A stretch of 64,000 nt of DNA from assembly GCF_030815585.1 (NCBI RefSeq), contig NZ_JAUSWY010000001.1:4588001-4652000 (forward strand), read 5' to 3'. Positions 1 through 64,000 of this stretch are shown here, one piece after another. The notes beneath the pieces were generated by a model that searched no databases, was not told the DNA's origin, and saw only the letters and a program-made list of their open reading frames with translations. The stretch comes from Arthrobacter pascens (GTDB lineage: Bacteria > Actinomycetota > Actinomycetes > Actinomycetales > Micrococcaceae). The translations under genes and the position numbers were made by a program. How positions within the stretch are numbered: the first letter of the stretch is position 1; the number at the start of each line of letters is the position of its first letter.

Positions 1-1
1 A

Positions 2-799
2 GCAGTGCTGCTTTCGCCGCAGCGCCCCCTGGGCACCCACCCCCTGCTGGTGGTGGGACCGTCGCTGGGGACCTCCTCCATCCTGTGGACCGAGGCGGCA
101 TCCCTGCTGGGAGCCGACTTTGACGTGGTGGCCTGGGACCTCCCCGGCCACGGCGTCTCGCCGGCAGCCACCGAACCCTTCGACGTCGCCGGGCTGGCCG
201 ACGCGGTGGTGGACCTGGTGGACTCGATCGCGCCGGGCGAGACGTTCCACTACGCCGGTGTTTCGCTGGGTGGAGCTACCGGCCTGCAGCTGGGCATCAA
301 GCACGGCGAACGCCTCAAGAGCCTCTCCGTCCAGTGCAGCGGCGCCAAGCTTGGCACCCCCGAGGGCTGGCACGAACGCGCCGAAACCGTGCGCGGCCAG
401 GGCACCCCGGTAATGATCCAGGGCTCCGCTCAGCGCTGGTTCGCACCGGGCTTTATGGACCGCGAGCCGGAACTGGGCAGCCGCCTCCTGCATGCCCTCC
501 GCGACACTGACCGCTTCAGCTACGCCTACTGCTGCGAGGCCCTGGCCGGCTACGACGTCCGCGCGGAACTCGGCAGCATCAGCGTCCCCACGCAGGCGCT
601 GGCCGGTGCGCTGGACACTGTTGCTCCGCCGTCGTTCGCCGAAGAAATCGCAGAAGGCATCACCGCCGGCGGGGGCACCGCGAGTGCCGTGACCCTGGCG
701 GGTGTCGCCCACCTGGCGCCGGTCGAGGCACCGGCCCACGTCGCCGAACTGCTGCGGAGCCTCATCACGTGGAGCGAATCCCACGGAGCAACCAAGTGA
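2..799 (+). CDS. pcaD: 3-oxoadipate enol-lactonase (5' truncated by window edge)
   Basis: Alpha/beta-hydrolase that opens 3-oxoadipate enol-lactone to 3-oxoadipate in the cytoplasmic beta-ketoadipate pathway. The reading frame is open to the left edge and the first visible GTG (position 5) has no upstream context, so the true start probably lies before the window. Numbered from that GTG, the nucleophile is Ser87 in GVSLGG, the acid is probably Asp204 (GALDTVAPP) and the base His236 (GVAHLAPVEAP). The oxyanion-side motif GPSLGTS is near residue 18. It overlaps pcaC by four bases (GTGA). Followed by pcaC, pcaF, pcaI and pcaJ, so the substrate assignment rests on both family and context. Confidence 0.93.
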   Translation, partial: AVLLSPQRPLGTHPLLVVGPSLGTSSILWTEAASLLGADFDVVAWDLPGHGVSPAATEPFDVAGLADAVVDLVDSIAPGETFHYAGVSLGGATGLQLGIKHGERLKSLSVQCSGAKLGTPEGWHERAETVRGQGTPVMIQGSAQRWFAPGFMDREPELGSRLLHALRDTDRFSYAYCCEALAGYDVRAELGSISVPTQALAGALDTVAPPSFAEEIAEGITAGGGTASAVTLAGVAHLAPVEAPAHVAELLRSLITWSESHGATK

Positions 800-1248
800 G
801 CGGCGCGGAAAGAAATGGTGCAGTCCAGCCGGACGCCACCAGCCAGGAGATTTACGACGGCGGCATGGCGGTCCGGCGCGAAGTGCTGGGCGCCGCACAC
901 GTGGACCGGGCGAATGCCAACAAGGACGAGTTCACTGAAGATTTCCAGGACATGATCACGCGGATTGCATGGGGTGGCATCTGGACCCGCCCGGGCCTCA
1001 CCCGGCAAATGCGCTCAGCGGTGACCATCACCGCCATGGTGGCGCACGGGCACTGGGAAGAGCTGGCCATGCACATCCGCGCGGCTACCACCAACGGCCT
1101 CAGCAGGGATGAAATCAAGGAAATCCTGCTGCAGACCGCCATCTACTGCGGGGTCCCCTCCGCCAACACAGCCTTCAAGACCGCCCAGCAGGTGTTCGCC
1201 GGGATGGACCTTGCCGACACCGACCAAACTTCCGCCCCACCCAACTAG
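796..1248 (+). CDS. pcaC: 4-carboxymuconolactone decarboxylase
   Basis: Small all-helical CMD-family enzyme that decarboxylates 4-carboxymuconolactone to the enol-lactone used by PcaD. About 150 residues, slightly longer than the usual 130 because of a charged N-terminus. Conserved features include GGIWTRPGL, the TITAMVAHGHWEEL helix and a C-terminal helix around CGVPSANTAF. The GTG at 796 was chosen because it gives a GTGA overlap with the pcaD stop; an upstream in-frame GTG at 769 would overlap pcaD more. In some actinobacteria PcaD and PcaC are fused (PcaL); here they are separate but overlapping. Its stop codon lies inside the outer arm of a long hairpin. Confidence 0.93.
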   Translation: MSGAERNGAVQPDATSQEIYDGGMAVRREVLGAAHVDRANANKDEFTEDFQDMITRIAWGGIWTRPGLTRQMRSAVTITAMVAHGHWEELAMHIRAATTNGLSRDEIKEILLQTAIYCGVPSANTAFKTAQQVFAGMDLADTDQTSAPPN

Positions 1249-1305
1249 CTAGCAGTTAACGTCGTCATTCGCGCGAATAGCGACGTTAACTGCGACCTAG
1301 TTGGG
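1240..1305 (+). repeat. Long three-tier hairpin between pcaC and pcaF
   Basis: Three nested inverted repeats share one centre. The outer arms are CCCAACTAG (1240-1248) and CTAGTTGGG (1297-1305). The middle arms are the 13-bp perfect pair GCAGTTAACGTCG (1252-1264) and CGACGTTAACTGC (1281-1293). The inner element is the perfect 12-bp palindrome ATTCGCGCGAAT (1267-1278). The arms are separated by a 3x3 and a 2x2 internal loop. It overlaps the pcaC stop codon and ends 26 bases before pcaF. It could be an attenuator, an RNA processing site or a REP-type element; it has no clear T-tract, so a simple terminator is less likely. Confidence 0.85.
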
Positions 1306-1331
1306 CGGCACAGACAGAATCAGAGGAACCC

Positions 1332-2531
1332 ATGAACCAGGCTTTTGTGTACGACGCCGTCCGCACACCTTTCGGCAAGTTCGGCTCTGGCCTTGCCGCC
1401 GTCCGCCCGGATGACCTTGCCGCCCACGTGGTCCGCGAGTCCGTGAAGCGCGCCCCGAAGCTCGACGTCGAGCGGATCGACGAGGTGGTGTTCGGCAACG
1501 CCAACGGCGCCGGCGAGGAGAACCGGAACGTAGCCAGGATGGCCACCCTGCTCGCGGGGCTGCCGACGTCGATCCCCGGCACCACCGTAAACCGCCTGTG
1601 CGGTTCGTCGCTGGACGCAGCCATCATCGCCTCGCGCCAGATCAACGCCGGCGACGCCGAGCTGATGCTGGTGGGCGGTGCCGAATCCATGAGCCGCGCC
1701 CCGTGGGTGCTGCCCAAGACCGACAAGCCCTACCCGGCCGGGGATCTGAACCTGGCCTCCACCACGCTGGGCTGGCGCCTGGTGAACGAGGCAATGGACA
1801 AGGACTGGGCCGTCTCCCTGGGCGAGGCCACCGAGCGGCTGCGCGAGAAGTACGGCGTGAGCCGCGAGCAGCAGGACGAATTCGCAGCGAACTCCCACAA
1901 CCTGTCCGCCGCCGCCTGGGACGAGGGTTTCTACGACAACCTCGTCGCCCCGGTGCCGGGCACTGACCTGGTCCGCGACGAAGGCATCCGCGCAGGTTCC
2001 TCTGCCGGGAAGCTTGCGGGCCTGAAGACCGTGTTCCGTACAGAGAACGGCACGGTCACCGCCGGCAACTCTTCGCCGCTGTCCGACGGCGCCTCCGCGG
2101 CCTGGATCGGCAGCGAAAGCGCCGCCGGGCTGCTCGGGATGGAGCCGCTGGCCCGCATTGCCGGCCGCGGCGCGCACGGCAACGATCCACAGTACTTCGG
2201 CTACGCCCCCGTGGAAGCGGCAAACAAGGCCCTCGCGAAGGCGGGCATCGGCTGGGACGAGGTTGGCGCCGTCGAACTTAACGAAGCGTTTGCCGCACAG
2301 TCCCTGGCCTGCATCAACGCGTGGGGAATCGACTCCTCGATCGTGAACCGGCACGGCGGCGCGATCGCCATGGGCCACCCGTTGGGCGCGTCGGGAACCC
2401 GGATCCTGGGCACGCTGGCCCGCAGCCTGCAGGCCTCCGGGGAGCGCTGGGGTGTCGCGGCGATCTGCATCGGGGTGGGCCAGGGCCTGGCCGTGGTGCT
2501 GGAGAACGTATCTGACGGAGTGAAGGGGTAG
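1332..2531 (+). CDS. pcaF: 3-oxoadipyl-CoA thiolase (acetyl-CoA acyltransferase)
   Basis: Thiolase that cleaves 3-oxoadipyl-CoA to succinyl-CoA and acetyl-CoA, the last step of the pathway. The length of 399 residues is normal for the family. The three catalytic residues are visible: Cys90 in NRLCGSSLD, His349 in AMGHPLGASG and Cys379 in CIGVGQG. The ATG is preceded by a good AGAGGA ribosome site. It lies 83 bases after pcaC, with a long hairpin in the gap, and only four bases before pcaI. Substrate specificity is inferred from the pca context; sequence alone would allow a general acetyl-CoA acetyltransferase. Confidence 0.93.
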   Translation: MNQAFVYDAVRTPFGKFGSGLAAVRPDDLAAHVVRESVKRAPKLDVERIDEVVFGNANGAGEENRNVARMATLLAGLPTSIPGTTVNRLCGSSLDAAIIASRQINAGDAELMLVGGAESMSRAPWVLPKTDKPYPAGDLNLASTTLGWRLVNEAMDKDWAVSLGEATERLREKYGVSREQQDEFAANSHNLSAAAWDEGFYDNLVAPVPGTDLVRDEGIRAGSSAGKLAGLKTVFRTENGTVTAGNSSPLSDGASAAWIGSESAAGLLGMEPLARIAGRGAHGNDPQYFGYAPVEAANKALAKAGIGWDEVGAVELNEAFAAQSLACINAWGIDSSIVNRHGGAIAMGHPLGASGTRILGTLARSLQASGERWGVAAICIGVGQGLAVVLENVSDGVKG

Positions 2532-2535
2532 AAGG

Positions 2536-3195
2536 ATGCTGAATTTTGTTGATTCCGTTGGCGAGGCGGTCGCCGGCATCAAGGACGGCTCCACGGTGAT
2601 GATCGGCGGGTTCGGTAACGCCGGGCAACCGTTTGAACTGATCGATGCGCTGATGGACTGCGGCGCCACGGACCTCACCGTGGTGAACAACAACGCGGGC
2701 CAGGGCGACCAGGGCCTGGCGCTGCTGATCAAAGAGGGCCGGGTGAAGAAGATGATCTGCTCCTTCCCGCGGCAGTCCGATTCCTGGCACTTTGACGCCA
2801 AATACAAGGCCGGCAAGATCGAGCTGGAGCTGGTGCCGCAGGGGAACCTCGCCGAACGTATCCGGGCGGCCGGGGCCGGCATCGGCGGGTTCTTCACGCC
2901 CACCGGCTACGGCACCATGCTGGCCGAGGGCAAGGAAACCCGCATCATCGACGGCCGCGGCCAGGTGTTCGAGACGCCCATCCACGCCGACGTCGCACTG
3001 ATCAAGGCGCTCAAAGCGGACGGCAAGGGCAACCTCGTGTACCGCAAAACCGCCCGGAACTTCGGCCCCATTATGGCCGCCGCGGCCAGGCACACCGTGG
3101 TGCAGGTGTCCCAGATCGTCCCCACCGGGGGGCTGGACCCGGAGAACGTTGTGACCCCCGGAATTTACGTCAACAGCATTGTGAAGGTGGCCTGA
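2536..3195 (+). CDS. pcaI: 3-oxoadipate CoA-transferase, subunit A
   Basis: Alpha subunit of the CoA-transferase that moves CoA from succinyl-CoA to 3-oxoadipate. At 219 residues it fits the family. The CoA-transferase I motif GGFGNAGQPFELIDAL lies near residue 28, and the GxGGFFTPTGYGT-type segment is near residue 116. It starts four bases after the pcaF stop with AAGGGG upstream, and stops one base before pcaJ, so the two subunits are almost certainly made together. A 3-oxoacid (acetoacetate) transferase is the alternative, but the neighbouring pcaF and pcaR favour 3-oxoadipate. Confidence 0.92.
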   Translation: MLNFVDSVGEAVAGIKDGSTVMIGGFGNAGQPFELIDALMDCGATDLTVVNNNAGQGDQGLALLIKEGRVKKMICSFPRQSDSWHFDAKYKAGKIELELVPQGNLAERIRAAGAGIGGFFTPTGYGTMLAEGKETRIIDGRGQVFETPIHADVALIKALKADGKGNLVYRKTARNFGPIMAAAARHTVVQVSQIVPTGGLDPENVVTPGIYVNSIVKVA

Positions 3196-3196
3196 G

Positions 3197-3877
3197 ATGA
3201 GCGTTCAGACGAGTATCCAAACCTCAGAAAAGCCGCTGGGCCGTGACGACCTCGCACGGCTGGTGGCGAAGGACATTGCCCCCGGTTCGTTCGTGAACCT
3301 GGGGATCGGCCAGCCCACCCTGGTCTCCAACTACCTGCTGCCGGAACAGAACATCACCCTCCACACGGAGAACGGGATGCTCGGCATGGGCCCGGTCGCT
3401 GAAGGGGACCAGATCGACGGCGACCTCATCAACGCCGGCAAGATCCCGGTCACCGAGCTGCCGGGGGCGTCCTACTTCCATCACGCCGACTCGTTCGCGA
3501 TCATGCGCGGCGGACACCTGGACATCTGTGTACTGGGCGCGTTCCAGGTCTCCGCCACGGGTGACCTTGCGAACTGGCACACGGGTGCACCGGACGCCAT
3601 CCCTGCCGTGGGCGGGGCGATGGACCTGGCCACCGGAGCCAAGGACGTGTTTGTGATGATGACGCTCCTGACACGTGACGGGGCCTCGAAGATCGTGGAT
3701 GCCTGCACTTATCCGCTGACCGGCGTGGGCTGCGTGACCCGCGTGTACACGGACAAGGCAGTGTTCCTCACCGGGCCCGATGGCGTCCAGGTCCGCGAGA
3801 CGTTCGGCTGCACCCTCGAGGAGCTGCAGGAGCTGGTGCCGGTCCCGCTCAAAGCAGCCCCCGCCGTCGGACCCTAA
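3197..3877 (+). CDS. pcaJ: 3-oxoadipate CoA-transferase, subunit B
   Basis: Beta subunit of 3-oxoadipate CoA-transferase, 226 residues. It carries the catalytic glutamate, Glu58 in the HTENGMLGMGP motif, which forms the glutamyl-CoA thioester in this family. The NLGIGQPTLVSNYL segment (about 33-47) is the typical N-terminal glycine motif. The gene starts one base after pcaI and ends 28 bases before the regulator. With PcaI and PcaF it delivers protocatechuate carbon to succinyl-CoA and acetyl-CoA. Confidence 0.92.
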   Translation: MSVQTSIQTSEKPLGRDDLARLVAKDIAPGSFVNLGIGQPTLVSNYLLPEQNITLHTENGMLGMGPVAEGDQIDGDLINAGKIPVTELPGASYFHHADSFAIMRGGHLDICVLGAFQVSATGDLANWHTGAPDAIPAVGGAMDLATGAKDVFVMMTLLTRDGASKIVDACTYPLTGVGCVTRVYTDKAVFLTGPDGVQVRETFGCTLEELQELVPVPLKAAPAVGP

Positions 3878-3905
3878 CCGCGCCGGGGAAATAGGATTGG
3901 TAACC

Positions 3906-4718
3906 ATGACCGACCCACCAGCAGACACACAGGCTGCTCCGCAGGCGAGCGACCAGTATGTGCAGTCGCTGGCGCGCGGGCTGGCGGTGATCCGCGCATT
4001 CGACACGGACCACCCCGTCATGACACTTACCGAAGTGGCCGCCCGCACGGGCCTGACCCGGGCCACGGCAAGGCGCTTCCTGCATACGCTCGTGGAGCTG
4101 GGCTACGTCCGGACCGACGGGAAGACGTTCGCGCTCACGGCCAAGGTGCTGCAGCTCGGTTACGCCTACCTGTCCGGGCTGTCCCTTCCCCAGCTTGCCC
4201 AGCCGCACCTGGAGGAGCTGTCCCTGAAGCTGGGCGAATCCACCTCCGCCGCGGTGCTGGACGGCACGGACATCGCCTACATTGCCCGCGTGACCACCCG
4301 CCGGATCATGAACGTGGGCATCACCGTTGGCACCCGCTTCCCCGCGTACGCCACCTCCATGGGCAGGGTGTTGCTCGCGGCCCTCCCACCGGCTGACCTC
4401 AAGGCCTACCTGGCCACTGCGGAGATCAAACCTTTGACGCCGCGGGCTCTGGGTACTGCAAAGGAGCTGCTGGCGGTCCTGGACACGGTACGGGCCCAAG
4501 GCTGGTGCCTGCTGGACGAGGAACTGGAACTGGGGCTGATGTCCGTTGCGGCGCCGGTGTACGACGGGCCGACCAAGGTGGTGGCCGCGGTCAACGTGTC
4601 CCTGCAGGCGCAGTCGGTGGCTTCGAAGCCGGACCGGAACGGCTACTTGGCCTCCGTAAGCCAGGAGATTGTGGCTACGGCCAAGCTGATCTCTGCAGAC
4701 CTGAGCGCCCGCCGGTAG
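3906..4718 (+). CDS. pcaR: IclR-family regulator, PcaR-type
   Basis: About 270 residues. An N-terminal winged helix (about 20-75, with the recognition region LTEVAARTGLTRATARRFL) is followed by the IclR effector domain with TSMGRVLLAAL and a C-terminal VAAVNVSLQA strand. This is the arrangement of the PcaR/PcaU/PobR group, which bind protocatechuate-pathway intermediates. The ATG at 3906 was preferred over in-frame codons that lie inside pcaJ. It is the last gene of the pca run in the same direction and may be cotranscribed. Whether it activates or represses cannot be read from the sequence. Confidence 0.88.
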   Translation: MTDPPADTQAAPQASDQYVQSLARGLAVIRAFDTDHPVMTLTEVAARTGLTRATARRFLHTLVELGYVRTDGKTFALTAKVLQLGYAYLSGLSLPQLAQPHLEELSLKLGESTSAAVLDGTDIAYIARVTTRRIMNVGITVGTRFPAYATSMGRVLLAALPPADLKAYLATAEIKPLTPRALGTAKELLAVLDTVRAQGWCLLDEELELGLMSVAAPVYDGPTKVVAAVNVSLQAQSVASKPDRNGYLASVSQEIVATAKLISADLSARR

Positions 4719-4855
4719 CTTTGCGGCCGACGTCCCCGGGCCAGCGTTCCTGCGCCCTTAACCTCGCAGCCAGTACAGGTTCACGTGGACGTCGGCAGGT
4801 GGCCATCCGCGTCCTGAAGTATCAGGGGTAACGTACCCGAGCCTGGAGTGGTCCA

Positions 4856-5791
4856 TTGTCCTCGAACCAGCCCGTCTCACGCCGCACCGCCCTCGCCACC
4901 GCCGGGGCGCTGGGGTTCGCCGGAGCGATGTACGCCCAGGCGGGGCCGGCCCTCGCGGCCGGATCCACCGGAGCCCTTATCGGCGCTGCGGACAAGACCG
5001 ACCTGCACATCATGAGCTTCAACATCCGGCTGGACCGCACCGGTACCCTGCCGGGCCAGGCGGACTACTGGCCGGAGCGCATCGCGGCGCTCCAGGCTGT
5101 ACTCGAACTGGAGAAGCCCACCGTAGTGGGTGTCCAAGAGGCTCTGTTCCACCAGTTGTCCGCCGTTGAGGGTGCCTTCCCCGAGCACTACGGGATGATC
5201 GGATTCGGGCGCGACGGCGGCAGCGCCGGCGAGTACTCAGCGATCTTCTACGATGCCCGCCGCCTGAGTGTCAGCGCTTGGGATCAGTTCTGGCTCTCCG
5301 ACTCGCCGGATCTGATCGGCTCTGCCACGTGGGGCAACACCGTGACCCGCATTGTCACATGGGGCCGCTTCACTGACCTGTCCACGGGCAAGGACCTGAT
5401 CCTGGCTAACACCCACTTCGACCATGACTCAGAGAACGCACGCATCCTCAGCGCCCGGGCCATCGTTGACCTGATGGCCACCTTCAGCCCCCAGCTGCCC
5501 ACCGTGGTCACCGGAGACTTCAACGCCCAGGCCGAGGCCTCCAGTGCCTATGACGCCCTGGTTGGCACTGGTGTCTTCCGGGACACGTGGACATCGGCCG
5601 CAGAGCAACTCACCCCGGCTTACGGGACGTTCCCCAACTACAAGGACCCTGTCCTTGGAGGCTCCCGCATCGACTGGATCCTGGCCACCCCGGGCATCAC
5701 GGTACGCCAAGCCGCCATCAACACGTTTACGCTGGATGGCCGCTACCCCAGCGACCATGCGCCTATCCAGGCCCTGGTGCGCCTGCCCTAG
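4856..5791 (+). CDS. Secreted endonuclease/exonuclease/phosphatase-fold hydrolase
   Basis: A 311-residue EEP-superfamily protein. The N-terminus has a twin-arginine-like signal (SRRTALATAGALGF) ending in an Ala-rich cleavage region, so export is likely. Catalytic-type motifs follow in order: SFNIRLD (Asn), VGVQEAL (Glu), NTHFDHDS (His), TGDFNAQ (Asp/Asn), SRIDWIL and the terminal SDHAP. This pattern fits a metal-dependent phosphodiesterase; substrate could be nucleic acid, phosphoinositide or sphingolipid-like, and cannot be chosen from sequence. The TTG start at 4856 has GGAG seven bases upstream and makes the signal peptide complete. It stands alone between pcaR and pntA. Confidence 0.85.
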   Translation: MSSNQPVSRRTALATAGALGFAGAMYAQAGPALAAGSTGALIGAADKTDLHIMSFNIRLDRTGTLPGQADYWPERIAALQAVLELEKPTVVGVQEALFHQLSAVEGAFPEHYGMIGFGRDGGSAGEYSAIFYDARRLSVSAWDQFWLSDSPDLIGSATWGNTVTRIVTWGRFTDLSTGKDLILANTHFDHDSENARILSARAIVDLMATFSPQLPTVVTGDFNAQAEASSAYDALVGTGVFRDTWTSAAEQLTPAYGTFPNYKDPVLGGSRIDWILATPGITVRQAAINTFTLDGRYPSDHAPIQALVRLP

Positions 5792-5844
5792 CCAGACCGG
5801 CTGCATATTGCCCAACCATCGCAGCCGCGTCCCTCCCCTCGGCG

Positions 5845-5907
5845 GCGCGAACTGGCAGCTAATCCCCTCAAAACCCGAAACTGAGGGGATTAGCTGCCAG
5901 TTCGTGC
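5845..5907 (+). terminator. Long perfect hairpin between EEP gene and pntA
   Basis: A 23-bp perfect inverted repeat (arms 5848-5870 and 5882-5904) with an 11-base loop. Pairing continues three more positions outward if one G-U pair is allowed. It lies 57 bases after the upstream stop and 123 bases before the pntA start. There is no T-tract. It may stop transcription from upstream or belong to a dispersed palindrome family, since its arm sequence GAACTGGCAGCTAATCC resembles GAACGGCAGCCATCC in the hairpin at 46238. Confidence 0.75.
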
Positions 5908-6029
5908 GGGGTGGCCATAGACTCGAGCCAACTACGTGCAGCAGTGCCGCTCCGCGAAGCCCCGCCGGTCAACCGGCGGAGAGCCAACCCACAGGCACTG
6001 CCGCACTTGTCATTGAGGGGAGTTGGCGG

Positions 6030-7217
6030 GTGAAACTGGGCATACCGCGGGAGCAACAAGAGGGTGAGCGGCGCGTCGCTGCCACCCCGGAGACAGTGAA
6101 GCAGCTATCGATGCTGGGCCTTGAGATCCTGATCGAATCAGGCGCCGGCACTGAATCCGGGTACAGCGACCATGAGTACCTTCAAGCGGGCGCCGAGGTG
6201 GTCCCGTACCTGAACACCGGTGAACTGGACATCCTCACCCACGTCCGCCCGCTCGAACCGGTATCAGCCAAGGCCCTGAAAAGGGGTGCAGTGACCGTCG
6301 GCCTGGCCTCGCCGTCGTCCGAGCTGGCCACCGTCCAGGCCCTGGCGGACGCCGGTGTCACGTCTTTTGCCCTGGAACTGGTGCCGCGCATCTCACGCGC
6401 CCAGTCCATGGACGCCCTCAGCTCCCAGGCGCTGGTGGCCGGTTACCGCTGTGTGCTGGAGGCCGCCATCCGCCTGCCGCGGTTCTTCCCGCTGTACATG
6501 ACCGCGGCCGGGACCGTGCCGCCAGCCCGCGTGCTGGTGCTCGGCGCCGGCGTGGCCGGGCTCCAGGCCATCGGCACCGCCAAGAGGCTCGGCGCCAGAG
6601 TCTCGGCGAACGACATCCGCCCCGCCTCCGCGGACGAAGTGGCATCGATGGGCGGCACGTTCATCAAACTGGACCTCGAAACCGCCGAAGCGTCCGGCGG
6701 CTACGCCCGCGAGCTCAGCGCGGACCGCGGCGCCCTCCAACGTGAGCTCCTCGCCCCTCACATTGCCCAGGCCGACGTCCTGATCACGACGGCGGCCGTC
6801 CCCGGGCGGCGCGCGCCCCTCCTGGTGAGCCGCCAGATGGTGCAGGGCATGCGGCCCGGTTCAGTCGTCGTCGACCTCGCCGCGGAGTCCGGCGGCAACG
6901 TGGAGGGCTCCGTTCCCGGCGAGGACATCCTGGTGCCCACGGCCGACGGCCAGGGCCACGTCACCGTGGTGGGGCTGAAGGATGCGCCGTCCGCGATGGC
7001 CTCGGACGCGTCCCGCCTGTACGCCAAGAACGTGGCCAACCTGCTCGCGCTGATGACCCGGGACGGCACCGTGGCGCCGGATTTCGACGACGAAGTGGTG
7101 GCGGGTTCCTGCCTGACGCACGACGGCGCGGTGCGGCACCTGCCCACGGCGGAGGCGCTCGCCGCGCTCACCCCGCCTGCCGCAGAATCACGGCCACAGC
7201 AGGAAGGGGCAATCTGA
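6030..7217 (+). CDS. pntA: NAD(P) transhydrogenase, alpha subunit part 1
   Basis: Soluble NAD(H)-binding domain I of proton-translocating transhydrogenase, 395 residues. The N-terminal alanine-dehydrogenase/PNT domain begins KLGIPREQQEGERRVA, with the Rossmann motif VLGAGVAGLQAIGTAKRLGA starting near residue 170. The ATG-less start is GTG 6030, preceded by GAGGGGAG; longer in-frame extensions upstream run through the hairpin region and have no family similarity. Stop and next start overlap (TGATG). Together with the two downstream genes it uses the proton gradient to make NADPH from NADH. The split alpha subunit is the common layout in actinobacteria. Confidence 0.92.
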   Translation: MKLGIPREQQEGERRVAATPETVKQLSMLGLEILIESGAGTESGYSDHEYLQAGAEVVPYLNTGELDILTHVRPLEPVSAKALKRGAVTVGLASPSSELATVQALADAGVTSFALELVPRISRAQSMDALSSQALVAGYRCVLEAAIRLPRFFPLYMTAAGTVPPARVLVLGAGVAGLQAIGTAKRLGARVSANDIRPASADEVASMGGTFIKLDLETAEASGGYARELSADRGALQRELLAPHIAQADVLITTAAVPGRRAPLLVSRQMVQGMRPGSVVVDLAAESGGNVEGSVPGEDILVPTADGQGHVTVVGLKDAPSAMASDASRLYAKNVANLLALMTRDGTVAPDFDDEVVAGSCLTHDGAVRHLPTAEALAALTPPAAESRPQQEGAI

Positions 7218-7507
7218 TGGACGGCATGGCCCTGCTGACGATCACCGTGCTGGCGGTCTTCGTGGGGTTCGAGGTGGTCTCGAAAGTCTCCAGCACCCTG
7301 CACACGCCCCTCATGTCCGGGGCCAACGCCATCCACGGCATCATCCTGGTGGGCGCCATCATTGTGGCTGGCCAGGCCGCCGACCCCTGGGTGCTGGCGG
7401 TGGCTCTGCTCGCCGTTGTCCTGGCCACGGCCAACCTGGTGGGCGGCTTCGTGGTAACGGACCGGATGCTGCATATGTTCCGCGGCCGCAAAGGGGAGGG
7501 AAAGTGA
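7217..7507 (+). CDS. pntA: NAD(P) transhydrogenase, alpha subunit part 2 (membrane)
   Basis: A 96-residue membrane protein with about three hydrophobic helices, forming the first part of membrane domain II. The conserved SGANAIHGIILVG motif near residue 34 is characteristic. It starts inside the stop of the preceding gene and overlaps pntB by four bases (GTGA), so the three chains are probably made in fixed ratio by coupled translation. Confidence 0.92.
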   Translation: MDGMALLTITVLAVFVGFEVVSKVSSTLHTPLMSGANAIHGIILVGAIIVAGQAADPWVLAVALLAVVLATANLVGGFVVTDRMLHMFRGRKGEGK

Positions 7508-8877
7508 CCTTGCTCGATCCGGTCTGGACCTCGCTCCTCTACCTCGCCGCCGCCGTGTTCTTCATCCTGGCCCTGCGCGGGCTGAGTTCGCCACGCACCG
7601 CCCGCCGCGGCAACCTGGTGGGCGCATTCGGTGCGCTGGTCGCCGTCGTGACCGTGTTCCTGTCCGCAAGGCTGGACAACATCCCCTGGATCATCGCTGC
7701 CATTGCCGTGGGCACAGCGGTTGCCGCTCCGGTGGCCCGGCGCGTGAAAATGACGCAGATGCCACAACTCGTGGCGCTCTTCAACGGCGTCGGCGGCGGG
7801 GCCGCAGCGCTGGTGGCGCTCCTGGAGCTCAGCCACAACGCGGACCCGTGGACGAGGCTTGCCATCGTCTTTACGCTGCTGGTGGGAGCCGTGTCCTTTG
7901 CCGGTTCCGGCGTCACTTTCGCCAAACTGCAGGAGCTCATGACCACCCGGCCCGTGGTGTTTCCCGGGCTTCCGGTGGTGATGGCCGCTGTGCTGCTCGC
8001 CGCAGTGGGCACCGCCGTTGCCGTAGTGCTGACCGGTTCCCTGGCGCTCGCCGTGCTGCTGATGGTGCTGGGCCTGGCAGCCGGGGTTCTGCTGGTACTG
8101 CCGGTGGGCGGCGCGGACGTGCCAATCGTGATCTCTCTCCTGAACGCCTTCACGGGCCTGGCTGTTGCGGCGTCCGGCGTGGTGCTGGGCAACGTCCTTC
8201 TGGTGGTGGCGGGCACGCTGGTGGGCGCGTCCGGTACCATCCTGACCCGGGCCATGGCGGCGGCCATGGGCCGCAGCGTCGCCGGCATCCTGTTCGGCGC
8301 CTTCCGGGGAGGCTCGACGGCGGGGTCCACCGCCGTGAGTGAGCGTCCCGTCAGGTCCTCCAGCCCGGAGGACGTTGCCGTGCTCCTGGGCTACGCGCAA
8401 CGGGTCATCATTGTGCCCGGCTACGGGCTGGCTGTGGCCCAGGGCCAGCACACCGCGGCCGAACTGGCCTTGGCCCTGGAGGCCCGCGGCATCGAGGTGG
8501 ACTTCGCCATCCACCCCGTGGCCGGCCGGATGCCGGGGCATATGAACGTGCTCCTGGCCGAGGCCAACGTGCCCTATGAATCCCTCAAGGAGATGGGCGA
8601 GATCAACTCCGAGTTCAGGACGGCGGATGTGGCGCTGGTGGTGGGCGCCAACGATGTGGTGAACCCGGCCGCCAAGACCTCCTCCGGCTCGCCGATCTAC
8701 GGCATGCCCATCCTTGAAGTGGCTGACGCGCGGCAGGTGATTTTCCTGAAGCGCTCCATGCGGCCGGGGTTCGCGGGGATCGAGAACGAGCTGCTGTACG
8801 AGCCGCAGACCTCGCTGCTCTTCGGGGACGCCAAGGATTCCCTGGCCAAGGTGCTGGGCGCGGTCAAGGCGCTGTAG
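7504..8877 (+). CDS. pntB: NAD(P) transhydrogenase, beta subunit
   Basis: A 457-residue protein with roughly nine transmembrane helices (domain II), then the NADP(H)-binding domain III from about residue 280. Domain III motifs are plain: VPGYGLAVAQGQHTAAEL, HPVAGRMPGHMNVLLAEA, VVGANDVVNPAA and KRSMRPGFAGIENELLY. The GTG start overlaps the previous stop. No strong terminator was found directly after the stop. Confidence 0.94.
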   Translation: MTLLDPVWTSLLYLAAAVFFILALRGLSSPRTARRGNLVGAFGALVAVVTVFLSARLDNIPWIIAAIAVGTAVAAPVARRVKMTQMPQLVALFNGVGGGAAALVALLELSHNADPWTRLAIVFTLLVGAVSFAGSGVTFAKLQELMTTRPVVFPGLPVVMAAVLLAAVGTAVAVVLTGSLALAVLLMVLGLAAGVLLVLPVGGADVPIVISLLNAFTGLAVAASGVVLGNVLLVVAGTLVGASGTILTRAMAAAMGRSVAGILFGAFRGGSTAGSTAVSERPVRSSSPEDVAVLLGYAQRVIIVPGYGLAVAQGQHTAAELALALEARGIEVDFAIHPVAGRMPGHMNVLLAEANVPYESLKEMGEINSEFRTADVALVVGANDVVNPAAKTSSGSPIYGMPILEVADARQVIFLKRSMRPGFAGIENELLYEPQTSLLFGDAKDSLAKVLGAVKAL

Positions 8878-9280
8878 CCTCGCGGAGCCAGGAACCTGCC
8901 TCCCGGCTAACGCGGCACCCCAATGCCATTCAGGAAATACTTCCCATGCCGCGGGAGAGCCGAAACTGGTCCGTCTTTTGTTCGGAATCCCTTATATATG
9001 GCGTCGTCCGTCGTCCCTCTTAGGGTGCCCAGGGCGCTGCCGGGGTGGTGACGGGAAAGGGACCTGACGGGAACCTCTGTGCGAAGCGTTTGCGGGGCTA
9101 GAGTGAGTGTTACACCGTGGTCGGTGTTCTGTTCGCGGACGCTCCAAGGTTGTTTAGGTATCTGCAAATTAATCAACGTGTGGTGTCGCCGTTGATAGGT
9201 GGCAGCCAGCTGTTCGTTGATCCTAACGACCTCCCGGTTCCTGCCGGCGGCTCCGGATGCTAGCAGGGTCGGGGGGGCCA
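8878..9280. other. Intergenic region with one small inverted repeat
   Basis: About 400 bases without a convincing gene. It is locally less GC-rich (for example around 8990 and 9150-9180), as expected for a promoter region. It holds the inverted repeat ACACCG-TGGT-CGGTGT at 9112-9127. This could be an operator for the downstream signalling gene. A minus-strand open frame here has no recognisable domain or start signal. Confidence 0.5.
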
Positions 9281-11770
9281 ATGCCTGTAGAGAAGCACGA
9301 TGATCTGGTGATGCAGTCGCTGCTGCTGGAGGAAATCGGGCAGTCGGTGATTGGCCTCAACACCGCATGGCAGGTGACGTATTGGAACCGTGCCTCGGAG
9401 CGGCTGTACGGTTTCCCGTCCGCGGAAGTCCTTGGTCGGAGAATAACCGAGCTGGGAATCATAGCGGTACCGGAGGTGCCGGGGCAGGAAGCGACCCGTC
9501 AGGAGATAGCGGACGGGATCGCCGCCGGCCGGGGCTGGGCCGGTGAGTTCTGGATGCGGCACCGGACGGGACGTGAATTCACGGTTTATGCCACCCTCAG
9601 CCCTGTCCGGGGCATACATTCCATGCCCGTCGCGGTGGTCGCCGTGTCCAGGGACATCACTGATCGCGAGCGTAGTGGGGCCACCTTGAGGGCGGTGTCG
9701 GCGATGGTGGAATCCTGTGGGGACGCGATCATCGGCGCGGACATGATGGGGATCATAACCATCTGGAACGCCGGAGCCACACGGATGTTCGGCTGGAGTG
9801 CCGGTGAGGCCGTGGGCCAAAGCCATCGGTTTCTGACCGACCGGACGGATGAGGAGTCGCGACTGGTGATCGCCGCCCAGCTGGCCAGCGGGGCGTACGT
9901 GACGGGGGTTGAAGCCCGCTCGAGGCACAGGGACGGCTCGGTTGTGGAGGTTTCCTTGACCCTGTCTCCCATGTACGGGTCCGACGGGCTGCAGATGGGG
10001 ACATCGGCAATTGCGCGCGACATTACCGAGCTGAAACGTCTGCGGTTCGCCGCCGCCGCCGACCTTGAACGCCTCGTCGCCGCACAGGAAATGGTTCACG
10101 TGGGCAGCGTCGAACACGACATTATTTCGGACCGGTGGTCACACTCGGATGAATACGCCCGAATCTACGGCCTCGCCCCGGGCGAACTGGTCTCCAGGAA
10201 ACAGTCTCTGGCCTTGGTCCATCCCGAGGACCTGGAGTTGATCCAGGCAGCGCGGAGGGCCCTTGACTCCGGCACGAAGCGAGTTGAGTACGAGTTCCGC
10301 ATCATCAGGGCCGACGGCAAGCTTCGGTGGATGCAATCCCGGGCCATGATGACCCACGACCCCATCAGCGGGGCACCCTTGCGTTTCCTGGCCACGGTCA
10401 TGGACATTACTGACCGCAAAGACGCCGAACAGGTTCTTGAATGGCAGGCCCGCCACGACGCATTGACTGGTCTGCCAAACAGGTATCTGCTTACCGACGT
10501 CCTACAGGGCCTGCTGGGACGGGCATCCCGGCGGGTGGTAGTGATGTTCGTGGACGTCGATCGGTTCAAGCTCATCAACGACGGCATCGGGCACGCCGCC
10601 GGGGACGCTCTCCTGATCCTGCTCGGTGAGCGGCTCCGGACCGCCGTCCGCCCGAACGACACCGTGGGCCGTTTCGGCGGCGACGAGTTCGTCATAGTCT
10701 GCGAGAACGTGGGTACCCGCGACGCCGCCGCGGCGGCAGAACGTATCAGGACCGCGACCCGGCGGCCATTTGAAATTGACGGACGGAAAATCTTCCTTAA
10801 CGTCAGTGTCGGGATCGCGGTCTCGGGTCCGGGAGATACCGCGGAATCGTTGATGCACGGCGCGGACACGGCCATGTATGAAGCCAAGGCCGCTGGCGGA
10901 GACGGTTCGATGGTTTATGACTCACGCACCACCGGGCAGGCGGCCGGGCGCCTGGACCTGCAGTCTGACCTGCGCGTGGCCTTGGAACGGGATGAACTGT
11001 TCCTGGAGTACCAACCGATCATTGAACTGGACACGGAACGAGCGGTCGGATTAGAGGCGCTGCTGCGCTGGCAACATGGTGAACACGGTCTGATCATGCC
11101 CGACACGTTCATCTCCATCGCCGAGGAGACAGGTCTTATCGTTCCGATCGGAACCTGGGTGCTCAACAAGGCACTGGCCCAGGTCCAGCGATGGCGTTCC
11201 ACTGTTCCGGGAGCCGGGAACCTCTCGGCCGCGGTGAACATTTCGGCCCGTCAGCTCGTGGCCCCGGACTTCCCGGAAATCGTGCACGCGGCGGCTCGGG
11301 CGGCGGGCATTGATCCAGCGGCGGTGAATCTGGAAATCACCGAAACCGTGCTGATGGAGCAACCCGAGCTGCCGTTGGAGATCCTGCACCGGCTGCACGA
11401 CCTCGGTGTCGGGCTCTCCATCGATGACTTCGGCACCGGCTACTCCTCGCTGAGCTACCTCAAATGGATGTCCGCCCGGACCCTGAAAATCGACCGGACC
11501 TTCGTTGAGGTGCTCGGCAGCGACCCCAACGGGGCCTCTATCATCGAACTGATCCTCGGCATGGCACGCACCCTCGACCTGGTGGTGATCGCAGAAGGAG
11601 TCGAAACCCATGACCAACTCGCCGAACTTCGCCGCCTCGGCGTCCGCCATGCCCAGGGCTACCTCTGGAGTAAGCCGATGCCAGCTGGCCGGGTCCCGGA
11701 CTGGCTGCAGTCCGGGACTGTGCCTACGGAAGAACCGGCGAACGGGAAGCCACAAACAACCGCTCCCTAA
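9281..11770 (+). CDS. PAS-GGDEF-EAL cyclic-di-GMP signalling protein
   Basis: About 829 residues, cytoplasmic, with no transmembrane segment seen. Three PAS-type sensor domains occupy roughly 10-130, 140-265 and 270-395 (the third resembles PAS_3). The diguanylate cyclase domain has an intact GGDEF at 466-470, and the phosphodiesterase domain starts with LEALLRW (EAL at 592-594). Later EAL residues are also present: NLEITETVLM, DDFGTGYSS, KIDRTF and AEGVET. Both halves therefore look catalytically competent. ATG 9281 was chosen because a G-rich run lies just upstream; ATG 9257 would add eight residues. No transmitter or receiver partner is adjacent. Confidence 0.92.
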   Translation: MPVEKHDDLVMQSLLLEEIGQSVIGLNTAWQVTYWNRASERLYGFPSAEVLGRRITELGIIAVPEVPGQEATRQEIADGIAAGRGWAGEFWMRHRTGREFTVYATLSPVRGIHSMPVAVVAVSRDITDRERSGATLRAVSAMVESCGDAIIGADMMGIITIWNAGATRMFGWSAGEAVGQSHRFLTDRTDEESRLVIAAQLASGAYVTGVEARSRHRDGSVVEVSLTLSPMYGSDGLQMGTSAIARDITELKRLRFAAAADLERLVAAQEMVHVGSVEHDIISDRWSHSDEYARIYGLAPGELVSRKQSLALVHPEDLELIQAARRALDSGTKRVEYEFRIIRADGKLRWMQSRAMMTHDPISGAPLRFLATVMDITDRKDAEQVLEWQARHDALTGLPNRYLLTDVLQGLLGRASRRVVVMFVDVDRFKLINDGIGHAAGDALLILLGERLRTAVRPNDTVGRFGGDEFVIVCENVGTRDAAAAAERIRTATRRPFEIDGRKIFLNVSVGIAVSGPGDTAESLMHGADTAMYEAKAAGGDGSMVYDSRTTGQAAGRLDLQSDLRVALERDELFLEYQPIIELDTERAVGLEALLRWQHGEHGLIMPDTFISIAEETGLIVPIGTWVLNKALAQVQRWRSTVPGAGNLSAAVNISARQLVAPDFPEIVHAAARAAGIDPAAVNLEITETVLMEQPELPLEILHRLHDLGVGLSIDDFGTGYSSLSYLKWMSARTLKIDRTFVEVLGSDPNGASIIELILGMARTLDLVVIAEGVETHDQLAELRRLGVRHAQGYLWSKPMPAGRVPDWLQSGTVPTEEPANGKPQTTAP

Positions 11771-11906
11771 AGGCGTCCCGTGGCCTCTGCGATTGGGCTA
11801 GCGGCGACTTCGACCCGGAAAGCGACGGACGCTCGCCGTCCGGATTCCCGGAAAATAGCAAGTATGCTTACTTCCAAGGCGCACTTTCCCCTCACCGAAG
11901 GACATC

Positions 11907-12833
11907 ATGACAGCCAACAGCTCCGCCCCTGCTAAGCGTGCGGCCGTCATCATCAATCCTGCCAAGCCGGTGGACATCGATGTGCGTGGACTAATGGCCA
12001 AGCACTGCGAGAACAACGGCTGGGGCCAGCCCATCTGGCTTGAGACCACCAAGGAGGACCCCGGCGTCGGCCAGGCGAAGGAGGCACTCAAGCAAGGGGC
12101 CGACGTCGTTATCGCCGCCGGCGGCGACGGCACCGTGCGATGCGTGGCTGAAGTCCTCTCCGGCACCGATATCCCGCTGGGCCTGGTCCCGCTGGGCACC
12201 GGAAACCTGCTCGCCCGCAACCTGGGTATGGACGTCACGGACGTGGAGGGTGCCATCGAGGGCGCGCTGGTTGGTTGGGAGCGCAAGATCGACGTGGTGC
12301 GCGCGGTCCGCAACGACCCGGACAGGGAGCAGTTCTTCCTGGTCATGGCCGGCGTTGGCTACGACGCCACCATCATGGCCGACACCGACGAGGACCTCAA
12401 GGACAAGGTGGGCTGGCTGGCCTACGTGGACGCCGGGATCAGGAACCTGCCGGGCAAGCCGGTCAAAGCCACTATCGTGATCGACGGCAAGTCCGTGGTG
12501 CACCGCCGGGTCCGCAGCGTGATGGTGGGGAACTGCGGCAAGGTCCAGGGCGGTCTGGAGATCTTCCCCGATGCCGCGGTCAACGACGGCCTCCTCGACG
12601 TGGTGGTCCTGGCACCACGGGGAAAGTTCGGCTGGTTCTCCGTCATCGCCGGCATGATTGCCAATGGAAAAAGTAAGGACACTTCCGTTGAATACTTCCA
12701 GGGCAAATCCGTGGAGATCACCCTGGAACACAATGAGGACTACCAGCTCGACGGCGACCACGAGGGCGAAGGCAAGCATGTCCTCATGACCATCGAGCCG
12801 GACGCTCTGACCATCCGGATGGCGGCAAACTGA
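11907..12833 (+). CDS. Diacylglycerol kinase-family lipid kinase
   Basis: A 308-residue DAGK catalytic-domain protein. The nucleotide-binding motif AAGGDGTVRCVAEV lies near residue 70 and PLGTGNLLARNLG near residue 95. These match bacterial DgkB/YegS-type kinases that phosphorylate diacylglycerol or related lipids at the membrane surface. The C-terminal domain has the usual beta-sandwich with EIFPDAAVNDGLLDVVV. The ATG has a good GAAGGA ribosome site. Single gene, convergent with the ACT-domain gene. Exact lipid substrate is not deducible. Confidence 0.9.
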   Translation: MTANSSAPAKRAAVIINPAKPVDIDVRGLMAKHCENNGWGQPIWLETTKEDPGVGQAKEALKQGADVVIAAGGDGTVRCVAEVLSGTDIPLGLVPLGTGNLLARNLGMDVTDVEGAIEGALVGWERKIDVVRAVRNDPDREQFFLVMAGVGYDATIMADTDEDLKDKVGWLAYVDAGIRNLPGKPVKATIVIDGKSVVHRRVRSVMVGNCGKVQGGLEIFPDAAVNDGLLDVVVLAPRGKFGWFSVIAGMIANGKSKDTSVEYFQGKSVEITLEHNEDYQLDGDHEGEGKHVLMTIEPDALTIRMAAN

Positions 12834-12893
12834 CCGGCTCACCAACCGTGGCTACACGCAGGCGGGATGCCTACCGAATCACAGTCGGGGTTT

Positions 12894-13739
12894 CTAGGGC
12901 ATTCGGCCGTCTGGCACAGCGCGGTGCGAGAGGATCTCGGCGAGTTCCGCCAGCCGGTGTGCCCTGGCTGACTCGGCGGGCGTAAACGGTTCGCCGGTGC
13001 GTGCGAAGGTGATGGGTCCGTGCCAGGCGGTGGGGATCTTCAGGCGCGTCCCGGCGTCGTCCGATTCCTGTGTGGTGTTCTCAGCAGGCGGGACGATCCG
13101 GGCCCGCAGCAGCTCGGCCACCGCGAGCGGCAGTTCGTCAGGGGCGTCGGCGATCCGGGCCGCGAGGCTCAGCGCCTTGGTCTGCCCGTCCGCCATGGCC
13201 AGGGCGGTGGTGGGCCACACGTGGGAGCGCGTGCCGCCGCCGTCGTGCAGCGCCTCCAGGAGCTGCCGTTCGCTGAGGTTTCCGGGGGCCGAGAGCACAA
13301 ACTCGTCCAGCACCCCGCCCGCCACCGGGTGGACATGGATGCTCAGGATGTTGGTGTCCAGGCGGGCCAGCGCCTGGGTGATCTTCTGCAGGGAGCCGGG
13401 CCGGTCCCGCAGGACCGTTCGTGCCCGCCACAGTGCCGGCGCCAGGCCCAGCCGCTTGCGGTGGCGCAGGGCCGGGGCGTGCAGCCAGCCCCGCAAAACG
13501 CGGGCAGCCGAGGGCTCCGCCACCCAGATCACCAGGACGGTGGCGGTGAGGGTGAGGACCAGCACTTTGGCCAGATAGGGCAGGTGGGTTTCCACCACCA
13601 CGGCGTGGACCAAGAGTTCGATCGGGAGCATCACGGCCACATTGGCCAAGGTCAGTCGGGTCTTGGTGGGTTCCGGCATCAGGCCGCAGACCTCGCAGCT
13701 CAAGTCAGCCGCGGCAGGGTTCCTTGCAGTGGGCTTCAT
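12894..13739 (-). CDS. Membrane protein with ACT domain
   Basis: About 281 residues. A short N-terminal region contains CEVC (15-18), followed by two hydrophobic helices (about 30-48 and 56-75). A cytoplasmic ACT domain begins near 105 (RTVLRDRPGSLQKITQALARL). ACT domains bind amino acids or other small ligands; no catalytic domain is visible, so a regulatory or sensing role is inferred. The C-terminal part resembles a degenerate acetyltransferase fold only loosely and is left unassigned. ATG at 13739 was chosen; an upstream start would run into the divergent promoter of the IclR gene. Confidence 0.75.
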   Translation of the reverse strand: MKPTARNPAAADLSCEVCGLMPEPTKTRLTLANVAVMLPIELLVHAVVVETHLPYLAKVLVLTLTATVLVIWVAEPSAARVLRGWLHAPALRHRKRLGLAPALWRARTVLRDRPGSLQKITQALARLDTNILSIHVHPVAGGVLDEFVLSAPGNLSERQLLEALHDGGGTRSHVWPTTALAMADGQTKALSLAARIADAPDELPLAVAELLRARIVPPAENTTQESDDAGTRLKIPTAWHGPITFARTGEPFTPAESARAHRLAELAEILSHRAVPDGRMP

Positions 13740-13837
13740 GTCTAAAGGATCCCGTGGCGCTGTTTCGGTGGCGTTGCCCCGCCGTTCCGATCGTGCGAAC
13801 GGTGCCTGAACCAGCTCGTGTAATCTAGGCCAATAAA

Positions 13838-13852
13838 TACCATTCAATGGAA
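13838..13852 (+). promoter_or_regulatory. Candidate IclR operator before the IclR gene
   Basis: The near-palindrome TACCATTCAATGGAA has the same half site (AATGGAA) and 15-bp size as the palindrome before pobA at 14623. It overlaps the region just upstream of the IclR start, consistent with autoregulation. Confidence 0.6.
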
Positions 13853-13861
13853 GCGGCAGTG

Positions 13862-14605
13862 ATGGCCAATTCAGTCTCCGGAGACTCCGTAGTGGACCGC
13901 GTGGTCCGCGTGATCTCGGCTTTCCCCGAAGGCGTCACCAACCTGCCGCTCTCCGAACTGGCTACCCGCGCAGGACTTCCGCTCACCACGGCCCATCGGC
14001 TGGTCCGGCAGCTCGCGGCCCACGGACTGCTGGAGACGGGAGCGGGCGGGACGGTTCGGCTGGGTCTGCGGCTGTGGGAGCTGGTGAACCGTAATTCGCC
14101 CACGGTGGGATTGCGGCAGGCTGCCGTGCCGTTCATGGAGGACATCCAGCAGGTCCTCCACCAGAATGTGAACCTGGCCGTCCTGGAGGGGTGGGAAGCG
14201 CTCTTCGTCGAGCGGCTGTCCCGCCGCGGGTCGGTGGCGAACCGGGCCAGGGTGGCCGGCAGGATGCCTGTCCATATCTCGTCCGCCGGACTGGCGCTGA
14301 TGGCCCACCAGGACAAGTCGCTGCAGGCAGAGTACCTGCAGCAGTTTTCGGATCCGGCGGAAAGGGTGACGGCGGGCGCCCTGCGTGCCCTGCTCAGCGA
14401 GACGGCCCATCAAGGATTTGCGCAGCTGGAGGGCGTGGTGGATCCGGACACCTGGGGCATTGCCGTTCCCGTGCTGGATCGGCGGCAGCACGCAGTGGCG
14501 GCTCTCGGCGTCGTGGTTCCTTTGCGTGAGATGCGCCTCCAGGCGCTGGTTCCGGCGCTGCAGACTGCCGCTCGGGGCATCGCCCGTGGGCTTTCCGATT
14601 CGTGA
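13862..14605 (+). CDS. IclR-family regulator, probable regulator of pobA
   Basis: About 247 residues with an N-terminal winged helix (LPLSELATRAGLPLTTAHRLV) and an IclR ligand domain (HISSAGLALMA, LEGVVDPDTWGIAVPVL). ATG 13862 was chosen because GGAAGCGG lies just upstream; ATG 13847 sits inside the candidate operator and has no ribosome site. It lies directly before pobA in the same direction, and matching palindromes precede both genes. A PobR-like role in sensing 4-hydroxybenzoate is inferred from this context. Confidence 0.85.
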   Translation: MANSVSGDSVVDRVVRVISAFPEGVTNLPLSELATRAGLPLTTAHRLVRQLAAHGLLETGAGGTVRLGLRLWELVNRNSPTVGLRQAAVPFMEDIQQVLHQNVNLAVLEGWEALFVERLSRRGSVANRARVAGRMPVHISSAGLALMAHQDKSLQAEYLQQFSDPAERVTAGALRALLSETAHQGFAQLEGVVDPDTWGIAVPVLDRRQHAVAALGVVVPLREMRLQALVPALQTAARGIARGLSDS

Positions 14606-14622
14606 CCGTTCCTAACGGTCGC

Positions 14623-14637
14623 TTCCGTTGAATGGAA
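14623..14637 (+). promoter_or_regulatory. Candidate IclR operator before pobA
   Basis: TTCCGTTGAATGGAA is a 15-bp palindrome with one mismatch. It shares its right half with the element at 13838 and lies about 100 bases before the pobA start, a position suited to activation or repression. Confidence 0.65.
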
Positions 14638-14738
14638 ATAGTCTTACGCGGGTCAGTCCTTCCGGCGGACACTGTTAGCCAGACGCACTAACCGGCCCCG
14701 CACCAGCCGCGGCCCCCGCAACGAAGCGAGAAACAGTC

Positions 14739-15926
14739 ATGGCAACACGCAAGATCATCACCACCCAGGTCGCCATCATGGGCGCCGGTCCCGCCGGCCT
14801 GATGCTCGCCCACCTGCTGGCCACAGCCGGCATCGACTCCACGGTGGTCGAAGTCCGCAGCCACAAGGACATCTCCGAAACGGTCCGGGCGGGCATCCTG
14901 GAGCACGGCACCGTGAACATGCTCGTGGACAGCGGCGTTTCCGACCGTGTTCTGCGCGACGGCGACCGGCACGACGGCATCGAGCTGCGGTTCAATGGCG
15001 AAAGCCACCGCATCGACTTCAAGGAACTCGTGGGGGAATCCGTCTGGCTGTACCCGCAGACGGACGTCTTCCTGGACCTTGCCGCCAGGCGGAAGGCCGA
15101 CGGCGGCGACGTCCGCTACAGCGTCACGGAGACTGCTGTCCATAACATTGAGGGCAAGCCGAAGGTCTGGTTCACGGACGCTGACGGCGTGGAGTACGAG
15201 ATCCAGGCCGAGTTTGTGGTGGGCGCGGACGGCTCACGAAGCCACTGCCGTTTCCAGGTCCCGGAAGCCCACCGCAAGTGGTATTTCCACGAATACCCCT
15301 TCGCTTGGTTCGGCATCCTGGCCGAGGCCCCACACAGCGCCGATGAACTGATCTATGCCAACTCGGCCAACGGGTTTGCCCTGATCAGCCAGCGGACCCA
15401 GACAGTGCAGCGGATGTACTTCCAGTGCAATCCCAAGGAAAACGTAGCGGATTGGGATGATGACAGGATCTGGGCCGAATTCCGCAGGCGCGTCAACGGC
15501 AACGGTTTTGAACTCAAGGAAGGCCCGGTCATCGACAAGATGGTCCTGCCGTTCCGCAGCTTCGTCCACACGCCCATGCGCCACGGCAACCTGTTCCTGG
15601 CAGGCGACGCCGCCCACACCGTCCCGCCCACCGGCGCCAAGGGCCTCAACCTGGCGATCCACGACGTCAAGGTGCTGTTTGAAGGACTGGACAGCTACTT
15701 CCGCTCCGGTTCCACGCAGCTGCTGGACTCCTTCAGCAGCCGTGCCCTGGATCGCGTGTGGAAGGCCCAGCAGTTCTCCTACTGGATGACCACCATGCTG
15801 CATACACCGGTTGACGCGGACGATTTCTCGCGGGCCCGCCAGCTTGGGGAACTGAACTCAGTGGTCTCCTCCAGGCATGGCATGGCCTACCTGGCCGAGG
15901 CGTACACGGGCTGGCCGTCCCTCTAA
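14739..15926 (+). CDS. pobA: 4-hydroxybenzoate 3-monooxygenase
   Basis: Class A flavoprotein monooxygenase of 395 residues, the normal length for PobA. It hydroxylates 4-hydroxybenzoate to protocatechuate using NAD(P)H and oxygen. The FAD motif is MGAGPAGLMLAHLL near residue 14; the second FAD motif is GDAAHTVPPTGAKGLNLA near residue 286. The segment HKDISETVRAGILEHGTV and RFNGESHRIDF match the substrate-binding region of the PobA family. Preceded by its likely IclR regulator. Its product enters the pca pathway at the left of the window (protocatechuate dioxygenase is not in view). Confidence 0.94.
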   Translation: MATRKIITTQVAIMGAGPAGLMLAHLLATAGIDSTVVEVRSHKDISETVRAGILEHGTVNMLVDSGVSDRVLRDGDRHDGIELRFNGESHRIDFKELVGESVWLYPQTDVFLDLAARRKADGGDVRYSVTETAVHNIEGKPKVWFTDADGVEYEIQAEFVVGADGSRSHCRFQVPEAHRKWYFHEYPFAWFGILAEAPHSADELIYANSANGFALISQRTQTVQRMYFQCNPKENVADWDDDRIWAEFRRRVNGNGFELKEGPVIDKMVLPFRSFVHTPMRHGNLFLAGDAAHTVPPTGAKGLNLAIHDVKVLFEGLDSYFRSGSTQLLDSFSSRALDRVWKAQQFSYWMTTMLHTPVDADDFSRARQLGELNSVVSSRHGMAYLAEAYTGWPSL

Positions 15927-15933
15927 AGGTCCT

Positions 15934-16473
15934 TCAGCCGGCGAGCAGCCTTCGGATCGCCGCTGCGGTGGAGGCGGGGTCCGGGTCCTCAGCGCGCCGG
16001 GCGGTGAGCTGATGCAGCAGGAGGCCGTCGCTGTAGTCCACCACATCGCGGGCGCGGGCCGCTGCGTCCGGAATTCCCAGGCCCGCCAACGTCTGTTCCA
16101 GGCCGACCAGCAGCCTGAAATGACCAGCTGTCACGGACTCAGGCCGGTCCAGAGACATTGCCAGGCGTGCCCGGGTGAGCGTGGCGTGCTGTTCCATCAG
16201 GGCAAAGATCAGTCCCGTGACCTGTTCGGCCACTTCACCCACGTCCTCGGGCGGTCCGGCTGGGCCTAACCGCTGAAGCAGCTCAACATCCAGCTGTTCC
16301 AGCCGTTCCGCCACGGCGTCCACCAGGGCGGCCCGATTGCGGAAGTAGTTCGACGTCGTGCCTTCAGCCACCGCGGCGGCAGCGTCTACTGCCCGGTGCG
16401 TAAGGCCTTTCAGGCCCGTCTGCGCCACCACGGCCAGGGCAGCATCAGATAGCTGGGTGCGTCGGAGGGGCAT
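15934..16473 (-). CDS. TetR-family regulator
   Basis: About 179 residues. The N-terminal HTH reads QLSDAALAVVAQTGLKGLTHRAVDAAAAVAEGTTSNYF-like, including the typical GTTSNYFRNRAALV recognition stretch. The rest is a helical ligand domain. ATG 16473 was chosen; a longer frame would read through the divergent promoter. It diverges from a flavin monooxygenase with a perfect palindrome between them, so it probably represses that gene and itself. Confidence 0.88.
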   Translation of the reverse strand: MPLRRTQLSDAALAVVAQTGLKGLTHRAVDAAAAVAEGTTSNYFRNRAALVDAVAERLEQLDVELLQRLGPAGPPEDVGEVAEQVTGLIFALMEQHATLTRARLAMSLDRPESVTAGHFRLLVGLEQTLAGLGIPDAAARARDVVDYSDGLLLHQLTARRAEDPDPASTAAAIRRLLAG

Positions 16474-16504
16474 AGCGGAAAGTCTAACCCGGCTCTTCCC
16501 CTGC

Positions 16505-16518
16505 ACTACAAATGTAGT
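16505..16518 (+). promoter_or_regulatory. TetR operator in divergent promoter
   Basis: The perfect palindrome ACTACA-AA-TGTAGT lies between the TetR gene and the monooxygenase. It abuts a -10-like TAGAAT (16518-16523) that is only seven bases before the monooxygenase ATG, so binding would block the promoter. Confidence 0.75.
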
Positions 16519-16529
16519 AGAATTCCTGC

Positions 16530-17579
16530 ATGAACACGATTTCGATCGTTGGTGGCGGCATCGCCGGGCTGGCACTCGCGGCCCGGCTCGATCCGGAGCG
16601 TTTCGACGTCACCGTTTATGAGAAGCGGCCCGAACTGACCACCGTCGGCACGGTGCTGGCCATGTGGCCGCACGCTCAACGTGCCCTTGAGGCCGTGGGC
16701 ATCCTGGACGCGGTGAGGGGTTGCAGCCCGGTCATCGGCAGCGGAGCCATCCGCGACGCCGCAGGAGTTCCCTGGATTGAGGTCGACGGCGGCGAAATGG
16801 TCGGTGTCTCACGGATGGACCTGCTGCGCCTGCTGGACGCCGCCGTACCGGACACCGTCGGCCGCATAACGGGCCGCGTCCATGCGGTCCCGTCCGGCGC
16901 GGACCTGGTGGTGGGCGCCGACGGCGTGCACAGTGCGGTGCGTCGCGACATCTGGGGGGAAAAGTCCAGCGCCCGGCGCACTCCGTACATCGCAGTGCGC
17001 GGCATCATTCCGGTGCCTGTGCAGCCCGGGCACGTTGGCGAATACTGGGGGCGGGGAGATCTTTTCGGCATCGCCGCCGCCGCTTCCGGGACAAACTGGT
17101 ACGCCAGTTATCGGTCCGACCTTGGACCGGCAGGGATCGACGTCGCCACTGCCCTCCGTCAGACCAGGAGCCGCTACGCCGGCCATGGGCTTGCCATCCG
17201 CGACGTGCTCGCACACGCCACTCCGGAACTCTCGCTCGTTCAGCGGATCTGGACCACGCCTCCGGTCCGGAGCTACGTCCGGGGCCGTGTAGTCCTGATT
17301 GGCGACGCCGCGCACGCCATGACGCCGAACCTCGGCCGAGGCGCCTGCGAGGCTTTGGTGGATGCAGTCACCCTGGCTGATTTCCTCAACGCTGCCCCGC
17401 CGGACCAGGCGCTCGCTGCCTATGACCGGCGCCGACGGCTCCGGACGCAGTCCCTGAGCCTGGCATCGTCGGCGCTGATGCGTTTGGCGCTGGCAGAAGG
17501 TGCCCAGCCGCTGCGCGACCTGCTGCTCGGCTTAAAGGGAAGGCGTCAGCCGGGCGCCGCCGTCGGGAGCGTTCCTTAA
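16530..17579 (+). CDS. FAD-dependent monooxygenase (compact)
   Basis: A 349-residue class A flavin monooxygenase. The FAD motif SIVGGGIAGLALAARL is at residues 5-20, the DG motif LVVGADGVHSAVRR near 127-140, and the GD motif VLIGDAAHAMTPNLGRGACEALVDAV near 254. The segment between the ribose motif and the DG motif is short (VGRITGRVHAVPSGADLVV), lacking the usual strand pair, so the protein is smaller than typical members. There is no ribosome site and a -10-like box lies seven bases before the ATG, so the transcript may be leaderless. Divergent TetR regulator suggests induction by an aromatic or xenobiotic compound. Confidence 0.86.
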   Translation: MNTISIVGGGIAGLALAARLDPERFDVTVYEKRPELTTVGTVLAMWPHAQRALEAVGILDAVRGCSPVIGSGAIRDAAGVPWIEVDGGEMVGVSRMDLLRLLDAAVPDTVGRITGRVHAVPSGADLVVGADGVHSAVRRDIWGEKSSARRTPYIAVRGIIPVPVQPGHVGEYWGRGDLFGIAAAASGTNWYASYRSDLGPAGIDVATALRQTRSRYAGHGLAIRDVLAHATPELSLVQRIWTTPPVRSYVRGRVVLIGDAAHAMTPNLGRGACEALVDAVTLADFLNAAPPDQALAAYDRRRRLRTQSLSLASSALMRLALAEGAQPLRDLLLGLKGRRQPGAAVGSVP

Positions 17580-17586
17580 GGTTGTC

Positions 17587-19437
17587 TTAGGGGACGGGTG
17601 CCTGGACGGGTGCCCTGCTGTCCGGCACCTCGGCGATCCGGGTATCTGCGATGGGCAAGGGGGCAGGCGGAACCGTACCGCGCCGCTTCCCGGCAGTGCC
17701 GGAGCCGGCGCCGGCGCCGCGCTGGCCGGAGCGGCCGTACACGAGGTACATGGTCAGACCCGTGATGACCATGAGCAGCACCGTGTACACGAACGTGTTG
17801 GCCACGCCCTCAACCCCTTCGGCGCCATCGGTATTCGCCTTGATCACCAGCCCCAGCGGCTGGACCAGCGGATGCGCCAGGAAGATGGCGGTGTCATAGT
17901 CGTCCAGCAGGGTATTGAAGTTCAAGGCGGCAATGGCTGCGGCAGCAGGCAGCACCAGCGGCAGCAGGATGCGGCGAAAGACGTACAGTGTCTTGGCGCC
18001 CATGATGGCGGCCGCTTCCTCCATGGACGAATTGACCGACGCGAAGGACGCCTTGAGCATGCGGAGGGTGAACGGGATCTTGACCGTCACGAACGCGATC
18101 AGCAGGATGACCGTAGTTCCCGTCAGCACTGTCCCGCCCACCAGCGGATTCGGGTGGTCGTAGCTGATGATGAGCCCCAGGGCGAGCAGGGCGGAGGGAA
18201 GGATCCAAGGGATATGTAGCAGGTATTCGAAGACGGAGGCGACCCAGTTCTTGTATTTCTGCAGGAGCCTGGCCACAAACAGCAGCCCGCCCACCGCAAT
18301 TACGGTCGCGAGTGCACTGTAAACGACGCTGACGATAAAGGGCCGCAGGCCTGACTGCTGGGTGAGGACCCGCACATAGTTGTCCAGGGTCAGGCTGCCC
18401 GCGGAGATCTGGCCGGTTTGGATGGCCGCGCCGTCGGCGAACGAGTAGAGCACGATCAGCACCACCGGCAGCGTGTACAGCGCAAACAGCAGATACGCGA
18501 TGGTGTGCACGGCGGCATTGGCAACGGGGTTCACAATCCGCTGCTTCTGCAGGGCCGAGGAGACCTTGGACAGCGAGTAGTAGGTGCCGCGCTTCTCCAT
18601 CCGGGACATCACGGCCAGCATGAGGATGGTGGACAGGCCCAGGATGACGGCCAGCAGCGCGGCCAGGTCCCGGGAGGCGGCGCTGTTGGCAAACGTCAGG
18701 ATCATCGGCGTGATGGTCTGGAATTCCCGGCCGCCCAGGACCTGTGGCGCGCTCAGGGCCCCAAGCCCGGTCAGGAAGGACAGGATGGTGACGGCGAACA
18801 GTGTGGGTTTGAGCATGGGCAGGACGATCCTGCGCAGGATGGTCCACGTGGACGCGCCCAGGTTCCTGGCGGCCTCGATGGTCAGGTAATCAACGCCCTT
18901 GAGCGCGTTGCCCACGAACAGCATGTGGTTGGTGGTGGTGGCGAACGTCATGACCACCAGCACGGCGAAGAAGCCGGAGAACCATGCCGGATCCATGTCG
19001 GGGAACACCGTGAGCAGCAGGGACGTGACAATTCCCTTGTCCCCGTAGATGAACTTGTATCCGGCGGCCAGCACAATGCCGCCGTAGATGAAGGTGGAGG
19101 CATAGCCCAGGAACAGGATCCGGGAGCCGCGGATCTTAAAGTAATGCGTGACCAGCACAATAAAGATGCCCACGACATTCACCGTGATGGACAGGGCAAG
19201 TGCCAGCAGGAAGCTGTTGCCCAAGGACTTCATGGCCCGCTGCGAGGAGAACAGCTTCTCGGCCGCCCGCCCGGAGAAGCTCCCGTCCGGAAAGAATGTG
19301 GAAATCAGGACGTTGAGATTCGGCCACACGAGGAAGGCTGCGATGAACCAGGTGAGCACCGCACCCACCATCAGGACGAAGGGGGAGCGGAGCATGCTCC
19401 TGACGGAGCTGCCGTTGCCAGCCGAACCTCCCCTCAT
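17587..19437 (-). CDS. ABC importer permease, two permease domains fused
   Basis: A 616-residue membrane protein with about 12 transmembrane helices and two copies of the binding-protein-dependent permease domain. EAA-type loops are seen in both halves: IEAARNLGASTWTILRRIVLP and MEEAAAIMGAKTLYVFRRI. The fused double permease is typical of FbpB/AfuB iron and phosphonate or polyamine importers. It is the last gene of an operon read from 21633 downwards, and overlaps the ATPase by four bases. A low-complexity Gly/Ala/Pro tail ends the protein. Confidence 0.9.
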   Translation of the reverse strand: MRGGSAGNGSSVRSMLRSPFVLMVGAVLTWFIAAFLVWPNLNVLISTFFPDGSFSGRAAEKLFSSQRAMKSLGNSFLLALALSITVNVVGIFIVLVTHYFKIRGSRILFLGYASTFIYGGIVLAAGYKFIYGDKGIVTSLLLTVFPDMDPAWFSGFFAVLVVMTFATTTNHMLFVGNALKGVDYLTIEAARNLGASTWTILRRIVLPMLKPTLFAVTILSFLTGLGALSAPQVLGGREFQTITPMILTFANSAASRDLAALLAVILGLSTILMLAVMSRMEKRGTYYSLSKVSSALQKQRIVNPVANAAVHTIAYLLFALYTLPVVLIVLYSFADGAAIQTGQISAGSLTLDNYVRVLTQQSGLRPFIVSVVYSALATVIAVGGLLFVARLLQKYKNWVASVFEYLLHIPWILPSALLALGLIISYDHPNPLVGGTVLTGTTVILLIAFVTVKIPFTLRMLKASFASVNSSMEEAAAIMGAKTLYVFRRILLPLVLPAAAAIAALNFNTLLDDYDTAIFLAHPLVQPLGLVIKANTDGAEGVEGVANTFVYTVLLMVITGLTMYLVYGRSGQRGAGAGSGTAGKRRGTVPPAPLPIADTRIAEVPDSRAPVQAPVP

Positions 19438-20501
19438 GGCAGGGCCACTGCCTGGTCCCTTGTGGCCACTGCCTTGCCGGTATCCGGGTGGTATTGCAGC
19501 ACATGGCCGGGCTGGACATACACAGTGGTTTCGGTGCCGGGCTCGGGGTGGACACCGCCGTCTTCCTTGACCAGCAGCCGGATGTCCGCCCCGTGGCTCC
19601 GCACCACGTAGCGGCTGTGAAGTCCGTGATAGGTGCGTGACACTACAGTTCCGGAGAGTCCGACGGCGGCGCCTCCATTCGCCGGCGGCGTCAGTGACGC
19701 CTTTTCCACCCGGAGGTAGGAGTTTGCGGCGGGGCTGAGACCGGCTCCGGAGAGCCGGTTCAGTTCCGCAACGAATTCTGCCGTCAGCGGGGAGCTGTCA
19801 CCGATGAAGTTGCAGACAAACTCGGTGGCTGCCTGGTCATAGATTGCCTGCGGCGTTCCCACCTGCTCAACCACGCCCTTGTTGAAAACGGCCACTCGGT
19901 CGCTCATGGCCAGCGCCTCATCCTGGTCGTGGGTGACGTACACGGTGGTGATGCCGAACTCGCTCTGCAGGTCCTTGAGCTGCTGCCGTAACTGGTGCCG
20001 CAGCTTGGCGTCCAGGTTGGACAGCGGTTCGTCCAGAAGCAGGATCTTGGGCCGCAGCACCAGGGCGCGGGCCACGGCCACGCGTTGCTGCTGGCCTCCC
20101 GAAAGCTCGGCCACGTTCTTCTGCAGCTGCTCATCGCTAAGCTCCACCCGGCGCGCAATGTCGCGCACCAGGCTGTCGCTGTCTGCGGATTTTTCCTTCC
20201 GAACCCGGAGCCCGAAGGCGATGTTCTCCCAGACGCTCATGCTGGGGAACAGGGCATAGTTCTGAAACACCATGCCCACCTGCCGTTTGTCGCTGGGAAG
20301 CCGCGTCACGTTTTTCCCGTCCACATGGACGGTCCCCTTGGCGGGTTCGATGAACCCGGCTAAGGTGCGTAACGCCGTCGTTTTTCCGCAACCGGACGGA
20401 CCCAGCAGGGTGAAAAACTCCCCGGGATTGACGTGGAGGTCCAGGTTGGGAATGGCGATGAAATCGCCGAAGGAAACTTCGATGTTGTCCAAGCGGATCA
20501 T
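19434..20501 (-). CDS. ABC importer ATP-binding protein
   Basis: A 355-residue ATPase. Walker A is GPSGCGKTT (about 34-42), the signature is LSGGQQQRVAVARAL, Walker B is ILLLDEPLSNLDAK, and the switch His is in YVTHDQDEALA. A C-terminal TOBE-like domain follows from about residue 240. The layout matches the FbpC/PotA/CysA group. It sits between the binding protein gene and the fused permease gene on the same strand. Confidence 0.93.
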   Translation of the reverse strand: MIRLDNIEVSFGDFIAIPNLDLHVNPGEFFTLLGPSGCGKTTALRTLAGFIEPAKGTVHVDGKNVTRLPSDKRQVGMVFQNYALFPSMSVWENIAFGLRVRKEKSADSDSLVRDIARRVELSDEQLQKNVAELSGGQQQRVAVARALVLRPKILLLDEPLSNLDAKLRHQLRQQLKDLQSEFGITTVYVTHDQDEALAMSDRVAVFNKGVVEQVGTPQAIYDQAATEFVCNFIGDSSPLTAEFVAELNRLSGAGLSPAANSYLRVEKASLTPPANGGAAVGLSGTVVSRTYHGLHSRYVVRSHGADIRLLVKEDGGVHPEPGTETTVYVQPGHVLQYHPDTGKAVATRDQAVALP

Positions 20502-20547
20502 GGGAAAACCTGTCTGGGTGGGGCTGCCGGGAGCGGAAGGGGGACGG

Positions 20548-21633
20548 CTACGTCATGTATTCGAGCTCGATCTTCTCAACCCAGGCGCCCATGTTTTCCT
20601 GCACGAAGTCCCAGTCGATGTCCTGCTGCTTGACGCCGGCGAAGAAGTCCACCACCTCCGGGTTGGCCTGCGCGGCCGCGCCCTTGTTCACGGGCATCGA
20701 GTTGAACTGTTTGGCCCACGCGCCCTGCACGTCTGCGCTGCCGAACCAATCGATGAACTTCTGCGCCTCTTCTTTCTTGTCGGTTCCCTTGACCAGCGCA
20801 ACCTGCTCGACGGCGAGCGGAACCCCTACGGACGGCGCCACAGTCTCAACGTTGACCTTGAAGGACTTCTCACGTTCGGCGATGATCGAGGAAGGCATCT
20901 GCCCCATGTCCACTTCGCCGGAGGCAATCCGGGCAAAAAGGTCGGTCTTGGCCACGGCTGGGCTGCCGTTCTGGAAGTACTGCTCCACCTGCTTCCAACC
21001 TTCATCGGAGATGCCCAGATCGCCGGAATCATCCTTGTAGCGCGTGAGCAGGCTGGCGAAGACCAGCTGGGCGGTGGCGGTGCCGAGCCCGGTCACACGC
21101 TCATAGCGGGCCTTAAACTCGTCTTTCGTCCACAGGTCCGTCCAGTCCTTGGGCGCGGCGTCCGCAGCGATCTTGTCCGAGTTGTAGCCCAGGAGGATGG
21201 CCTGCTTCACCAGCGGCCAATAGGCCTTATCACCCCCGGGGTCGCCGACGGCGGTATCCACCTCGCCCGCCCAGGCCGGTTCGTAGGGCTCAATCGCGCC
21301 CTCTGCCTTGATCTGCGCGAAGTACATGTTGTTAAGCCCGAAGGCGACGTCCGCAATGGGGTTGTTCTTTTCGGCAATCAGCTTGTTCGTGGCATCCGCG
21401 CCGCCGGCCCCCACCACTTCAACTTTGAAGCCGGCCTCGGCAGCCTTTGCGGTCAGCCAGTCACCCCGGCCCTCGCCATTGGAATTTGTGTAGATGACCA
21501 GCGTCTCGCCGGATCCGCCGGCCGGAGCGGCGGAGGGATCACCGGACGCTGCGGGAGTGGCCGCACCCCCTCCGCAGCCGGCAAGCAGGGTGACGGTGAC
21601 GGCCGCGGCAACGAAAGTCTGCAATTTACGCAC
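20548..21633 (-). CDS. ABC importer substrate-binding lipoprotein
   Basis: A 361-residue extracellular binding protein. The signal peptide ends in the lipobox LLAGC (Cys20), followed by a Gly/Ala/Ser linker. The mature part starts TLVIYTNSNGEG, typical of family 1 iron(III)/phosphonate/polyamine-type binding proteins. The start is GTG at 21633. It is first in the operon with the ATPase and fused permease. Substrate cannot be assigned; ferric iron or 2-aminoethylphosphonate are the main family options. Confidence 0.88.
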   Translation of the reverse strand: MRKLQTFVAAAVTVTLLAGCGGGAATPAASGDPSAAPAGGSGETLVIYTNSNGEGRGDWLTAKAAEAGFKVEVVGAGGADATNKLIAEKNNPIADVAFGLNNMYFAQIKAEGAIEPYEPAWAGEVDTAVGDPGGDKAYWPLVKQAILLGYNSDKIAADAAPKDWTDLWTKDEFKARYERVTGLGTATAQLVFASLLTRYKDDSGDLGISDEGWKQVEQYFQNGSPAVAKTDLFARIASGEVDMGQMPSSIIAEREKSFKVNVETVAPSVGVPLAVEQVALVKGTDKKEEAQKFIDWFGSADVQGAWAKQFNSMPVNKGAAAQANPEVVDFFAGVKQQDIDWDFVQENMGAWVEKIELEYMT

Positions 21634-21716
21634 GATCAGGACTCATTTCTGGACTGGAATCGGAGCATTGTCCGGCAAGCCTATAGCGGCAATTGCCAGT
21701 TGTGGACGTTTATAGC

Positions 21717-21729
21717 TATCGATTCGATA
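21717..21729 (-). promoter_or_regulatory. Palindrome upstream of ABC importer operon
   Basis: TATCGA-T-TCGATA is a perfect 13-bp palindrome in an AT-richer part of the gap before the binding protein gene. A second palindrome, GGCAATTGCC, lies at 21688-21697. Either may be an operator; no regulator gene is adjacent. No gene is seen in the 273 bases from 21634 to 21906. Confidence 0.5.
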
Positions 21730-21906
21730 AACGACCAAGGCATTCGAGTCTGGTCCAGGGATGGGAACAATCAGGGCACCGGGAATTAACGGCCGGTGAA
21801 CGTTGCGAGTGGTGCAGGGACGGCCGGGGCCCGCAAAAACGGTGCTGGCCCCGGCCGCCTAAGCGGGGACGGGCCGCTCATGGTGTGAAAGGGCCAGCGG
21901 GTCAGC

Positions 21907-22410
21907 CTAGGCCATGGCAGTGTGCGCGGCGCTGTGCGAGTCGATGGTTTTGGCGTAGCAGTATGAATGTTCCACACCGACGTAGGGGCCAAAGTTGGGC
22001 ACGGATTCGAAGCCCGAGTTTTCGTAGAAGTTCCGGCCGTCCGGCTGCGCCGATCCGGCCTCGGCGGTGATCCGCGTGATTCCCTGCTTGAAGGCCTCGG
22101 CCTCGAGGGAAGCCAGGATAGAGCTCGCCACGCCGGAACCGCGGGTATAGGGGAGCACGTAGAGCCGCTTGATCTCTGCAGTGGTGGAATCCAGCACCCT
22201 GAGGCCGCCGCAGCCCACGGGCTGCCCGGACCCCTTGTCGTATGCCACCAGGAACACGGCACAGTCGGCGCCCGACGGCGGGGTCCCCGGTTCGTGGTCA
22301 GGGGTGCCAAAGCGGGCGTCGAGTTCCGCCTGCTGTGCCCTGCGGAGATCGGCGCCCACGGGGTTGGCCCAGGTGACCTGCCTGATGTTGAGACGGGGAT
22401 TGGTCTGCAT
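21907..22410 (-). CDS. GNAT-family N-acetyltransferase
   Basis: A 167-residue single-domain GNAT protein. The acetyl-CoA motif A region reads LYVLPYTRGSGVASSILASLEAEA, and motif B is seen in FYENSGFESV. A ribosome site GAGGCAG precedes the ATG. Substrate unknown. Stands between the ABC importer and the histidine phosphatase on the minus strand. Confidence 0.88.
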   Translation of the reverse strand: MQTNPRLNIRQVTWANPVGADLRRAQQAELDARFGTPDHEPGTPPSGADCAVFLVAYDKGSGQPVGCGGLRVLDSTTAEIKRLYVLPYTRGSGVASSILASLEAEAFKQGITRITAEAGSAQPDGRNFYENSGFESVPNFGPYVGVEHSYCYAKTIDSHSAAHTAMA

Positions 22411-22533
22411 GACTGCCTCGATTCGCCGGAGGGTTATGCCTGATAAGCCTATGAGGCGAGCATTACCGCGGTGTTTCCTCCGCGTAAGCGCGCAGAGAAC
22501 ACTCTGGGAATGCGCGGTTCGATTCCCTCCGGA

Positions 22534-23205
22534 CTACTTCGCCTCGCCCATGGGATCCTCTGCTGTGGGGTCGGCCAGGGCCAGCCCGCCCACCGGGCTG
22601 CCGTCCCAATGGATGAGCTTCCAGCCGGCGTCGGGATCACCTTCCAGCGCCACAATGCCGGTGTTGGACAACACGTGCCGGGCAGCGAACTCGTGGTCGG
22701 TATCGGCTGCCCTGCGGCCGGCCCAGGTGCGGATCGCGGCGCCGTGGCTGACGGCGGCCACAGCGACGGTGTCCCCCTCACGACCGGCGCGTTCGGCAAT
22801 TTGGGTGATGGCGGCGTCGTACCGCTCGAAAAACTCGTGGCCGTCCGGACCGGCGGGCATTCGGCGGTCCAGGTCTCCGGCAGCCCACGCAAACACCGTC
22901 CCCATGTAGCGCCGGTGTGCCTCGTGGTCGGTCAGTTTCTCCAGGGCCCCTGCTTCGATTTCGTGCAGGCCGTCCAGCACCTCAACCTCCAGCCCGTGCA
23001 GCCGGGCCAGGGGCGCGGCCGTGACCTGCGTGCGGAGGAGGGTAGAGGCGTACAGTGCGCCGATCGGCTCGTTTGCCAGCGACCGTGCCATAGCCTCGGC
23101 CTGCCGCTCACCCAGTTCGGTGAGTCCGGGCCCCGGGTGGGCCGTGTCCAGCTGGCCAAGTACATTTCCGGGGGTCTGTCCGTGGCGGATGAGCAGCAGC
23201 TTCAT
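22534..23205 (-). CDS. Histidine phosphatase-family protein
   Basis: A 223-residue phosphoglycerate-mutase-like enzyme. The catalytic RHG motif is at residues 7-9 (LLIRHGQTPGN), the second phosphate-pocket region is LYASTLLRTQVTAAPLA, and the second His is in VAAVSHGAAIRTW. All four conserved pocket elements seem present, so it should be an active phosphatase or mutase. Substrate unknown. It is followed upstream on the same strand by purB with about a 108-base gap. Confidence 0.9.
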   Translation of the reverse strand: MKLLLIRHGQTPGNVLGQLDTAHPGPGLTELGERQAEAMARSLANEPIGALYASTLLRTQVTAAPLARLHGLEVEVLDGLHEIEAGALEKLTDHEAHRRYMGTVFAWAAGDLDRRMPAGPDGHEFFERYDAAITQIAERAGREGDTVAVAAVSHGAAIRTWAGRRAADTDHEFAARHVLSNTGIVALEGDPDAGWKLIHWDGSPVGGLALADPTAEDPMGEAK

Positions 23206-23313
23206 CCTCCCAGTTTCCCACCTCGGGGCAAGCGTGCGGCGCCGGGCCCCCGTAAGCCCGCCGCCGTCGTGCGTGTTTGCTGTGCAGGGCCTCAGGGGCG
23301 CGTGCTGCCCGTC

Positions 23314-24756
23314 CTACTTCAGGTGGTCCACCAGCTGGTCCGCGATGCCCGTGTATTTGCCGGGCGTCAGCGCGAGCAGCCGGGCTTCAGCCTCCGGGGA
23401 GAGGCCCAGGCTCTGGACGAATTCCTGCATGCGGGCGGCGTCGACGCGCTGCCCGCGGGTAAGGTCCTTGAGCCGCTCGTATGGGTTTTCCATGCCTTCG
23501 ACGCCGGCAATCGCCTCCGCGCGCATGACCATCTGGATTGCCTCGCCCAGGACTTCCCAGTTGGTGTCCAGGTCTCCTGCCAGTACGTCCTCGGCGACAT
23601 CCAGGCGGTCCAGGCCCTTGGCCACGTTGGAAATTGCCAGCAGGGAGTGGCCAAATGCCACGCCGATGTTGCGCTGGCTGGAGGAGTCTGTGAGGTCGCG
23701 CTGCCAGCGTGAGGTGACCAGTGTGGAACCCAGCACGTCCAGGAGGCCGGAGGAGATCTCCAGGTTTGCCTCGGCGTTTTCAAAGCGGATCGGGTTGACC
23801 TTGTGCGGCATCGTGGAGGATCCGGTGGCGCCGGCAACCGGGACCTGTGCGAAGTAGCCGATGGAGATGTAGCTCCAGATGTCGGTGCAGACGTTGTGCA
23901 GGATCCGGTTGAAACGCGCGACGTCGGCGTACAGCTCCGCCTGCCAGTCGTGGCTTTCGATCTGCGTGGTCAGCGGGTTCCAGGTCAGGCCCAGGCCCTC
24001 GACGAAGGACTTGGCCACGTGCTGCCAGTCGGCTCCCGGGACGGAGGCCACATGGGCGGCGTAGGTGCCGGTGGCGCCGTTGATCTTGCCGAGGTACTCG
24101 GTCCTGGCGATCCGGTCCAGCTGGCGGGTCAGGCGGTGCGCGATGACAGCCAGTTCCTTGCCCAGGGTAGTAGGGGTGGCAGGCTGGCCGTGGGTGCGCG
24201 ACAGCATGGGAACGGCTCTATTGTCCTCGGCCATCTTGCTGATCTGGGCAACCAAGGCACGGGCGGCCGGCAGCCACACGTCCTCCACAGCGCCCTTCAC
24301 GCCCAGCGCGTAGGAAAGGTTATTGATGTCCTCTGACGTGCAGCCGAAGTGCACCAAAGCCGTCAGGTTTTCAATGCCGATGCCGGGCAGGCGCCGCCCG
24401 ATGTAGTACTCCACAGCCTTCACATCGTGCACTGTGACGGCCTCGATTTCGGCCAGCTCGGTCACGGAAGCGGCGTCGAATTCGGTGACGATCCTGCGGA
24501 GCTCGTCCTGCTGGTCGTTGGTCAGCGGGCCAGCTCCGGGAAGGACGTTATGGCTGGTCAGGTGGATGAGCCACTCCACCTCGACGGCCACGCGGTCACG
24601 GTTGAGGGCGGCCTCGGACAGGTAGTCAACGAGGGGTGCGACGGCGGACTGGTAGCGGCCGTCCAGCGGGCCGAGCGCGATCTGTTCCGGTGACGCTGCA
24701 AGAGCAAGGCGTCCGGAGGGCGTACGGATATCGGCTGTGGCAGCGGTTTCAGGCAT
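23314..24756 (-). CDS. purB: Adenylosuccinate lyase
   Basis: A 480-residue fumarase/aspartase-superfamily enzyme that catalyses two fumarate-releasing steps in purine synthesis (SAICAR to AICAR and adenylosuccinate to AMP). The signature GSSTMPHKVNPIRFENAE is clear, as is the general-acid region LSRTHGQPATPTTLGKEL and the N-terminal ALGPLDGRYQSAVAPL. The sequence resembles the longer, E. coli-type branch of PurB. The ATG has a weak ribosome site. Confidence 0.95.
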   Translation of the reverse strand: MPETAATADIRTPSGRLALAASPEQIALGPLDGRYQSAVAPLVDYLSEAALNRDRVAVEVEWLIHLTSHNVLPGAGPLTNDQQDELRRIVTEFDAASVTELAEIEAVTVHDVKAVEYYIGRRLPGIGIENLTALVHFGCTSEDINNLSYALGVKGAVEDVWLPAARALVAQISKMAEDNRAVPMLSRTHGQPATPTTLGKELAVIAHRLTRQLDRIARTEYLGKINGATGTYAAHVASVPGADWQHVAKSFVEGLGLTWNPLTTQIESHDWQAELYADVARFNRILHNVCTDIWSYISIGYFAQVPVAGATGSSTMPHKVNPIRFENAEANLEISSGLLDVLGSTLVTSRWQRDLTDSSSQRNIGVAFGHSLLAISNVAKGLDRLDVAEDVLAGDLDTNWEVLGEAIQMVMRAEAIAGVEGMENPYERLKDLTRGQRVDAARMQEFVQSLGLSPEAEARLLALTPGKYTGIADQLVDHLK

Positions 24757-24967
24757 GTGCTGATTCTTTCACGAACTCCGGCCGCGCCTTAAGCTGGCGG
24801 TTTCGTGTGACTTGTCCTCCCCAGATGCCCCGTTTCCCGATGTATGGCCTTCGTCCGGGTCCTGTCCACATAGACAACGGCGGTACTTCCGTCCGCCGGG
24901 CAGGCTTCCGTAGCGTCGGGGCTAAACAGGATGGCATTCGGGGAGCATCCGGGAGCAGGAGCAGGGG

Positions 24968-25267
24968 ATGAGCAGCGATCCAACGGCAGCAGACATGAAT
25001 ACATGCATGTCGCGCAGCTACGAGGTCCAGCAGCTGGCCGTCAGAGTGGCCAGCTGCGCCGGCCGCGCAGAGAAGGTTCTGGCCGGTTTCTGGGAGATTC
25101 AGCTGCTCGACTGGCAGTCACCTGCCGGACGCGCCTACCGGGATTCGGTGGCGCTACAGGCAGCATCGCTGGGGCGGGCACGGGAAAGGCTGGAGGGTGC
25201 CACCGCGGCCGTGACCCGCCACGCTCACGCTGTTTCGACGTCCGGAACGCCGGCTGGCAGCTACTGA
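24968..25267 (+). CDS. Small WXG100-like helical protein
   Basis: A 99-residue protein, predicted to be an alpha-helical hairpin: helix one about 15-45, a turn with LLDWQSPAGRAYR (Trp-x4-Gly) near 46-58, then helix two to about 85. Length, the turn with a tryptophan, and lack of a signal peptide resemble WXG100/ESAT-6-type proteins. It is preceded by a strong purine-rich ribosome site. Its stop overlaps the next start (TGATG), so it is coupled to the hydrolase gene. A role as secretion partner or chaperone of the hydrolase is inferred, not shown. Confidence 0.7.
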   Translation: MSSDPTAADMNTCMSRSYEVQQLAVRVASCAGRAEKVLAGFWEIQLLDWQSPAGRAYRDSVALQAASLGRARERLEGATAAVTRHAHAVSTSGTPAGSY

Positions 25268-26619
25268 TGGCGGAGGTGATGCCTTCGGGCGGCGGCGGGG
25301 TCATCCAGCCGACGGGGCCGGTCGAGGACGGCAGCCTGGAAATCAGGGGCGGCGTCGGAGGGATCAGCTTCCAGCTCGAAGAACTCATGGGCGGAGCCGA
25401 AAAACTCGATGATCTGGCGGATGAACTCAGCGCTGTCGAAGTCGAGGCGCGCCGCATCTGGGAAGACCTGTGCCCCTACCAGAACGATCCGCGCTCTACC
25501 GGAACGGAAGCGCTGATTTCGGTGGGCGAGGCCCAGCGGTCTGTCCAGGCTGTCCGGATGGAGCTGCAGCGCATCAGCAGGGACGTGCGCGCCAGCAAGC
25601 GGGACTACGAATCAGCTGAGACGCTGGCGAATGTAGCCCGGCGCCGGGGCATCCCCAGCAACGACGATCTGCTGGATCAGATCACCGACTACTCCGTGAC
25701 CGGGTGGGTCAACGGGAGCGCTATGGAGCTGTTGACCGGCAGTGTTCCCTTGGCGATGGCAGCGCGCCCGCTGATCAGGAGCCTGGCCGAGGGGGCTCTT
25801 CCCATGCTGAAGCCACGTCCCGTAACGGTCGACCGGAAAGAGTCAACGCCCATCGAATTCGATACTTCCCCGGCTGGGCTCCTGGAACGGGTCAGGATGA
25901 TCGAAGCGAGAGGCGACGGCTATATCGAGATCCTCGAAGTGGACGACGGCGGCCAGCGCGCTTACGTGGTGGTAATTCCCGGCACCCAGACGGGCGGAGA
26001 ACTCGGCGGGACTAATCCCTTCGATGAAGCCGGGATCGCCGAAGGCCTGGCCTATGGATCGTCCGAGGTCACCACAGCAGTACGGGAAGCCCTTCGGGCT
26101 GCAGGAGCGGAGAAGGGTTCTGCTGTGGTGGCCGTGGGCTACAGCCAGGGCGGAGTCCATGCCATGAACCTTGCGGCCGACGAGCTCTTCCTGGACGAAT
26201 ACGACGTGAAATACGTACTGACCGCCGGATCCCCGGTAGGCGGGATCATTCCGGCTGCTGGCATCAGCACTCTGCACCTGGAGCACCGGGCCGACTGGGT
26301 GCCCGGCAGTGACGGCATGCCCAGCCCGGACACCAGGAACCGGGTAACGGTCACCATGGACAACCTGGTGTGGACGCCGCCAGGGGAGGACCCTGGCATC
26401 GGTCCAGGGCACCGGCTGAGCAACTACAAGGAGGGAGCCCGGCTGGTAGCGGTGAGCGACGATCCCTCGCTCGTGGCGTCCACCGCAGTCCTTGGCGGAG
26501 CCCTAGGGGCCGGCGGAGCCGCCACGGCCACCCGGTTCGCCCTCTCTCGGCCTAAGGCACCTGAGCCTCAACGGCCGGTGGACCCGCGCCGGGACACAAG
26601 GGGGCCGGGAGGGCGCTGA
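25267..26619 (+). CDS. Alpha/beta-hydrolase with N-terminal helical, type VII-like domain
   Basis: About 450 residues. The N-terminal 140 residues are a predicted helical hairpin without a classical signal peptide, ending in YESAE at 114-118, which fits the YxxxD/E motif of actinobacterial type VII substrates. The C-terminal part (about 180-430) is an alpha/beta-hydrolase: VVVIPGTQTGGE strand, nucleophile Ser293 in VGYSQGGVHA, and a late His in GPGHRLSN near 381. The tail is Pro/Arg-rich. ATG 25267 was chosen because it overlaps the preceding stop; a longer frame would read through the small gene. An esterase or lipase-like effector is the best guess. Confidence 0.78.
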   Translation: MAEVMPSGGGGVIQPTGPVEDGSLEIRGGVGGISFQLEELMGGAEKLDDLADELSAVEVEARRIWEDLCPYQNDPRSTGTEALISVGEAQRSVQAVRMELQRISRDVRASKRDYESAETLANVARRRGIPSNDDLLDQITDYSVTGWVNGSAMELLTGSVPLAMAARPLIRSLAEGALPMLKPRPVTVDRKESTPIEFDTSPAGLLERVRMIEARGDGYIEILEVDDGGQRAYVVVIPGTQTGGELGGTNPFDEAGIAEGLAYGSSEVTTAVREALRAAGAEKGSAVVAVGYSQGGVHAMNLAADELFLDEYDVKYVLTAGSPVGGIIPAAGISTLHLEHRADWVPGSDGMPSPDTRNRVTVTMDNLVWTPPGEDPGIGPGHRLSNYKEGARLVAVSDDPSLVASTAVLGGALGAGGAATATRFALSRPKAPEPQRPVDPRRDTRGPGGR

Positions 26620-26700
26620 CGGCACCAGGGAAGCCGCAGGCCGCAGGCCTCGAAGTCAGTGAGGCAGGGCGGCGTGAGGTGAGGTGAGGTCAGCGCCTCC
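26608..26700. terminator. Palindrome spanning two convergent stop codons
   Basis: Arms GGCGCTGAC (26612-26620) and GTCAGCGCC (26689-26697) contain the hydrolase stop on one strand and the stop of the minus-strand membrane protein on the other. Adding the flanking GGAG/CTCC gives 12 paired positions with one bulge. The loop holds GGTGA repeats near 26674-26689. Probably a bidirectional terminator. Confidence 0.5.
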
Positions 26701-27118
26701 GGGCGCCGGGTATCCGTCCCGCCACCAGGGAGATGACCGTAATGATGATGGCGGCGAACACTGCCGTCCAAAAGAAGGAGTCAATGGTGAAGTGCACCGG
26801 CGTGTAGCTGCTGATCCAGGAGGTCAGGTAGAGCATGGCGGCGTTGATGACAATGGTGAACAGCCCCAGCGTGAGAATGGTGATGGGTAGCGACAGGAAG
26901 CTGACCAGCGGCCGGACGAACGCGTTCACCACTCCGAAAATCACTCCGACGAACAGGTAGGCCGCGATGATCCCGACGGTATCCGTGCCCTGTGTTACCC
27001 CGGTCTTGGCTACGGCCTCAGTGGCGGCTGACGTGGAAATGTCGAGGCCGGGCAGGATCCAGCTGGCGATCCAGAGGGCTAGTCCGTTGATCAGGATCCG
27101 AACGATGAAAGAGCGCAT
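26690..27118 (-). CDS. Phage-holin-superfamily IV-like membrane protein
   Basis: A 142-residue integral membrane protein with four hydrophobic helices. The pattern NAFVRPLVSFLSLPITILTLGLFTIVINAAM is characteristic of the small YvlD/phage holin 4 family that is common on bacterial chromosomes. It is not evidence of a prophage: no phage genes are near. It may stabilise the membrane under envelope stress, by analogy to YvlD-type relatives. Convergent with the hydrolase and divergent from the aminotransferase gene. Confidence 0.85.
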   Translation of the reverse strand: MRSFIVRILINGLALWIASWILPGLDISTSAATEAVAKTGVTQGTDTVGIIAAYLFVGVIFGVVNAFVRPLVSFLSLPITILTLGLFTIVINAAMLYLTSWISSYTPVHFTIDSFFWTAVFAAIIITVISLVAGRIPGARRR

Positions 27119-27230
27119 GTTCCCATGCTGTCACACCGCCCTGAGTGGCGGCTGGACGGCGTCCTCGCCCTGCCCCCCTTTGTCCTGGAGGCCTCCTTCC
27201 ATCCGGCGCAGGAGAAGTAGGCTAGTTGGC

Positions 27231-28349
27231 ATGACTTCATCAGAGACTCTGGCTGGGGGAATCCGCCCGCGCCCGGTGGTGGGCAGGCTTCCCCGTTACG
27301 CGGCCGGCAAGCCGCCTGTCGCCGTTGACGGGCTGGCCAGCTACAAGCTTTCCTCCAACGAGAACCCACTGCCTCCGCTTCCCGCGGTGTTGGAAGCCAT
27401 CGCGCACCAGACTGACTTCAACCGTTACCCGGATCCGCTCAGCAGCAAACTCCGTGCGGCGCTCGCCGAGTTCCTGGGAGTTCCCGCTGAGGACATCGTC
27501 ACCGGCGCCGGAAGCCTGGGGGCGCTCAACCAGCTGCTGACAACCTTTGCCGGCCAGAACGACGACGGCAAGGCAGACGAAGTTATTTACGCGTGGCGTT
27601 CCTTCGAGGCGTACCCCATCAGCGTGGGCCTGGTGGGCGCTGAAAGCGTCCGGATCCCGCTCACTCCGGATGGCCGCCACAACCTCGATGCCATGGCGGC
27701 AGCCGTCACGGTCCGCACCAAAGTCATCCTCCTCTGCACGCCGAACAACCCCACCGGTCCCATCCTGACTACCGCGGAAACCGAGCGGTTCATACAGTCC
27801 GTGCCCACCGACGTCGTAGTGGTGATCGATGAGGCGTACCAAGAGTTTGTCCGGGCCGAAGATGCGGTGGACGGCTTGGCGATCTACCGCAAGTATCCCA
27901 ACGTTGCGGTGCTTCGGACGTTCTCCAAGGCGCACGGCCTGGCCGGACTCCGCGTGGGCTACAGCGTCTCGAAGCCGGAACTTACCCAGCACCTGCGGGT
28001 AGCTGCCACGCCGTTCGCCGTGTCCCAGATCGCCGAACAGGCAGCGATTGTCTCACTGCAGAACTACCCCCAGGTTGTAGAAAGGGTACAAAGCCTGGTG
28101 GATGAGCGTGACCGGGTGACGGCAGGGCTGCACGAGCTGGGTTGGTTTGTTCCGGAGGCCCAAGGGAATTTTGTCTGGCTGGATCTGGGCGTCAACAGCG
28201 GGGAGTTCGCCGAACTTGCGGGGGCCCAGGCGCTCTCCGTGCGTGCCTTCGGGAATGAGGGTGTGCGGGTGAGTATCGGCGAGGTGGAGGCCAACACCCG
28301 TTTCCTTCAGCTGTGTGCGGACTATACAAAGCCGCCACGCCGTTCCTAG
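27231..28349 (+). CDS. hisC: Histidinol-phosphate / aromatic aminotransferase (HisC2/Pat-like)
   Basis: A 372-residue fold-type I PLP aminotransferase. Conserved elements: KLSSNENPLPPLPAVL near 42, CTPNNPTGP, VVIDEAYQEF and the PLP lysine in RTFSKAHGLAGLRVGY. The N-terminal phrase RLPRYAAGK and GWRSF-like YAWRSFEAYP match the HisC2/Pat branch of actinobacteria, whose members act on aromatic 2-oxoacids as well as or instead of histidinol phosphate. No his gene is nearby, which favours aromatic amino acid metabolism. ATG 27231 was chosen because the protein aligns with the family from there. Confidence 0.87.
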   Translation: MTSSETLAGGIRPRPVVGRLPRYAAGKPPVAVDGLASYKLSSNENPLPPLPAVLEAIAHQTDFNRYPDPLSSKLRAALAEFLGVPAEDIVTGAGSLGALNQLLTTFAGQNDDGKADEVIYAWRSFEAYPISVGLVGAESVRIPLTPDGRHNLDAMAAAVTVRTKVILLCTPNNPTGPILTTAETERFIQSVPTDVVVVIDEAYQEFVRAEDAVDGLAIYRKYPNVAVLRTFSKAHGLAGLRVGYSVSKPELTQHLRVAATPFAVSQIAEQAAIVSLQNYPQVVERVQSLVDERDRVTAGLHELGWFVPEAQGNFVWLDLGVNSGEFAELAGAQALSVRAFGNEGVRVSIGEVEANTRFLQLCADYTKPPRRS

Positions 28350-28424
28350 CGCTTAACATGTAGCCGCCGCGCCACCTACTGAAGATAAAGTAAGGAACAG
28401 TAAGCCAATATATATGCCACCTAA

Positions 28425-28436
28425 GGAATGCATTCC
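28425..28436 (+). promoter_or_regulatory. Perfect palindrome before the bkd operon
   Basis: GGAATGCATTCC is a perfect 12-bp palindrome 62 bases before the E1 alpha start, in an AT-rich stretch (28380-28420) that looks like a promoter. A candidate operator; no regulator gene is adjacent. Confidence 0.5.
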
Positions 28437-28498
28437 CGTGAAGGCATATATCCCAGCGACATTGCAACGCATCCGTATGCGGCAAGCAAGGAGACGGT

Positions 28499-29737
28499 AT
28501 GGGCGCCACACATCTGCCCTCCACCGAGTTCGATGGAACAGCGATAGACGACCAGCTCGAGGCTGATGCCGAGGCCGCCATGGGCGAGCCCCCTGCCCAG
28601 ATGGTCCAGCTCCTGGGCCCGGACGGGAAACTGGGGACAGATCCTGTTTACAGCGAGTATGCGCAGAAACTGGATGCGGCGAAGCTGCGTGGGCTCTACG
28701 CGGACATGGCCGCGATCCGCCGCTTTGACGTTGAAGCCACAGCACTCCAGCGGCAAGGCCAGCTTGCCCTCTGGGTTCCGTTGACCGGCCAGGAGGCCGC
28801 GCAGATCGGCTCCGGCCGCGCCAGCCAGCCGCAGGACTACATCTTCCCCACGTACCGTGAGCACGGCGTGGCCCTGACCCGCAACGTGGATCTGGCCGAG
28901 CTGCTTCGCCAGTTCCGCGGGGTCTCCAACGGCGGCTGGAACCCCAAGGACACCAACTTCCACCTCTACACCTTGGTGCTCGCGGCCCAGACACTGCACG
29001 CCGTGGGCTACGCCATGGGCATCCAGCGCGACCAGAAGCTGGCCGCCACCTCCGATCCAGCCCGCACGGAACCTGCCGCGGCGGTGATCGCCTACTACGG
29101 GGACGGCGCCAGCTCCGAGGGCGACGTCCACGAATCCATGGTCTTCGCCTCGTCCTTCAACGCCCCCGTGGTGTTCTTCTGCCAGAACAACCATTGGGCC
29201 ATCTCGGTGCCGAGCACAGTCCAGACCCGCATTCCGTTGTCCAACCGGGCCAAGGGCTACGGATTCCCGGGCGTGCGGGTGGACGGCAATGACGTCATCG
29301 CTGTGCACGCTGTGACCGAGTGGGCACTGGACCACGCGCGCCAGGGCAAGGGACCGGTGCTGATTGAGGCGTTCACCTACCGCGTCGGCGCCCACACAAC
29401 GGCGGACGACCCCACCAAGTACCGCCAGTCCGCGGAGGAAGATTCCTGGCGGGCGAAGGATCCGCTGACCCGGCTGGAGAAGTACCTGCGTGCCGAGGGA
29501 CTGGCTGATGATTCCTTCTTTGCCAAGGTCAAGGCTGACGGGGACGAACTCGCGGCCTATGTCCGGCGGACAACGCACGACCTGGAGACTCCCGACATCC
29601 GCACGGCGTTCGCCAACACCTATGTGGAGGCCCACCCGCTGGTTGCGGAAGAGCTGGCGTGGTTCGAGGAATACAGCGCAGGGTTTGCCGGCGATGAATC
29701 GTCCGAAGAGGCAGACAAAGAGGCAGGCAACCGATGA
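28499..29737 (+). CDS. bkdA: 2-oxoacid dehydrogenase E1 alpha subunit (branched-chain type)
   Basis: A 412-residue thiamine-diphosphate-dependent E1 alpha. The ThDP/Mg motif is YGDGASSEGDVHESMVFA with FCQNNHWAISVP about 27 residues on; QEAAQIGSG and FPTYREHG are also typical. The first 45 residues are an extension seen in actinobacterial branched-chain E1 alpha. A very good AAGGAG ribosome site precedes the ATG. It overlaps E1 beta by four bases. With E1 beta and E2 it oxidises branched-chain 2-oxoacids (or pyruvate) to acyl-CoA; E3 must come from elsewhere. Confidence 0.88.
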   Translation: MGATHLPSTEFDGTAIDDQLEADAEAAMGEPPAQMVQLLGPDGKLGTDPVYSEYAQKLDAAKLRGLYADMAAIRRFDVEATALQRQGQLALWVPLTGQEAAQIGSGRASQPQDYIFPTYREHGVALTRNVDLAELLRQFRGVSNGGWNPKDTNFHLYTLVLAAQTLHAVGYAMGIQRDQKLAATSDPARTEPAAAVIAYYGDGASSEGDVHESMVFASSFNAPVVFFCQNNHWAISVPSTVQTRIPLSNRAKGYGFPGVRVDGNDVIAVHAVTEWALDHARQGKGPVLIEAFTYRVGAHTTADDPTKYRQSAEEDSWRAKDPLTRLEKYLRAEGLADDSFFAKVKADGDELAAYVRRTTHDLETPDIRTAFANTYVEAHPLVAEELAWFEEYSAGFAGDESSEEADKEAGNR

Positions 29738-30714
29738 CCACCATGACCATTGCCAAGGCCATCAATGAAGGCCTCCGCGCAGCCCTGAACAACAACCCCA
29801 AGTCGTTGCTGATGGGCGAGGATATCGGGCCCCTGGGCGGCGTCTACCGGGTCACGGACGGCCTGATCGCGGAGTTCGGCCCGGAGCGCGTAGTGGATAC
29901 GCCACTGGCGGAGTCCGGCATCATCGGCACCGCGATCGGACTGGCCCTGCGTGGCTACAGCCCTGTCTGTGAAATACAGTTCGACGGCTTTGTGTTCCCG
30001 GGCTTCAACCAGATCACCACCCAGCTGGCAAAAATGCATGCCCGCAGCAACGGCAACCTCACCGTTCCCGTGGTCATTCGCATCCCCTATGGCGGCGGAA
30101 TCGGCTCGGTGGAGCACCACTCCGAGTCCCCTGAGGCGTTGTTCGCCCACACAGCCGGGCTGCGCATCATCACTCCGTCCAACCCCCATGATGCCTACTG
30201 GATGATCCAGCAGGCAGTCGAATGCCAGGACCCCATCATCATCTTCGAACCCAAGCGCCGTTACTGGCTCAAGGGAGACGTGGACGTGCAAGCCGCGGGG
30301 GCGGCCGGGGATCCGTTCAAGGCGCACGTGCTTCGCGAAGGTTCCGACGCCACCATCGTCGCCTACGGCCCCCTGGTTCCGGTGGCCCTCGCCGCAGCCA
30401 ACGCCGCAGCGGAGGATGGCCGCAGCGTGGAAGTGATCGACCTCAGGTCCCTTTCCCCCATCGACTTTGACACCGTCACGACGTCCGTTGAAAAGACAGG
30501 GCGGCTCATCGTGGCCCATGAGGCCCCGACGTTCGGCGGCCTTGGCGGCGAAATCGCGGCCCGGATCAGCGAGCGGGCCTTCCTTTCCCTTGAAGCGCCG
30601 GTGATCCGCGTGGGCGGCTTCCACATGCCGTATCCTGTGGCCAAGGTTGAGGAAGACTACCTTCCGGATATCGACCGGATCCTAGAGGCGCTGGACCGCG
30701 CCCTGGCGTACTAG
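29734..30714 (+). CDS. bkdB: 2-oxoacid dehydrogenase E1 beta subunit (branched-chain type)
   Basis: A 326-residue transketolase-like E1 beta. It has MGEDIGPLGGVYRVTDGL, DTPLAESGIIGTAIGLAL and EIQFDGFVFPGFNQI, all standard for the subunit that completes the ThDP site with E1 alpha. The ATGA overlap with E1 alpha indicates coupled translation and a matched ratio. The gap to E2 is 68 bases. Confidence 0.9.
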   Translation: MTTMTIAKAINEGLRAALNNNPKSLLMGEDIGPLGGVYRVTDGLIAEFGPERVVDTPLAESGIIGTAIGLALRGYSPVCEIQFDGFVFPGFNQITTQLAKMHARSNGNLTVPVVIRIPYGGGIGSVEHHSESPEALFAHTAGLRIITPSNPHDAYWMIQQAVECQDPIIIFEPKRRYWLKGDVDVQAAGAAGDPFKAHVLREGSDATIVAYGPLVPVALAAANAAAEDGRSVEVIDLRSLSPIDFDTVTTSVEKTGRLIVAHEAPTFGGLGGEIAARISERAFLSLEAPVIRVGGFHMPYPVAKVEEDYLPDIDRILEALDRALAY

Positions 30715-30782
30715 GGCCCCACATTTCCTGCTCACTCTGTCTGTTGACGCTGGCAGCCTGAGCTTCCGAAACCGAGGACATC

Positions 30783-32270
30783 ATGACTCTGAATAAGTTC
30801 AACCTGCCCGACGTGGGCGAAGGTCTGACCGAGGCGGAAATCGTCTCCTGGAAGGTCAAGCCAGGGGACACCGTAGCCATCAACGATGTCCTGTGCGAGA
30901 TCGAAACGGCCAAATCGCTCGTTGAGCTGCCGTCCCCCTTTGCCGGGACGGTCACCGAACTGCTGGTCCCCGAAGGCCTCACCATCGACGTTGGGACGGC
31001 CATCATCAGCGTCTCCGACGAGGTGTCCGGTGACCCGACGCCGGCTGATGTCCCCGCTCCGGCGATGCCGGTCCAGCCTTTGTACGGCACGCTTCCCGCG
31101 TCCGACGCCGACACGTCGGACAGTGCCTTGGCTGGCGGCCCGCTGGTGGGTTCCGGCCCCAAGGCCGACGCCGTGAAGCGCCGTGCGCGCAAGGCGGCCC
31201 CAAGTGCCACCGCCGCTGGACCGGTCCAGGTTACGGCGCCCGTTGCCCCGCCCGCCGCCCCGCCTGGGCCGGTCCCCTCAGCCGGGCCGGCGGCGCACGC
31301 TGCGGCCTCCGATGCCGAAGAGTTCGTTGACAACCGTCCCACGTTGGGCGGGACCATCACCGGCCTGGTGAACCGGGTCCTGGCGAAGCCGCCGGTGCGG
31401 AAAATTGCCAGGGACCTGGGAATTGACCTCGCCGACGTGGTGGCAACGGGGTCCCGGGGTGAAGTCACGCGCGAGGACCTGGTCAGCTACCAGGCACAGC
31501 GCGACGCCGAACTGGACAAAGCGGAAGGTTTCTGGGGCAAGGCAGGAAAGCCGCAGGACCAGCGGATCGAACGGATCCCCGTTAAGGGTGTCCGCAAGGC
31601 AACAGCGAAGGCGATGGTGGAATCCGCCTTCGCCGCACCGCACGTGAGCATCTTCGTGGATGTGGACGCCAGCCGCACCATGGAGTTCGTCAAGCGGCTG
31701 AAGGTGTCGCGTGACTTCGAGGGCATCAAGGTGTCCCCGCTGCTGATCCTGGCCAAGGCCGTCATCTGGGCCGCCGCCCGGAATCCCAGCGTCAATGCCA
31801 CCTGGGTGGACAACGCGGACGGCACCGACACCGCAGAGATCCACGTCAAGCACTACATGAACCTGGGCATCGCTGCTGCCACCCCGCGTGGGCTGATGGT
31901 CCCCAACATCAAGGACGCGCAGGATCTTTCGCTGAAGGAGTTGGCGCTGGCCCTGAACAACCTGGCCACCACGGCGCGGGCGGGGAAAACAAAACCAGCC
32001 GAAATGCAGGGCGGAACCCTCACCATCACCAACATCGGTGCGCTGGGGATCGACACAGGGACGCCCATCATCAATCCCGGCGAGGTCGCCATCGTTGCGT
32101 TCGGAACCATCAAGCAGAAGCCCTGGGTGCTGGACGGCGAAGTCATCCCGCGCTGGATCACCACCCTCGGCGGCTCCTTTGACCACCGCGTGGTTGACGG
32201 TGACCTGTCCGCCCGCTTTATGGCCGACGTCGCAGCGATCCTTGAGGAGCCCGCGCTCCTCCTGGACTAG
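30783..32270 (+). CDS. bkdC: 2-oxoacid dehydrogenase E2, lipoyl acyltransferase
   Basis: A 495-residue E2. A single lipoyl domain carries the lipoylated Lys44 in [13 protein letters not shown] long Ala/Pro linker follows, then the E1/E3-binding domain near 195-240 ([22 protein letters not shown]), then the catalytic domain with the HxxxDG motif [11 protein letters not shown] (His468). The single lipoyl domain fits branched-chain E2 better than actinobacterial pyruvate E2, which usually has more. GAGGA precedes the ATG. The stop codon is the first base of a tandem repeat block. Confidence 0.92.
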
Positions 32271-32330
32271 GCCCATTGAAAACCCAGGCCATTGAAAAGA
32301 CAGGCCCATTGAAAACCCAGGCCATTGAAA
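32270..32330 (+). repeat. 33-bp tandem repeat after bkdC
   Basis: Nearly two copies of a 33-bp unit, each made of two related halves: GGCCCATTGAAAACCCA and GGCCATTGAAAAGACA. Units start at 32270, 32287, 32303 and 32320. The repeat runs from the E2 stop almost to the next start at 32341. It may be a recent slippage product; function unknown. Confidence 0.8.
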
Positions 32331-32340
32331 CCCATTAACC

Positions 32341-32949
32341 GTGAATAGCGCGGCCCTGAGGGCAAAAAACCGTTCTGCCAGGTGGCTGACTGAGGTCTTT
32401 CAACCCCCGGCGGTGGTCACCGTCCAGCTGCTGATCAGCCCTGCCATCGAGGCCGGCTTCCCGGGAACGGCTGTGTACGGGGCGGTGGCCGCGCTTTTTG
32501 TCTGCGTACTGCCGCTATGCCTGCTGCTGGGACTCGTGAGGCTGGGCAAGGTCACGGACCACCATGTCAGCGACCGCAAACAGCGGGCGCCCGTGCTCCT
32601 GATGGCTCTTGCCTCGGTGATGGCCGGGTTGCTGGTGCTGGAAGCCGTCAGTGCCCCGCGGAGCGTGGTAGCCACGGTGCTGGCCATCGTGGCCGGAATC
32701 CTGGTGATTGCCGCCGTAAGTCCGTTCTGGAAGATCAGCGGCCACGCGGCGGCCATGTCGTCATCGGCGGTTATCGTCGTGCTGATGCTCGGCCCGGCCT
32801 GGCTGCCGTTGCTGCTGCTGGTCCCCGCGGTGGGCTGGTCCCGGGTAGTGCTCCGCGCCCACAGTGTCGCGCAGGTGGTGGCGGGCTCGCTCTTCGGCGG
32901 ACTGGTAATGGCGGGCCTGTGGTGGCTGCTGCGCGGCTGGTTGGTCTAG
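32341..32949 (+). CDS. PAP2-like membrane phosphatase-family protein
   Basis: A 202-residue membrane protein with about five or six helices. PAP2 motifs are recognisable but reduced: DHHVSDRKQRAPVL (motif 1 region), KISGHAAAMSSSAV (SGH motif with the acid His) and WSRVVLRAHSVAQVVAG (motif 3, where the Asp usually after the second His is Gln). The GTG start lacks a clear ribosome site but a stop codon lies 15 bases upstream in frame, which leaves little choice. It could hydrolyse isoprenoid or lipid phosphates; the substituted residue leaves activity uncertain. Confidence 0.72.
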   Translation: MNSAALRAKNRSARWLTEVFQPPAVVTVQLLISPAIEAGFPGTAVYGAVAALFVCVLPLCLLLGLVRLGKVTDHHVSDRKQRAPVLLMALASVMAGLLVLEAVSAPRSVVATVLAIVAGILVIAAVSPFWKISGHAAAMSSSAVIVVLMLGPAWLPLLLLVPAVGWSRVVLRAHSVAQVVAGSLFGGLVMAGLWWLLRGWLV

Positions 32950-32971
32950 GCTCCCGCCGGCCGCCCAGCCG

Positions 32972-33352
32972 TTAGTAGGCCGAGTAGGCAGACAGCAGCT
33001 GGACCATCTCAGGATCCACCATGGAGCTGCTGTAAGCCGATGCAGCCGCCACCATCAGGCAGCCGAGTCCTGCCGCGGCTGCCGAAAGTCCTGCGAACAA
33101 CTTCCAGTCTTCGCGCAGGACGCTCTGCAACGTGTCCGGCAAGCGAAGGCCGGGGGAGATCAGGTTAGGGGCGCTGTCCACGGACCCGTCGTCCAGCAGG
33201 GCCACCACACGGCCGTTACCGCGGTCCAACCGCATGGAGCAGATGTGGTTGCCGTGGCGGGCCAGCAGGATGTCATGGCCAACAAGCTGGCGGCGCTGGA
33301 GCGTGATCAATGGGACCCCTTGGATAGCGTGGATATTGACTGTCCGCGCCAT
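32972..33352 (-). CDS. Hypothetical protein with C-terminal membrane anchor
   Basis: A 126-residue protein not recognised. The first 85 residues are soluble with alternating strands (LVGHDILLARHGNHICSMRL). One hydrophobic helix lies at about 88-107, then a short tail ending SAYSAY. Codon use is like the neighbours and it fills the gap between convergent PAP2 and the stress protein gene, so it is probably real. The ATG lacks a strong ribosome site. Confidence 0.5.
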   Translation of the reverse strand: MARTVNIHAIQGVPLITLQRRQLVGHDILLARHGNHICSMRLDRGNGRVVALLDDGSVDSAPNLISPGLRLPDTLQSVLREDWKLFAGLSAAAAGLGCLMVAAASAYSSSMVDPEMVQLLSAYSAY

Positions 33353-33416
33353 CGGGGGCAGTTCAATTTTATCGCCGGCCGGGCATTGAAGACGGTGCTC
33401 CGGGGGTGAGAAGGGA

Positions 33417-33451
33417 CACCTTGCACGGGCAGGTCCTGCCCGTGCAAGGTG
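33417..33451 (-). terminator. Terminator hairpin after the universal stress protein gene
   Basis: A 17-bp perfect inverted repeat (33417-33433 and 33435-33451) with a one-base centre, located 13 bases downstream of the stress protein stop. In RNA the loop would open to about four or more bases. The stem is GC-rich; no long T-tract follows. Confidence 0.75.
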
Positions 33452-33463
33452 CAGGGTCGCCTG

Positions 33464-33892
33464 TTAGTCGGCGCCGTAGGTGTTTGCAATGTAGACGTCG
33501 CACGGGGCGTTGTGCGCCACGCTGTTGGCCACGCTGCCCAGCACGCGGCCTATGCCCTGCATCCTCCGGTTGCCCACCACGATCATGCGGGCGTCCAGGC
33601 GGCCGGCCTCCTTGATGAGGGCCTCGGCGGGCTTGCCGCGGGCAGCCGAGTAGGTCACCTTGATGTCCTGTCCCAGGGAGTTGGCCACCGTCTTGGCGAC
33701 ATTCTCGGCGCCGTCCGCGTCGGAAACAATCCACTCGTCGCTTCCGGAGCCAAACACCTCGGTACGGTCGGTGTCGAAGGCCGACACGACGTGAAGGGAT
33801 GCTCCCAGGGCCGCGGCCAGGTCCCGCGCGGACTCAGCTGCCTTTTTGGCAGTTCCGCTGCCGTCAACCCCAACAACAATGATTCCGCTCAT
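33464..33892 (-). CDS. Universal stress protein (UspA family)
   Basis: A 142-residue single Usp domain. It begins IIVVGVDGSGTAKKA and has the ATP-binding type motif VVGNRRMQGIGRVLGSVANSV near residue 108, with G-x2-G-x9-like spacing changed by Arg at one position. AAAGGAG precedes the ATG. Such proteins accumulate in stress and slow growth. It is monocistronic with its own terminator hairpin. Confidence 0.9.
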   Translation of the reverse strand: MSGIIVVGVDGSGTAKKAAESARDLAAALGASLHVVSAFDTDRTEVFGSGSDEWIVSDADGAENVAKTVANSLGQDIKVTYSAARGKPAEALIKEAGRLDARMIVVGNRRMQGIGRVLGSVANSVAHNAPCDVYIANTYGAD

Positions 33893-33943
33893 CTTTGTGC
33901 TCCTTTGCTTGGTTCTTCACGTTCGGATTCAGTGAGGCCAACG

Positions 33944-35236
33944 CTACAGCGCCGCGATGGCTTCCCGCAGCACGGGGGCCAAACGGCGGACGCCTTCGGT
34001 GATGGCGTCCGGGTCCACAGCGCTGAAGGCCAGCCGCAGCTTGTTGGACGGTTCATCGGAGGGGGTGAAGGCGGCGCCGGGGATAAACACAACGCCGGCG
34101 TCGATCGCCTTCTGCAGCAACGGATAGGTATCCACACCGTCCGGCAGGGTCACCCAGACGAAGAAGCCGCCCTCCGGGCTGGTCCAGCTGGCACTGCTGG
34201 GCATGTGTTCCTTGAGTGCAGCCAGCATCGCGTGGCACCTCTCGGCGTAGAGGCCGCGGTAGGTCGCAATCTGCCCCTTCCAGTCATAGTCCCGGAGGTA
34301 GGCGGATACCAGCATCTGATTGAGGGTGGGCGGGCACAGCGTAACGGCCTCGGAGGCAAGGTAATAGCGCCGTTGGAGGTGTTCCGGAACCAGGGCCCAG
34401 CCGATCCGTAAGCCGGGTGCAAAGATCTTGGAGAACGAGCCCATGTAGATGACATCGGCAGGGTTGGCTGCCCGCAGCGGTTCCAGCGGCTGCCCGTCAA
34501 ACCTCAGCAGGCCATAGGGGTTGTCCTCCAGTATCAGAATATTCGCATTGCGGCATATATCCACTACCTGCTGGCGGCGGTCGCGCGCCAGGGTGATCCC
34601 GGACGGGTTATTGAAGTTGGGGATGGTGTACAGGAACTTGATGTTTTTTCCGGCAGTCTGGAGCGCCGCGATCTTTGCCTCCAGCAGTTCCGGCACCAGT
34701 CCGGCGCCGTCCATTTCCACCGTTTCCACCTGCACCTGATAAGCCTCAAAGGTGTTGAGGGCGCCCACGTAGGTGGGATTTTCCACCAGCACCACGTCGC
34801 CCGGATTGCAGAAAACCTTGGTGGCCACGTCCTGGGCCGACTGTGAACCGGCGGTGACCACTATATTCTGCGGGCGGGCGTCCAGGATCCCTTCGGCAGC
34901 CATCACTGCGCAGATCTGGGTGCGCAGTTCTTCGGTGCCTTGGCCGCCACCATACTGAAGGGCGGTTAGGCCGTCCTCGGCGATGATCTTTGCCGCGGTT
35001 GTACCCAGCCGCTCAAGCGGCAGGGACTGCAGGTACGGGCTGCCTCCGGCCAGCGAAATGAGGCCTGGGCGCATGGAGATGTCGAAGACGTCCCGGACGG
35101 CGGATTGCCTGATGTGGGCTGCGCGCTCCGAGAACAGGTCCTCGTGGCGGTGGGCGGACGTGGCCGCGCGCTCGATTGCGTCAATGGCTTCAGCCGGCAG
35201 CGTCCCTGCTGCGGCATTAAGTGTTTCGTGGGTCAC
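33944..35236 (-). CDS. PLP aminotransferase, 2-aminoadipate (LysN/MocR-like) type
   Basis: About 430 residues, fold-type I. It has ISLAGGSPYLQSLPLE near 60, YGGGQGTEELR, VTAGSQSAQDV, PNFNNPSGITLA and the PLP lysine in MGSFSKIFAPGLRIGW. There is no N-terminal GntR domain, so it is an enzyme and not a MocR regulator. The GTG at 35236 was chosen; the open frame upstream reaches into the next gene's promoter without family similarity. Likely acts on 2-aminoadipate, aromatic or branched-chain amino acids. Divergent from the PEP mutase-family gene. Confidence 0.86.
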   Translation of the reverse strand: MTHETLNAAAGTLPAEAIDAIERAATSAHRHEDLFSERAAHIRQSAVRDVFDISMRPGLISLAGGSPYLQSLPLERLGTTAAKIIAEDGLTALQYGGGQGTEELRTQICAVMAAEGILDARPQNIVVTAGSQSAQDVATKVFCNPGDVVLVENPTYVGALNTFEAYQVQVETVEMDGAGLVPELLEAKIAALQTAGKNIKFLYTIPNFNNPSGITLARDRRQQVVDICRNANILILEDNPYGLLRFDGQPLEPLRAANPADVIYMGSFSKIFAPGLRIGWALVPEHLQRRYYLASEAVTLCPPTLNQMLVSAYLRDYDWKGQIATYRGLYAERCHAMLAALKEHMPSSASWTSPEGGFFVWVTLPDGVDTYPLLQKAIDAGVVFIPGAAFTPSDEPSNKLRLAFSAVDPDAITEGVRRLAPVLREAIAAL

Positions 35237-35257
35237 GTTCTCAGGATACAGCCGACA

Positions 35258-35303
35258 GTTGCCGGTTAGGCAACACCTGTTGATTAACCATCCACACGAT
35301 GGT
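35258..35303. promoter_or_regulatory. Two palindromes in a divergent promoter
   Basis: GTTGCC-GGTTA-GGCAAC (35258-35274) and ACCATC-CACAC-GATGGT (35287-35303) are both perfect six-base-arm palindromes. They lie between the aminotransferase (minus) and PEP mutase-family (plus) genes. Candidate operators or overlapping promoter elements. Confidence 0.5.
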
Positions 35304-35347
35304 CCACGGCACTTTACGTTGGCTCGCTCAAGGGCTGGAATGGAGCA

Positions 35348-36193
35348 ATGACAAACACTCCGTCTTCCACAGCCAATGCGGCCGCCTTCCATGCCCTCCA
35401 CCAGGCCGGCAGCTTGCCGCTTGTCCTGGTCAATGTATGGGACGCAGCGTCCGCGCGGCTGGTCGAGGAGGCCGGGGCCTCGGCGATTGCCACGTCCAGC
35501 TCCGCGATTTCCTGGAGCCTGGGCTTTCCGGACGGCAACAGGCTGCCGCGCGTTCTGGCCATTGACGCGCTGAAGAGGATCGTTGCGGCCACCAGCCTTC
35601 CGGTGACGGCGGATATTGAAACAGGCTACGCGGGCAGCAGCGGCAACTACGATGACGGCCTCCTCAGGGAGACCATCCGCGCGGTGCTCGACGCCGGCGC
35701 AGTCGGCGTGAACTTCGAGGACTCCGGCGACCATCCGCTCACCTCAGTCGGTGAACAGTGCCGCCGCCTCAACCTGATCCGGGAGACGGCAGCGGCCGCC
35801 GGCGTCGAGCTTTTCATCAATGCCCGCACGGACACCTTTCTGTCCGGCAACCACCGGGAGCATGCCTTTGAGGAAACGCTTGTGCGGGCTGAGGCCTACC
35901 TGGCAGCCGGAGCCAGCGGCATCTTTGTGCCGGGCGTGACGGACCTCCACCTGCTGCACGAACTTGGCCGCAGCATTGCCGCCCCGCTGAACGCGCTCGC
36001 CGGTGTGGGGGCGCCGTCGGTGGCCGAACTGCATGACGCCGGCGTGCAGCGCATCAGCATCGGCGGCAACACCGCCAAGGCGGCGTATGCAACGGTTTCC
36101 AGAGTGGCAGTGCAAGTCCTTGGTGACGGCAACTGGTCCGAGCTGGCAGGGGCGCGCAGCCATGATGCGATGGACGCCCTGTTCGGAGGTTGA
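35348..36193 (+). CDS. Isocitrate lyase/PEP mutase-family protein
   Basis: A 281-residue TIM-barrel protein of the ICL/PEPM superfamily. Motifs: LVNVWDAASARLVEEAG near 27, TADIETGYAG near 88 (metal and carbonyl binding), GVNFEDS near 119 and INARTDTFL. The isocitrate lyase KKCGH signature is absent, so it is a C-C or P-C lyase/mutase of another kind, such as an oxaloacetate hydrolase or 2-methylisocitrate-like lyase. GGAG precedes the ATG. Divergent from the aminotransferase, convergent with the GerMN lipoprotein. Confidence 0.84.
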   Translation: MTNTPSSTANAAAFHALHQAGSLPLVLVNVWDAASARLVEEAGASAIATSSSAISWSLGFPDGNRLPRVLAIDALKRIVAATSLPVTADIETGYAGSSGNYDDGLLRETIRAVLDAGAVGVNFEDSGDHPLTSVGEQCRRLNLIRETAAAAGVELFINARTDTFLSGNHREHAFEETLVRAEAYLAAGASGIFVPGVTDLHLLHELGRSIAAPLNALAGVGAPSVAELHDAGVQRISIGGNTAKAAYATVSRVAVQVLGDGNWSELAGARSHDAMDALFGG

Positions 36194-36204
36194 GCTCTTC
36201 CCGG

Positions 36205-36245
36205 TGAGCCGCTACACCTGTGCTTGCGGCCCCATTCACGGCTCA
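36205..36245. terminator. Weak inverted repeat between convergent genes
   Basis: TGAGCCG (36205-36211) and CGGCTCA (36239-36245) bracket the gap between the PEP mutase-family gene and the GerMN gene. A short stem with a long loop, so a bidirectional terminator is possible but weak. Confidence 0.3.
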
Positions 36246-36248
36246 GGG

Positions 36249-37046
36249 CTATTTGAGGCTCAGGGCTTCGGTCAGCCCTACGCCGTTCACGTAGATCTCA
36301 GCCCGGATGGCGCCCACCGAGGAGACGGCGGTCTGGGTGAGCTGCGCTTCCATCCGCGGAATGTCGCACGTCCCGCCCGGCCGGATGGTGCCGGCGAGGT
36401 AGGCCGTCACCGTGGTGCCGTCGAAGCTGCCGGCCAGAAACTCCAAGGTGGACGCTGAGAGCGAGTTGTAGAGCCCGTCTGCCGGGTCGGCGGCGCTATC
36501 CAGCAGGGCGCGCATCGCCGTGTGTAAGGGCTCGGCCGCGCCGGCGATGGAATGGCGGATGCCCACCAGGCTGTCATTGCAGCCGAAGCGCACGCCGCCG
36601 CTGCCGCCGTCGTCCAGGAGCACGTAGTAGGCCGTGACCGTCTGGGTCCCTGCGGTGTTGCGGGACGGAGGAGCAGCCGGGGACGGTGCCGACGAAGGGT
36701 CCGCGCCTGATACCGGGGCTGTGCCCGGGACGGCGGCCTGGCCGCGGCCGGCGCCACCGGAGCCTGGCGATGCGCCTGGGGACGCGCTTGGCGACGCGCC
36801 GGGCGATGCGTCGGGGACGGTGCCGGATGATACCGGGCTGTCCGGGGGAGTGCTGTTCGCGGAGGATCCGGCTGGAGGGGCGTACTGCGGCTGGGGAGCG
36901 GGTTCCAGCAGTGCCTCCGGCGTTGCTGTCCGTTCGCTGATGTGTGAGTCTCCGGGAGATCCCGAAGTGGCAACGCAGGATCCCAGCCATAGAGGAAGCA
37001 GCATCGCCGCCGCCATCCTTGTCCTGGCACTCCGCCTGCTCGCCAT
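36249..37046 (-). CDS. GerMN-domain lipoprotein with Ser/Pro-rich linker
   Basis: About 265 residues. The signal peptide ends in a lipobox LGSC (Cys24). Residues about 25-135 are a low-complexity Ser/Pro/Ala/Gly linker with repeated GASP units, which also appear as a short DNA repeat near 36766-36820. The C-terminal GerMN domain runs from about 137 (VTAYYVLLDDGG) to the end. GerMN domains occur in sporulation proteins and in actinobacterial LpqB-like lipoproteins, so spores are not implied. ATG 37046 was chosen to give a proper signal peptide. Function unknown; probably cell-surface. Confidence 0.78.
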   Translation of the reverse strand: MASRRSARTRMAAAMLLPLWLGSCVATSGSPGDSHISERTATPEALLEPAPQPQYAPPAGSSANSTPPDSPVSSGTVPDASPGASPSASPGASPGSGGAGRGQAAVPGTAPVSGADPSSAPSPAAPPSRNTAGTQTVTAYYVLLDDGGSGGVRFGCNDSLVGIRHSIAGAAEPLHTAMRALLDSAADPADGLYNSLSASTLEFLAGSFDGTTVTAYLAGTIRPGGTCDIPRMEAQLTQTAVSSVGAIRAEIYVNGVGLTEALSLK

Positions 37047-37191
37047 GCCTGCACCGCATTCCTGTCCCGGTACGTTCCGTGCATTAACGTTACGGCCGCC
37101 CGGCATCGCAGAGAATGCCGGAGCGGTACCGGTTGGGACAAGACTTGGTCACGCTGCACCGTCTTCGCCCGCAGAGTGCACAGTGAGATAA

Positions 37192-37233
37192 CAAAATGCC
37201 CCGGCCACCTCTGAACGGCGCCGGGGCATTTTG
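37192..37233 (-). terminator. Terminator after the FMN reductase gene
   Basis: Perfect 14-bp arms, CAAAATGCCCCGGC (37192-37205) and GCCGGGGCATTTTG (37220-37233), with a 14-base loop. A-runs and T-runs at the stem base give a U-rich tail in both directions. It is 14 bases after the FMN reductase stop. Confidence 0.88.
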
Positions 37234-37246
37234 TGCGCAGTTGGCC

Positions 37247-37804
37247 TTATGCGGCGGACCGTGCAGCGGCCAAGGCGTCAAAAACGCCCTTGATCTGCTC
37301 AACAACCTCGGCGTCATCCTTCGGGTGCAGTTCCGCAAAGCGCACCATGGATCCCGGAACGGCCAGCTTGACGTCCTCAAGCACCTGGGCGCCCGCAATG
37401 CCGGCAGCCTTGCGGGCCTCGTCCTGGGCCCACACTCCGCCGAACTGGCCAAAGGCGGTACCGACGACGGCGGTGGGCTTGCCGGCGAGGGCACCGGCGC
37501 CGAAGGGACGGGACAGCCAGTCGATGGCGTTCTTCAGCGAAGCGGGCACCGTGCCGTTGTGCTCCGGGGTGACCAGGAGCAGGGTGTCGGCCTCGTTGGC
37601 GGCCGCGCGCAGGGCGGCGGCAGCGGCGGGCACCTGGCCCTCAATGTCGATGTCCTCGTTGTAGAACGGGATGTCGCCCAGGCTTTCGTGGATGATCACG
37701 TCAACCTGGTCCGGAGCGTTCAACTGAATGGCTTCGGCAAGCTTCTGGTTGGTGGAACCGGCGCGGAGGCTGCCGACGAGGGTGAGTACGGTGCTGTTGG
37801 ACAT
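37247..37804 (-). CDS. NAD(P)H-dependent FMN reductase (flavodoxin fold)
   Basis: A 185-residue NADPH-dependent FMN reductase-family protein. FMN phosphate loop VGSLRAGSTNQKL (about 10-22) and the flavin-ring motif PEHNGTVPASLKNAIDWLSRP (about 78-98, shown in part as PEHNGTVPASLKNAIDW) are clear. It can supply reduced flavin or reduce quinones or chromate-like compounds. GGAG precedes the ATG. It diverges from a TetR gene with a palindrome between, suggesting TetR control. Confidence 0.9.
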   Translation of the reverse strand: MSNSTVLTLVGSLRAGSTNQKLAEAIQLNAPDQVDVIIHESLGDIPFYNEDIDIEGQVPAAAAALRAAANEADTLLLVTPEHNGTVPASLKNAIDWLSRPFGAGALAGKPTAVVGTAFGQFGGVWAQDEARKAAGIAGAQVLEDVKLAVPGSMVRFAELHPKDDAEVVEQIKGVFDALAAARSAA

Positions 37805-37883
37805 GTGGACTCCTGGGGTTTGGGCTGCGGCGCGCCGCGAGCCGGTGGAAGGTGGAGGCAGTTGGGGCCTTCACCGGTCTAAA

Positions 37884-37897
37884 CGGACTATGGTCCG
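37884..37897 (+). promoter_or_regulatory. TetR operator between FMN reductase and TetR genes
   Basis: CGGAC-TATG-GTCCG is a perfect palindrome in the divergent promoter. A -10-like TAGAAT follows at 37916-37921, eight bases before the TetR GTG. Confidence 0.7.
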
Positions 37898-37928
37898 GAT
37901 ATTATTCCCGGGGTCTAGAATATGGGAT

Positions 37929-38537
37929 GTGAGCTTCATCCCCTTGCGACCCGGATCGTTGTCCGGCCCCGTTGCCGAACGCAGTGATGCCGCGCGGAAC
38001 CGGGAGCGCCTGCTGGAAGCCGCGCGAAAACTAGTCGAAGAATGCGGCGCGGACGGACTCACCATGGACCGGCTGGCCGAACGCGCGGGTGTGGGCAAGG
38101 GGACCGTCTTCCGCAGGTTCGGCAGCCGGGCAGGCCTGATGATGACGCTGCTGAGCGATGCAGAGGCTGATTTCCAGGGACGCTTCATGTTCGGTCCGCC
38201 CCCGCTGGGACCCGGCGCGCCTGGCCTGGACCGGCTGATTGCCTTCGGGGCCGAACGGATAGCCTTCGTGCTGGAGTACGGGGACCTCGCGCGGGCAGCG
38301 GATGCCTCCATCCGGAATCGGTTTGAGGTGCCGGCAGTCGTGCTCTGGCACCGCCACATTGAGTTCCTGCTCCGCGAGGAAGGAATGGAGGCGGATCCGT
38401 GGCTGATGGCACTGTCCCTTAGTGCCATCCTGGACCCTGAACGGCTCTTGTATGCGGTGCGCGTTCACGGCGTCACCCCTGAGCGGCTGGCGGAATCCTG
38501 GCGGGAGCTCGTCACGCGGGTTATCCGCGGATCATAG
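37929..38537 (+). CDS. TetR-family regulator
   Basis: About 203 residues. The HTH reads LTMDRLAERAGVGKGTVFRRFGSRAGL near 45-75, preceded by RERLLEAARKLVEECG. The remainder is a helical ligand domain. The GTG at 37929 was chosen because a -10-like box lies just upstream and longer frames run into the divergent gene; the message may be leaderless. It probably represses the divergent FMN reductase and itself. Confidence 0.87.
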   Translation: MSFIPLRPGSLSGPVAERSDAARNRERLLEAARKLVEECGADGLTMDRLAERAGVGKGTVFRRFGSRAGLMMTLLSDAEADFQGRFMFGPPPLGPGAPGLDRLIAFGAERIAFVLEYGDLARAADASIRNRFEVPAVVLWHRHIEFLLREEGMEADPWLMALSLSAILDPERLLYAVRVHGVTPERLAESWRELVTRVIRGS

Positions 38538-38795
38538 CCTGACCCTGGAACCGGGAATCGTCCAGTCGAAATAGATTCACTGAACTATTCATAACGATTC
38601 GATACTGCGTGCGTGATTTCCGCCCTTTTGGGCACATATTGACAGGATCTGTGTGGTAATTTCCTCTGGAATGTGACCCGCGCAACAGAGTCCACCAAGA
38701 CCTGGCTGGCGATGGTCGCGTGACGCCGGCTACCCGCTGGTTCAGAACCCGGAGCGGCGGCGTATCCCCTGCTGGCCGGGGAAGACGGAAGGATC
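38538..38795. other. Intergenic region before the peptide ABC operon
   Basis: No gene is seen. The part 38580-38670 is AT-richer than its surroundings and contains a TTGACA (38639-38644), but no good -10 box lies at the usual distance. The promoter of the ABC operon is likely in this stretch. Confidence 0.4.
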
Positions 38796-38894
38796 ATGAT
38801 CGTGATTGTTGTTGAGGCCAATACCCCGATGCCGACGCACCGGACGCCCTTGCAGTCTTCGGGCATATTGCTGGCGGCGACGATACAGAAGTAG
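38796..38894 (+). CDS. Possible 32-residue leader peptide of the ABC operon
   Basis: A short open frame (MIVIVVEANTPMPTHRTPLQ at its start) with a strong GGAAGG ribosome site five bases before its ATG. It ends seven bases before the permease ATG, which itself has no clear ribosome site. Translation of the permease by re-initiation after this small frame is therefore plausible. No homology recognised; it may be only a coupling device. Confidence 0.4.
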   Translation: MIVIVVEANTPMPTHRTPLQSSGILLAATIQK

Positions 38895-38901
38895 CCGCCA
38901 C

Positions 38902-39885
38902 ATGCTCAGGTACCTCGCCAAGCGCGGCGTCACGTATGTCTTCATGATCTTTCTGACCACCTCGGCCGGGTACTTCCTGGCGGTCAGTTCCCTCCAGCCC
39001 GCACTGCTGGAGCAGGAGCGCGTTCCGCGTCCGACGCCCGAGCAGGTTGCTAACTCCATGCGTCTAAAAGGCCTGGACCCCGACCTGAGCCCTTGGGAAC
39101 GCTACGTGGAGTGGCTCACTGGCATCGTGACCCGTTGGGACTGGGGCCGCAGCCCCAACGGCGCCTACATCAATGCAGAATTCGGCGACCGCGTGTGGAT
39201 CTCCACCCGGCTTTTCCTGGCCTCCATTGTCCTGACGCTCGTCATCGGTGTTGCCCTCGGGGTGTACTCGGCGGCACGCCAGTACAAATTCCAGGACCGC
39301 GTCATCACCTCCTACAGCTACCTCGCATATATTGTCCCTGCCCCCATTGCCTACTTCCTGGTGCAGCTGGGTGCCATCAATATCAACGAGACCGTCGGTG
39401 AGCGCATTTTCTTCGTCACAGGTATCTCCACACCCGGCATGGCACCGGGCTGGGAACAGTTCGTGGACATGCTGGCCCACTATGCGGTGCCCACCATCGC
39501 TATCACCCTGGTGGGCTGGGGGTCCTACCAGATTGCCCAGCGGCAGTACCTGCTGGACAACGTCAATGCAGACTTTGTCCGCACGGCCCGCGCGAAGGGA
39601 CTGACCCGCAACCAGGCCATCACCCGGCACGCCCTCAGGGTTTCGTTCATCCCGGTGGCCCAGAGCATCGCCTTCACCATTCCTGCCATTTTTGCCGGCG
39701 GCTTCTTCGCCGAAAAGATCTTCGCGTGGCCCGGCGTCGGCTCTTGGAGCATAGATGCCATCTCCCTTCAGGACGTCAACGCGGCAACGGCCACCCTGGC
39801 CTACGGCTCCGTCATCTTTGCCCTCGGTGCCATCCTGGCTGACTTTGCCACCACGCTTGTTGACCCGAGAGTGAGGGTGCAGTAG
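38902..39885 (+). CDS. Peptide/nickel-type ABC transporter permease (DppB-like)
   Basis: About 327 residues, six predicted transmembrane helices. A large extracytoplasmic region follows the first helix. The cytoplasmic EAA loop is DFVRTARAKGLTRNQAITRHALR near 210-235 (typical of DppB). ATG 38902 was chosen because the family's first helix (YLAKRGVTYVFMIFL) begins there. It is followed two bases later by the second permease gene. The N-terminal extension and the long loop are usual for actinobacterial members. Confidence 0.92.
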   Translation: MLRYLAKRGVTYVFMIFLTTSAGYFLAVSSLQPALLEQERVPRPTPEQVANSMRLKGLDPDLSPWERYVEWLTGIVTRWDWGRSPNGAYINAEFGDRVWISTRLFLASIVLTLVIGVALGVYSAARQYKFQDRVITSYSYLAYIVPAPIAYFLVQLGAININETVGERIFFVTGISTPGMAPGWEQFVDMLAHYAVPTIAITLVGWGSYQIAQRQYLLDNVNADFVRTARAKGLTRNQAITRHALRVSFIPVAQSIAFTIPAIFAGGFFAEKIFAWPGVGSWSIDAISLQDVNAATATLAYGSVIFALGAILADFATTLVDPRVRVQ

Positions 39886-39887
39886 CG

Positions 39888-40847
39888 ATGACCAACCTCA
39901 ATGCAGTCGATCCGGCAGCCGTCGCGGAGGAAGCGCACCTGGCGAGCGCCGACGTCGTGATTGCCAAGTCCACCATCATCTTCCGCCGCTTCATGCGCAA
40001 CAAAACAGCGGTGGCGGGCCTGCTCATTTTCCTGGCTCTGACCGTCTTTTCCTTTGTGGGCGGATTCTTCACGCCCTGGGACAAGGAGACCATCGACCCG
40101 TTCAACATCGCTGTGCCGCCGTCCGGCGATCATTTCCTGGGCACTTCGCAGGCGGGCATCGATCTCTATGCCATGACGGTGGAGGGTACCAGGATCTCCA
40201 TTCTGATCGGCCTGATCGTCGGGCTGGTTTCGGTGCTGATCGCAGCGGTTTACGGCTGCACCATGGCCTACTTCGGCGGCAAAGTGGACAAGGTCATGCT
40301 GTTCGTCCTCGAAGCGCTCATCATGATGCCTGCCCTGCTGGTGGTTGCCGTGGCCACCAGCGGCGGCGGCGATGGCCTGAGAAGGGACCTCCCCAGCTGG
40401 CTGCTGCTGATCATCGTGCTGCTGGTCTTCAGCTGGATGGGCACCGCCAGGCTGATCCGCTCCCTCTCCATGTCACTCATGCAACGGGATTACGTCAAGG
40501 CCGCCCAGTACATGGGCGTTCCGCCGCGCAGGATCGTGTGGCGGCACCTGGTCCCCAACGTCGGTTCGCTCCTGGTGCTGGACATCACCCGCGGCGTCAC
40601 CGCAGCCATCCTTGCGGAAGTTGCCTTCTCCTTCATCGGGATCGGCATCAAGGTGCCGGACGTGAGCCTGGGCGTGCTGATCGGCGGTGCCACCTCGCAG
40701 GTCAACACCTTCCCATGGATGTTCTGGGTCCCACTGACCGTGATGTTCCTCCTGACCGGGTCCCTCGCCATGATGAACGACGGGCTGCGTGACGCCTTTG
40801 ATCCCAGTTCCAGTTCCATCGGCAGCGCCAAGAAGAAGAGCAAATGA
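39888..40847 (+). CDS. Peptide/nickel-type ABC transporter permease (DppC-like)
   Basis: A 319-residue permease with about six helices. An N-terminal cytoplasmic segment precedes FMRNKTAVAGLLIFLALTVF. The EAA loop is DYVKAAQYMGVPPRRIVWRHLVPN. It overlaps the ATPase gene by four bases (ATGA). Forms the membrane pore with the DppB-like protein. Confidence 0.92.
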   Translation: MTNLNAVDPAAVAEEAHLASADVVIAKSTIIFRRFMRNKTAVAGLLIFLALTVFSFVGGFFTPWDKETIDPFNIAVPPSGDHFLGTSQAGIDLYAMTVEGTRISILIGLIVGLVSVLIAAVYGCTMAYFGGKVDKVMLFVLEALIMMPALLVVAVATSGGGDGLRRDLPSWLLLIIVLLVFSWMGTARLIRSLSMSLMQRDYVKAAQYMGVPPRRIVWRHLVPNVGSLLVLDITRGVTAAILAEVAFSFIGIGIKVPDVSLGVLIGGATSQVNTFPWMFWVPLTVMFLLTGSLAMMNDGLRDAFDPSSSSIGSAKKKSK

Positions 40848-43081
40848 GCAGCGGAACATACATCGAACCGGCCGACGCCACCCACTCCGCCGCCGAGCGC
40901 CTTGAGATTGCCGGGCTGTACTCGCCGTCGGACGCCATCCTTTCCGTGCGGGACCTGCACGTCCGGTTCAACTCCGAGAACGGAGTGGTGCACGCCGTCA
41001 GGGGCGTGGACTTCGATCTGCTGCCGGGCAAGACCCTGGGCATCGTGGGCGAATCGGGGTCGGGAAAATCCGTCACGTCGCTCGCCATCATGGGCCTCCT
41101 TCCCACGACCGCTGAAATCACTGGCTCCGTACGGCTCAAAGGCAAGGAACTGCTGGGCCTCACTGATAAGGCCATGTGCGCCTACCGCGGTAACGACATC
41201 GCCATGGTGTTCCAGGATCCTCTGTCCTCCCTGACGCCGGTCTACACGGTGGGCGCCCAGATCACCGAGGCCCTGACCATCCACAACCCCGCCATGAGCA
41301 AACAGGCGAAAGAAGCCCGCGCCGTCGAACTTCTGGCGATGGTGGGCATCCCCAGCCCGAAGGACAGGCTTAAGGCTTTCCCGCATGAGTTCTCGGGCGG
41401 CATGCGCCAGCGGGTGATGATTGCGATCGCCATCGCCAACAACCCGCGGGTGCTGATTGCTGATGAGCCGACGACGGCCCTGGACGTCACCATCCAGGCC
41501 CAGGTACTGGAGGTGCTGCATACCGCGCAGGAGGAAACGGGTGCCGCCGTCGTGATGATCACGCACGATCTGGGTGTGGTGGCCGGTATGGCTGACGACA
41601 TTATGGTCATGTATGCCGGCAAGCCGGTGGAAACAGGCAATGTCGACGACATCTACTACAACCCGCGGATGCCGTACACCATGGGTCTGCTCGGGGCAGT
41701 GCCCCGGGTGGACGTGGCGGAGAAGACATCCCTGGTTCCCATCGAGGGCATCCCGCCGAACCTGGTCTACAGGCCCACCGGCTGCTCCTTCGCGCCGCGG
41801 TGCCCCCTGGCCACAGATGCCTGCCTGGCCGGTGAGCCTGAGCTGTTGCCGGTTGAGGGCCATGAGGGTCACAACGCGGCCTGCATCAAGTCCGGTTCCT
41901 TGGGCGCGGACGTGGACGTCCACGAGATCTTTTCCGCACCGCCGGTACCGGTGTCCCGTTTTGACCTCATCCCGCGGCTGGAGCGCAGCACAGTCCTCCA
42001 GCTTAAGGACGTGCGCAAGCATTTCGCGCTCACCAAGGGCGCGCTGCTGAAACGGCGCATCGGCACGGTGAAGGCCGTCGATGGCGTCAGCTTCGACATC
42101 CGCGAGGGCGAGTGCTTCTCGATCGTCGGTGAGTCCGGGTCCGGGAAAACCACCACGCTCCTGGAAATCATGGAGTTCCATAAGGACCAGGACGGCGAGG
42201 TGACCATCGGCGGCATCAGCAACAAAGAAGCTGCCGATGCCAAGACCAAAAGCGCCATGCGCCGGGAACTGCAGATGGTCTTCCAGGACCCCACCGGCGC
42301 CCTGGATCCGCGGTTCACGGTGTACGAGGTCCTGGCCGAGCCTCTCCAGAACGCCGGCCTCGGCAGGCCTGCCATCAAAAAGCGGATCATGGAGCTGATG
42401 AAGCTGGTGGGTCTGCAGCCTGACCACGTCAACCGCTTCCCCAACCAGTTCTCCGGCGGCCAGCGCCAGCGAGTGGGCATAGCCCGGGCCCTGGCCGTGA
42501 ACCCGAAATTGGTGGTTCTGGACGAGCCGGTCTCCGCGCTGGACGTCTCCGTGCAGGCCGGCGTCATCAACCTCCTGGACAAGCTCCGCGCGGAGCTGGG
42601 CCTCAGCTACCTGATGGTGGCGCACGATCTTTCTGTGGTCCGCCACATCTCCAACCGCGTGGCGGTCATGTACCTGGGGAAGATCGTAGAGGTCGGCGAA
42701 GTGGACCGGGTCTTTGACAACCCGCGCCACCCGTACACCCGCGCACTGCTGTCCGCCATCCCCGTTCCGGATCCGCAATTGGAGCGCACACGGGAGCGGA
42801 TCATTCTGCAAGGAGACCTGCCTTCTCCCCTGGACGCCCCCAAGGGCTGCAACTTCGCCACCCGCTGTCCCGTCTTTGCCGCGCTGCCGCTGGCCAAGAA
42901 GGAACAGTGCCTCACGCTGGAACCGCCGCTGGAATCTGTTCGCCCGTCCGCCGCGGCCCAGGTCCTCGAGGCAGGCCCGGTACCGCCCCCGGACCAGCAG
43001 TTTGCCTGCTTCTTCCCGGACGGCGAGCTTGCCGAGGACATGCTGGTGGTCCACGAAACGGCGGAACACGATGCACCCTAG
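40844..43081 (+). CDS. Fused double ATPase of the peptide ABC transporter (DppD-DppF)
   Basis: A 745-residue protein carrying both ATPases. The first has Walker A GESGSGKSVT near 69, signature FSGGMRQRVMIAIAIA and LIADEPTTALDVT. The second has Walker A GESGSGKTTTLL near 429, signature FSGGQRQRVGIARAL and VVLDEPVSALDVS. Each is followed by an oligopeptide transporter C-terminal segment with the cysteine pattern CSFAPRCPLATDAC and CNFATRCPVF. Such fusions are common in actinobacteria. Confidence 0.94.
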   Translation: MSSGTYIEPADATHSAAERLEIAGLYSPSDAILSVRDLHVRFNSENGVVHAVRGVDFDLLPGKTLGIVGESGSGKSVTSLAIMGLLPTTAEITGSVRLKGKELLGLTDKAMCAYRGNDIAMVFQDPLSSLTPVYTVGAQITEALTIHNPAMSKQAKEARAVELLAMVGIPSPKDRLKAFPHEFSGGMRQRVMIAIAIANNPRVLIADEPTTALDVTIQAQVLEVLHTAQEETGAAVVMITHDLGVVAGMADDIMVMYAGKPVETGNVDDIYYNPRMPYTMGLLGAVPRVDVAEKTSLVPIEGIPPNLVYRPTGCSFAPRCPLATDACLAGEPELLPVEGHEGHNAACIKSGSLGADVDVHEIFSAPPVPVSRFDLIPRLERSTVLQLKDVRKHFALTKGALLKRRIGTVKAVDGVSFDIREGECFSIVGESGSGKTTTLLEIMEFHKDQDGEVTIGGISNKEAADAKTKSAMRRELQMVFQDPTGALDPRFTVYEVLAEPLQNAGLGRPAIKKRIMELMKLVGLQPDHVNRFPNQFSGGQRQRVGIARALAVNPKLVVLDEPVSALDVSVQAGVINLLDKLRAELGLSYLMVAHDLSVVRHISNRVAVMYLGKIVEVGEVDRVFDNPRHPYTRALLSAIPVPDPQLERTRERIILQGDLPSPLDAPKGCNFATRCPVFAALPLAKKEQCLTLEPPLESVRPSAAAQVLEAGPVPPPDQQFACFFPDGELAEDMLVVHETAEHDAP

Positions 43082-43132
43082 ATTTTTCGACCCATCACAA
43101 GCACCACCACTCGCACCAATGAAGGGAAAACC

Positions 43133-44851
43133 ATGAAGAATCTGACCAGGATTGGGGGAGCGGCGGCTGTAGCTGCGACTCTGGCGCTGACGGCCTGCGG
43201 GGGCGGCGGCACACCCACCGGACCGGAGACAGGCCAGGGACAGGGAGCCGGCAGCGACTTGTCCAAGCTCATCAGCATCAACGAGAAGCCTGCCGCCGAT
43301 CTTGAGCAGGGCGGCAAGGTCACCCTCCCGCTCGGCAGCATCGGACCGAACTTCAACGGGTTCTCCAATGACGGCAACAGCTCTGACAACTCCGCAATGA
43401 TGGCCCCGATCAACCCCGTGGCGGTCACCGGTGGCGGAATCGGCGGCTGCTGGAAGGTGGACTTCGAAGGCAAGGCCACGCCCAACAAGGATTTCTGCGA
43501 ATCCGTGGAGAGCGAGGTGAAGGACGGCAAACAGATCGTCACCATAAAGGTCAACGACAAAGCCACCTTCAATGACGGCACTCCCATCGACATCAAGGCC
43601 TTCCAGAACACCTGGAACATCCTGAAGAGCCCGGATGCCGGCTACGACATCGTCTCCTCCGGGTCCTACGCCTTCGTCGAGTCAGTGGAGGCAGGCAGCA
43701 GCGATAAGGAAGTCATCACCACGCTGAGCCAGCCCGTCTACCCGCTGGAAGACCTCTACTTTGGCCTCATCCACCCCGCCGTGAACACCCCCCAGATCTT
43801 CAACGAGGGATTCGTTGGCGAAATGCACCCGGAATGGATGGCGGGACCGTTCAAGGTGGACCAGTATGACGCGGCCGGCAAGACCGTGAGCCTGGTGCCG
43901 AACGAGAAGTGGTGGGGCAACAAGCCAGTCCTGGAGAACGTGGTGTTCCGCCAGCTTGAGACCAGCGCCCAGATCGCCGCCTTCAAGAACGGCGAAATCG
44001 ACGCCATGTCCGCCAACACCATCGCCCTCTACAAGCAGCTCGAGGGCACCAAGGACTCCGAGGTCCGCCGCGGCCAGCGGCTCTTCGCCGGCGGCATGAA
44101 CATCAATGCCCAGAAGATCACCGACGTTGCAGTCCGCAAGGCGATCTTCGCGGCCGTGGACCGCGAAGCCCTCCGCAAGGTCCGCTTCAACGGGCTGAAC
44201 TGGGAGGAGCCCAGCTCCGGCTCCATGATGCTCCTGCCGTTCTCCGAGTACTACCAGGACAACTACCCCGTCAAGGAATCCGGCGCCGATGCTGCCAAGA
44301 AGATCCTCACCGACGCCGGATACACCGCGAATGCCAACGGCATCATGGAGAAGGACGGCAAGCCTGCCGCCTTCAAGATCAGCAACTTCGGTGATGACCC
44401 CACCACCCTGGCCTTCACCCAGACCCTGCAGAAGCAGCTGCAGGCCGGCGGCCTGGACGTGGGCATCGACCAGCGTGCTTCCGCCGACTTCGGCAAGGTC
44501 ATCGGCGGCCGCGACTTCGACATGAGCGTCTCCGGCTACACCGTTGGCGCCGACGCTACGTCCGCCGTCAAGCAGTACTACGACTCCAAGACCAACGAAA
44601 ACGGACTGGGCGACGCCGAACTGGACAAGAAGATCGCAGACCTGACCTCCATCGAGGACAACGCCGAGCGCAACAAGGCAGCAATGGACGTGGAGAAGGA
44701 GCACATGGCGAAGTACTTCTCCATGGGCGTGGTCATGAACGGCCCGCAGATCTCCTTCGTCCGCACCGGCTTGGCCAACTACGGACCGTCCCTGTTCCAG
44801 AGCCTGTCCCAGGTTCCGGACTGGACCACCCTCGGCTGGGTCAAGAAGTAG
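43133..44851 (+). CDS. Peptide-type ABC transporter substrate-binding lipoprotein
   Basis: A 572-residue family 5 solute-binding protein. The signal peptide ends in TLALTAC (lipobox Cys22), then a Gly-rich linker. The mature protein has the family blocks VTIKVNDKATFNDGTPIDIKAF (seen in part as KATFNDGTPIDIKAF), NEKWWGNKP and VRKAIFAAVDREALRK. It binds oligopeptide or a similar ligand outside the membrane and delivers it to the permeases encoded just upstream. The gene is last in the operon, followed by a terminator hairpin. Confidence 0.93.
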   Translation: MKNLTRIGGAAAVAATLALTACGGGGTPTGPETGQGQGAGSDLSKLISINEKPAADLEQGGKVTLPLGSIGPNFNGFSNDGNSSDNSAMMAPINPVAVTGGGIGGCWKVDFEGKATPNKDFCESVESEVKDGKQIVTIKVNDKATFNDGTPIDIKAFQNTWNILKSPDAGYDIVSSGSYAFVESVEAGSSDKEVITTLSQPVYPLEDLYFGLIHPAVNTPQIFNEGFVGEMHPEWMAGPFKVDQYDAAGKTVSLVPNEKWWGNKPVLENVVFRQLETSAQIAAFKNGEIDAMSANTIALYKQLEGTKDSEVRRGQRLFAGGMNINAQKITDVAVRKAIFAAVDREALRKVRFNGLNWEEPSSGSMMLLPFSEYYQDNYPVKESGADAAKKILTDAGYTANANGIMEKDGKPAAFKISNFGDDPTTLAFTQTLQKQLQAGGLDVGIDQRASADFGKVIGGRDFDMSVSGYTVGADATSAVKQYYDSKTNENGLGDAELDKKIADLTSIEDNAERNKAAMDVEKEHMAKYFSMGVVMNGPQISFVRTGLANYGPSLFQSLSQVPDWTTLGWVKK

Positions 44852-44884
44852 CACCTCCCGCCTGGCACAAATCATCACGGCCAC

Positions 44885-44919
44885 GGCCGGCATCTCTGGA
44901 CGTCCGGGAGGTGCCGGCC
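44885..44919 (+). terminator. Terminator of the peptide ABC operon
   Basis: Arms GGCCGGCATCTC (44885-44896) and GAGGTGCCGGCC (44908-44919) pair over 12 positions with one G-U, around an 11-base loop. It starts 34 bases after the binding protein stop and is followed by TTCGTCGTT. Confidence 0.75.
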
Positions 44920-44945
44920 TTCGTCGTTGACCCGGACCTCCCTCC

Positions 44946-45105
44946 TGGGACCCTCTCTCACATCCTGCTGGTTTTCTTGGGACGCTCTCGCAGCTCCTGC
45001 TGGTTTTCTTGGGACGCTCTCGCAGCTCCTGCTGGTTTTCTTGGGACGCTTTCGCAGCTCCGGCTCAGTTCTTTTTCTGACCCTGACCGAATTTGCGAGA
45101 GCGTT
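44946..45105 (+). repeat. 32-bp-period repeat array A
   Basis: Four direct copies of a 32-bp unit start at 44946, 44978, 45010 and 45042. The second and third are identical; the first and last are diverged. The conserved core is GGGACGCTCTCGCAG with a T-rich tail. An inverted core, TGCGAGAGCGTT, lies at 45094-45105. The same core and the same 32-bp period recur at 56881 and 57429. Not CRISPR: there are no cas genes, the repeats are not palindromic and the spacers are not unique. Confidence 0.9.
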
Positions 45106-45160
45106 GGCGAAAAGGGGGCGGGATCTGAGGGATGGTTGAGGGCGGGGTAGCGTTGCCCGT

Positions 45161-46237
45161 ATGACCCGGACTGAAAATGAGCGCACTATCCGCACCGCCG
45201 TCGTCGGCTATGGACTCTCCGGGAGCGTCTTCCATGCGCCGCTGATCGCCGCGGACCCGCACTACTCGCTTGACGTCGTCGCAACGTCCGACGCCGGCAG
45301 GCAGGCTGCCGCTTCCGGGCGGTACCCGGGTGCCAGCACAGTGCCCGACGCCGATGCGGTGCTTGCGCTTGCCGGTGACCTTGACCTGGTGGTGCTTGGG
45401 ACTCCTCCGGCCACCCATTATCCGCTGGCAAAGGCCGCGCTTGAGGCCGGGCTCGATGTTGTGGTGGACAAGCCCTTCGCGGTGCGCAGCGGGGAGGGGC
45501 AGGAGCTGATCGGTCTGGCGGAAAGGATGGGCCGGGTGCTGACTGTATTCCAAAACCGGCGCTGGGACGGGGATTTCCTGACCCTCCGAAAGCTGCTCGC
45601 GGGCGAGGCGCTGGGGAACGTGACCCGCTTCGAATCAAGCTTTGAACGGTGGTCCCCGGAGATTTCCAAGGCCTGGAAGGCCCATGCCACGGCGGCCGAC
45701 GGCGGAGGCGTGCTGTTTGACCTTGGCACGCACCTCATCGACCAGGCCCTTCAGCTCTTCGGTCCCGCCACCGTGGTCCACGCGGAACTCCAGGCCCGGC
45801 GGCCGGACGAAAAGGTGGATGACGATTGCTTCCTGGTCCTGCGGCACGGGTCGAACGTGATCAGCCACCTGACCATGAACATGCTCTGCGCCCAGCAGGG
45901 CCCGCGCTTCCGCGTCCTTGGCTCCGCAGCAGCTTTCACCAAGCACGGCGTGGATCCGCAGGAGCCGTACATCGTGGCCGGCGGCGGCCCGCTGGACGCC
46001 GACTATGGCGTTGAGGCGCCGGAGTGGGCCGGGGTCCTGGGGCGTGACGGGCACCTGGATACGCTGCCCACGGAGCGGGGAGCCTACCCGGAGTTCTACC
46101 GGATCCTGGGGGACAAGATTCTCGACGGCGGCACAGGCTCTATGCTTCCGCTCCCGGTAGATCCGGCAGGCCCCGTGGAGGTCCTCAAACTAATAGAAAA
46201 GGCACGCGAACTGGCCACGGCGCAGAAAGGGCCTTAA
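45161..46237 (+). CDS. Gfo/Idh/MocA-family oxidoreductase
   Basis: A 358-residue NAD(P)-dependent oxidoreductase. The Rossmann motif is AVVGYGLSGSVFHAPLI near 15, and the catalytic-region motif is VVDKPFAV near 104. The C-terminal domain is the usual alpha/beta sheet with GGGVLFDLGTHLIDQAL. Substrate is probably a sugar or inositol derivative, but there is no supporting pathway gene next to it. Convergent with ald. Confidence 0.88.
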   Translation: MTRTENERTIRTAVVGYGLSGSVFHAPLIAADPHYSLDVVATSDAGRQAAASGRYPGASTVPDADAVLALAGDLDLVVLGTPPATHYPLAKAALEAGLDVVVDKPFAVRSGEGQELIGLAERMGRVLTVFQNRRWDGDFLTLRKLLAGEALGNVTRFESSFERWSPEISKAWKAHATAADGGGVLFDLGTHLIDQALQLFGPATVVHAELQARRPDEKVDDDCFLVLRHGSNVISHLTMNMLCAQQGPRFRVLGSAAAFTKHGVDPQEPYIVAGGGPLDADYGVEAPEWAGVLGRDGHLDTLPTERGAYPEFYRILGDKILDGGTGSMLPLPVDPAGPVEVLKLIEKARELATAQKGP

Positions 46238-46317
46238 CGTCGGAACGGCAGCCATCCAGAAAGCGTGCGTCAGAGCGACGAAGGAGCAGCACGCGTTGGA
46301 TGACTGCCGTTCCGACG
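46238..46317. terminator. Long hairpin between convergent genes
   Basis: Arms of 21 bases (46238-46258 and 46297-46317) pair with one mismatch. A second stem, GCGTGC (46263-46268) with GCACGC (46289-46294), lies inside. It begins right after the oxidoreductase stop and ends 13 bases before the ald stop, so it can end transcription from both sides. Its arm sequence partly resembles the hairpins at 1252 and 5848. Confidence 0.8.
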
Positions 46318-46330
46318 GCAACCAGCAGGA

Positions 46331-47449
46331 CTACGCGGAGACCAGTTCGTGCCAGTCGGCCACGAGGGGCAGGCTGTGCGCCTCGGACACGGAGTGGTGC
46401 GCCACGTGGCCGGCGGCGATGTTGAGTCCGGCGGCCAGGGACGGGTCGCGGTCGAAAGCGGCCCTGACGCCCAGGTTGGCCAGGGACACGGCGTACCGCA
46501 GCGTGACGTTCGTCAGTGCGTACGTGGACGTGTTGGGCACGGCCCCGGGCATGTTGGCCACGCAGTAGAAGATGGTGTTGTGCACCTTGTACGTGGGCTG
46601 CTGGTGCGTGGTGGGGTGGGTGTCCTCGAAGCAGCCGCCCTGGTCCACGGCGATGTCGACGAGCACCGAGCCGGGCTTCATGCGGGCCACGAGTTCGTTG
46701 CTGACCAGCTTGGGGGCCTTGGCGCCGGGGATCAGCACGGAGCCGATCACCAGGTCCGCATCCACCACTGATTTCTCGACCTCGTACTTGTTCGAGGCCA
46801 CGGTCTTCAGCCGGCCCTGGTACTGGGCGTCCAGTTCGCGGAGGCGGTTGATGTTGATGTCCAGGATGGTCACGTCGGCGCCGAGCCCCAGGGCCATGGC
46901 AGCGGCGTTGGTTCCTGCCACGCCTGCCCCGAGCACCACAACCTTGGCCGGGCGGACACCCGGGACGCCGCCCAGCAGCACTCCCTTGCCGCCGGCCGGA
47001 GCCATGAGTGACGTGGCACCCACCTGGACCGAGAGCCGGCCGGCAACCTCGGACATCGGTGCGAGCAGGGGAAGGGTGCGGCCCTCCTGGACAGTCTCGT
47101 AGGCGATGGCTGTCACGCCCGAGTTGATGAGTTCGCGGGTCAGTTCCGGCTCCGCGGCGAGGTGCAGGTACGTGAACAGCACCAGGCCCTTGCGGAAGCG
47201 GTGGTATTCGGCCTTGATGGGTTCCTTGACCTTCATCACCATATCGGCGCGGTCCCAGACGTCATCGGCCTCGGCGACGATCTCCGCGCCGGCGATGGCG
47301 TATTCCTCGTCCGTGATGCCTGAGCCCAGGCCGGCCCCGCGCTCCACCAGGACGGCGTGGCCGTTGGCGCGGAACTCGTGAACTCCGGCGGAGGTGATCG
47401 CCACGCGGAATTCGTTGTTCTTGATCTCTTTGGGGACACCGATGATCAT
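46331..47449 (-). CDS. ald: Alanine dehydrogenase
   Basis: NAD-dependent enzyme of 372 residues, matching the usual 371-372. It interconverts L-alanine and pyruvate plus ammonium. MIIGVPKEIKNNEFRVA at the start, the substrate Lys/His region HRFRKGLVLFTYLHLAAEP, and the Rossmann motif VVLGAGVAGTNAAAMALGLGA are clear. ATG 47449 was chosen with GGAG six bases upstream; ATG 47461 would add four residues. Divergent from a PucR-type regulator, as ald and adeR are in Bacillus. Confidence 0.95.
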   Translation of the reverse strand: MIIGVPKEIKNNEFRVAITSAGVHEFRANGHAVLVERGAGLGSGITDEEYAIAGAEIVAEADDVWDRADMVMKVKEPIKAEYHRFRKGLVLFTYLHLAAEPELTRELINSGVTAIAYETVQEGRTLPLLAPMSEVAGRLSVQVGATSLMAPAGGKGVLLGGVPGVRPAKVVVLGAGVAGTNAAAMALGLGADVTILDININRLRELDAQYQGRLKTVASNKYEVEKSVVDADLVIGSVLIPGAKAPKLVSNELVARMKPGSVLVDIAVDQGGCFEDTHPTTHQQPTYKVHNTIFYCVANMPGAVPNTSTYALTNVTLRYAVSLANLGVRAAFDRDPSLAAGLNIAAGHVAHHSVSEAHSLPLVADWHELVSA

Positions 47450-47532
47450 TTTGGGCTCCATTTTCTCGGGCGGGGTAGGCCTGAAATTGCGGGGACTGGT
47501 AGTGATTCCAGAATAAATCCGGTTGTGAGGCA

Positions 47533-47637
47533 GGCGACACGGCCGGCGCTGGGCCCCAGACCGCAATCCGCGTGATTCCGCAGGTTTTGCTTCTGCCTGC
47601 TAGACATTTGTCGAGCGCCCGAGCGTCAGGTGTCGCC
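47533..47637. promoter_or_regulatory. Inverted repeat pair between ald and the PucR gene
   Basis: GGCGACAC (47533-47540) and GTGTCGCC (47630-47637) are an exact inverted pair about 90 bases apart in the divergent promoter. A regulator bound at both could loop the DNA. A small inverted repeat GCAGG/CCTGC also lies between them. Confidence 0.35.
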
Positions 47638-47683
47638 TCGTGTTCGTTCGCTGGAATCCCTCCACGGGCAGTAGTGTTGGCCC

Positions 47684-48904
47684 ATGCAGCAGCAGGATGT
47701 GGAACAGCTTGTGGAGCATGTGGCACAAAAGCTCGGTCGGGGACTTTCGCTGGAGGACCTGGACGGATTGTTGCTCGCTTACAGCTCGAACCAGTCCCAC
47801 GCGGACCGGGTCCGGGTCAACTTTCTGCTGAGCAAACGGGTCCCCGCGGACGTCAGCGCCTGGCAGCTTTCGCACGGAATCGCAACGGCGGTCCGGCCCG
47901 TCGTGGTACCTGCCAATCCGGACTTGGGGATGCTGGGCCGGGTCTGCGTTCCGCTGATGGTGCGCGGCTTCCGGGTGGGCTACCTCTGGGTCCAACAGGA
48001 CTCGGCAGAGGAAAGCCCGACGGCGATCCTCACCCAGTTGCCCGACGTCAGCCATGACTTGGAGCTGCTCTCCGGCCTGCTGCTGGAATCCAACACAGCC
48101 GAATCCGAGTTCCGGCGCGGCCGGGAGCGGGAGTTCCTTGCCGCGTGCTCCGGTGAGGCCAACGCGGTGGCTGCGGTGGCGGGCTGGAAGGAAATCCAGG
48201 ACCGGGGGCCATGGCAGATGGTCACCGTGCTCGACGCCGATGGCTGGGCCGGCGGACCGGATCCCATTGCGTCCACGCTGATCCACAGATCGGCTGCCCT
48301 GCAGGCGACGGTTGGAGTGGACGCCGCACTGTTCAGCGCCGGGACGGAAACCCATTCGGTGATGCTGTTCCGGGAATCCGTCGGCAGGGCCAACCACGCC
48401 CAGGTGCTGGTCCATTACCAGCTGGAGCTGGCCAAGCGTTCAGGCCGTCCGGTGCACCGCATCATCCTGGGAATCAGCGATGGGTTCGCCAAGCCACGTG
48501 CACTCGCCGAGGCCTACCGGCAGTCCAAGCAGGCTGCACAGGCTGCAGCGGTTGATCCCCAGCTCGGAGAGCTCGTGGACTGCCGCTCCACGGGGGTTTA
48601 CCAGTTGCTGGCATCGGCGGGCGGTGGCGCTGGTGCCTGGGCAGATTCCGGATCCGTCTACTTCCTTATGCTGGAGGATCACGACCGCAACGGCGAACTG
48701 ATCCCTGTCCTGGAGCTTTTATACGACAACGACGGGTCAGTGCAGGACGTGGCCACCAAGCTCCATCTGCACCGCAGCAGCATCTACAACCGGCTGGGCC
48801 GCATCCGCCAGCTCCTGGGCGTGGACCCGCTCAAGGGAATGGCCAGGCTGGAACTCCACGCTGCCCTCAAAATGCGGCGCTGGGCGGCCAGGCCGCGGAT
48901 CTAG
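47684..48904 (+). CDS. PucR-family regulator, AdeR-like
   Basis: A 406-residue regulator. The N-terminal two thirds are a ligand-sensing region (GVGYLWV-type strands, FRVGYLWVQQDSAEE near 95-110) without a known catalytic motif. The C-terminus is a PucR-type HTH (LLELLYDNDGSVQDVATKLH, then HRSSIYNRLGRI) near 345-385. Because it diverges from ald, and AdeR of Bacillus subtilis is a PucR-family activator of ald, an AdeR-like role is inferred. Confidence 0.84.
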   Translation: MQQQDVEQLVEHVAQKLGRGLSLEDLDGLLLAYSSNQSHADRVRVNFLLSKRVPADVSAWQLSHGIATAVRPVVVPANPDLGMLGRVCVPLMVRGFRVGYLWVQQDSAEESPTAILTQLPDVSHDLELLSGLLLESNTAESEFRRGREREFLAACSGEANAVAAVAGWKEIQDRGPWQMVTVLDADGWAGGPDPIASTLIHRSAALQATVGVDAALFSAGTETHSVMLFRESVGRANHAQVLVHYQLELAKRSGRPVHRIILGISDGFAKPRALAEAYRQSKQAAQAAAVDPQLGELVDCRSTGVYQLLASAGGGAGAWADSGSVYFLMLEDHDRNGELIPVLELLYDNDGSVQDVATKLHLHRSSIYNRLGRIRQLLGVDPLKGMARLELHAALKMRRWAARPRI

Positions 48905-48926
48905 GGAAGGCTCAGCAGTGTGCGTG

Positions 48927-49316
48927 TCAGGCCGCGTTACCTTCACGATTGGACGGTTCGCCGGCTGACGCGCCCGGGTCGGATGCGGACTGGTGCTCCG
49001 GCGAAGAATGGTGCGTAATGTCCTGGTGCAGGGCGGCCTCCGTTTCGCGAGGAGGCTCCGCGGATGCCGCAGGTTCCAAGGACACAGCGGGCTCCAAGGA
49101 CGTGGCCTGCTCCAGGGAGGCGGCCTGCTGCAGCGTCAGCGACTCGCGCCGGCGCCGGGAGAGCGCACTGTCGGCCCACATGGCGACGGCCACAAACACC
49201 ACGCAGCTGGACATCACCACGGCCGTGTTGTTCAGTTTCATGGCGGATCCGAGCATGGCGGCCACCATCATGGCGGCTACGCCCGCCACCACGTGCAACC
49301 CTCTGAAGTTCGCCAC
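48927..49316 (-). CDS. Small membrane protein with Ser-Leu-Glu-rich repeat tail
   Basis: A 129-residue protein not recognised. Two hydrophobic helices lie at about 8-26 and 32-50 (the pair typical of small DUF proteins). An Arg-rich segment (SRRRRES) follows, then repeats of the form SLEPA/SLEQA, and an acidic Ser/Ala/Pro tail. The repeats are also visible in DNA as imperfect repeats of about 18 bases near 49066-49130. The GTG start has a weak ribosome site. Probably real given its codon pattern. Confidence 0.55.
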   Translation of the reverse strand: MANFRGLHVVAGVAAMMVAAMLGSAMKLNNTAVVMSSCVVFVAVAMWADSALSRRRRESLTLQQAASLEQATSLEPAVSLEPAASAEPPRETEAALHQDITHHSSPEHQSASDPGASAGEPSNREGNAA

Positions 49317-49358
49317 AATGCCAAGCTTAACCCCGGCCAGCCGCGTGATTCAGGGCTT

Positions 49359-49385
49359 GATAAAGATCGTTGCTTGATCCTTATC
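49359..49385 (-). repeat. Inverted repeat between small genes
   Basis: GATAAAGATC (49359-49368) and GATCCTTATC (49376-49385) pair at 9 of 10 positions with a seven-base loop. It lies just after the excisionase-like gene and just before the small membrane protein gene, both on the minus strand. It may be a terminator or an operator. Confidence 0.5.
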
Positions 49386-49391
49386 ACTCCG

Positions 49392-49811
49392 TCACGCAGA
49401 GGCGGATCCACCGTCATTTTCGGCGGCCTGGTATTTCGCGTGCTCGGTCCTCTTCTGCTGGTCCAGCCAGGCCATGATGCTGGCCAACCGGATGCGCCGG
49501 TGAGTGCCGCGGTATTCCACCGGTATTTCGCCGCGGTCTGTCATATTGCGGAGGTACGTGTGGGAGATGCCGGCAAGCTCCGCGGCCTGGGACGTGGTGA
49601 GCATTTCCTCCACACTGCTGACGGCCACCGCTTCCCCGCGGCTGAACCTGCTGAGGAGATCAACGACGGCGTCCCTCGCCTGGGACGGCAGCCGGTGGAC
49701 CGTGCCATCCACAAATACCGTGATGTCATGGCTCCCCTGAAGCGCCTGCTGTAGTTTTTCTGCCTCCTCGGCCGGGAGGCCAGCCGTCATTTTCGGAGCG
49801 ATCAGTACCAT
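49392..49811 (-). CDS. Excisionase-type HTH DNA-binding protein
   Basis: A 139-residue protein. A helical N-terminus is followed by a MerR/excisionase HTH: MLTTSQAAELAGISHTYLRN, then GEIPVEYRGTHRRIRLASIMAWL near 80-125. This arrangement occurs in antitoxin-like proteins paired with PIN-domain toxins in actinobacteria, but no PIN gene is adjacent here. It could be a solitary antitoxin or a small regulator. No integrase is nearby, so it is not a phage excisionase on present evidence. Start ATG 49811 or 49790; both have weak ribosome sites. Confidence 0.75.
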   Translation of the reverse strand: MVLIAPKMTAGLPAEEAEKLQQALQGSHDITVFVDGTVHRLPSQARDAVVDLLSRFSRGEAVAVSSVEEMLTTSQAAELAGISHTYLRNMTDRGEIPVEYRGTHRRIRLASIMAWLDQQKRTEHAKYQAAENDGGSASA

Positions 49812-49858
49812 GGCAACAGCCTATCCCTGTGCCTTAGGACGACAGGTATGCTCGCCTG

Positions 49859-50641
49859 ATGAAACTCCGTGGTGGCCAAGACGTTGAATCGGGTGGGCTG
49901 ACGGGCCGGCTCTATGCCTCGGTGGGACCCAGCGGCACCGGCCCCCGCCGGACCTACGTGCTCCTGCATGGGATCGGCGTCTCCCACCGCTACTTCGCAC
50001 GGCTGCACCGGGAGCTGGCCCTGGCCGCCGACGTCTACTCCTTTGACCTGCCGGGCTTTGGCGACGCACCGCGACCCAGCCGCCAGGTGCCGGTGGGGGA
50101 GTACGCGGCCTTTGTAAACGAGGTCCTGGCCGATGCCGGGGTCAGGTCCTGCGTGGTGATCGGCCATTCCATGGGCACCCAGTATGCCGTGGAACTTGCC
50201 TTGCAGGAGCCCGGGCTGGTGGCCGGCGTGGTGCTGATGGGTCCCGTTGTGGACAGCAGCAGGAAGTCGGCGCTGGCCCAGGCCCTGGATCTGACCCGCG
50301 ATGCCGTGTTCAGCGAAAGCCTGACCTCGAACGTCGTGGTGTTCTCGGACTATGTCCGCGCGGGGCTGCGGTGGTACCTGACCCAGTTGCCCGTGATGAT
50401 GGAGTATCCGCTCGAGTCCAGGGTCCAAGGGGTCAGCCAGCCCGTGCTGGTGATGCGCGGAAGCAAAGACCCGGTGGCCCGCCATCCATGGTGCGGGCAG
50501 CTTGCGGCGCTTGCACCCCGGGGCAGCCTGGCGGAAATCCCGGGGCAGGGCCACGTTTGCCAGCACACAGCCCCGGGCCTGGCCACGGCGGCGATCAGGA
50601 GTTGGGTCAGGGCCGCGGACGGGTTTGGCGTGACCCCCTGA
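49859..50641 (+). CDS. Alpha/beta-hydrolase
   Basis: A 260-residue hydrolase. The oxyanion strand is VLLHGIGVSHRYFARL near 38, the nucleophile motif is VIGHSMGTQYAVELAL near 100, the acid region is MRGSKDPVARHPW and the base is His in GQGHVCQH. No signal peptide. Substrate unknown. It stands alone between the HTH gene and convergent ptsH. Confidence 0.85.
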   Translation: MKLRGGQDVESGGLTGRLYASVGPSGTGPRRTYVLLHGIGVSHRYFARLHRELALAADVYSFDLPGFGDAPRPSRQVPVGEYAAFVNEVLADAGVRSCVVIGHSMGTQYAVELALQEPGLVAGVVLMGPVVDSSRKSALAQALDLTRDAVFSESLTSNVVVFSDYVRAGLRWYLTQLPVMMEYPLESRVQGVSQPVLVMRGSKDPVARHPWCGQLAALAPRGSLAEIPGQGHVCQHTAPGLATAAIRSWVRAADGFGVTP

Positions 50642-50665
50642 CCCGGGCTCGGCACGACGGCCTGA

Positions 50666-50944
50666 CTATTCGGCGTCGAGGTCCGTTTCCAGGAGCTTGA
50701 CCAGCGAATCGAGCGCCGCGTCGGCGCCCTCACCGTCAGCGCGCAGCACCACCACATCACCCTTGGCGGCCCCGAGTGTCATCAGGGAGAGGATGCTTGA
50801 CGCGTCCAACGCGTCATCCTCCGGATCCTCCTGCATGGCAATAGTGACGTCCACTCCTACGTCGCCGGCCGCTTCGGCGAAAAGCGCGGCCGGGCGTGCG
50901 TGCAGCCCTGAGCGGCTGGCGATCGTGGCGGTGCGTTCGGGCAT
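50666..50944 (-). CDS. ptsH: Phosphocarrier protein HPr
   Basis: A 92-residue HPr. The phosphorylated His15 is in RSGLHARPAA. The regulatory-serine region reads SSILSLMTLGA near 49-59. AGGAGG gives a near-perfect ribosome site six bases before the ATG. It lies 37 bases after ptsI on the same strand and carries phosphate from EI to sugar-specific EII proteins such as MtlA encoded nearby. Confidence 0.95.
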   Translation of the reverse strand: MPERTATIASRSGLHARPAALFAEAAGDVGVDVTIAMQEDPEDDALDASSILSLMTLGAAKGDVVVLRADGEGADAALDSLVKLLETDLDAE

Positions 50945-50981
50945 TGTTCCTCCTGGTGGGTGGTGGTGCGGGGAGCCTCGG

Positions 50982-52667
50982 TTACAGGCCGAGTTCGTCC
51001 AGTACGGGCAGCTTCTCCCGCACCCACGCGCGTGCCTCGGTGGCGCTGGGAGCGGACAGTGCCAGTTTGGCCAGCTGCTGTGCCTCGGCCAGGGTGACGG
51101 TCTTCAGTACCGCTGCCACCGCTGCCAGCGACCGTGCTGTCATGGACAGCGTGGAAACGCCCAGTCCGGTGAGTACGACCGCGAGGGCCGGGTCCGCTGC
51201 TGCCTCACCGCAGACGCCCACGGGTTTGTTGTGTCCCTCAGCGCGGGAGCCTTCAACAGTCAGGCCCACCAGGCGCAGGACGGCCGGCTGCCAGGGCGTG
51301 TTCAGGTTGGCGAGCGGGCCCAACTGGCGGTCCGCGGCCATGGCGTACTGGGTGAGGTCGTTGGTGCCCAGGCTCGCGAAGCCCACTTCACGCAGAATGG
51401 ATTCTGCGGTGAGCGCGGCGGACGGGACCTCCACCATCACGCCGGGATTGGTGATGCCGGCGGCGGCGCACATGGAGGCGAAGTGGGCAGCTTCTTCCGC
51501 GGTCGAAATCATCGGGGCCATGACCCACACATCCGCGTCGGAGTCCTTCTCGGCGAGGGCGATCGCCTGCAGCTGGCGCTCCAGGACGCCGGGCGTGGTG
51601 AAGTCAGTGCGGTAGCCGCGGACGCCCAGGGCGGGGTTGGGCTCTGTGGCGTCGGTCAGGAACGGGAGCGGCTTGTCGGCGCCGGCATCCAGGGTGCGGA
51701 GGACCACTTTCTTGCCCGGGAAGGCGTCAAACACACTCTTGTAGGCGGCGGCCTGCTCTTCGACAGTGGGTTCGGTATCACGCTCCAGGAAGCAGAATTC
51801 GGTGCGGAAAAGCCCCACGCCCTGGGCATCGAGGCGGGCAGCTGCCACGGCGTCCTTGCCGCCGCCCACATTGGCGAGCAGCGGCACCAGGTGGCCGTCC
51901 GACGTCGAGCCGTTGCCGTCAAAGACCGCCAACAGTGAGGCGTTGGTGGCCCACGCTTCTGCGGCGGCGCGCTGGACGCCATCCGGATTCACCGTGATGG
52001 AGCCGGCCGCCCCGTCAACATAAACCTCGGTGCCGTCCGGCAGTTCGTCCACACCTGCCGCTGCCACTACTGCCGGCAGCCCGAGGGAGCGGGCGATGAT
52101 GGCAGTGTGCGACTGGGGGCCGCCGCCGGCGGTGACCAGGGCCAAGACCTTTTCCGGGTCCAGCGTGGCGGTATCCGCCGGCGCCAGGTCCTCTGCAACC
52201 AGGATGAAGGGCGTGCTGGAGGACGGGATCCCAGGGGCGGGCACCCCGCGCAGTTCGGCAACGATGCGGGCCCGGACGTCCAGGACGTCGGTGGCGCGCT
52301 CGGCCATGTAGCCGCCCAGGTTGTGCAGCATCTCGGAGACCGAGGCGCCGGCCTCCCAGATGGCGCGCTGTGCTGAGGTTCCGCGTGCTATCAATTTGGC
52401 GGCGCCCTTGATGAGCATGGTGTCCTTGGCCATCAGCGCCGTGGCCTCCAGGACCGCCTTGCCATCTCCGCTGGCCGTTTCCGCGCGGGCCTTGAGCTCG
52501 TCATGGACGGCTCCGGCGGCCGCCTTGAGGGCAGCCGTGGCCTCTTCTGCGGAGGTGTCTCCGGCGAGCTGTTCTCCGGCCGGTGGTTCGCTGATGGGTT
52601 TGGGCATCTGACGGATGGTGCCGATGATGCGGCCGGGGCTGACGCCTACTCCTGGGAAGTTCTGCAC
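50982..52667 (-). CDS. ptsI: PTS enzyme I (phosphoenolpyruvate-protein phosphotransferase)
   Basis: A 561-residue EI. The phospho-His site is His187 in GGGPQSHTAIIARSLGLPAV. The PEP-binding C-terminal domain has GLFRTEFCFLERDTEPT and RTLDAGADKPLPFL. The start is GTG with GAGGA upstream. Gene order here is ptsI then ptsH. A promoter TTGTTA-16-TACAAT on the minus strand lies about 100 bases upstream. Confidence 0.95.
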   Translation of the reverse strand: MQNFPGVGVSPGRIIGTIRQMPKPISEPPAGEQLAGDTSAEEATAALKAAAGAVHDELKARAETASGDGKAVLEATALMAKDTMLIKGAAKLIARGTSAQRAIWEAGASVSEMLHNLGGYMAERATDVLDVRARIVAELRGVPAPGIPSSSTPFILVAEDLAPADTATLDPEKVLALVTAGGGPQSHTAIIARSLGLPAVVAAAGVDELPDGTEVYVDGAAGSITVNPDGVQRAAAEAWATNASLLAVFDGNGSTSDGHLVPLLANVGGGKDAVAAARLDAQGVGLFRTEFCFLERDTEPTVEEQAAAYKSVFDAFPGKKVVLRTLDAGADKPLPFLTDATEPNPALGVRGYRTDFTTPGVLERQLQAIALAEKDSDADVWVMAPMISTAEEAAHFASMCAAAGITNPGVMVEVPSAALTAESILREVGFASLGTNDLTQYAMAADRQLGPLANLNTPWQPAVLRLVGLTVEGSRAEGHNKPVGVCGEAAADPALAVVLTGLGVSTLSMTARSLAAVAAVLKTVTLAEAQQLAKLALSAPSATEARAWVREKLPVLDELGL

Positions 52668-52776
52668 TGAAGGTCCTCATTCTCTGCCGGTGGCCAGGCC
52701 CGCCAAGGTTGCCCCGGCGCCGTGCCGGGGGCCGCCGCAACCGCTGTGTGCGGTGGCGGAAAACGTGCCTGAAAAA

Positions 52777-52804
52777 ATTGTATGTGATGCAGTTCATATA
52801 ACAA
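52777..52804 (-). promoter_or_regulatory. Sigma-70-type promoter for ptsI-ptsH
   Basis: Read on the minus strand: -35 TTGTTA (52799-52804), a 16-base spacer and -10 TACAAT (52777-52782). The region is AT-rich and divides ptsI from the divergent TetR gene. The leader to the ptsI GTG is about 100 bases. Confidence 0.65.
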
Positions 52805-52829
52805 CGCTATAGGTGATAGGGTAGCGGTT

Positions 52830-53558
52830 ATGAGTTTGGATGGCCAGCTTCCCCCCAAAATGAGACTGCTGCGTGCGGCGGCCGAATTGTTGGCCAACTC
52901 TGCGGGAGCACCAGTTTCCACCCGCCAGATCACTCAGCTGGCGGGCGTCACGGCGCCAACGCTGTACCACCACTTCGGTGACAAGGAAGGTCTGTTCGAC
53001 GCCGTCGTCGCCGCAGGTTTTGAAGAGTATGTTGCGGGCGAGAGGGACTTCGCCCCATCCGGACACCCGCTGGAAGACATCCGGCGGATGTGGGACAACC
53101 ACGTCCAGTTCGGGCTCAACCAGCCGGAACTGTACTTGGTGATGTTCGGCAATATCCGGCCTGAAAGCCGCCCCGCCATCGTCGCTGATGCCGAGGCGCT
53201 GATGGAGGAGCTGCTGAACAAGGCAGCGATGGCGGGCCAGCTGAATGTCCAGCCGCGGGAGGCAGCCAGGAGCATCCTGGCCGCCACGGTGGGTGTGACC
53301 CTCATGCTGATTGCGGAACCCGCCACCGAGCGGAACCTTGAACTGTCCACCATGACCCGGGACGCCATGATCTTCGCGGTGTCCTCTGAGCAGGCTGCCG
53401 GTGCAAACCCGGACGACTCCGGGAAGTCCTCGGTGGTGGTGGCAGCGATCGCCCTGAACGCCGCGCTTCAGGCATCGCACTCAGACCAGCTCTCCAGCTC
53501 GGAACTCAAACTCTTCCTCGAATGGCTTCACCGGATCTCGGGCAGCTCCAACAGCTAG
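52830..53558 (+). CDS. TetR-family regulator, candidate mannitol regulator
   Basis: A 242-residue TetR protein. The HTH reads STRQITQLAGVTAPTLYHHFGDKEGLFDAVV near 32-62 (a classic YHHFGDKEGL). The rest is a helical ligand domain. Located between divergent ptsI and the downstream mtlA, whose promoter holds two tandem palindromes. It may therefore control the mannitol genes, or ptsI, or both; binding site is not proven. Confidence 0.84.
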   Translation: MSLDGQLPPKMRLLRAAAELLANSAGAPVSTRQITQLAGVTAPTLYHHFGDKEGLFDAVVAAGFEEYVAGERDFAPSGHPLEDIRRMWDNHVQFGLNQPELYLVMFGNIRPESRPAIVADAEALMEELLNKAAMAGQLNVQPREAARSILAATVGVTLMLIAEPATERNLELSTMTRDAMIFAVSSEQAAGANPDDSGKSSVVVAAIALNAALQASHSDQLSSSELKLFLEWLHRISGSSNS

Positions 53559-53580
53559 ACAGCGCCACAGGCCCGGCAGC

Positions 53581-53615
53581 TTCACCTTTGTGAATGGCAG
53601 CTTCACCTTTGTGAA
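53581..53615 (+). promoter_or_regulatory. Tandem operators before mtlA
   Basis: A 21-bp direct repeat, twice in a row (53575-53595 and 53596-53616). Each copy has the perfect palindrome TTCAC-CTTT-GTGAA (53581-53594, 53602-53615). The 21-bp offset places both on the same DNA face. A -35-like TTGTGA (53609-53614) overlaps the second, with AT-rich GAAAAT near 53632 as a possible -10. Confidence 0.78.
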
Positions 53616-53683
53616 TGGCAGTACCCTCGTCGAAAATATCGGACCATCCTGCGGAGCAGCAGGAATCACGGTTAGGAAATCAC

Positions 53684-55705
53684 ATGGCAACAGAGACAGT
53701 TGCAAAACCCCGCACCAGCGTGCGGGTTGGCGTCCAGAAGTTCGGGACGTTCCTGTCCGGCATGATCATGCCCAACATCGGGGCGTTTATCGCCTGGGGC
53801 CTCATCACCGCTCTCTTCATTGAGAAGGGCTGGATCCCCGTGCCTCAGCTCGGCGGCTTCGGCACCAACGCCGAGGGAGTGACGAACACGGGCCTGGTGG
53901 GCCCCATGATCACCTACCTGCTGCCTCTCCTGATTGCCTACACCGGTGGCAGGATGGTCTACGACGTCCGCGGCGGCGTCGTGGGTGCCATCGGCACGAT
54001 GGGTGTGATCGTGGGCGCCGGGATCCCGATGTTCATTGGCGCCATGATCATGGGCCCGCTCGGCGGCTGGACCATGAAGAAGATCGATTCCCTCTGGGAG
54101 GGGAAGATCCGCCCCGGCTTCGAGATGCTGGTGAACAACTTCGCGGCCGGTATCTGGGGTGCACTGCTGGCCATGCTGGGCTTCTACGGAATCTCCCCTT
54201 TGGTCACTGCCTTCAGTACGGGGGCAGGCAACGTGGTCCAGTTCCTGGTCAACAACGGCCTCCTGCCGCTGACCAGCATTTTCATTGAACCCGCCAAGGT
54301 GCTGTTCCTGAACAACGCCATAAACCACGGCGTGCTGACCCCGCTGGGCATCCAGCAGTCGCTTGACCAGGGCAAGTCCATCCTGTTCCTGCTGGAAGCC
54401 AACCCCGGCCCTGGCCTGGGTATCCTGCTCGCCTACATGTTCTTCGGCCGCGGAATTGCCAAGGCCTCAGCCCCCGGCGCTGCCATCATCCACTTCTTCG
54501 GCGGCATCCACGAAATATACTTCCCCTACGTCCTGATGCGTCCGTTGCTGATCCTGGCCTCGATCGCAGGCGGCATGACGGGCATCGCCACGCTGGCCAT
54601 CACCAACGCGGGCCTCGTTGCGCCGGCGGCTCCGGGTTCCATCATCGCGGTGATCGCCCAAACCTCCCGTGACAGCTACATCGGCGTGATCCTCTCGGTG
54701 GTGCTCGCCACCGCGGTGTCGTTCCTGGTTGCCTCCGTGATCCTGAAGACCACCAAGCACAGCGACGAAGTAGACCTGACCGATGCCACTTCCCGCATGG
54801 AAACCATGAAGGGCAAGAAAAGCTCGGTCTCCTCGGTCCTGACTGGCGCAGGCACGGGTGCCGCAACCACTGCTGTCCTTGCCGGCCCCATCAAGAACAT
54901 CGTGTTCGCCTGCGACGCCGGCATGGGTTCCAGTGCCATGGGTGCCTCGGTGCTGCGGAACAAGATCAAGGCGGCCGGTTTCCCGGACGTCAAGGTCACC
55001 AATGCGTCCATCGCCAGCCTCAGTGACACCTACGATGTGGTGATCACCCACCAGGACCTGACTGAGCGGGCCAAGCCCGCGACGTCGAACGCCGTGCATT
55101 ATTCCGTGGACAACTTCATGAACAGCCCGCGGTACGACGAGATTGTTGAGCTGGTCAAGAGCAGCAACACCGAGGGAACCTCACCGGAAACGGCCGACGG
55201 CGGTGCTCCCGCCAGCGCAGCAACTGCGGCACCGGCCGCCGGAGTCGCTACCGAAGCCGCCGCCGTCGGGCCTTCCGACATCCTGGTGGCTGACAGCGTC
55301 ATCCTCAACGGCAGCGCCACCAACCGGGACGCCGCGATCGATGAAGCCGGCCAGCTGCTGCTGGACCGCGACGCCGTCGACGAGGGCTACATCGCGGCCA
55401 TGCACGAGCGCGAGGAATCCGTGTCCACTTACATGGGCAGCTTCCTGGCCATCCCGCACGGCACCAACGCAGCCAAGGACCACATCAAAAGGTCCGCGGT
55501 GTCCGTGATCCGTTACCCGGACGGCATCGACTGGAACGGCAAACAGGTCAAGTTCGTGGTGGGCGTGGCAGGCATCAACAACGAGCACCTGCACATCCTG
55601 TCCTCCATCGCGAAGGTCTTTACCGACAAGGCCCAGGTGGCGCAGCTTGAAGCGGCCACCACGGTGGATGAAGTGCTGGAGCTATTCGGAAAGGTCAACT
55701 CATAA
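53684..55705 (+). CDS. mtlA: PTS mannitol transporter, EIICBA
   Basis: A 673-residue protein with all three EII domains. EIIC is the N-terminal membrane part (about 1-350, with FGTFLSGMIMPNIGAFIAWG). EIIB has the phospho-Cys410 in FACDAGMGSSAMGASVLRN. EIIA has the phospho-His592 in AIPHGTNAAK. It imports mannitol as mannitol 1-phosphate, taking phosphate from HPr. ATG 53684 was chosen with AGGAAA upstream; an upstream extension would overlap the operators. It overlaps mtlD by one base. Confidence 0.95.
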   Translation: MATETVAKPRTSVRVGVQKFGTFLSGMIMPNIGAFIAWGLITALFIEKGWIPVPQLGGFGTNAEGVTNTGLVGPMITYLLPLLIAYTGGRMVYDVRGGVVGAIGTMGVIVGAGIPMFIGAMIMGPLGGWTMKKIDSLWEGKIRPGFEMLVNNFAAGIWGALLAMLGFYGISPLVTAFSTGAGNVVQFLVNNGLLPLTSIFIEPAKVLFLNNAINHGVLTPLGIQQSLDQGKSILFLLEANPGPGLGILLAYMFFGRGIAKASAPGAAIIHFFGGIHEIYFPYVLMRPLLILASIAGGMTGIATLAITNAGLVAPAAPGSIIAVIAQTSRDSYIGVILSVVLATAVSFLVASVILKTTKHSDEVDLTDATSRMETMKGKKSSVSSVLTGAGTGAATTAVLAGPIKNIVFACDAGMGSSAMGASVLRNKIKAAGFPDVKVTNASIASLSDTYDVVITHQDLTERAKPATSNAVHYSVDNFMNSPRYDEIVELVKSSNTEGTSPETADGGAPASAATAAPAAGVATEAAAVGPSDILVADSVILNGSATNRDAAIDEAGQLLLDRDAVDEGYIAAMHEREESVSTYMGSFLAIPHGTNAAKDHIKRSAVSVIRYPDGIDWNGKQVKFVVGVAGINNEHLHILSSIAKVFTDKAQVAQLEAATTVDEVLELFGKVNS

Positions 55706-56868
55706 TGAAGGCTGTACATTTCGGAGCCGGCAACATCGGCCGGGGATTCGTGGGACTGCAGCTGCACCAGGCCGGGTATGAGGTGGTGTTCGCCGATGTC
55801 GCGGATGGACTCATCACCCAGCTGGCGGCGGCGGAGAGCTACGCCGTCCACGAGGTGGGGGAGAACCCCACTGTCCGGACGGTGGATAACTTCCGGGCGC
55901 TGAATTCCGGCACCCAGGAAGCCGAACTGGTGGCGGAAATCGCGACGGCGGACATCCTCACCACCGCCGTGGGACCGCACATCCTGAAGTTCGTGGCACC
56001 GGCCATCACCAAGGGCATCGCCGCACGCGACGCCGCCCTGGCGCCGCTGCAGGTCATGGCCTGCGAGAACGCCATCAACGCCACGGACATCCTCCGCGCG
56101 GAAGTAGCCGCGCTCTGGGATGAGGCCGCGGGCTCCCTGGACTCCGCGGCGGTGTTTGCGAACACTGCCGTGGACCGGATTGTGCCCAACCAGGAACCAG
56201 GGCAGGGCCTGGACGTCACCGTGGAGACGTTCTACGAGTGGGTCATCGACCGGACGCCCTTTGCCGGGGCGGCGCCGGTGATCCCGGGTGCAACATTCGT
56301 CGACGAGCTCTCGCCCTATATCGAGCGGAAACTTTTCACGGTGAACACGGGGCATGCCGCCGCGGCGTACTTCGGCTTCGAGGCCGGCTTGGAGAAGCTC
56401 TCCGAGGCGATGGCCGATCAGGATGTGGCCGAAGACGTGCGGGCCGTCCTGGAGGAAACCAAGCAGCTCCTGGTTGCCAAGCATGGCTTCAACAACGACG
56501 AGCAGGAAGCCTACGTCCAGAAGATCCTGGCCCGGTTCTCCAACCCGCACCTGCCGGACACCGTCAACCGGGTGGGCCGGGCTCCGCTGCGGAAGCTGAG
56601 CCGGCATGAGCGGTTCATCGGCCCGGCCGCTGAACTGGCTGAACGCGGGATTGTGCCGGAGGCGCTCCTGGGCGCCATCGCCGCAGCCCTGCGTTTCAAC
56701 GACCCCGCCGACGCCGAGGCCACCGAACTCGCGCAGATCCTCGCATCGTCCACGGCGGGCGACGCCACGGCTTCGATTACCGGCCTGGCTCCGGAGCACC
56801 CCTTGTTCGACGCCGTGTCCACGCTGGTGGAGGAACGCCAGGCGGAAGAGGCCAAGGCCCCGGCCTGA
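55705..56868 (+). CDS. mtlD: Mannitol-1-phosphate 5-dehydrogenase
   Basis: A 387-residue polyol dehydrogenase that makes fructose 6-phosphate from mannitol 1-phosphate with NAD. The N-terminal motif MKAVHFGAGNIGRGFVG (GAGNIGRG at 7-14) is specific to this family. The conserved NTGHAAAAYFG and ERKLFTVNTGH regions lie near 210-220. It overlaps the mtlA stop (TAATG). A GC-rich hairpin follows at 56962 after a repeat array. Confidence 0.95.
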   Translation: MKAVHFGAGNIGRGFVGLQLHQAGYEVVFADVADGLITQLAAAESYAVHEVGENPTVRTVDNFRALNSGTQEAELVAEIATADILTTAVGPHILKFVAPAITKGIAARDAALAPLQVMACENAINATDILRAEVAALWDEAAGSLDSAAVFANTAVDRIVPNQEPGQGLDVTVETFYEWVIDRTPFAGAAPVIPGATFVDELSPYIERKLFTVNTGHAAAAYFGFEAGLEKLSEAMADQDVAEDVRAVLEETKQLLVAKHGFNNDEQEAYVQKILARFSNPHLPDTVNRVGRAPLRKLSRHERFIGPAAELAERGIVPEALLGAIAAALRFNDPADAEATELAQILASSTAGDATASITGLAPEHPLFDAVSTLVEERQAEEAKAPA

Positions 56869-56878
56869 CCCCTTCCCT

Positions 56879-56957
56879 CCAACGCTCTCTCACTTTTCGC
56901 TGCTTTTTCCGGAACCCTCTCGCAGATCCTGCGCCTTTTTCCGGAACCCTCACGCAC
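56879..56957 (+). repeat. 32-bp-period repeat array B
   Basis: Three direct copies of the core, AACGCTCTCTCAC (56881), AACCCTCTCGCAG (56913) and AACCCTCACGCAC (56945), spaced by exactly 32 bases. The intervals are T-rich (CTTTTTCC before the core). Same core and period as array A. It starts about ten bases after the mtlD stop. Confidence 0.88.
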
Positions 56958-56961
56958 CGTA

Positions 56962-56993
56962 CGACGCCGGCACCCAACGTGGTGCCGGCGTCG
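56962..56993. terminator. GC-rich hairpin after mtlD
   Basis: Perfect 13-bp arms, CGACGCCGGCACC (56962-56974) and GGTGCCGGCGTCG (56981-56993), with a six-base loop. It lies between mtlD and the stop of the small minus-strand gene, so it can act as a bidirectional terminator. Confidence 0.85.
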
Positions 56994-57000
56994 TCGTACT

Positions 57001-57300
57001 TTACTGCGGCTCCCGCGCGGCATTGTCCTGCAGCCGGCCCGCCCGCGCCAGCGACGAATCCAGGTGCCGCATCACCAGCGAGGCGGCCACCAGGGCGGCG
57101 GAAAACGGCAGGAAGAACAATGTAACCAGCTGGAACGCGACACTCAGAACCGCGGCAAGGGCAGCGGAATAGGCCGGTCCAAGCTGTAGGATCTGCAGCA
57201 CTTGGGGAGCAAGAATTATGGCGACGGCGCCGATGGCGCCCACGATGATTCCTGTCCGCAGAGTTGTTCTTGGCAAGCTTGAGACGACGTTCTGATCCAT
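57001..57300 (-). CDS. Small two-helix membrane protein
   Basis: A 99-residue protein not recognised. Two hydrophobic segments lie at about 16-38 and 44-76 (the second may be two helices). The tail is charged and polar. GGGGAGGG just upstream supports the ATG at 57300; a longer frame has no ribosome site. It is bracketed by repeat arrays B and C in opposite orientation. Confidence 0.6.
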   Translation of the reverse strand: MDQNVVSSLPRTTLRTGIIVGAIGAVAIILAPQVLQILQLGPAYSAALAAVLSVAFQLVTLFFLPFSAALVAASLVMRHLDSSLARAGRLQDNAAREPQ

Positions 57301-57428
57301 CCCGGACCCTCCCCAATACAGTGACTCATGCCATCGCTGGCCTCTGAGCCAAACAATAGTCGGAGCGCAGCACAAAGTAACGCGTTCTGGGGCTTTCACA
57401 AGAAGGGGCAAAGCCGCCCTCACCCGAA

Positions 57429-57505
57429 CTGAGAGAGGGTTCCGCCCCAGGCGGCCGAAAGTGAGAGAGCGTTGGGGATTAGGACGCCGAAAGTGAGAGA
57501 GCGTT
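57429..57505 (-). repeat. 32-bp-period repeat array C
   Basis: Three copies of the same core in reverse orientation: CTGAGAGAGGGTT (57429), GTGAGAGAGCGTT (57461) and GTGAGAGAGCGTT (57493), each 32 bases apart. On the minus strand these read AACGCTCTCTCAC. It is the mirror partner of array B, on the other side of the small membrane protein gene. Confidence 0.88.
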
Positions 57506-57578
57506 TAGGGGAAGGAGCGCGGCCTCCGGCTTCTCACAAGAAGGGCTACGTCCGGGCCGGGTGTGGAATGCTGGATTG

Positions 57579-58100
57579 GTGACCCAGAACCCACATGCCC
57601 GGCCCCCTTTCCTGACTGCCGACGTCGACGGTGGGAGGTTGCGTCTCCGGCACGCCCAACGGTCTGATCTCCCTGCCATCGTGGGATTGCTCGCGGACGA
57701 CTCGCTGGGTGCCGCCCGCGAAAAGGGGGAGGATTTTGCTCCGTATGAGGAGGCGTTTGAAGCGATCGACGCCGATCCCTCCCACTTGCTGGTTGTTGGG
57801 GACCTGCTGCCCGCCGGCGAGGCCTCGGGTCCGGTAGTTGCCACGTTCCAGCTGAGTTTCCTCCCGGGCATCTCGCGCCGGGGGTCGTGGCGTTCCCAGA
57901 TCGAGGGCGTCCGGGTGGCCGGGAGCCTGCGCGGCCAGGGAATTGGCAACCTGATGGTCCGGTGGGCAATCGACGAGTCCAGGCGCCGCGGCTGCACGGT
58001 GATGCAGCTGACAACCCACAAGACGCGGACCGCCGCCCACAAGTTCTACGAGCGCCTGGGCTTTGACGCGAGCCACGAGGGCATGAAGCTGACCCTCTAG
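57579..58100 (+). CDS. GNAT-family N-acetyltransferase
   Basis: About 173 residues. Acetyl-CoA motif A is VRVAGSLRGQGIGNLMVRWAI near 110-130, and motif B is KFYERLGFDASHEG near the end. It resembles the GNAT group with the C-terminal THKTRTAAHKFYERLGF pattern. GTG 57579 was chosen; GTG 57561 would add six residues. The stop overlaps the convergent sugar transporter stop (shared CTAG at 58097-58100). Substrate unknown. Confidence 0.85.
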   Translation: MTQNPHARPPFLTADVDGGRLRLRHAQRSDLPAIVGLLADDSLGAAREKGEDFAPYEEAFEAIDADPSHLLVVGDLLPAGEASGPVVATFQLSFLPGISRRGSWRSQIEGVRVAGSLRGQGIGNLMVRWAIDESRRRGCTVMQLTTHKTRTAAHKFYERLGFDASHEGMKLTL

Positions 58101-59536
58101 GCCTTCGCGGACCCCTTCGGCACGAACAGCGTCTCGGCCTGCTCCAGCGACATGCCGTTGGTTTCCGGCACCTTGAACATCACAAAGAAGAACGACGCCG
58201 CCGCGAACAGTGCGTACATCGCGTACGTGAGCGGCAGCGAGGCGGACGCCATAACGGGGAAGCTGAGCGTGATGGCAAAGTTGGCCACCCACTGCGCGGC
58301 GGCGGCCAGGCCCAGGGCCCGGGCGCGGATGCGGGACGGGAAGATCTCGCCGAGGAGCACCCACACCAGCGGGCCCCAGGATGCGCCAAAGCTGACCACA
58401 AAGACGTTGGCGGCCACCAGCGCCACGGGACCCCACGCGCCGGGGAGGGAGATCTCCGAGCCGGACCCCACCGCAGAGGAGAAGGCCAGGGCCATGGTGC
58501 CCAGCGAAGCTGCCATGCCGATGGAACCCGCCAGCAGGATGGGGCGTCGGCCGATCCGGTCCACCAGCGCAATGGCCACCAGCGTCACCAGGATGTTGGT
58601 GATGGATGTAGCCACGGAGATGGTGAGCGAGTCCTTTTCCTGGAAGCCCACGGCCTTCCACAGCGTGGTGGAGTAGTAGAAGATCACGTTGATGCCCACA
58701 AACTGCTGGAGCACGGACAGAGTGATTCCCACCCATACGACTGCCTGCAGGCCGAAGGTCTTGCCGCGGAGGGATCCCTTCTGGCCGGCCAGTTTGTCCT
58801 CTTCGATGGCGTCCTGGATCTCGCGGATGTGCCGGTCCGTGTCCTCTGCCGGGGCGATGGAGTCAAAGACCTTGCGGGCTTCCTCATCCTTGCCCTGGAA
58901 CACCAGGAAGCGCGGCGACTCCGGCAGGGTATACGCGATCCAGCCGTACACCACGGCAGGCACGGCCGCGGCCAGGAACATCCAGCGCCAGGCCTCAATG
59001 CCCAGCCAGAACCCCTGGTCGGCGCCGCCCGCACTCGTGGCAAAGAGGGCGTCGGACAGGAGCGCGGCGAAGATACCCGTGGTGATGGCCAGCTGCTGCA
59101 GCGAGGCCAGCCGTCCGCGCACATGGCGCGGGGAGATCTCGGAGATATAAGCGGGGGCGATCACCGAGGCCAGCCCGATTCCCAGCCCTCCCACGAGGCG
59201 CCAGAAAATCAGGTCCCAGACGCCGAAGGCGAAGCCCGTGCCGATGGCGCTGACCAGGAACAGCAGCGCGCCCAGCTTCATGGCGGGGATGCGTCCGTAG
59301 CGGTCGGCAACTTTTCCGGCGAGATAGGCGCCGGCGGCGCAGCCCAGCAGGGCGACGGCCACGGCAAAGCCGGTGACCGCCTCGGACAATGCAAACTCGT
59401 CCTGGATGGCGTCCACTGCCCCGTTCACCACGGACGAGTCGAAGCCGAAGAGGAAGCCCCCCACTGCGCCTGCGAGCGCCAGCCAGATCACCCGCTGCGG
59501 GATCTTGGCGGTTAACTGCTCCTTGGCGGTGGACAT
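58097..59536 (-). CDS. Sugar porter-family MFS transporter
   Basis: A 479-residue, 12-helix transporter. Sugar porter motifs: GFDSSVVNGAVDAI near helix 1, GKVADRYGRIPAMKLG in loop 2-3, PESPRFLVFQGKDEEA after helix 6, and VDRIGRRPILLAGS in loop 8-9. A proton-coupled sugar uptake carrier (galactose, xylose or arabinose type). AGGGAG precedes the ATG. Single gene on the minus strand. Confidence 0.93.
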   Translation of the reverse strand: MSTAKEQLTAKIPQRVIWLALAGAVGGFLFGFDSSVVNGAVDAIQDEFALSEAVTGFAVAVALLGCAAGAYLAGKVADRYGRIPAMKLGALLFLVSAIGTGFAFGVWDLIFWRLVGGLGIGLASVIAPAYISEISPRHVRGRLASLQQLAITTGIFAALLSDALFATSAGGADQGFWLGIEAWRWMFLAAAVPAVVYGWIAYTLPESPRFLVFQGKDEEARKVFDSIAPAEDTDRHIREIQDAIEEDKLAGQKGSLRGKTFGLQAVVWVGITLSVLQQFVGINVIFYYSTTLWKAVGFQEKDSLTISVATSITNILVTLVAIALVDRIGRRPILLAGSIGMAASLGTMALAFSSAVGSGSEISLPGAWGPVALVAANVFVVSFGASWGPLVWVLLGEIFPSRIRARALGLAAAAQWVANFAITLSFPVMASASLPLTYAMYALFAAASFFFVMFKVPETNGMSLEQAETLFVPKGSAKA

Positions 59537-59749
59537 GGTGCTCCCTGGGGTCGGGGTTGGGTGGATGCGGTGCGGACGTCATCGGCTGCGGTACCGGCCC
59601 AGACAGCCGGCGCACACGCGCTACACAGTGTGGCACGCCGCGGCCCGCCGTTCCACTTCGGGTCTTTCCCCACCGAAGCGGAGGACGACGACGGCGGGAG
59701 GCGCCGCCGTCGTACCACTCCAGTCCAGTCCCGGCCCGGGTAAGTTCAG

Positions 59750-61411
59750 CTAGTGCGCCAGTACAGCCACCGTTTCTGGCTCCTCCGCGGCCTTCGGGTC
59801 CGTCAGCCTCTTGTTCGGCAGCGCGAAGCTGATGAGGAACGCGACGCCCATGAGCACGGCCGCGGTGATCATGACGGTGTCGATGGCGTAGGCGAAGCCC
59901 TCGGTGATGGGCCGGGTGAGCACGCTGTTGGCGGAGTGCAGCCAGCTGGTGTCATTGAGCGAATCGTTGGACGCGCCGTTCTGGAAGAACTCGTACAGCT
60001 TGGCGTTGGCGGGGTCGGCGGCCACGGCGGGATCCTTAAGGACGGCCTGGTAGTCGGGGTTCTGCATGGCCGAGGTCATGGCGTCGGCAATCCTGTTCGC
60101 GGCCAGGCTGAACAGCATGGAGATGAACACGGCCGTGCCCACGGCGCCACCCATGGAGCGGAAGAACGCGGCGGAGGAGGTGCCTACGCCCATGTCCTTC
60201 GGCGGAACGGAGACCTGCATGGCCAGCGTGAGCGGCTGCATGCAGAAGCCAAGACCCAAGCCAAAGAACACCGCAATCACGCCGGGAACCCAAAGCCCTG
60301 TGTCCACGCCCAGCGACAGGCCCATCACCAGGGCGGCCGCCGTCAGGATGGCCGTACCCATGATCGGGAAGATCCGGAAAATACCGGACGCCGAAATGGT
60401 GCGCCCGGCGGTGACGGAACCGGCCAGGATGCCCACCGTGAAGGTGATCATCATCAGGCCGGCCTCGGTGGGGGTGAGGCCCTTGACCAGCTGCAGGTAC
60501 ATGGGGAGCATGGCGATCGCCCCGAACATGCCTATGCCGATGATGAAGTTCAGCAGCGAGGACAGGCCAAACGTGGTGTTCCTGAACAGCCGCAGCGGGA
60601 TGAGGGCGTAGTCGCCGGCACGCTTTTCAGCCAGCAGGAACCAGATGATGCCCACCACGCCCAGGCCGTAGCAGAGGAACGAGTTCAGGGAGGTCCAGCC
60701 CCAGCTCCGGCCCTGCTCCGCCACAAGCAGCAGCGGGACGATCGCCAGTGTGATGGCGGCGGCGCCCCAGTAGTCAATCTTCTGTCTCACGTGCTTGGCC
60801 GGCAGGTGCAGATAGAGGAACACCACGGCCAGCGCGGCCAGGCCGATGGGCAGGTTGATGAAGAACACCCAGCGCCAGCCGTCGAAGCCCAGGATGTTGG
60901 CGGATCCGGCGAATGCGCCGCCCACCACGGGTCCCAGCACGGAGGAGATGCCGAACACCGACATGAAGTAGCCCTGGTACTTGGCCCGGTCCTTCAAGGA
61001 AACGATGTCGCCGATGATGGTCAGCGCGAGTGCCAGCAGGCCGCCGGCGCCCATGCCCTGGATGCCGCGGGCAATGGCCAGTTCGGTCATGGTGTGGACG
61101 GAACCCGCATACAGCGAACCGGCCAGGAAGATCACGATCGCGGCCAGGTACAGCGGACGGCGGCCGAAGATATCGCTCAGTTTGCCGTAGAGCGGAGTGC
61201 TCACGGTGGAGGTGATGAGGTACGCGGTGGTGGCCCATGCCTGGAGGGAGAGTCCGTCCAGGTCGTTGGCGATGGTGTAGATGGACGTGGAGACGATGGT
61301 CTGGTCCAAGGACGACAGGAACATGCCGAGCATGAGTCCCACCATCACTGTGATCGTCTGACGGTGCGTCAGGGTGTCGCCGGCGGCCCGCACGGCAGTG
61401 CTTTTGGACAT
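59750..61411 (-). CDS. DHA2-type MFS multidrug exporter
   Basis: A 553-residue transporter with about 14 helices. Motif A is GKLSDIFGRRPLYLAAI, motif C-like LALALTIIGDIVSLKDRAKYQGY, and the start LMLGMFLSSLDQTIVSTSIYTI is typical of the DHA2 family (EmrB/QacA-like). Likely proton-driven drug export. GGAG precedes the ATG. An upstream TAACTATGTTA palindrome may bind a regulator. Confidence 0.92.
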   Translation of the reverse strand: MSKSTAVRAAGDTLTHRQTITVMVGLMLGMFLSSLDQTIVSTSIYTIANDLDGLSLQAWATTAYLITSTVSTPLYGKLSDIFGRRPLYLAAIVIFLAGSLYAGSVHTMTELAIARGIQGMGAGGLLALALTIIGDIVSLKDRAKYQGYFMSVFGISSVLGPVVGGAFAGSANILGFDGWRWVFFINLPIGLAALAVVFLYLHLPAKHVRQKIDYWGAAAITLAIVPLLLVAEQGRSWGWTSLNSFLCYGLGVVGIIWFLLAEKRAGDYALIPLRLFRNTTFGLSSLLNFIIGIGMFGAIAMLPMYLQLVKGLTPTEAGLMMITFTVGILAGSVTAGRTISASGIFRIFPIMGTAILTAAALVMGLSLGVDTGLWVPGVIAVFFGLGLGFCMQPLTLAMQVSVPPKDMGVGTSSAAFFRSMGGAVGTAVFISMLFSLAANRIADAMTSAMQNPDYQAVLKDPAVAADPANAKLYEFFQNGASNDSLNDTSWLHSANSVLTRPITEGFAYAIDTVMITAAVLMGVAFLISFALPNKRLTDPKAAEEPETVAVLAH

Positions 61412-61461
61412 TGTTGCTCCAAGGGGAAGAAAGAGGAATCAAGCGCGATAGTTGCTTTCAG

Positions 61462-61472
61462 TAACTATGTTA
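61462..61472. promoter_or_regulatory. Palindrome before the DHA2 exporter gene
   Basis: TAAC-TAT-GTTA is a perfect 11-bp palindrome 51 bases upstream of the exporter start, in an AT-rich stretch. Candidate repressor site. No regulator gene lies beside it. Confidence 0.45.
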
Positions 61473-61586
61473 GTTTCCGATTTGTTCCCGCAGGCGAAGA
61501 TTCTTTCCCGCCTTGCCTCGAAGGGTGGGTTTTCGGCGGTCTGCGGTGGCCTGAGTGCCGAGATCTATCCCCTCAGCGCGATCGGG

Positions 61587-62084
61587 TCAGCGCTCCACCA
61601 GGACGCCGTCAGGGTCGCACCAGATCGTGGCGCCGGGGCGGATGGCCACACCGTCGATCTCCAGGTCCACGTCAACCTCGCCGGCTCCTGCCTTGGCGCT
61701 CTTGCGGGGGTTGCTGCCCAGCGCCTTGACCCCCAGGTCGAGCCCGGCGATCGCCTGGCGGTCTCGGATCGCTCCGTTGATGACGACGCCGGCCCAGCCG
61801 TTTGCCACTGCGCTCTCGGCAATCATGTCCCCCATCAGGGCCGTGGCCAGCGAGCCCCCGCCGTCCACCACCAGGACGGCCCCGTTCCCCGGAGTGGCCA
61901 GGGTGGACTTCACCAGCGCGTTGTCCTGAAAGCAGCGGATGGTCCGGACCGGGCCGCTGAAGTGTGAACGGCCGCCCAAGGACTGGAACTGGATCGACAC
62001 CGAGGCCAGGTCCTCGCCGCGCTCATCGTAGAGATCGGCGGTGTTGATGGAAGGGCTGGAGGGGCTTTCGGCGGCGGCGTTCAT
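61587..62084 (-). CDS. rraA: RraA-family protein (RraA-like / HMG aldolase-like)
   Basis: About 165 residues, the normal size. Motifs TADLYDERGEDLASV at the N-terminus and AGVVINGAIRDRQAIAGLD near 100. The RD pair is present but the following acidic residue of the aldolase motif is not, which fits RraA rather than HMG/CHA aldolase. RraA inhibits RNase E in E. coli; the role in actinobacteria is less clear. An AAGGAG site precedes ATG 62084. Confidence 0.83.
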   Translation of the reverse strand: MNAAAESPSSPSINTADLYDERGEDLASVSIQFQSLGGRSHFSGPVRTIRCFQDNALVKSTLATPGNGAVLVVDGGGSLATALMGDMIAESAVANGWAGVVINGAIRDRQAIAGLDLGVKALGSNPRKSAKAGAGEVDVDLEIDGVAIRPGATIWCDPDGVLVER

Positions 62085-62216
62085 GGTTCTCCTTCGGTGG
62101 TCAGGCACTGCCTTTGAGGCTACGCCCTCCGGGCATTGTGCCGTATGACAAGCGGTGCGGTGATGCCCACGATAGTCTGATTTTCAGAACCACCAACCGT
62201 TACAGGGGGAGCCACC

Positions 62217-63515
62217 GTGAGTCTGTCCGATACACCCGCACCGCCTGATCCCGCTGCCTTCGGCGGGCCGGCAGCGGAAGGCGCGACGGCGGCGCTCGCC
62301 GAGCCGACAACAAAGGTCACCGCCCGCTGGGTCACCGGCCTGGTGCTGGTCAACGTTGGGATTAACGCCGCCTTCTTTGGGCCAATCAACGTCTTTATCG
62401 GCCAGCAGGCCATCGGCATTGACGAGGACAACAAGGAAGCCATTCTGTCCCTGGTGACCGGCTGCGGCGCCGCCGTCTCCCTGGTGGCAAATCCTCTGTT
62501 TGGCGCCCTCTCTGACCGCACTACCTCGCGCTTCGGCCGCCGGTCCCCGTGGGTCCTGGCCGGGGCGATCCTGGCAACTGCCGCGCTCCTGGCCATGTCG
62601 GGCGCCACGACAGTTGCCCTGATGGTGCTTTTCTGGTGCATGGTGCAGCTGGGGGCCAACGCCGCCTACGCTGCCATCACGGCAGCTGTCCCGGACCGGG
62701 TTCCGGTGCTCCAACGCGGCGGTGTGGGTGGCTTGGCCGCCTTGGGCCAGACGGTGGGAATCCTGATCGGCGCGGTGTTTGGCGCCGTGGTCAGCGGCAA
62801 CTACATGGTGGGGTACGCCCTGTGCGCCGCGGCGCTCATATTCTCCGTGCTGCCGTATCTCTTCCACCGCAATGATCCGCGGCTGCCGCACGACGCCCGC
62901 CTTCCGTTCGCCTGGGTCAGCTTTGTCCGGAGCTTCTGGATCAGTCCGGCCCGCCACCCGGACTTCGCCTGGGCCTGGCTCACCCGCTTCCTGGTCAATG
63001 TATGCAACCAGATGACCATTGTGTACCTGCTCTTTTTCCTCCGGGATGTCCTGAAGCACGAAGACCCGGCCCTGGGGGTCCTCACCCTGACCGGCATCTA
63101 TGCGGTGATGGTGATGATCACCGCGGTGGTGGCGGGGCCGTGGAGCGACCGGCTGGGCCGGCGGAAGCCGTTTGTGATCGGGTCCTCCGTTATCATCGCC
63201 GTGGCGGGACTGACAATGGCCTTTTTCCCGGTATGGACCGGCGCGCTCGTGGGCGCGGCCGTACTGGGCGTCGGGTTCGGCGCCTACCTTGCCGTGGACT
63301 TCGCACTGCTGACCCAGGTCCTTCCCCTGGCCGCAGACCGGGGCAAGGATATGGGCATCATCAACGTGGCAAACTCCCTGCCGCAGGTCTTCGCCCCCGT
63401 GCTCGCATTCCTCGCAGTGACGTACTTTGGCGGGTACCTCACGCTGTTCGTGACCGCCGCCGTCATCGGCTTGCTGGGCGCGGTGTTTGTCGTGAAAATC
63501 AAGGGAGTGGACTAA
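62217..63515 (+). CDS. MFS transporter (glycoside-like)
   Basis: A 432-residue, 12-helix transporter. It has FGALSDRTTSRFGRRSPWVL in loop 2-3 and GPWSDRLGRRKPFVIGSSV in loop 8-9; this spacing resembles glycoside/SLC45-like carriers. The GTG start has GGGGGAG upstream. It is followed by a TetR gene 100 bases on, so it may be under that regulator. Substrate unknown. Confidence 0.88.
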   Translation: MSLSDTPAPPDPAAFGGPAAEGATAALAEPTTKVTARWVTGLVLVNVGINAAFFGPINVFIGQQAIGIDEDNKEAILSLVTGCGAAVSLVANPLFGALSDRTTSRFGRRSPWVLAGAILATAALLAMSGATTVALMVLFWCMVQLGANAAYAAITAAVPDRVPVLQRGGVGGLAALGQTVGILIGAVFGAVVSGNYMVGYALCAAALIFSVLPYLFHRNDPRLPHDARLPFAWVSFVRSFWISPARHPDFAWAWLTRFLVNVCNQMTIVYLLFFLRDVLKHEDPALGVLTLTGIYAVMVMITAVVAGPWSDRLGRRKPFVIGSSVIIAVAGLTMAFFPVWTGALVGAAVLGVGFGAYLAVDFALLTQVLPLAADRGKDMGIINVANSLPQVFAPVLAFLAVTYFGGYLTLFVTAAVIGLLGAVFVVKIKGVD

Positions 63516-63615
63516 TTACGCAACGAAGGTGTGCCGTATAGTTGGATCGGACTGCAGGCGGAACGGGATGGGCGTTCGCCTGGCCGCCGCACCATGAAGA
63601 CAACCCCGGAATGCG

Positions 63616-64000
63616 ATGCCCGAGACCCTTTCAGACCATCCGCCCATGGCCGCCAGGCCGTCCGCTCCGCGCCAGCAGTTGCGCTATGCCCGGATCCTGG
63701 AGGCCGCCGGAGGGTTCGCCCGAAAGGGGCTTGACTCGGTGGACCTGGCCGAGGTTGCTGCCAAGGCCGATGTGCCGCTGGGAACGCTTTACCGTTACTT
63801 CCCCTCCGCCACACACCTGATGCTCGCCGTGTACCGCCATCAGCTGGAGGAGCTGAAGACCGGGACAAAGAACACAGCCGCCCGCTTCCGCGGCCGGGCC
63901 CTTGCCGGGGTGGTCATGGAGATCTTCCATATGAGGGTGATGCAGCCTGCCGTTGAGCAGTGCCTCAGCCGCAGTGTCTACCTCAAGGAACGGGACACCA
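63616..64000 (+). CDS. TetR-family regulator (3' truncated by window edge)
   Basis: The visible 128 codons encode a TetR HTH: LRYARILEAAGGFARKGL, then VDLAEVAAKADVPLGTLYRYF and a PSATHLMLAVYRHQLEE segment. The frame is open to the right edge. ATG 63616 was chosen; an ATG at 63611 is in another frame. It follows the MFS transporter in the same direction and may control it. Ligand domain is incomplete. Confidence 0.82.
   Translation, partial: MPETLSDHPPMAARPSAPRQQLRYARILEAAGGFARKGLDSVDLAEVAAKADVPLGTLYRYFPSATHLMLAVYRHQLEELKTGTKNTAARFRGRALAGVVMEIFHMRVMQPAVEQCLSRSVYLKERDT

Follow-up and report, generated by a model that had tools for sequence, protein, structure and literature searches.

What is the repeat array that lies behind a transporter gene of Arthrobacter pascens, and what might it do there? 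The window analysed is a stretch of 64,000 nucleotides (positions 4,588,001–4,652,000 of a 4.73-Mb single-contig genome). In it, the gene for an extracellular solute-binding protein of family 5 (peptide ABC transporter type; ORF at 43133–44851, + strand; Pfam PF00496, E = 1.9e-47) is directly 5' of an array, here called array A. The initial annotation described four direct copies 32 bases apart followed by one inverted core, and this layout is correct. A pattern search places + strand cores at 44949–44961 (GACCCTCTCTCAC, exact), at 44981–44993 and 45013–45025 (both GACGCTCTCGCAG, exact) and at 45045–45057 (GACGCTTTCGCAG, one mismatch), all in steps of 32, and then a convergent core on the – strand at 45093–45105, with one mismatch. 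The sequence between the cores is also as nearly fixed as had been claimed, since the three 19-base spacers contain a single differing base.

Two further places in the window had been named as carrying the same repeat, and both are correct. Array B (56881–56957, + strand) consists of three direct cores in 32-bp steps, with starts at 56881, 56913 and 56945 and one mismatch in the last. It begins 12 bp past the stop codon of a mannitol dehydrogenase family gene (55705–56868, + strand; Pfam PF01232 and PF08125) and is followed by an ordinary terminator-like hairpin, identified by eye (GTACGACGCCGGCACC..GGTGCCGGCGTCGTCGTAC, then TTTACT; 56959–56999, + strand), of a kind that is present in many orthologous loci. 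Array C (57429–57505, – strand) has three direct cores starting at 57429, 57461 and 57493, with divergent genes on either side according to the codon-score script by which genes were called. At the corresponding site in another genome (G030), the + and – halves are adjacent, so arrays B and C are probably the two halves of a single composite, which an inserted ORF-bearing stretch would have separated.

Is the core or the spacing the defining feature? Allowing up to two mismatches, the core alone gives 25 matches in the window against 23.4 expected, which is not significant. The pair core-N19-core, on the other hand, is found 59 times in the 4.73-Mb genome and only once when the pattern is reversed; the motif is thus neither absent elsewhere in the genome nor randomly spaced, the two outcomes that the initial annotation had named as fatal to its claim. 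Among same-strand neighbours no more than 120 bp apart, with one mismatch allowed in each pair, 414 of 449 are exactly 32 apart, with 31 in 11 cases and 33 in 12. A repeat family with a constant 32-bp period, placed mostly 3' of genes, is therefore borne out genome-wide.

The 32-bp unit starts with the 13-bp core RACSCTCTCTCAC, then TT, often a doublet CC, AA or TT, and then YGC; G/C-rich bases come next, and after the A/T tract that follows them about five more. The core is shared between the arrays, but to call it exactly the same, as had been done, is slightly too strong: the R, S, K and S positions vary, and some copies carry a mismatch. The spacer has a conserved pattern of its own, with T at position 14 (94%), G at 18 (89%), A/T at 24–26 (85–94%) and G/C at 28–31 (78–92%). 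Positions 15 and 16 vary jointly, CC, AA or TT being found far above the expectation for independent bases (MI 0.78).

These unit and spacer figures, like those for gene gaps and run placement below, draw on the window together with 24 stretches of the same genome, and on 80 of the 116 named loci. The tandem T/A counts, the tract classes of 54 hairpins and the convergent pairs more than 38 bp apart use the window, the 24 stretches and all 116 named loci; to this set (again with all 116), 20 stretches of genome G020 were added for neighbour distances, T-tract direction, composition and folding, terminator replacement, direct-only clusters, neighbouring spacers, composites and arm lengths. Because the loci were picked for holding arrays, the background figures describe array-bearing neighbourhoods.

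Where do the arrays sit? In most cases, the pyrimidine-rich strand of an array coincides with the sense strand of the nearest upstream gene. The same-strand runs number 189: in 129 the gene immediately upstream is read in the same sense, in 53 an opposite gene intervenes, and in 7 there is neither. Mapping the matches against gene ends, as the initial annotation had proposed, places the start of 80 of those 129 runs within 30 nt of the stop codon, and in some runs the core contributes part of the stop codon itself (T+GAC, T+AAC). For the 111 clusters in which both neighbour genes were called, 9 are in divergent and 48 in convergent gaps; among the 391 gaps of 100 nt or longer that these loci contain (array gaps included), 119 are divergent and 67 convergent. 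Array C, in its gap between divergent genes by the codon-score calls, is one of the exceptions to the gene-end rule. Clusters with direct units only touch a gene end in sense orientation in 55 cases, only a wrong-sense end in 12 (12 of the 67 that touch any gene end) and no gene end in 32. No common theme was apparent among 20 neighbour proteins scanned, which comprised transporters, dehydrogenases, a tRNA synthetase, regulators and others, with one transposase.

The arrays are not merely tandem. Opposite-strand neighbours are convergent in 81 cases and divergent in one, and where two arrays converge closely, the two innermost cores, one + and one –, pair into a short-looped stem of 13 to about 23 bp. 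For the class at a distance of 26 bp, 40 aligned palindromes, each oriented with the flanking T on the shown strand, pair in 79.4% of cells over 26 tested pairs, compared to 73.2% (sd 0.7) for shuffled controls, which ignore shared descent, and 40–54% for slid ones. The 22-pair stem is 87.6% paired, with changes on both sides at 12 pairs, and the four flanking A/T pairs are only 34.4% paired. In 55 composites with at least two units per side, the C/G position of the innermost cores is concordant in 55 of 55 (0.70 expected) and their A/G position in 0.75 (0.48 expected). No such signal is carried by the second cores (C/G 0.71 against 0.73 expected, A/G 0.38 against 0.50), whose pairing with one another was rejected, nor is there any core covariation in the 25 convergent pairs more than 38 bp apart. 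Part of the agreement between cores must reflect shared descent, since inner-to-outer pairs and same-strand neighbours agree at the C/G position in 0.82 (0.70–0.73 expected). A hairpin within the single unit was considered and rejected: positions 20–22 and 27–31 are absent from the 25 strongest co-varying pairs. With covariation confined to the inner pair, the outer units would have to be something else.

How much does the inner pair resemble an intrinsic terminator? Innermost pairs at 38 bp or less form 69 hairpins with a mean z of –7.7 relative to mononucleotide shuffles; a stable hairpin is found in this class, with covariation in its 26-bp members, and is lacking in direct-only arrays. A T-tract follows about five bases past the core, after a partly paired stretch, and its direction tracks the adjacent gene: a right-hand T on the + strand is found in 8 of 12 scored hairpins where the only adjacent gene end is + and in 1 of 12 where it is – (p = 0.009; 5 and 3 cases, respectively, had no clear tract and were left unscored), and the left-hand tract gives p = 0.03. 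The A/T tracts flanking the stem avoid pairing with each other, their own-strand classes being TA 15, AT 8, TT 2 and AA 0 out of 54, and TA 16, AT 11, TT 3 and AA 2 out of 70 in a larger set (p = 0.0002). As far as sequence can tell, the inner pairs are intrinsic-terminator-like.

If so, gene ends with such a hairpin might dispense with an ordinary one. A scan for hairpins followed by T, in which stems overlapping cores were left out, detected ordinary hairpins at gene ends as follows: 2 of 82 where an array hairpin is present, 11 of 66 with direct arrays only and 88 of 512 without cores; the scan has low sensitivity and kept duplicates, and since an array takes up space, the direct-array class is only a rough control for it. 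(Gene ends with other core placements, 8 of 43, form a class outside the comparison.) Array-hairpin ends differ from those without cores (p = 0.0001) and from those with direct arrays (p = 0.003), whereas direct-only arrays and no arrays do not differ in ordinary-hairpin frequency (p = 1.0). Direct-only arrays do not exclude ordinary hairpins and thus, by this test, are no substitute for them.

On balance, we lean towards a REP-like gene-end element, in which an inner pair serving as a terminator hairpin is flanked by evenly spaced sites for a putative factor. The 32-bp units are mostly placed just past stop codons, with the pyrimidine-rich strand as the sense strand. In closely convergent arrays, the innermost + and – cores fold into a stem to whose base the G/C-rich bases add in part, and the T-tract behind it tends to be on the strand that is sense for the neighbouring gene. 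This inner hairpin would act as a factor-independent terminator in place of the ordinary GCCGGC-type hairpin. The outer direct units, outside the stem, would most likely be repeated recognition sites about three helical turns apart, on which a trans-acting factor might aid 3'-end formation or stop the polymerase. Statistics of the sequence support the family, its period, orientation and gene-end place, the inner hairpin, the direction of the T-tract and the scarcity of ordinary terminators beside the hairpin; that the element terminates and that the factor reads the direct units, we infer. The earlier interpretation thus had the period and the gene-end place right, but overlooked both the covarying, terminator-like innermost hairpin and the orientation to the upstream gene that most copies share.

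Several observations count against the terminator reading. In 28 composites with only a + gene end adjacent, the far-side array is about as long as the near-side one (2.50 and 2.82 units), although a terminator of one gene needs no far-side array. The G/C-rich base of the stem is only partly paired, and the A/T tracts do not pair, unlike those of the usual bidirectional terminators. For array A itself the role is less certain, because an ordinary terminator-like hairpin, found by eye (GGCCGGCATC..GGTGCCGGCC; 44886–44919, + strand), precedes the array in the interval after the stop codon, and because the array has no tight hairpin: its inverted core is 48 bp from the fourth unit, outside the class of 38 bp or less. 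If the favoured reading is right, a group of soil actinobacteria uses one common, evenly spaced and sequence-specific signal to mark dozens of gene ends in each genome, at places where unrelated hairpins are found in other species. The division between pairing inner units and non-pairing outer ones, together with the fixed period, would make a factor-assisted terminator directly testable.

Could the arrays instead be mobile or selfish composite palindromes of the REP/BIME kind, copied by some enzyme, with a hairpin that serves mobilisation rather than termination? In that case they would persist mainly past stop codons because insertion is least harmful there. Such an origin is possible, if on the unlikely side. 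There are up to 96 pairs per genome, with a patchy distribution across species; arm lengths are alike on both sides irrespective of gene context; and two distant arrays, one at 902.9 kb and the other at 4703.1 kb, have 77 bp in common at 94.8%. According to PMC3733652, REP repeats are short, dispersed and near stop codons, with inverted pairs; their distance from 3' ends is under 20 bp, the gaps they occupy are convergent or unidirectional, and their termini supply stop codons. The present arrays share this placement downstream of genes and in such gaps, with exceptions including array C. However, neither the dependence of T-tract direction on the adjacent gene nor the scarcity of ordinary terminators at array hairpins fits a mobile repeat well, several species have arrays at one and the same gene end, and some of the shared stretches are larger duplications. 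Each REP unit, moreover, is imperfectly palindromic and carries a constant tag, GTAG or CGTC, whereas the single 32-bp unit is non-palindromic, is arrayed directly at a fixed 32 bp and, its first core base being G (0.60) or A (0.40), has GCGTC or GCGTT as its end. A search for the Y1 (RAYT-type) transposase domain, PF01797, found no match in the genome of the window and matched 5 of 14 control genomes, which speaks against a RAYT-driven REP. Even as a plain repeat family, the arrays would be a useful marker, one that multiplies, replaces terminators and takes insertion sequences.

A different possibility is that the arrays, with their even spacing and their alternation of G/C-rich and A/T tracts, are read as double-stranded DNA by a nucleoid protein or gyrase, which would wrap or bridge them and absorb supercoils between convergent genes. 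The exact period is kept even where adjacent spacers differ (in triplets at 32-bp spacing, neighbouring spacers are identical in 38 of 184 and share at most 13 of 19 bases in 61), the spacer is conserved by G/C or A/T class more than by letter, the arms are symmetric, and convergent distances are mostly near 16, 26, 36–37 and 47–48. (Among the matches listed, from 13 genomes, only convergent gaps of 2–5, 12–13 and 23–25 are found.) All of this suits a DNA-binding array. Distances of 22, 32, 33, 60, 74 and 75 also occur, however. Over all convergent pairs, the 10.5-bp phasing (R = 0.73, n = 71) is carried by the 26-bp class, with its 34 pairs; with distinct distances counted once it becomes marginal (0.03–0.05), and a period of about 14 is the best. 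That something counts helix turns, as the initial annotation proposed, accordingly stays a suggestion, favoured by 32 being about three turns and by the clustered convergent distances and weakened by the phasing. The base-pair covariation seen in the inner pair is the mark of a single-stranded structure, and tandem units favour T over A on their own strand by 161 to 41 (neither in 201 of 403), which would not be expected of a strand-neutral site. We consider the DNA-binding array unlikely. For the outer units, the evidence is mixed between a DNA and an RNA reading, the latter favoured by the predominant sense orientation, the excess of T over A and the pyrimidine-rich sense strand; a trans-acting factor is their putative reader.

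That the C-rich, G-poor sense RNA of direct arrays provides rut sites for Rho loading is quite improbable: direct runs of at least three units (n = 133) are indeed richer in C and poorer in G (C 0.381, G 0.206, T 0.260) than control 3' flanks (C 0.332, G 0.308, T 0.176) and mostly in sense orientation, but their RNA shows no deficit of structure relative to mononucleotide shuffles (mean z –1.2), Rho is widespread and the 32-bp family is not, and to our knowledge rut sites need neither an exact 32-nt period nor a near-invariant 13-nt core.

Within the favoured reading, who would read the outer units? A bolder and doubtful proposal is that a dedicated, lineage-specific 3'-end factor reads the 13-bp core at exact three-turn spacing beside the terminator hairpin, and that core and factor co-evolve. 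The suggestion of co-evolution comes from three species that keep a few 32-bp arrays with changed core letters. In G001, G018 and G002, standard core pairs number 0, 1 and 1, respectively. A looser pattern, which permitted the changed letters and one mismatch, gave 3, 5 and 5 pairs at lag 32 in 400 kb of each. The remaining lags between 14 and 70 together gave 2, 1 and 5 pairs, five of those eight being at 64; all of these are small numbers. The letters are CCATCA in 5 of 5 cores in G001, CCCTCA in 4 of 9 in G018 and TCCTCA in 5 of 8 in G002. A letter-blind count of repeated 10-mers in the same 400 kb stretches showed no enrichment at lag 32. If the proposal is true, this would be a sequence-specific bacterial termination system that is neither Rho nor hairpin alone, and the differences in core letters among species would give a means of searching for the factor.

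Do the arrays belong to a described family? The initial annotation did not recognise the element, and no membership was found in any known family tested; a literature search, covering open-access papers and few subscription journals, gave no description of a 32-bp family. According to PMC3630211, the DNA uptake sequences of Neisseria have a short core with letters that vary by species, and their inverted pairs are associated with terminators, much as here. They are present in thousands of copies, whereas the 32-bp family has about a hundred exact cores, in arrays; with up to one mismatch, the core has 181 matches in the genome against 101 for the reversed control, a copy number that does not fit an uptake sequence. 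The STAR elements of Staphylococcus, as described in PMC3532100, are likewise intergenic direct repeats with a short core and variable spacers, in which the number of units grows and shrinks. Their core, T(G/A/T)TGTTG(G/T)GGCCC(C/A), does not match RACSCTCTCTCAC, which excludes them; their spacing is at least 40 bp of recurring sequence, and the hairpin partner and sense orientation of the present family are without counterpart in that description. The family is distinct from its nearest kinds, the REP/BIME elements, uptake-sequence terminators and STAR elements, since it lacks at least one tested defining feature of each. Ordinary intrinsic terminators share the hairpin and T-tract near stop codons, and orthologous gene ends have one or the other, sometimes both; the array stem differs from these in that its sequence is common to many loci per genome and is accompanied by flanking 32-bp direct units. 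A CRISPR array was rejected on account of the 13-bp core, the patterned spacers and the number of dispersed loci, as was an Rfam family, the 4 matches all being far under the families' own thresholds.

The family is restricted in its distribution. Core-N19-core pairs were found in 74 of 150 genomes in a draw from the genus and in 44 of 395 genomes, from 2 of 32 genera, in a draw from the family; the reversed-pattern control gave 0 in nearly all genomes of these draws and 4 at most. Named loci among the matches listed are from Arthrobacter, Pseudarthrobacter, Paenarthrobacter or Micrococcaceae bacterium. Plasmid matches are confined to two records, of 1.35 and 1.0 Mb, from the same Arthrobacter strain. 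The exact pattern had no match in viral contigs, nor did blastn of one array match any phage, and a virus or phage origin was rejected on these grounds.

Orthologous gene ends show how arrays and ordinary hairpins alternate. At the array A gene end, 27 of 30 fetched loci were readable by eye (own genome included): 15 have a GCCGGC-type ordinary hairpin only, 9 have no ordinary hairpin and either a standard array (5) or a variant with CCCTCA-like cores (4), and 3 (own genome, G020 and G021) have both an ordinary hairpin and a family array. At the array B gene end, also read by eye, 5 of 30 loci have standard units and 4 have variant units between the stop codon and the ordinary hairpin, 5 have convergent arrays without an ordinary hairpin, and the remaining 16 have an ordinary hairpin alone, have arrays behind an ordinary hairpin, or are damaged.

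By hand count, the genome of the window holds at least about 32 array loci, single cores included. The dnaA gene is at 4.45 Mb, and the half of the chromosome around it has 23 of the 32 array loci listed. Four loci (L050, L051, L063 and L067) form an array subfamily with common stretches of about 130–500 bases; as these take in the flanks, part of the copy number must be due to larger duplications. At L051 (5935–6043), an rRNA operon has four – strand units about 137 bp past its 5S gene, on the strand opposite to it. IS-end-like sequences are found beside the arrays at L049, L053 and L062. At L063 (8777–10093; about 2.74 Mb in the genome of the window), a Mutator-family transposase gene (PF00872) splits an array in two parts and has, by eye, an identical 8 bases (GCGGGGTT) on both sides, within a 32-bp unit.
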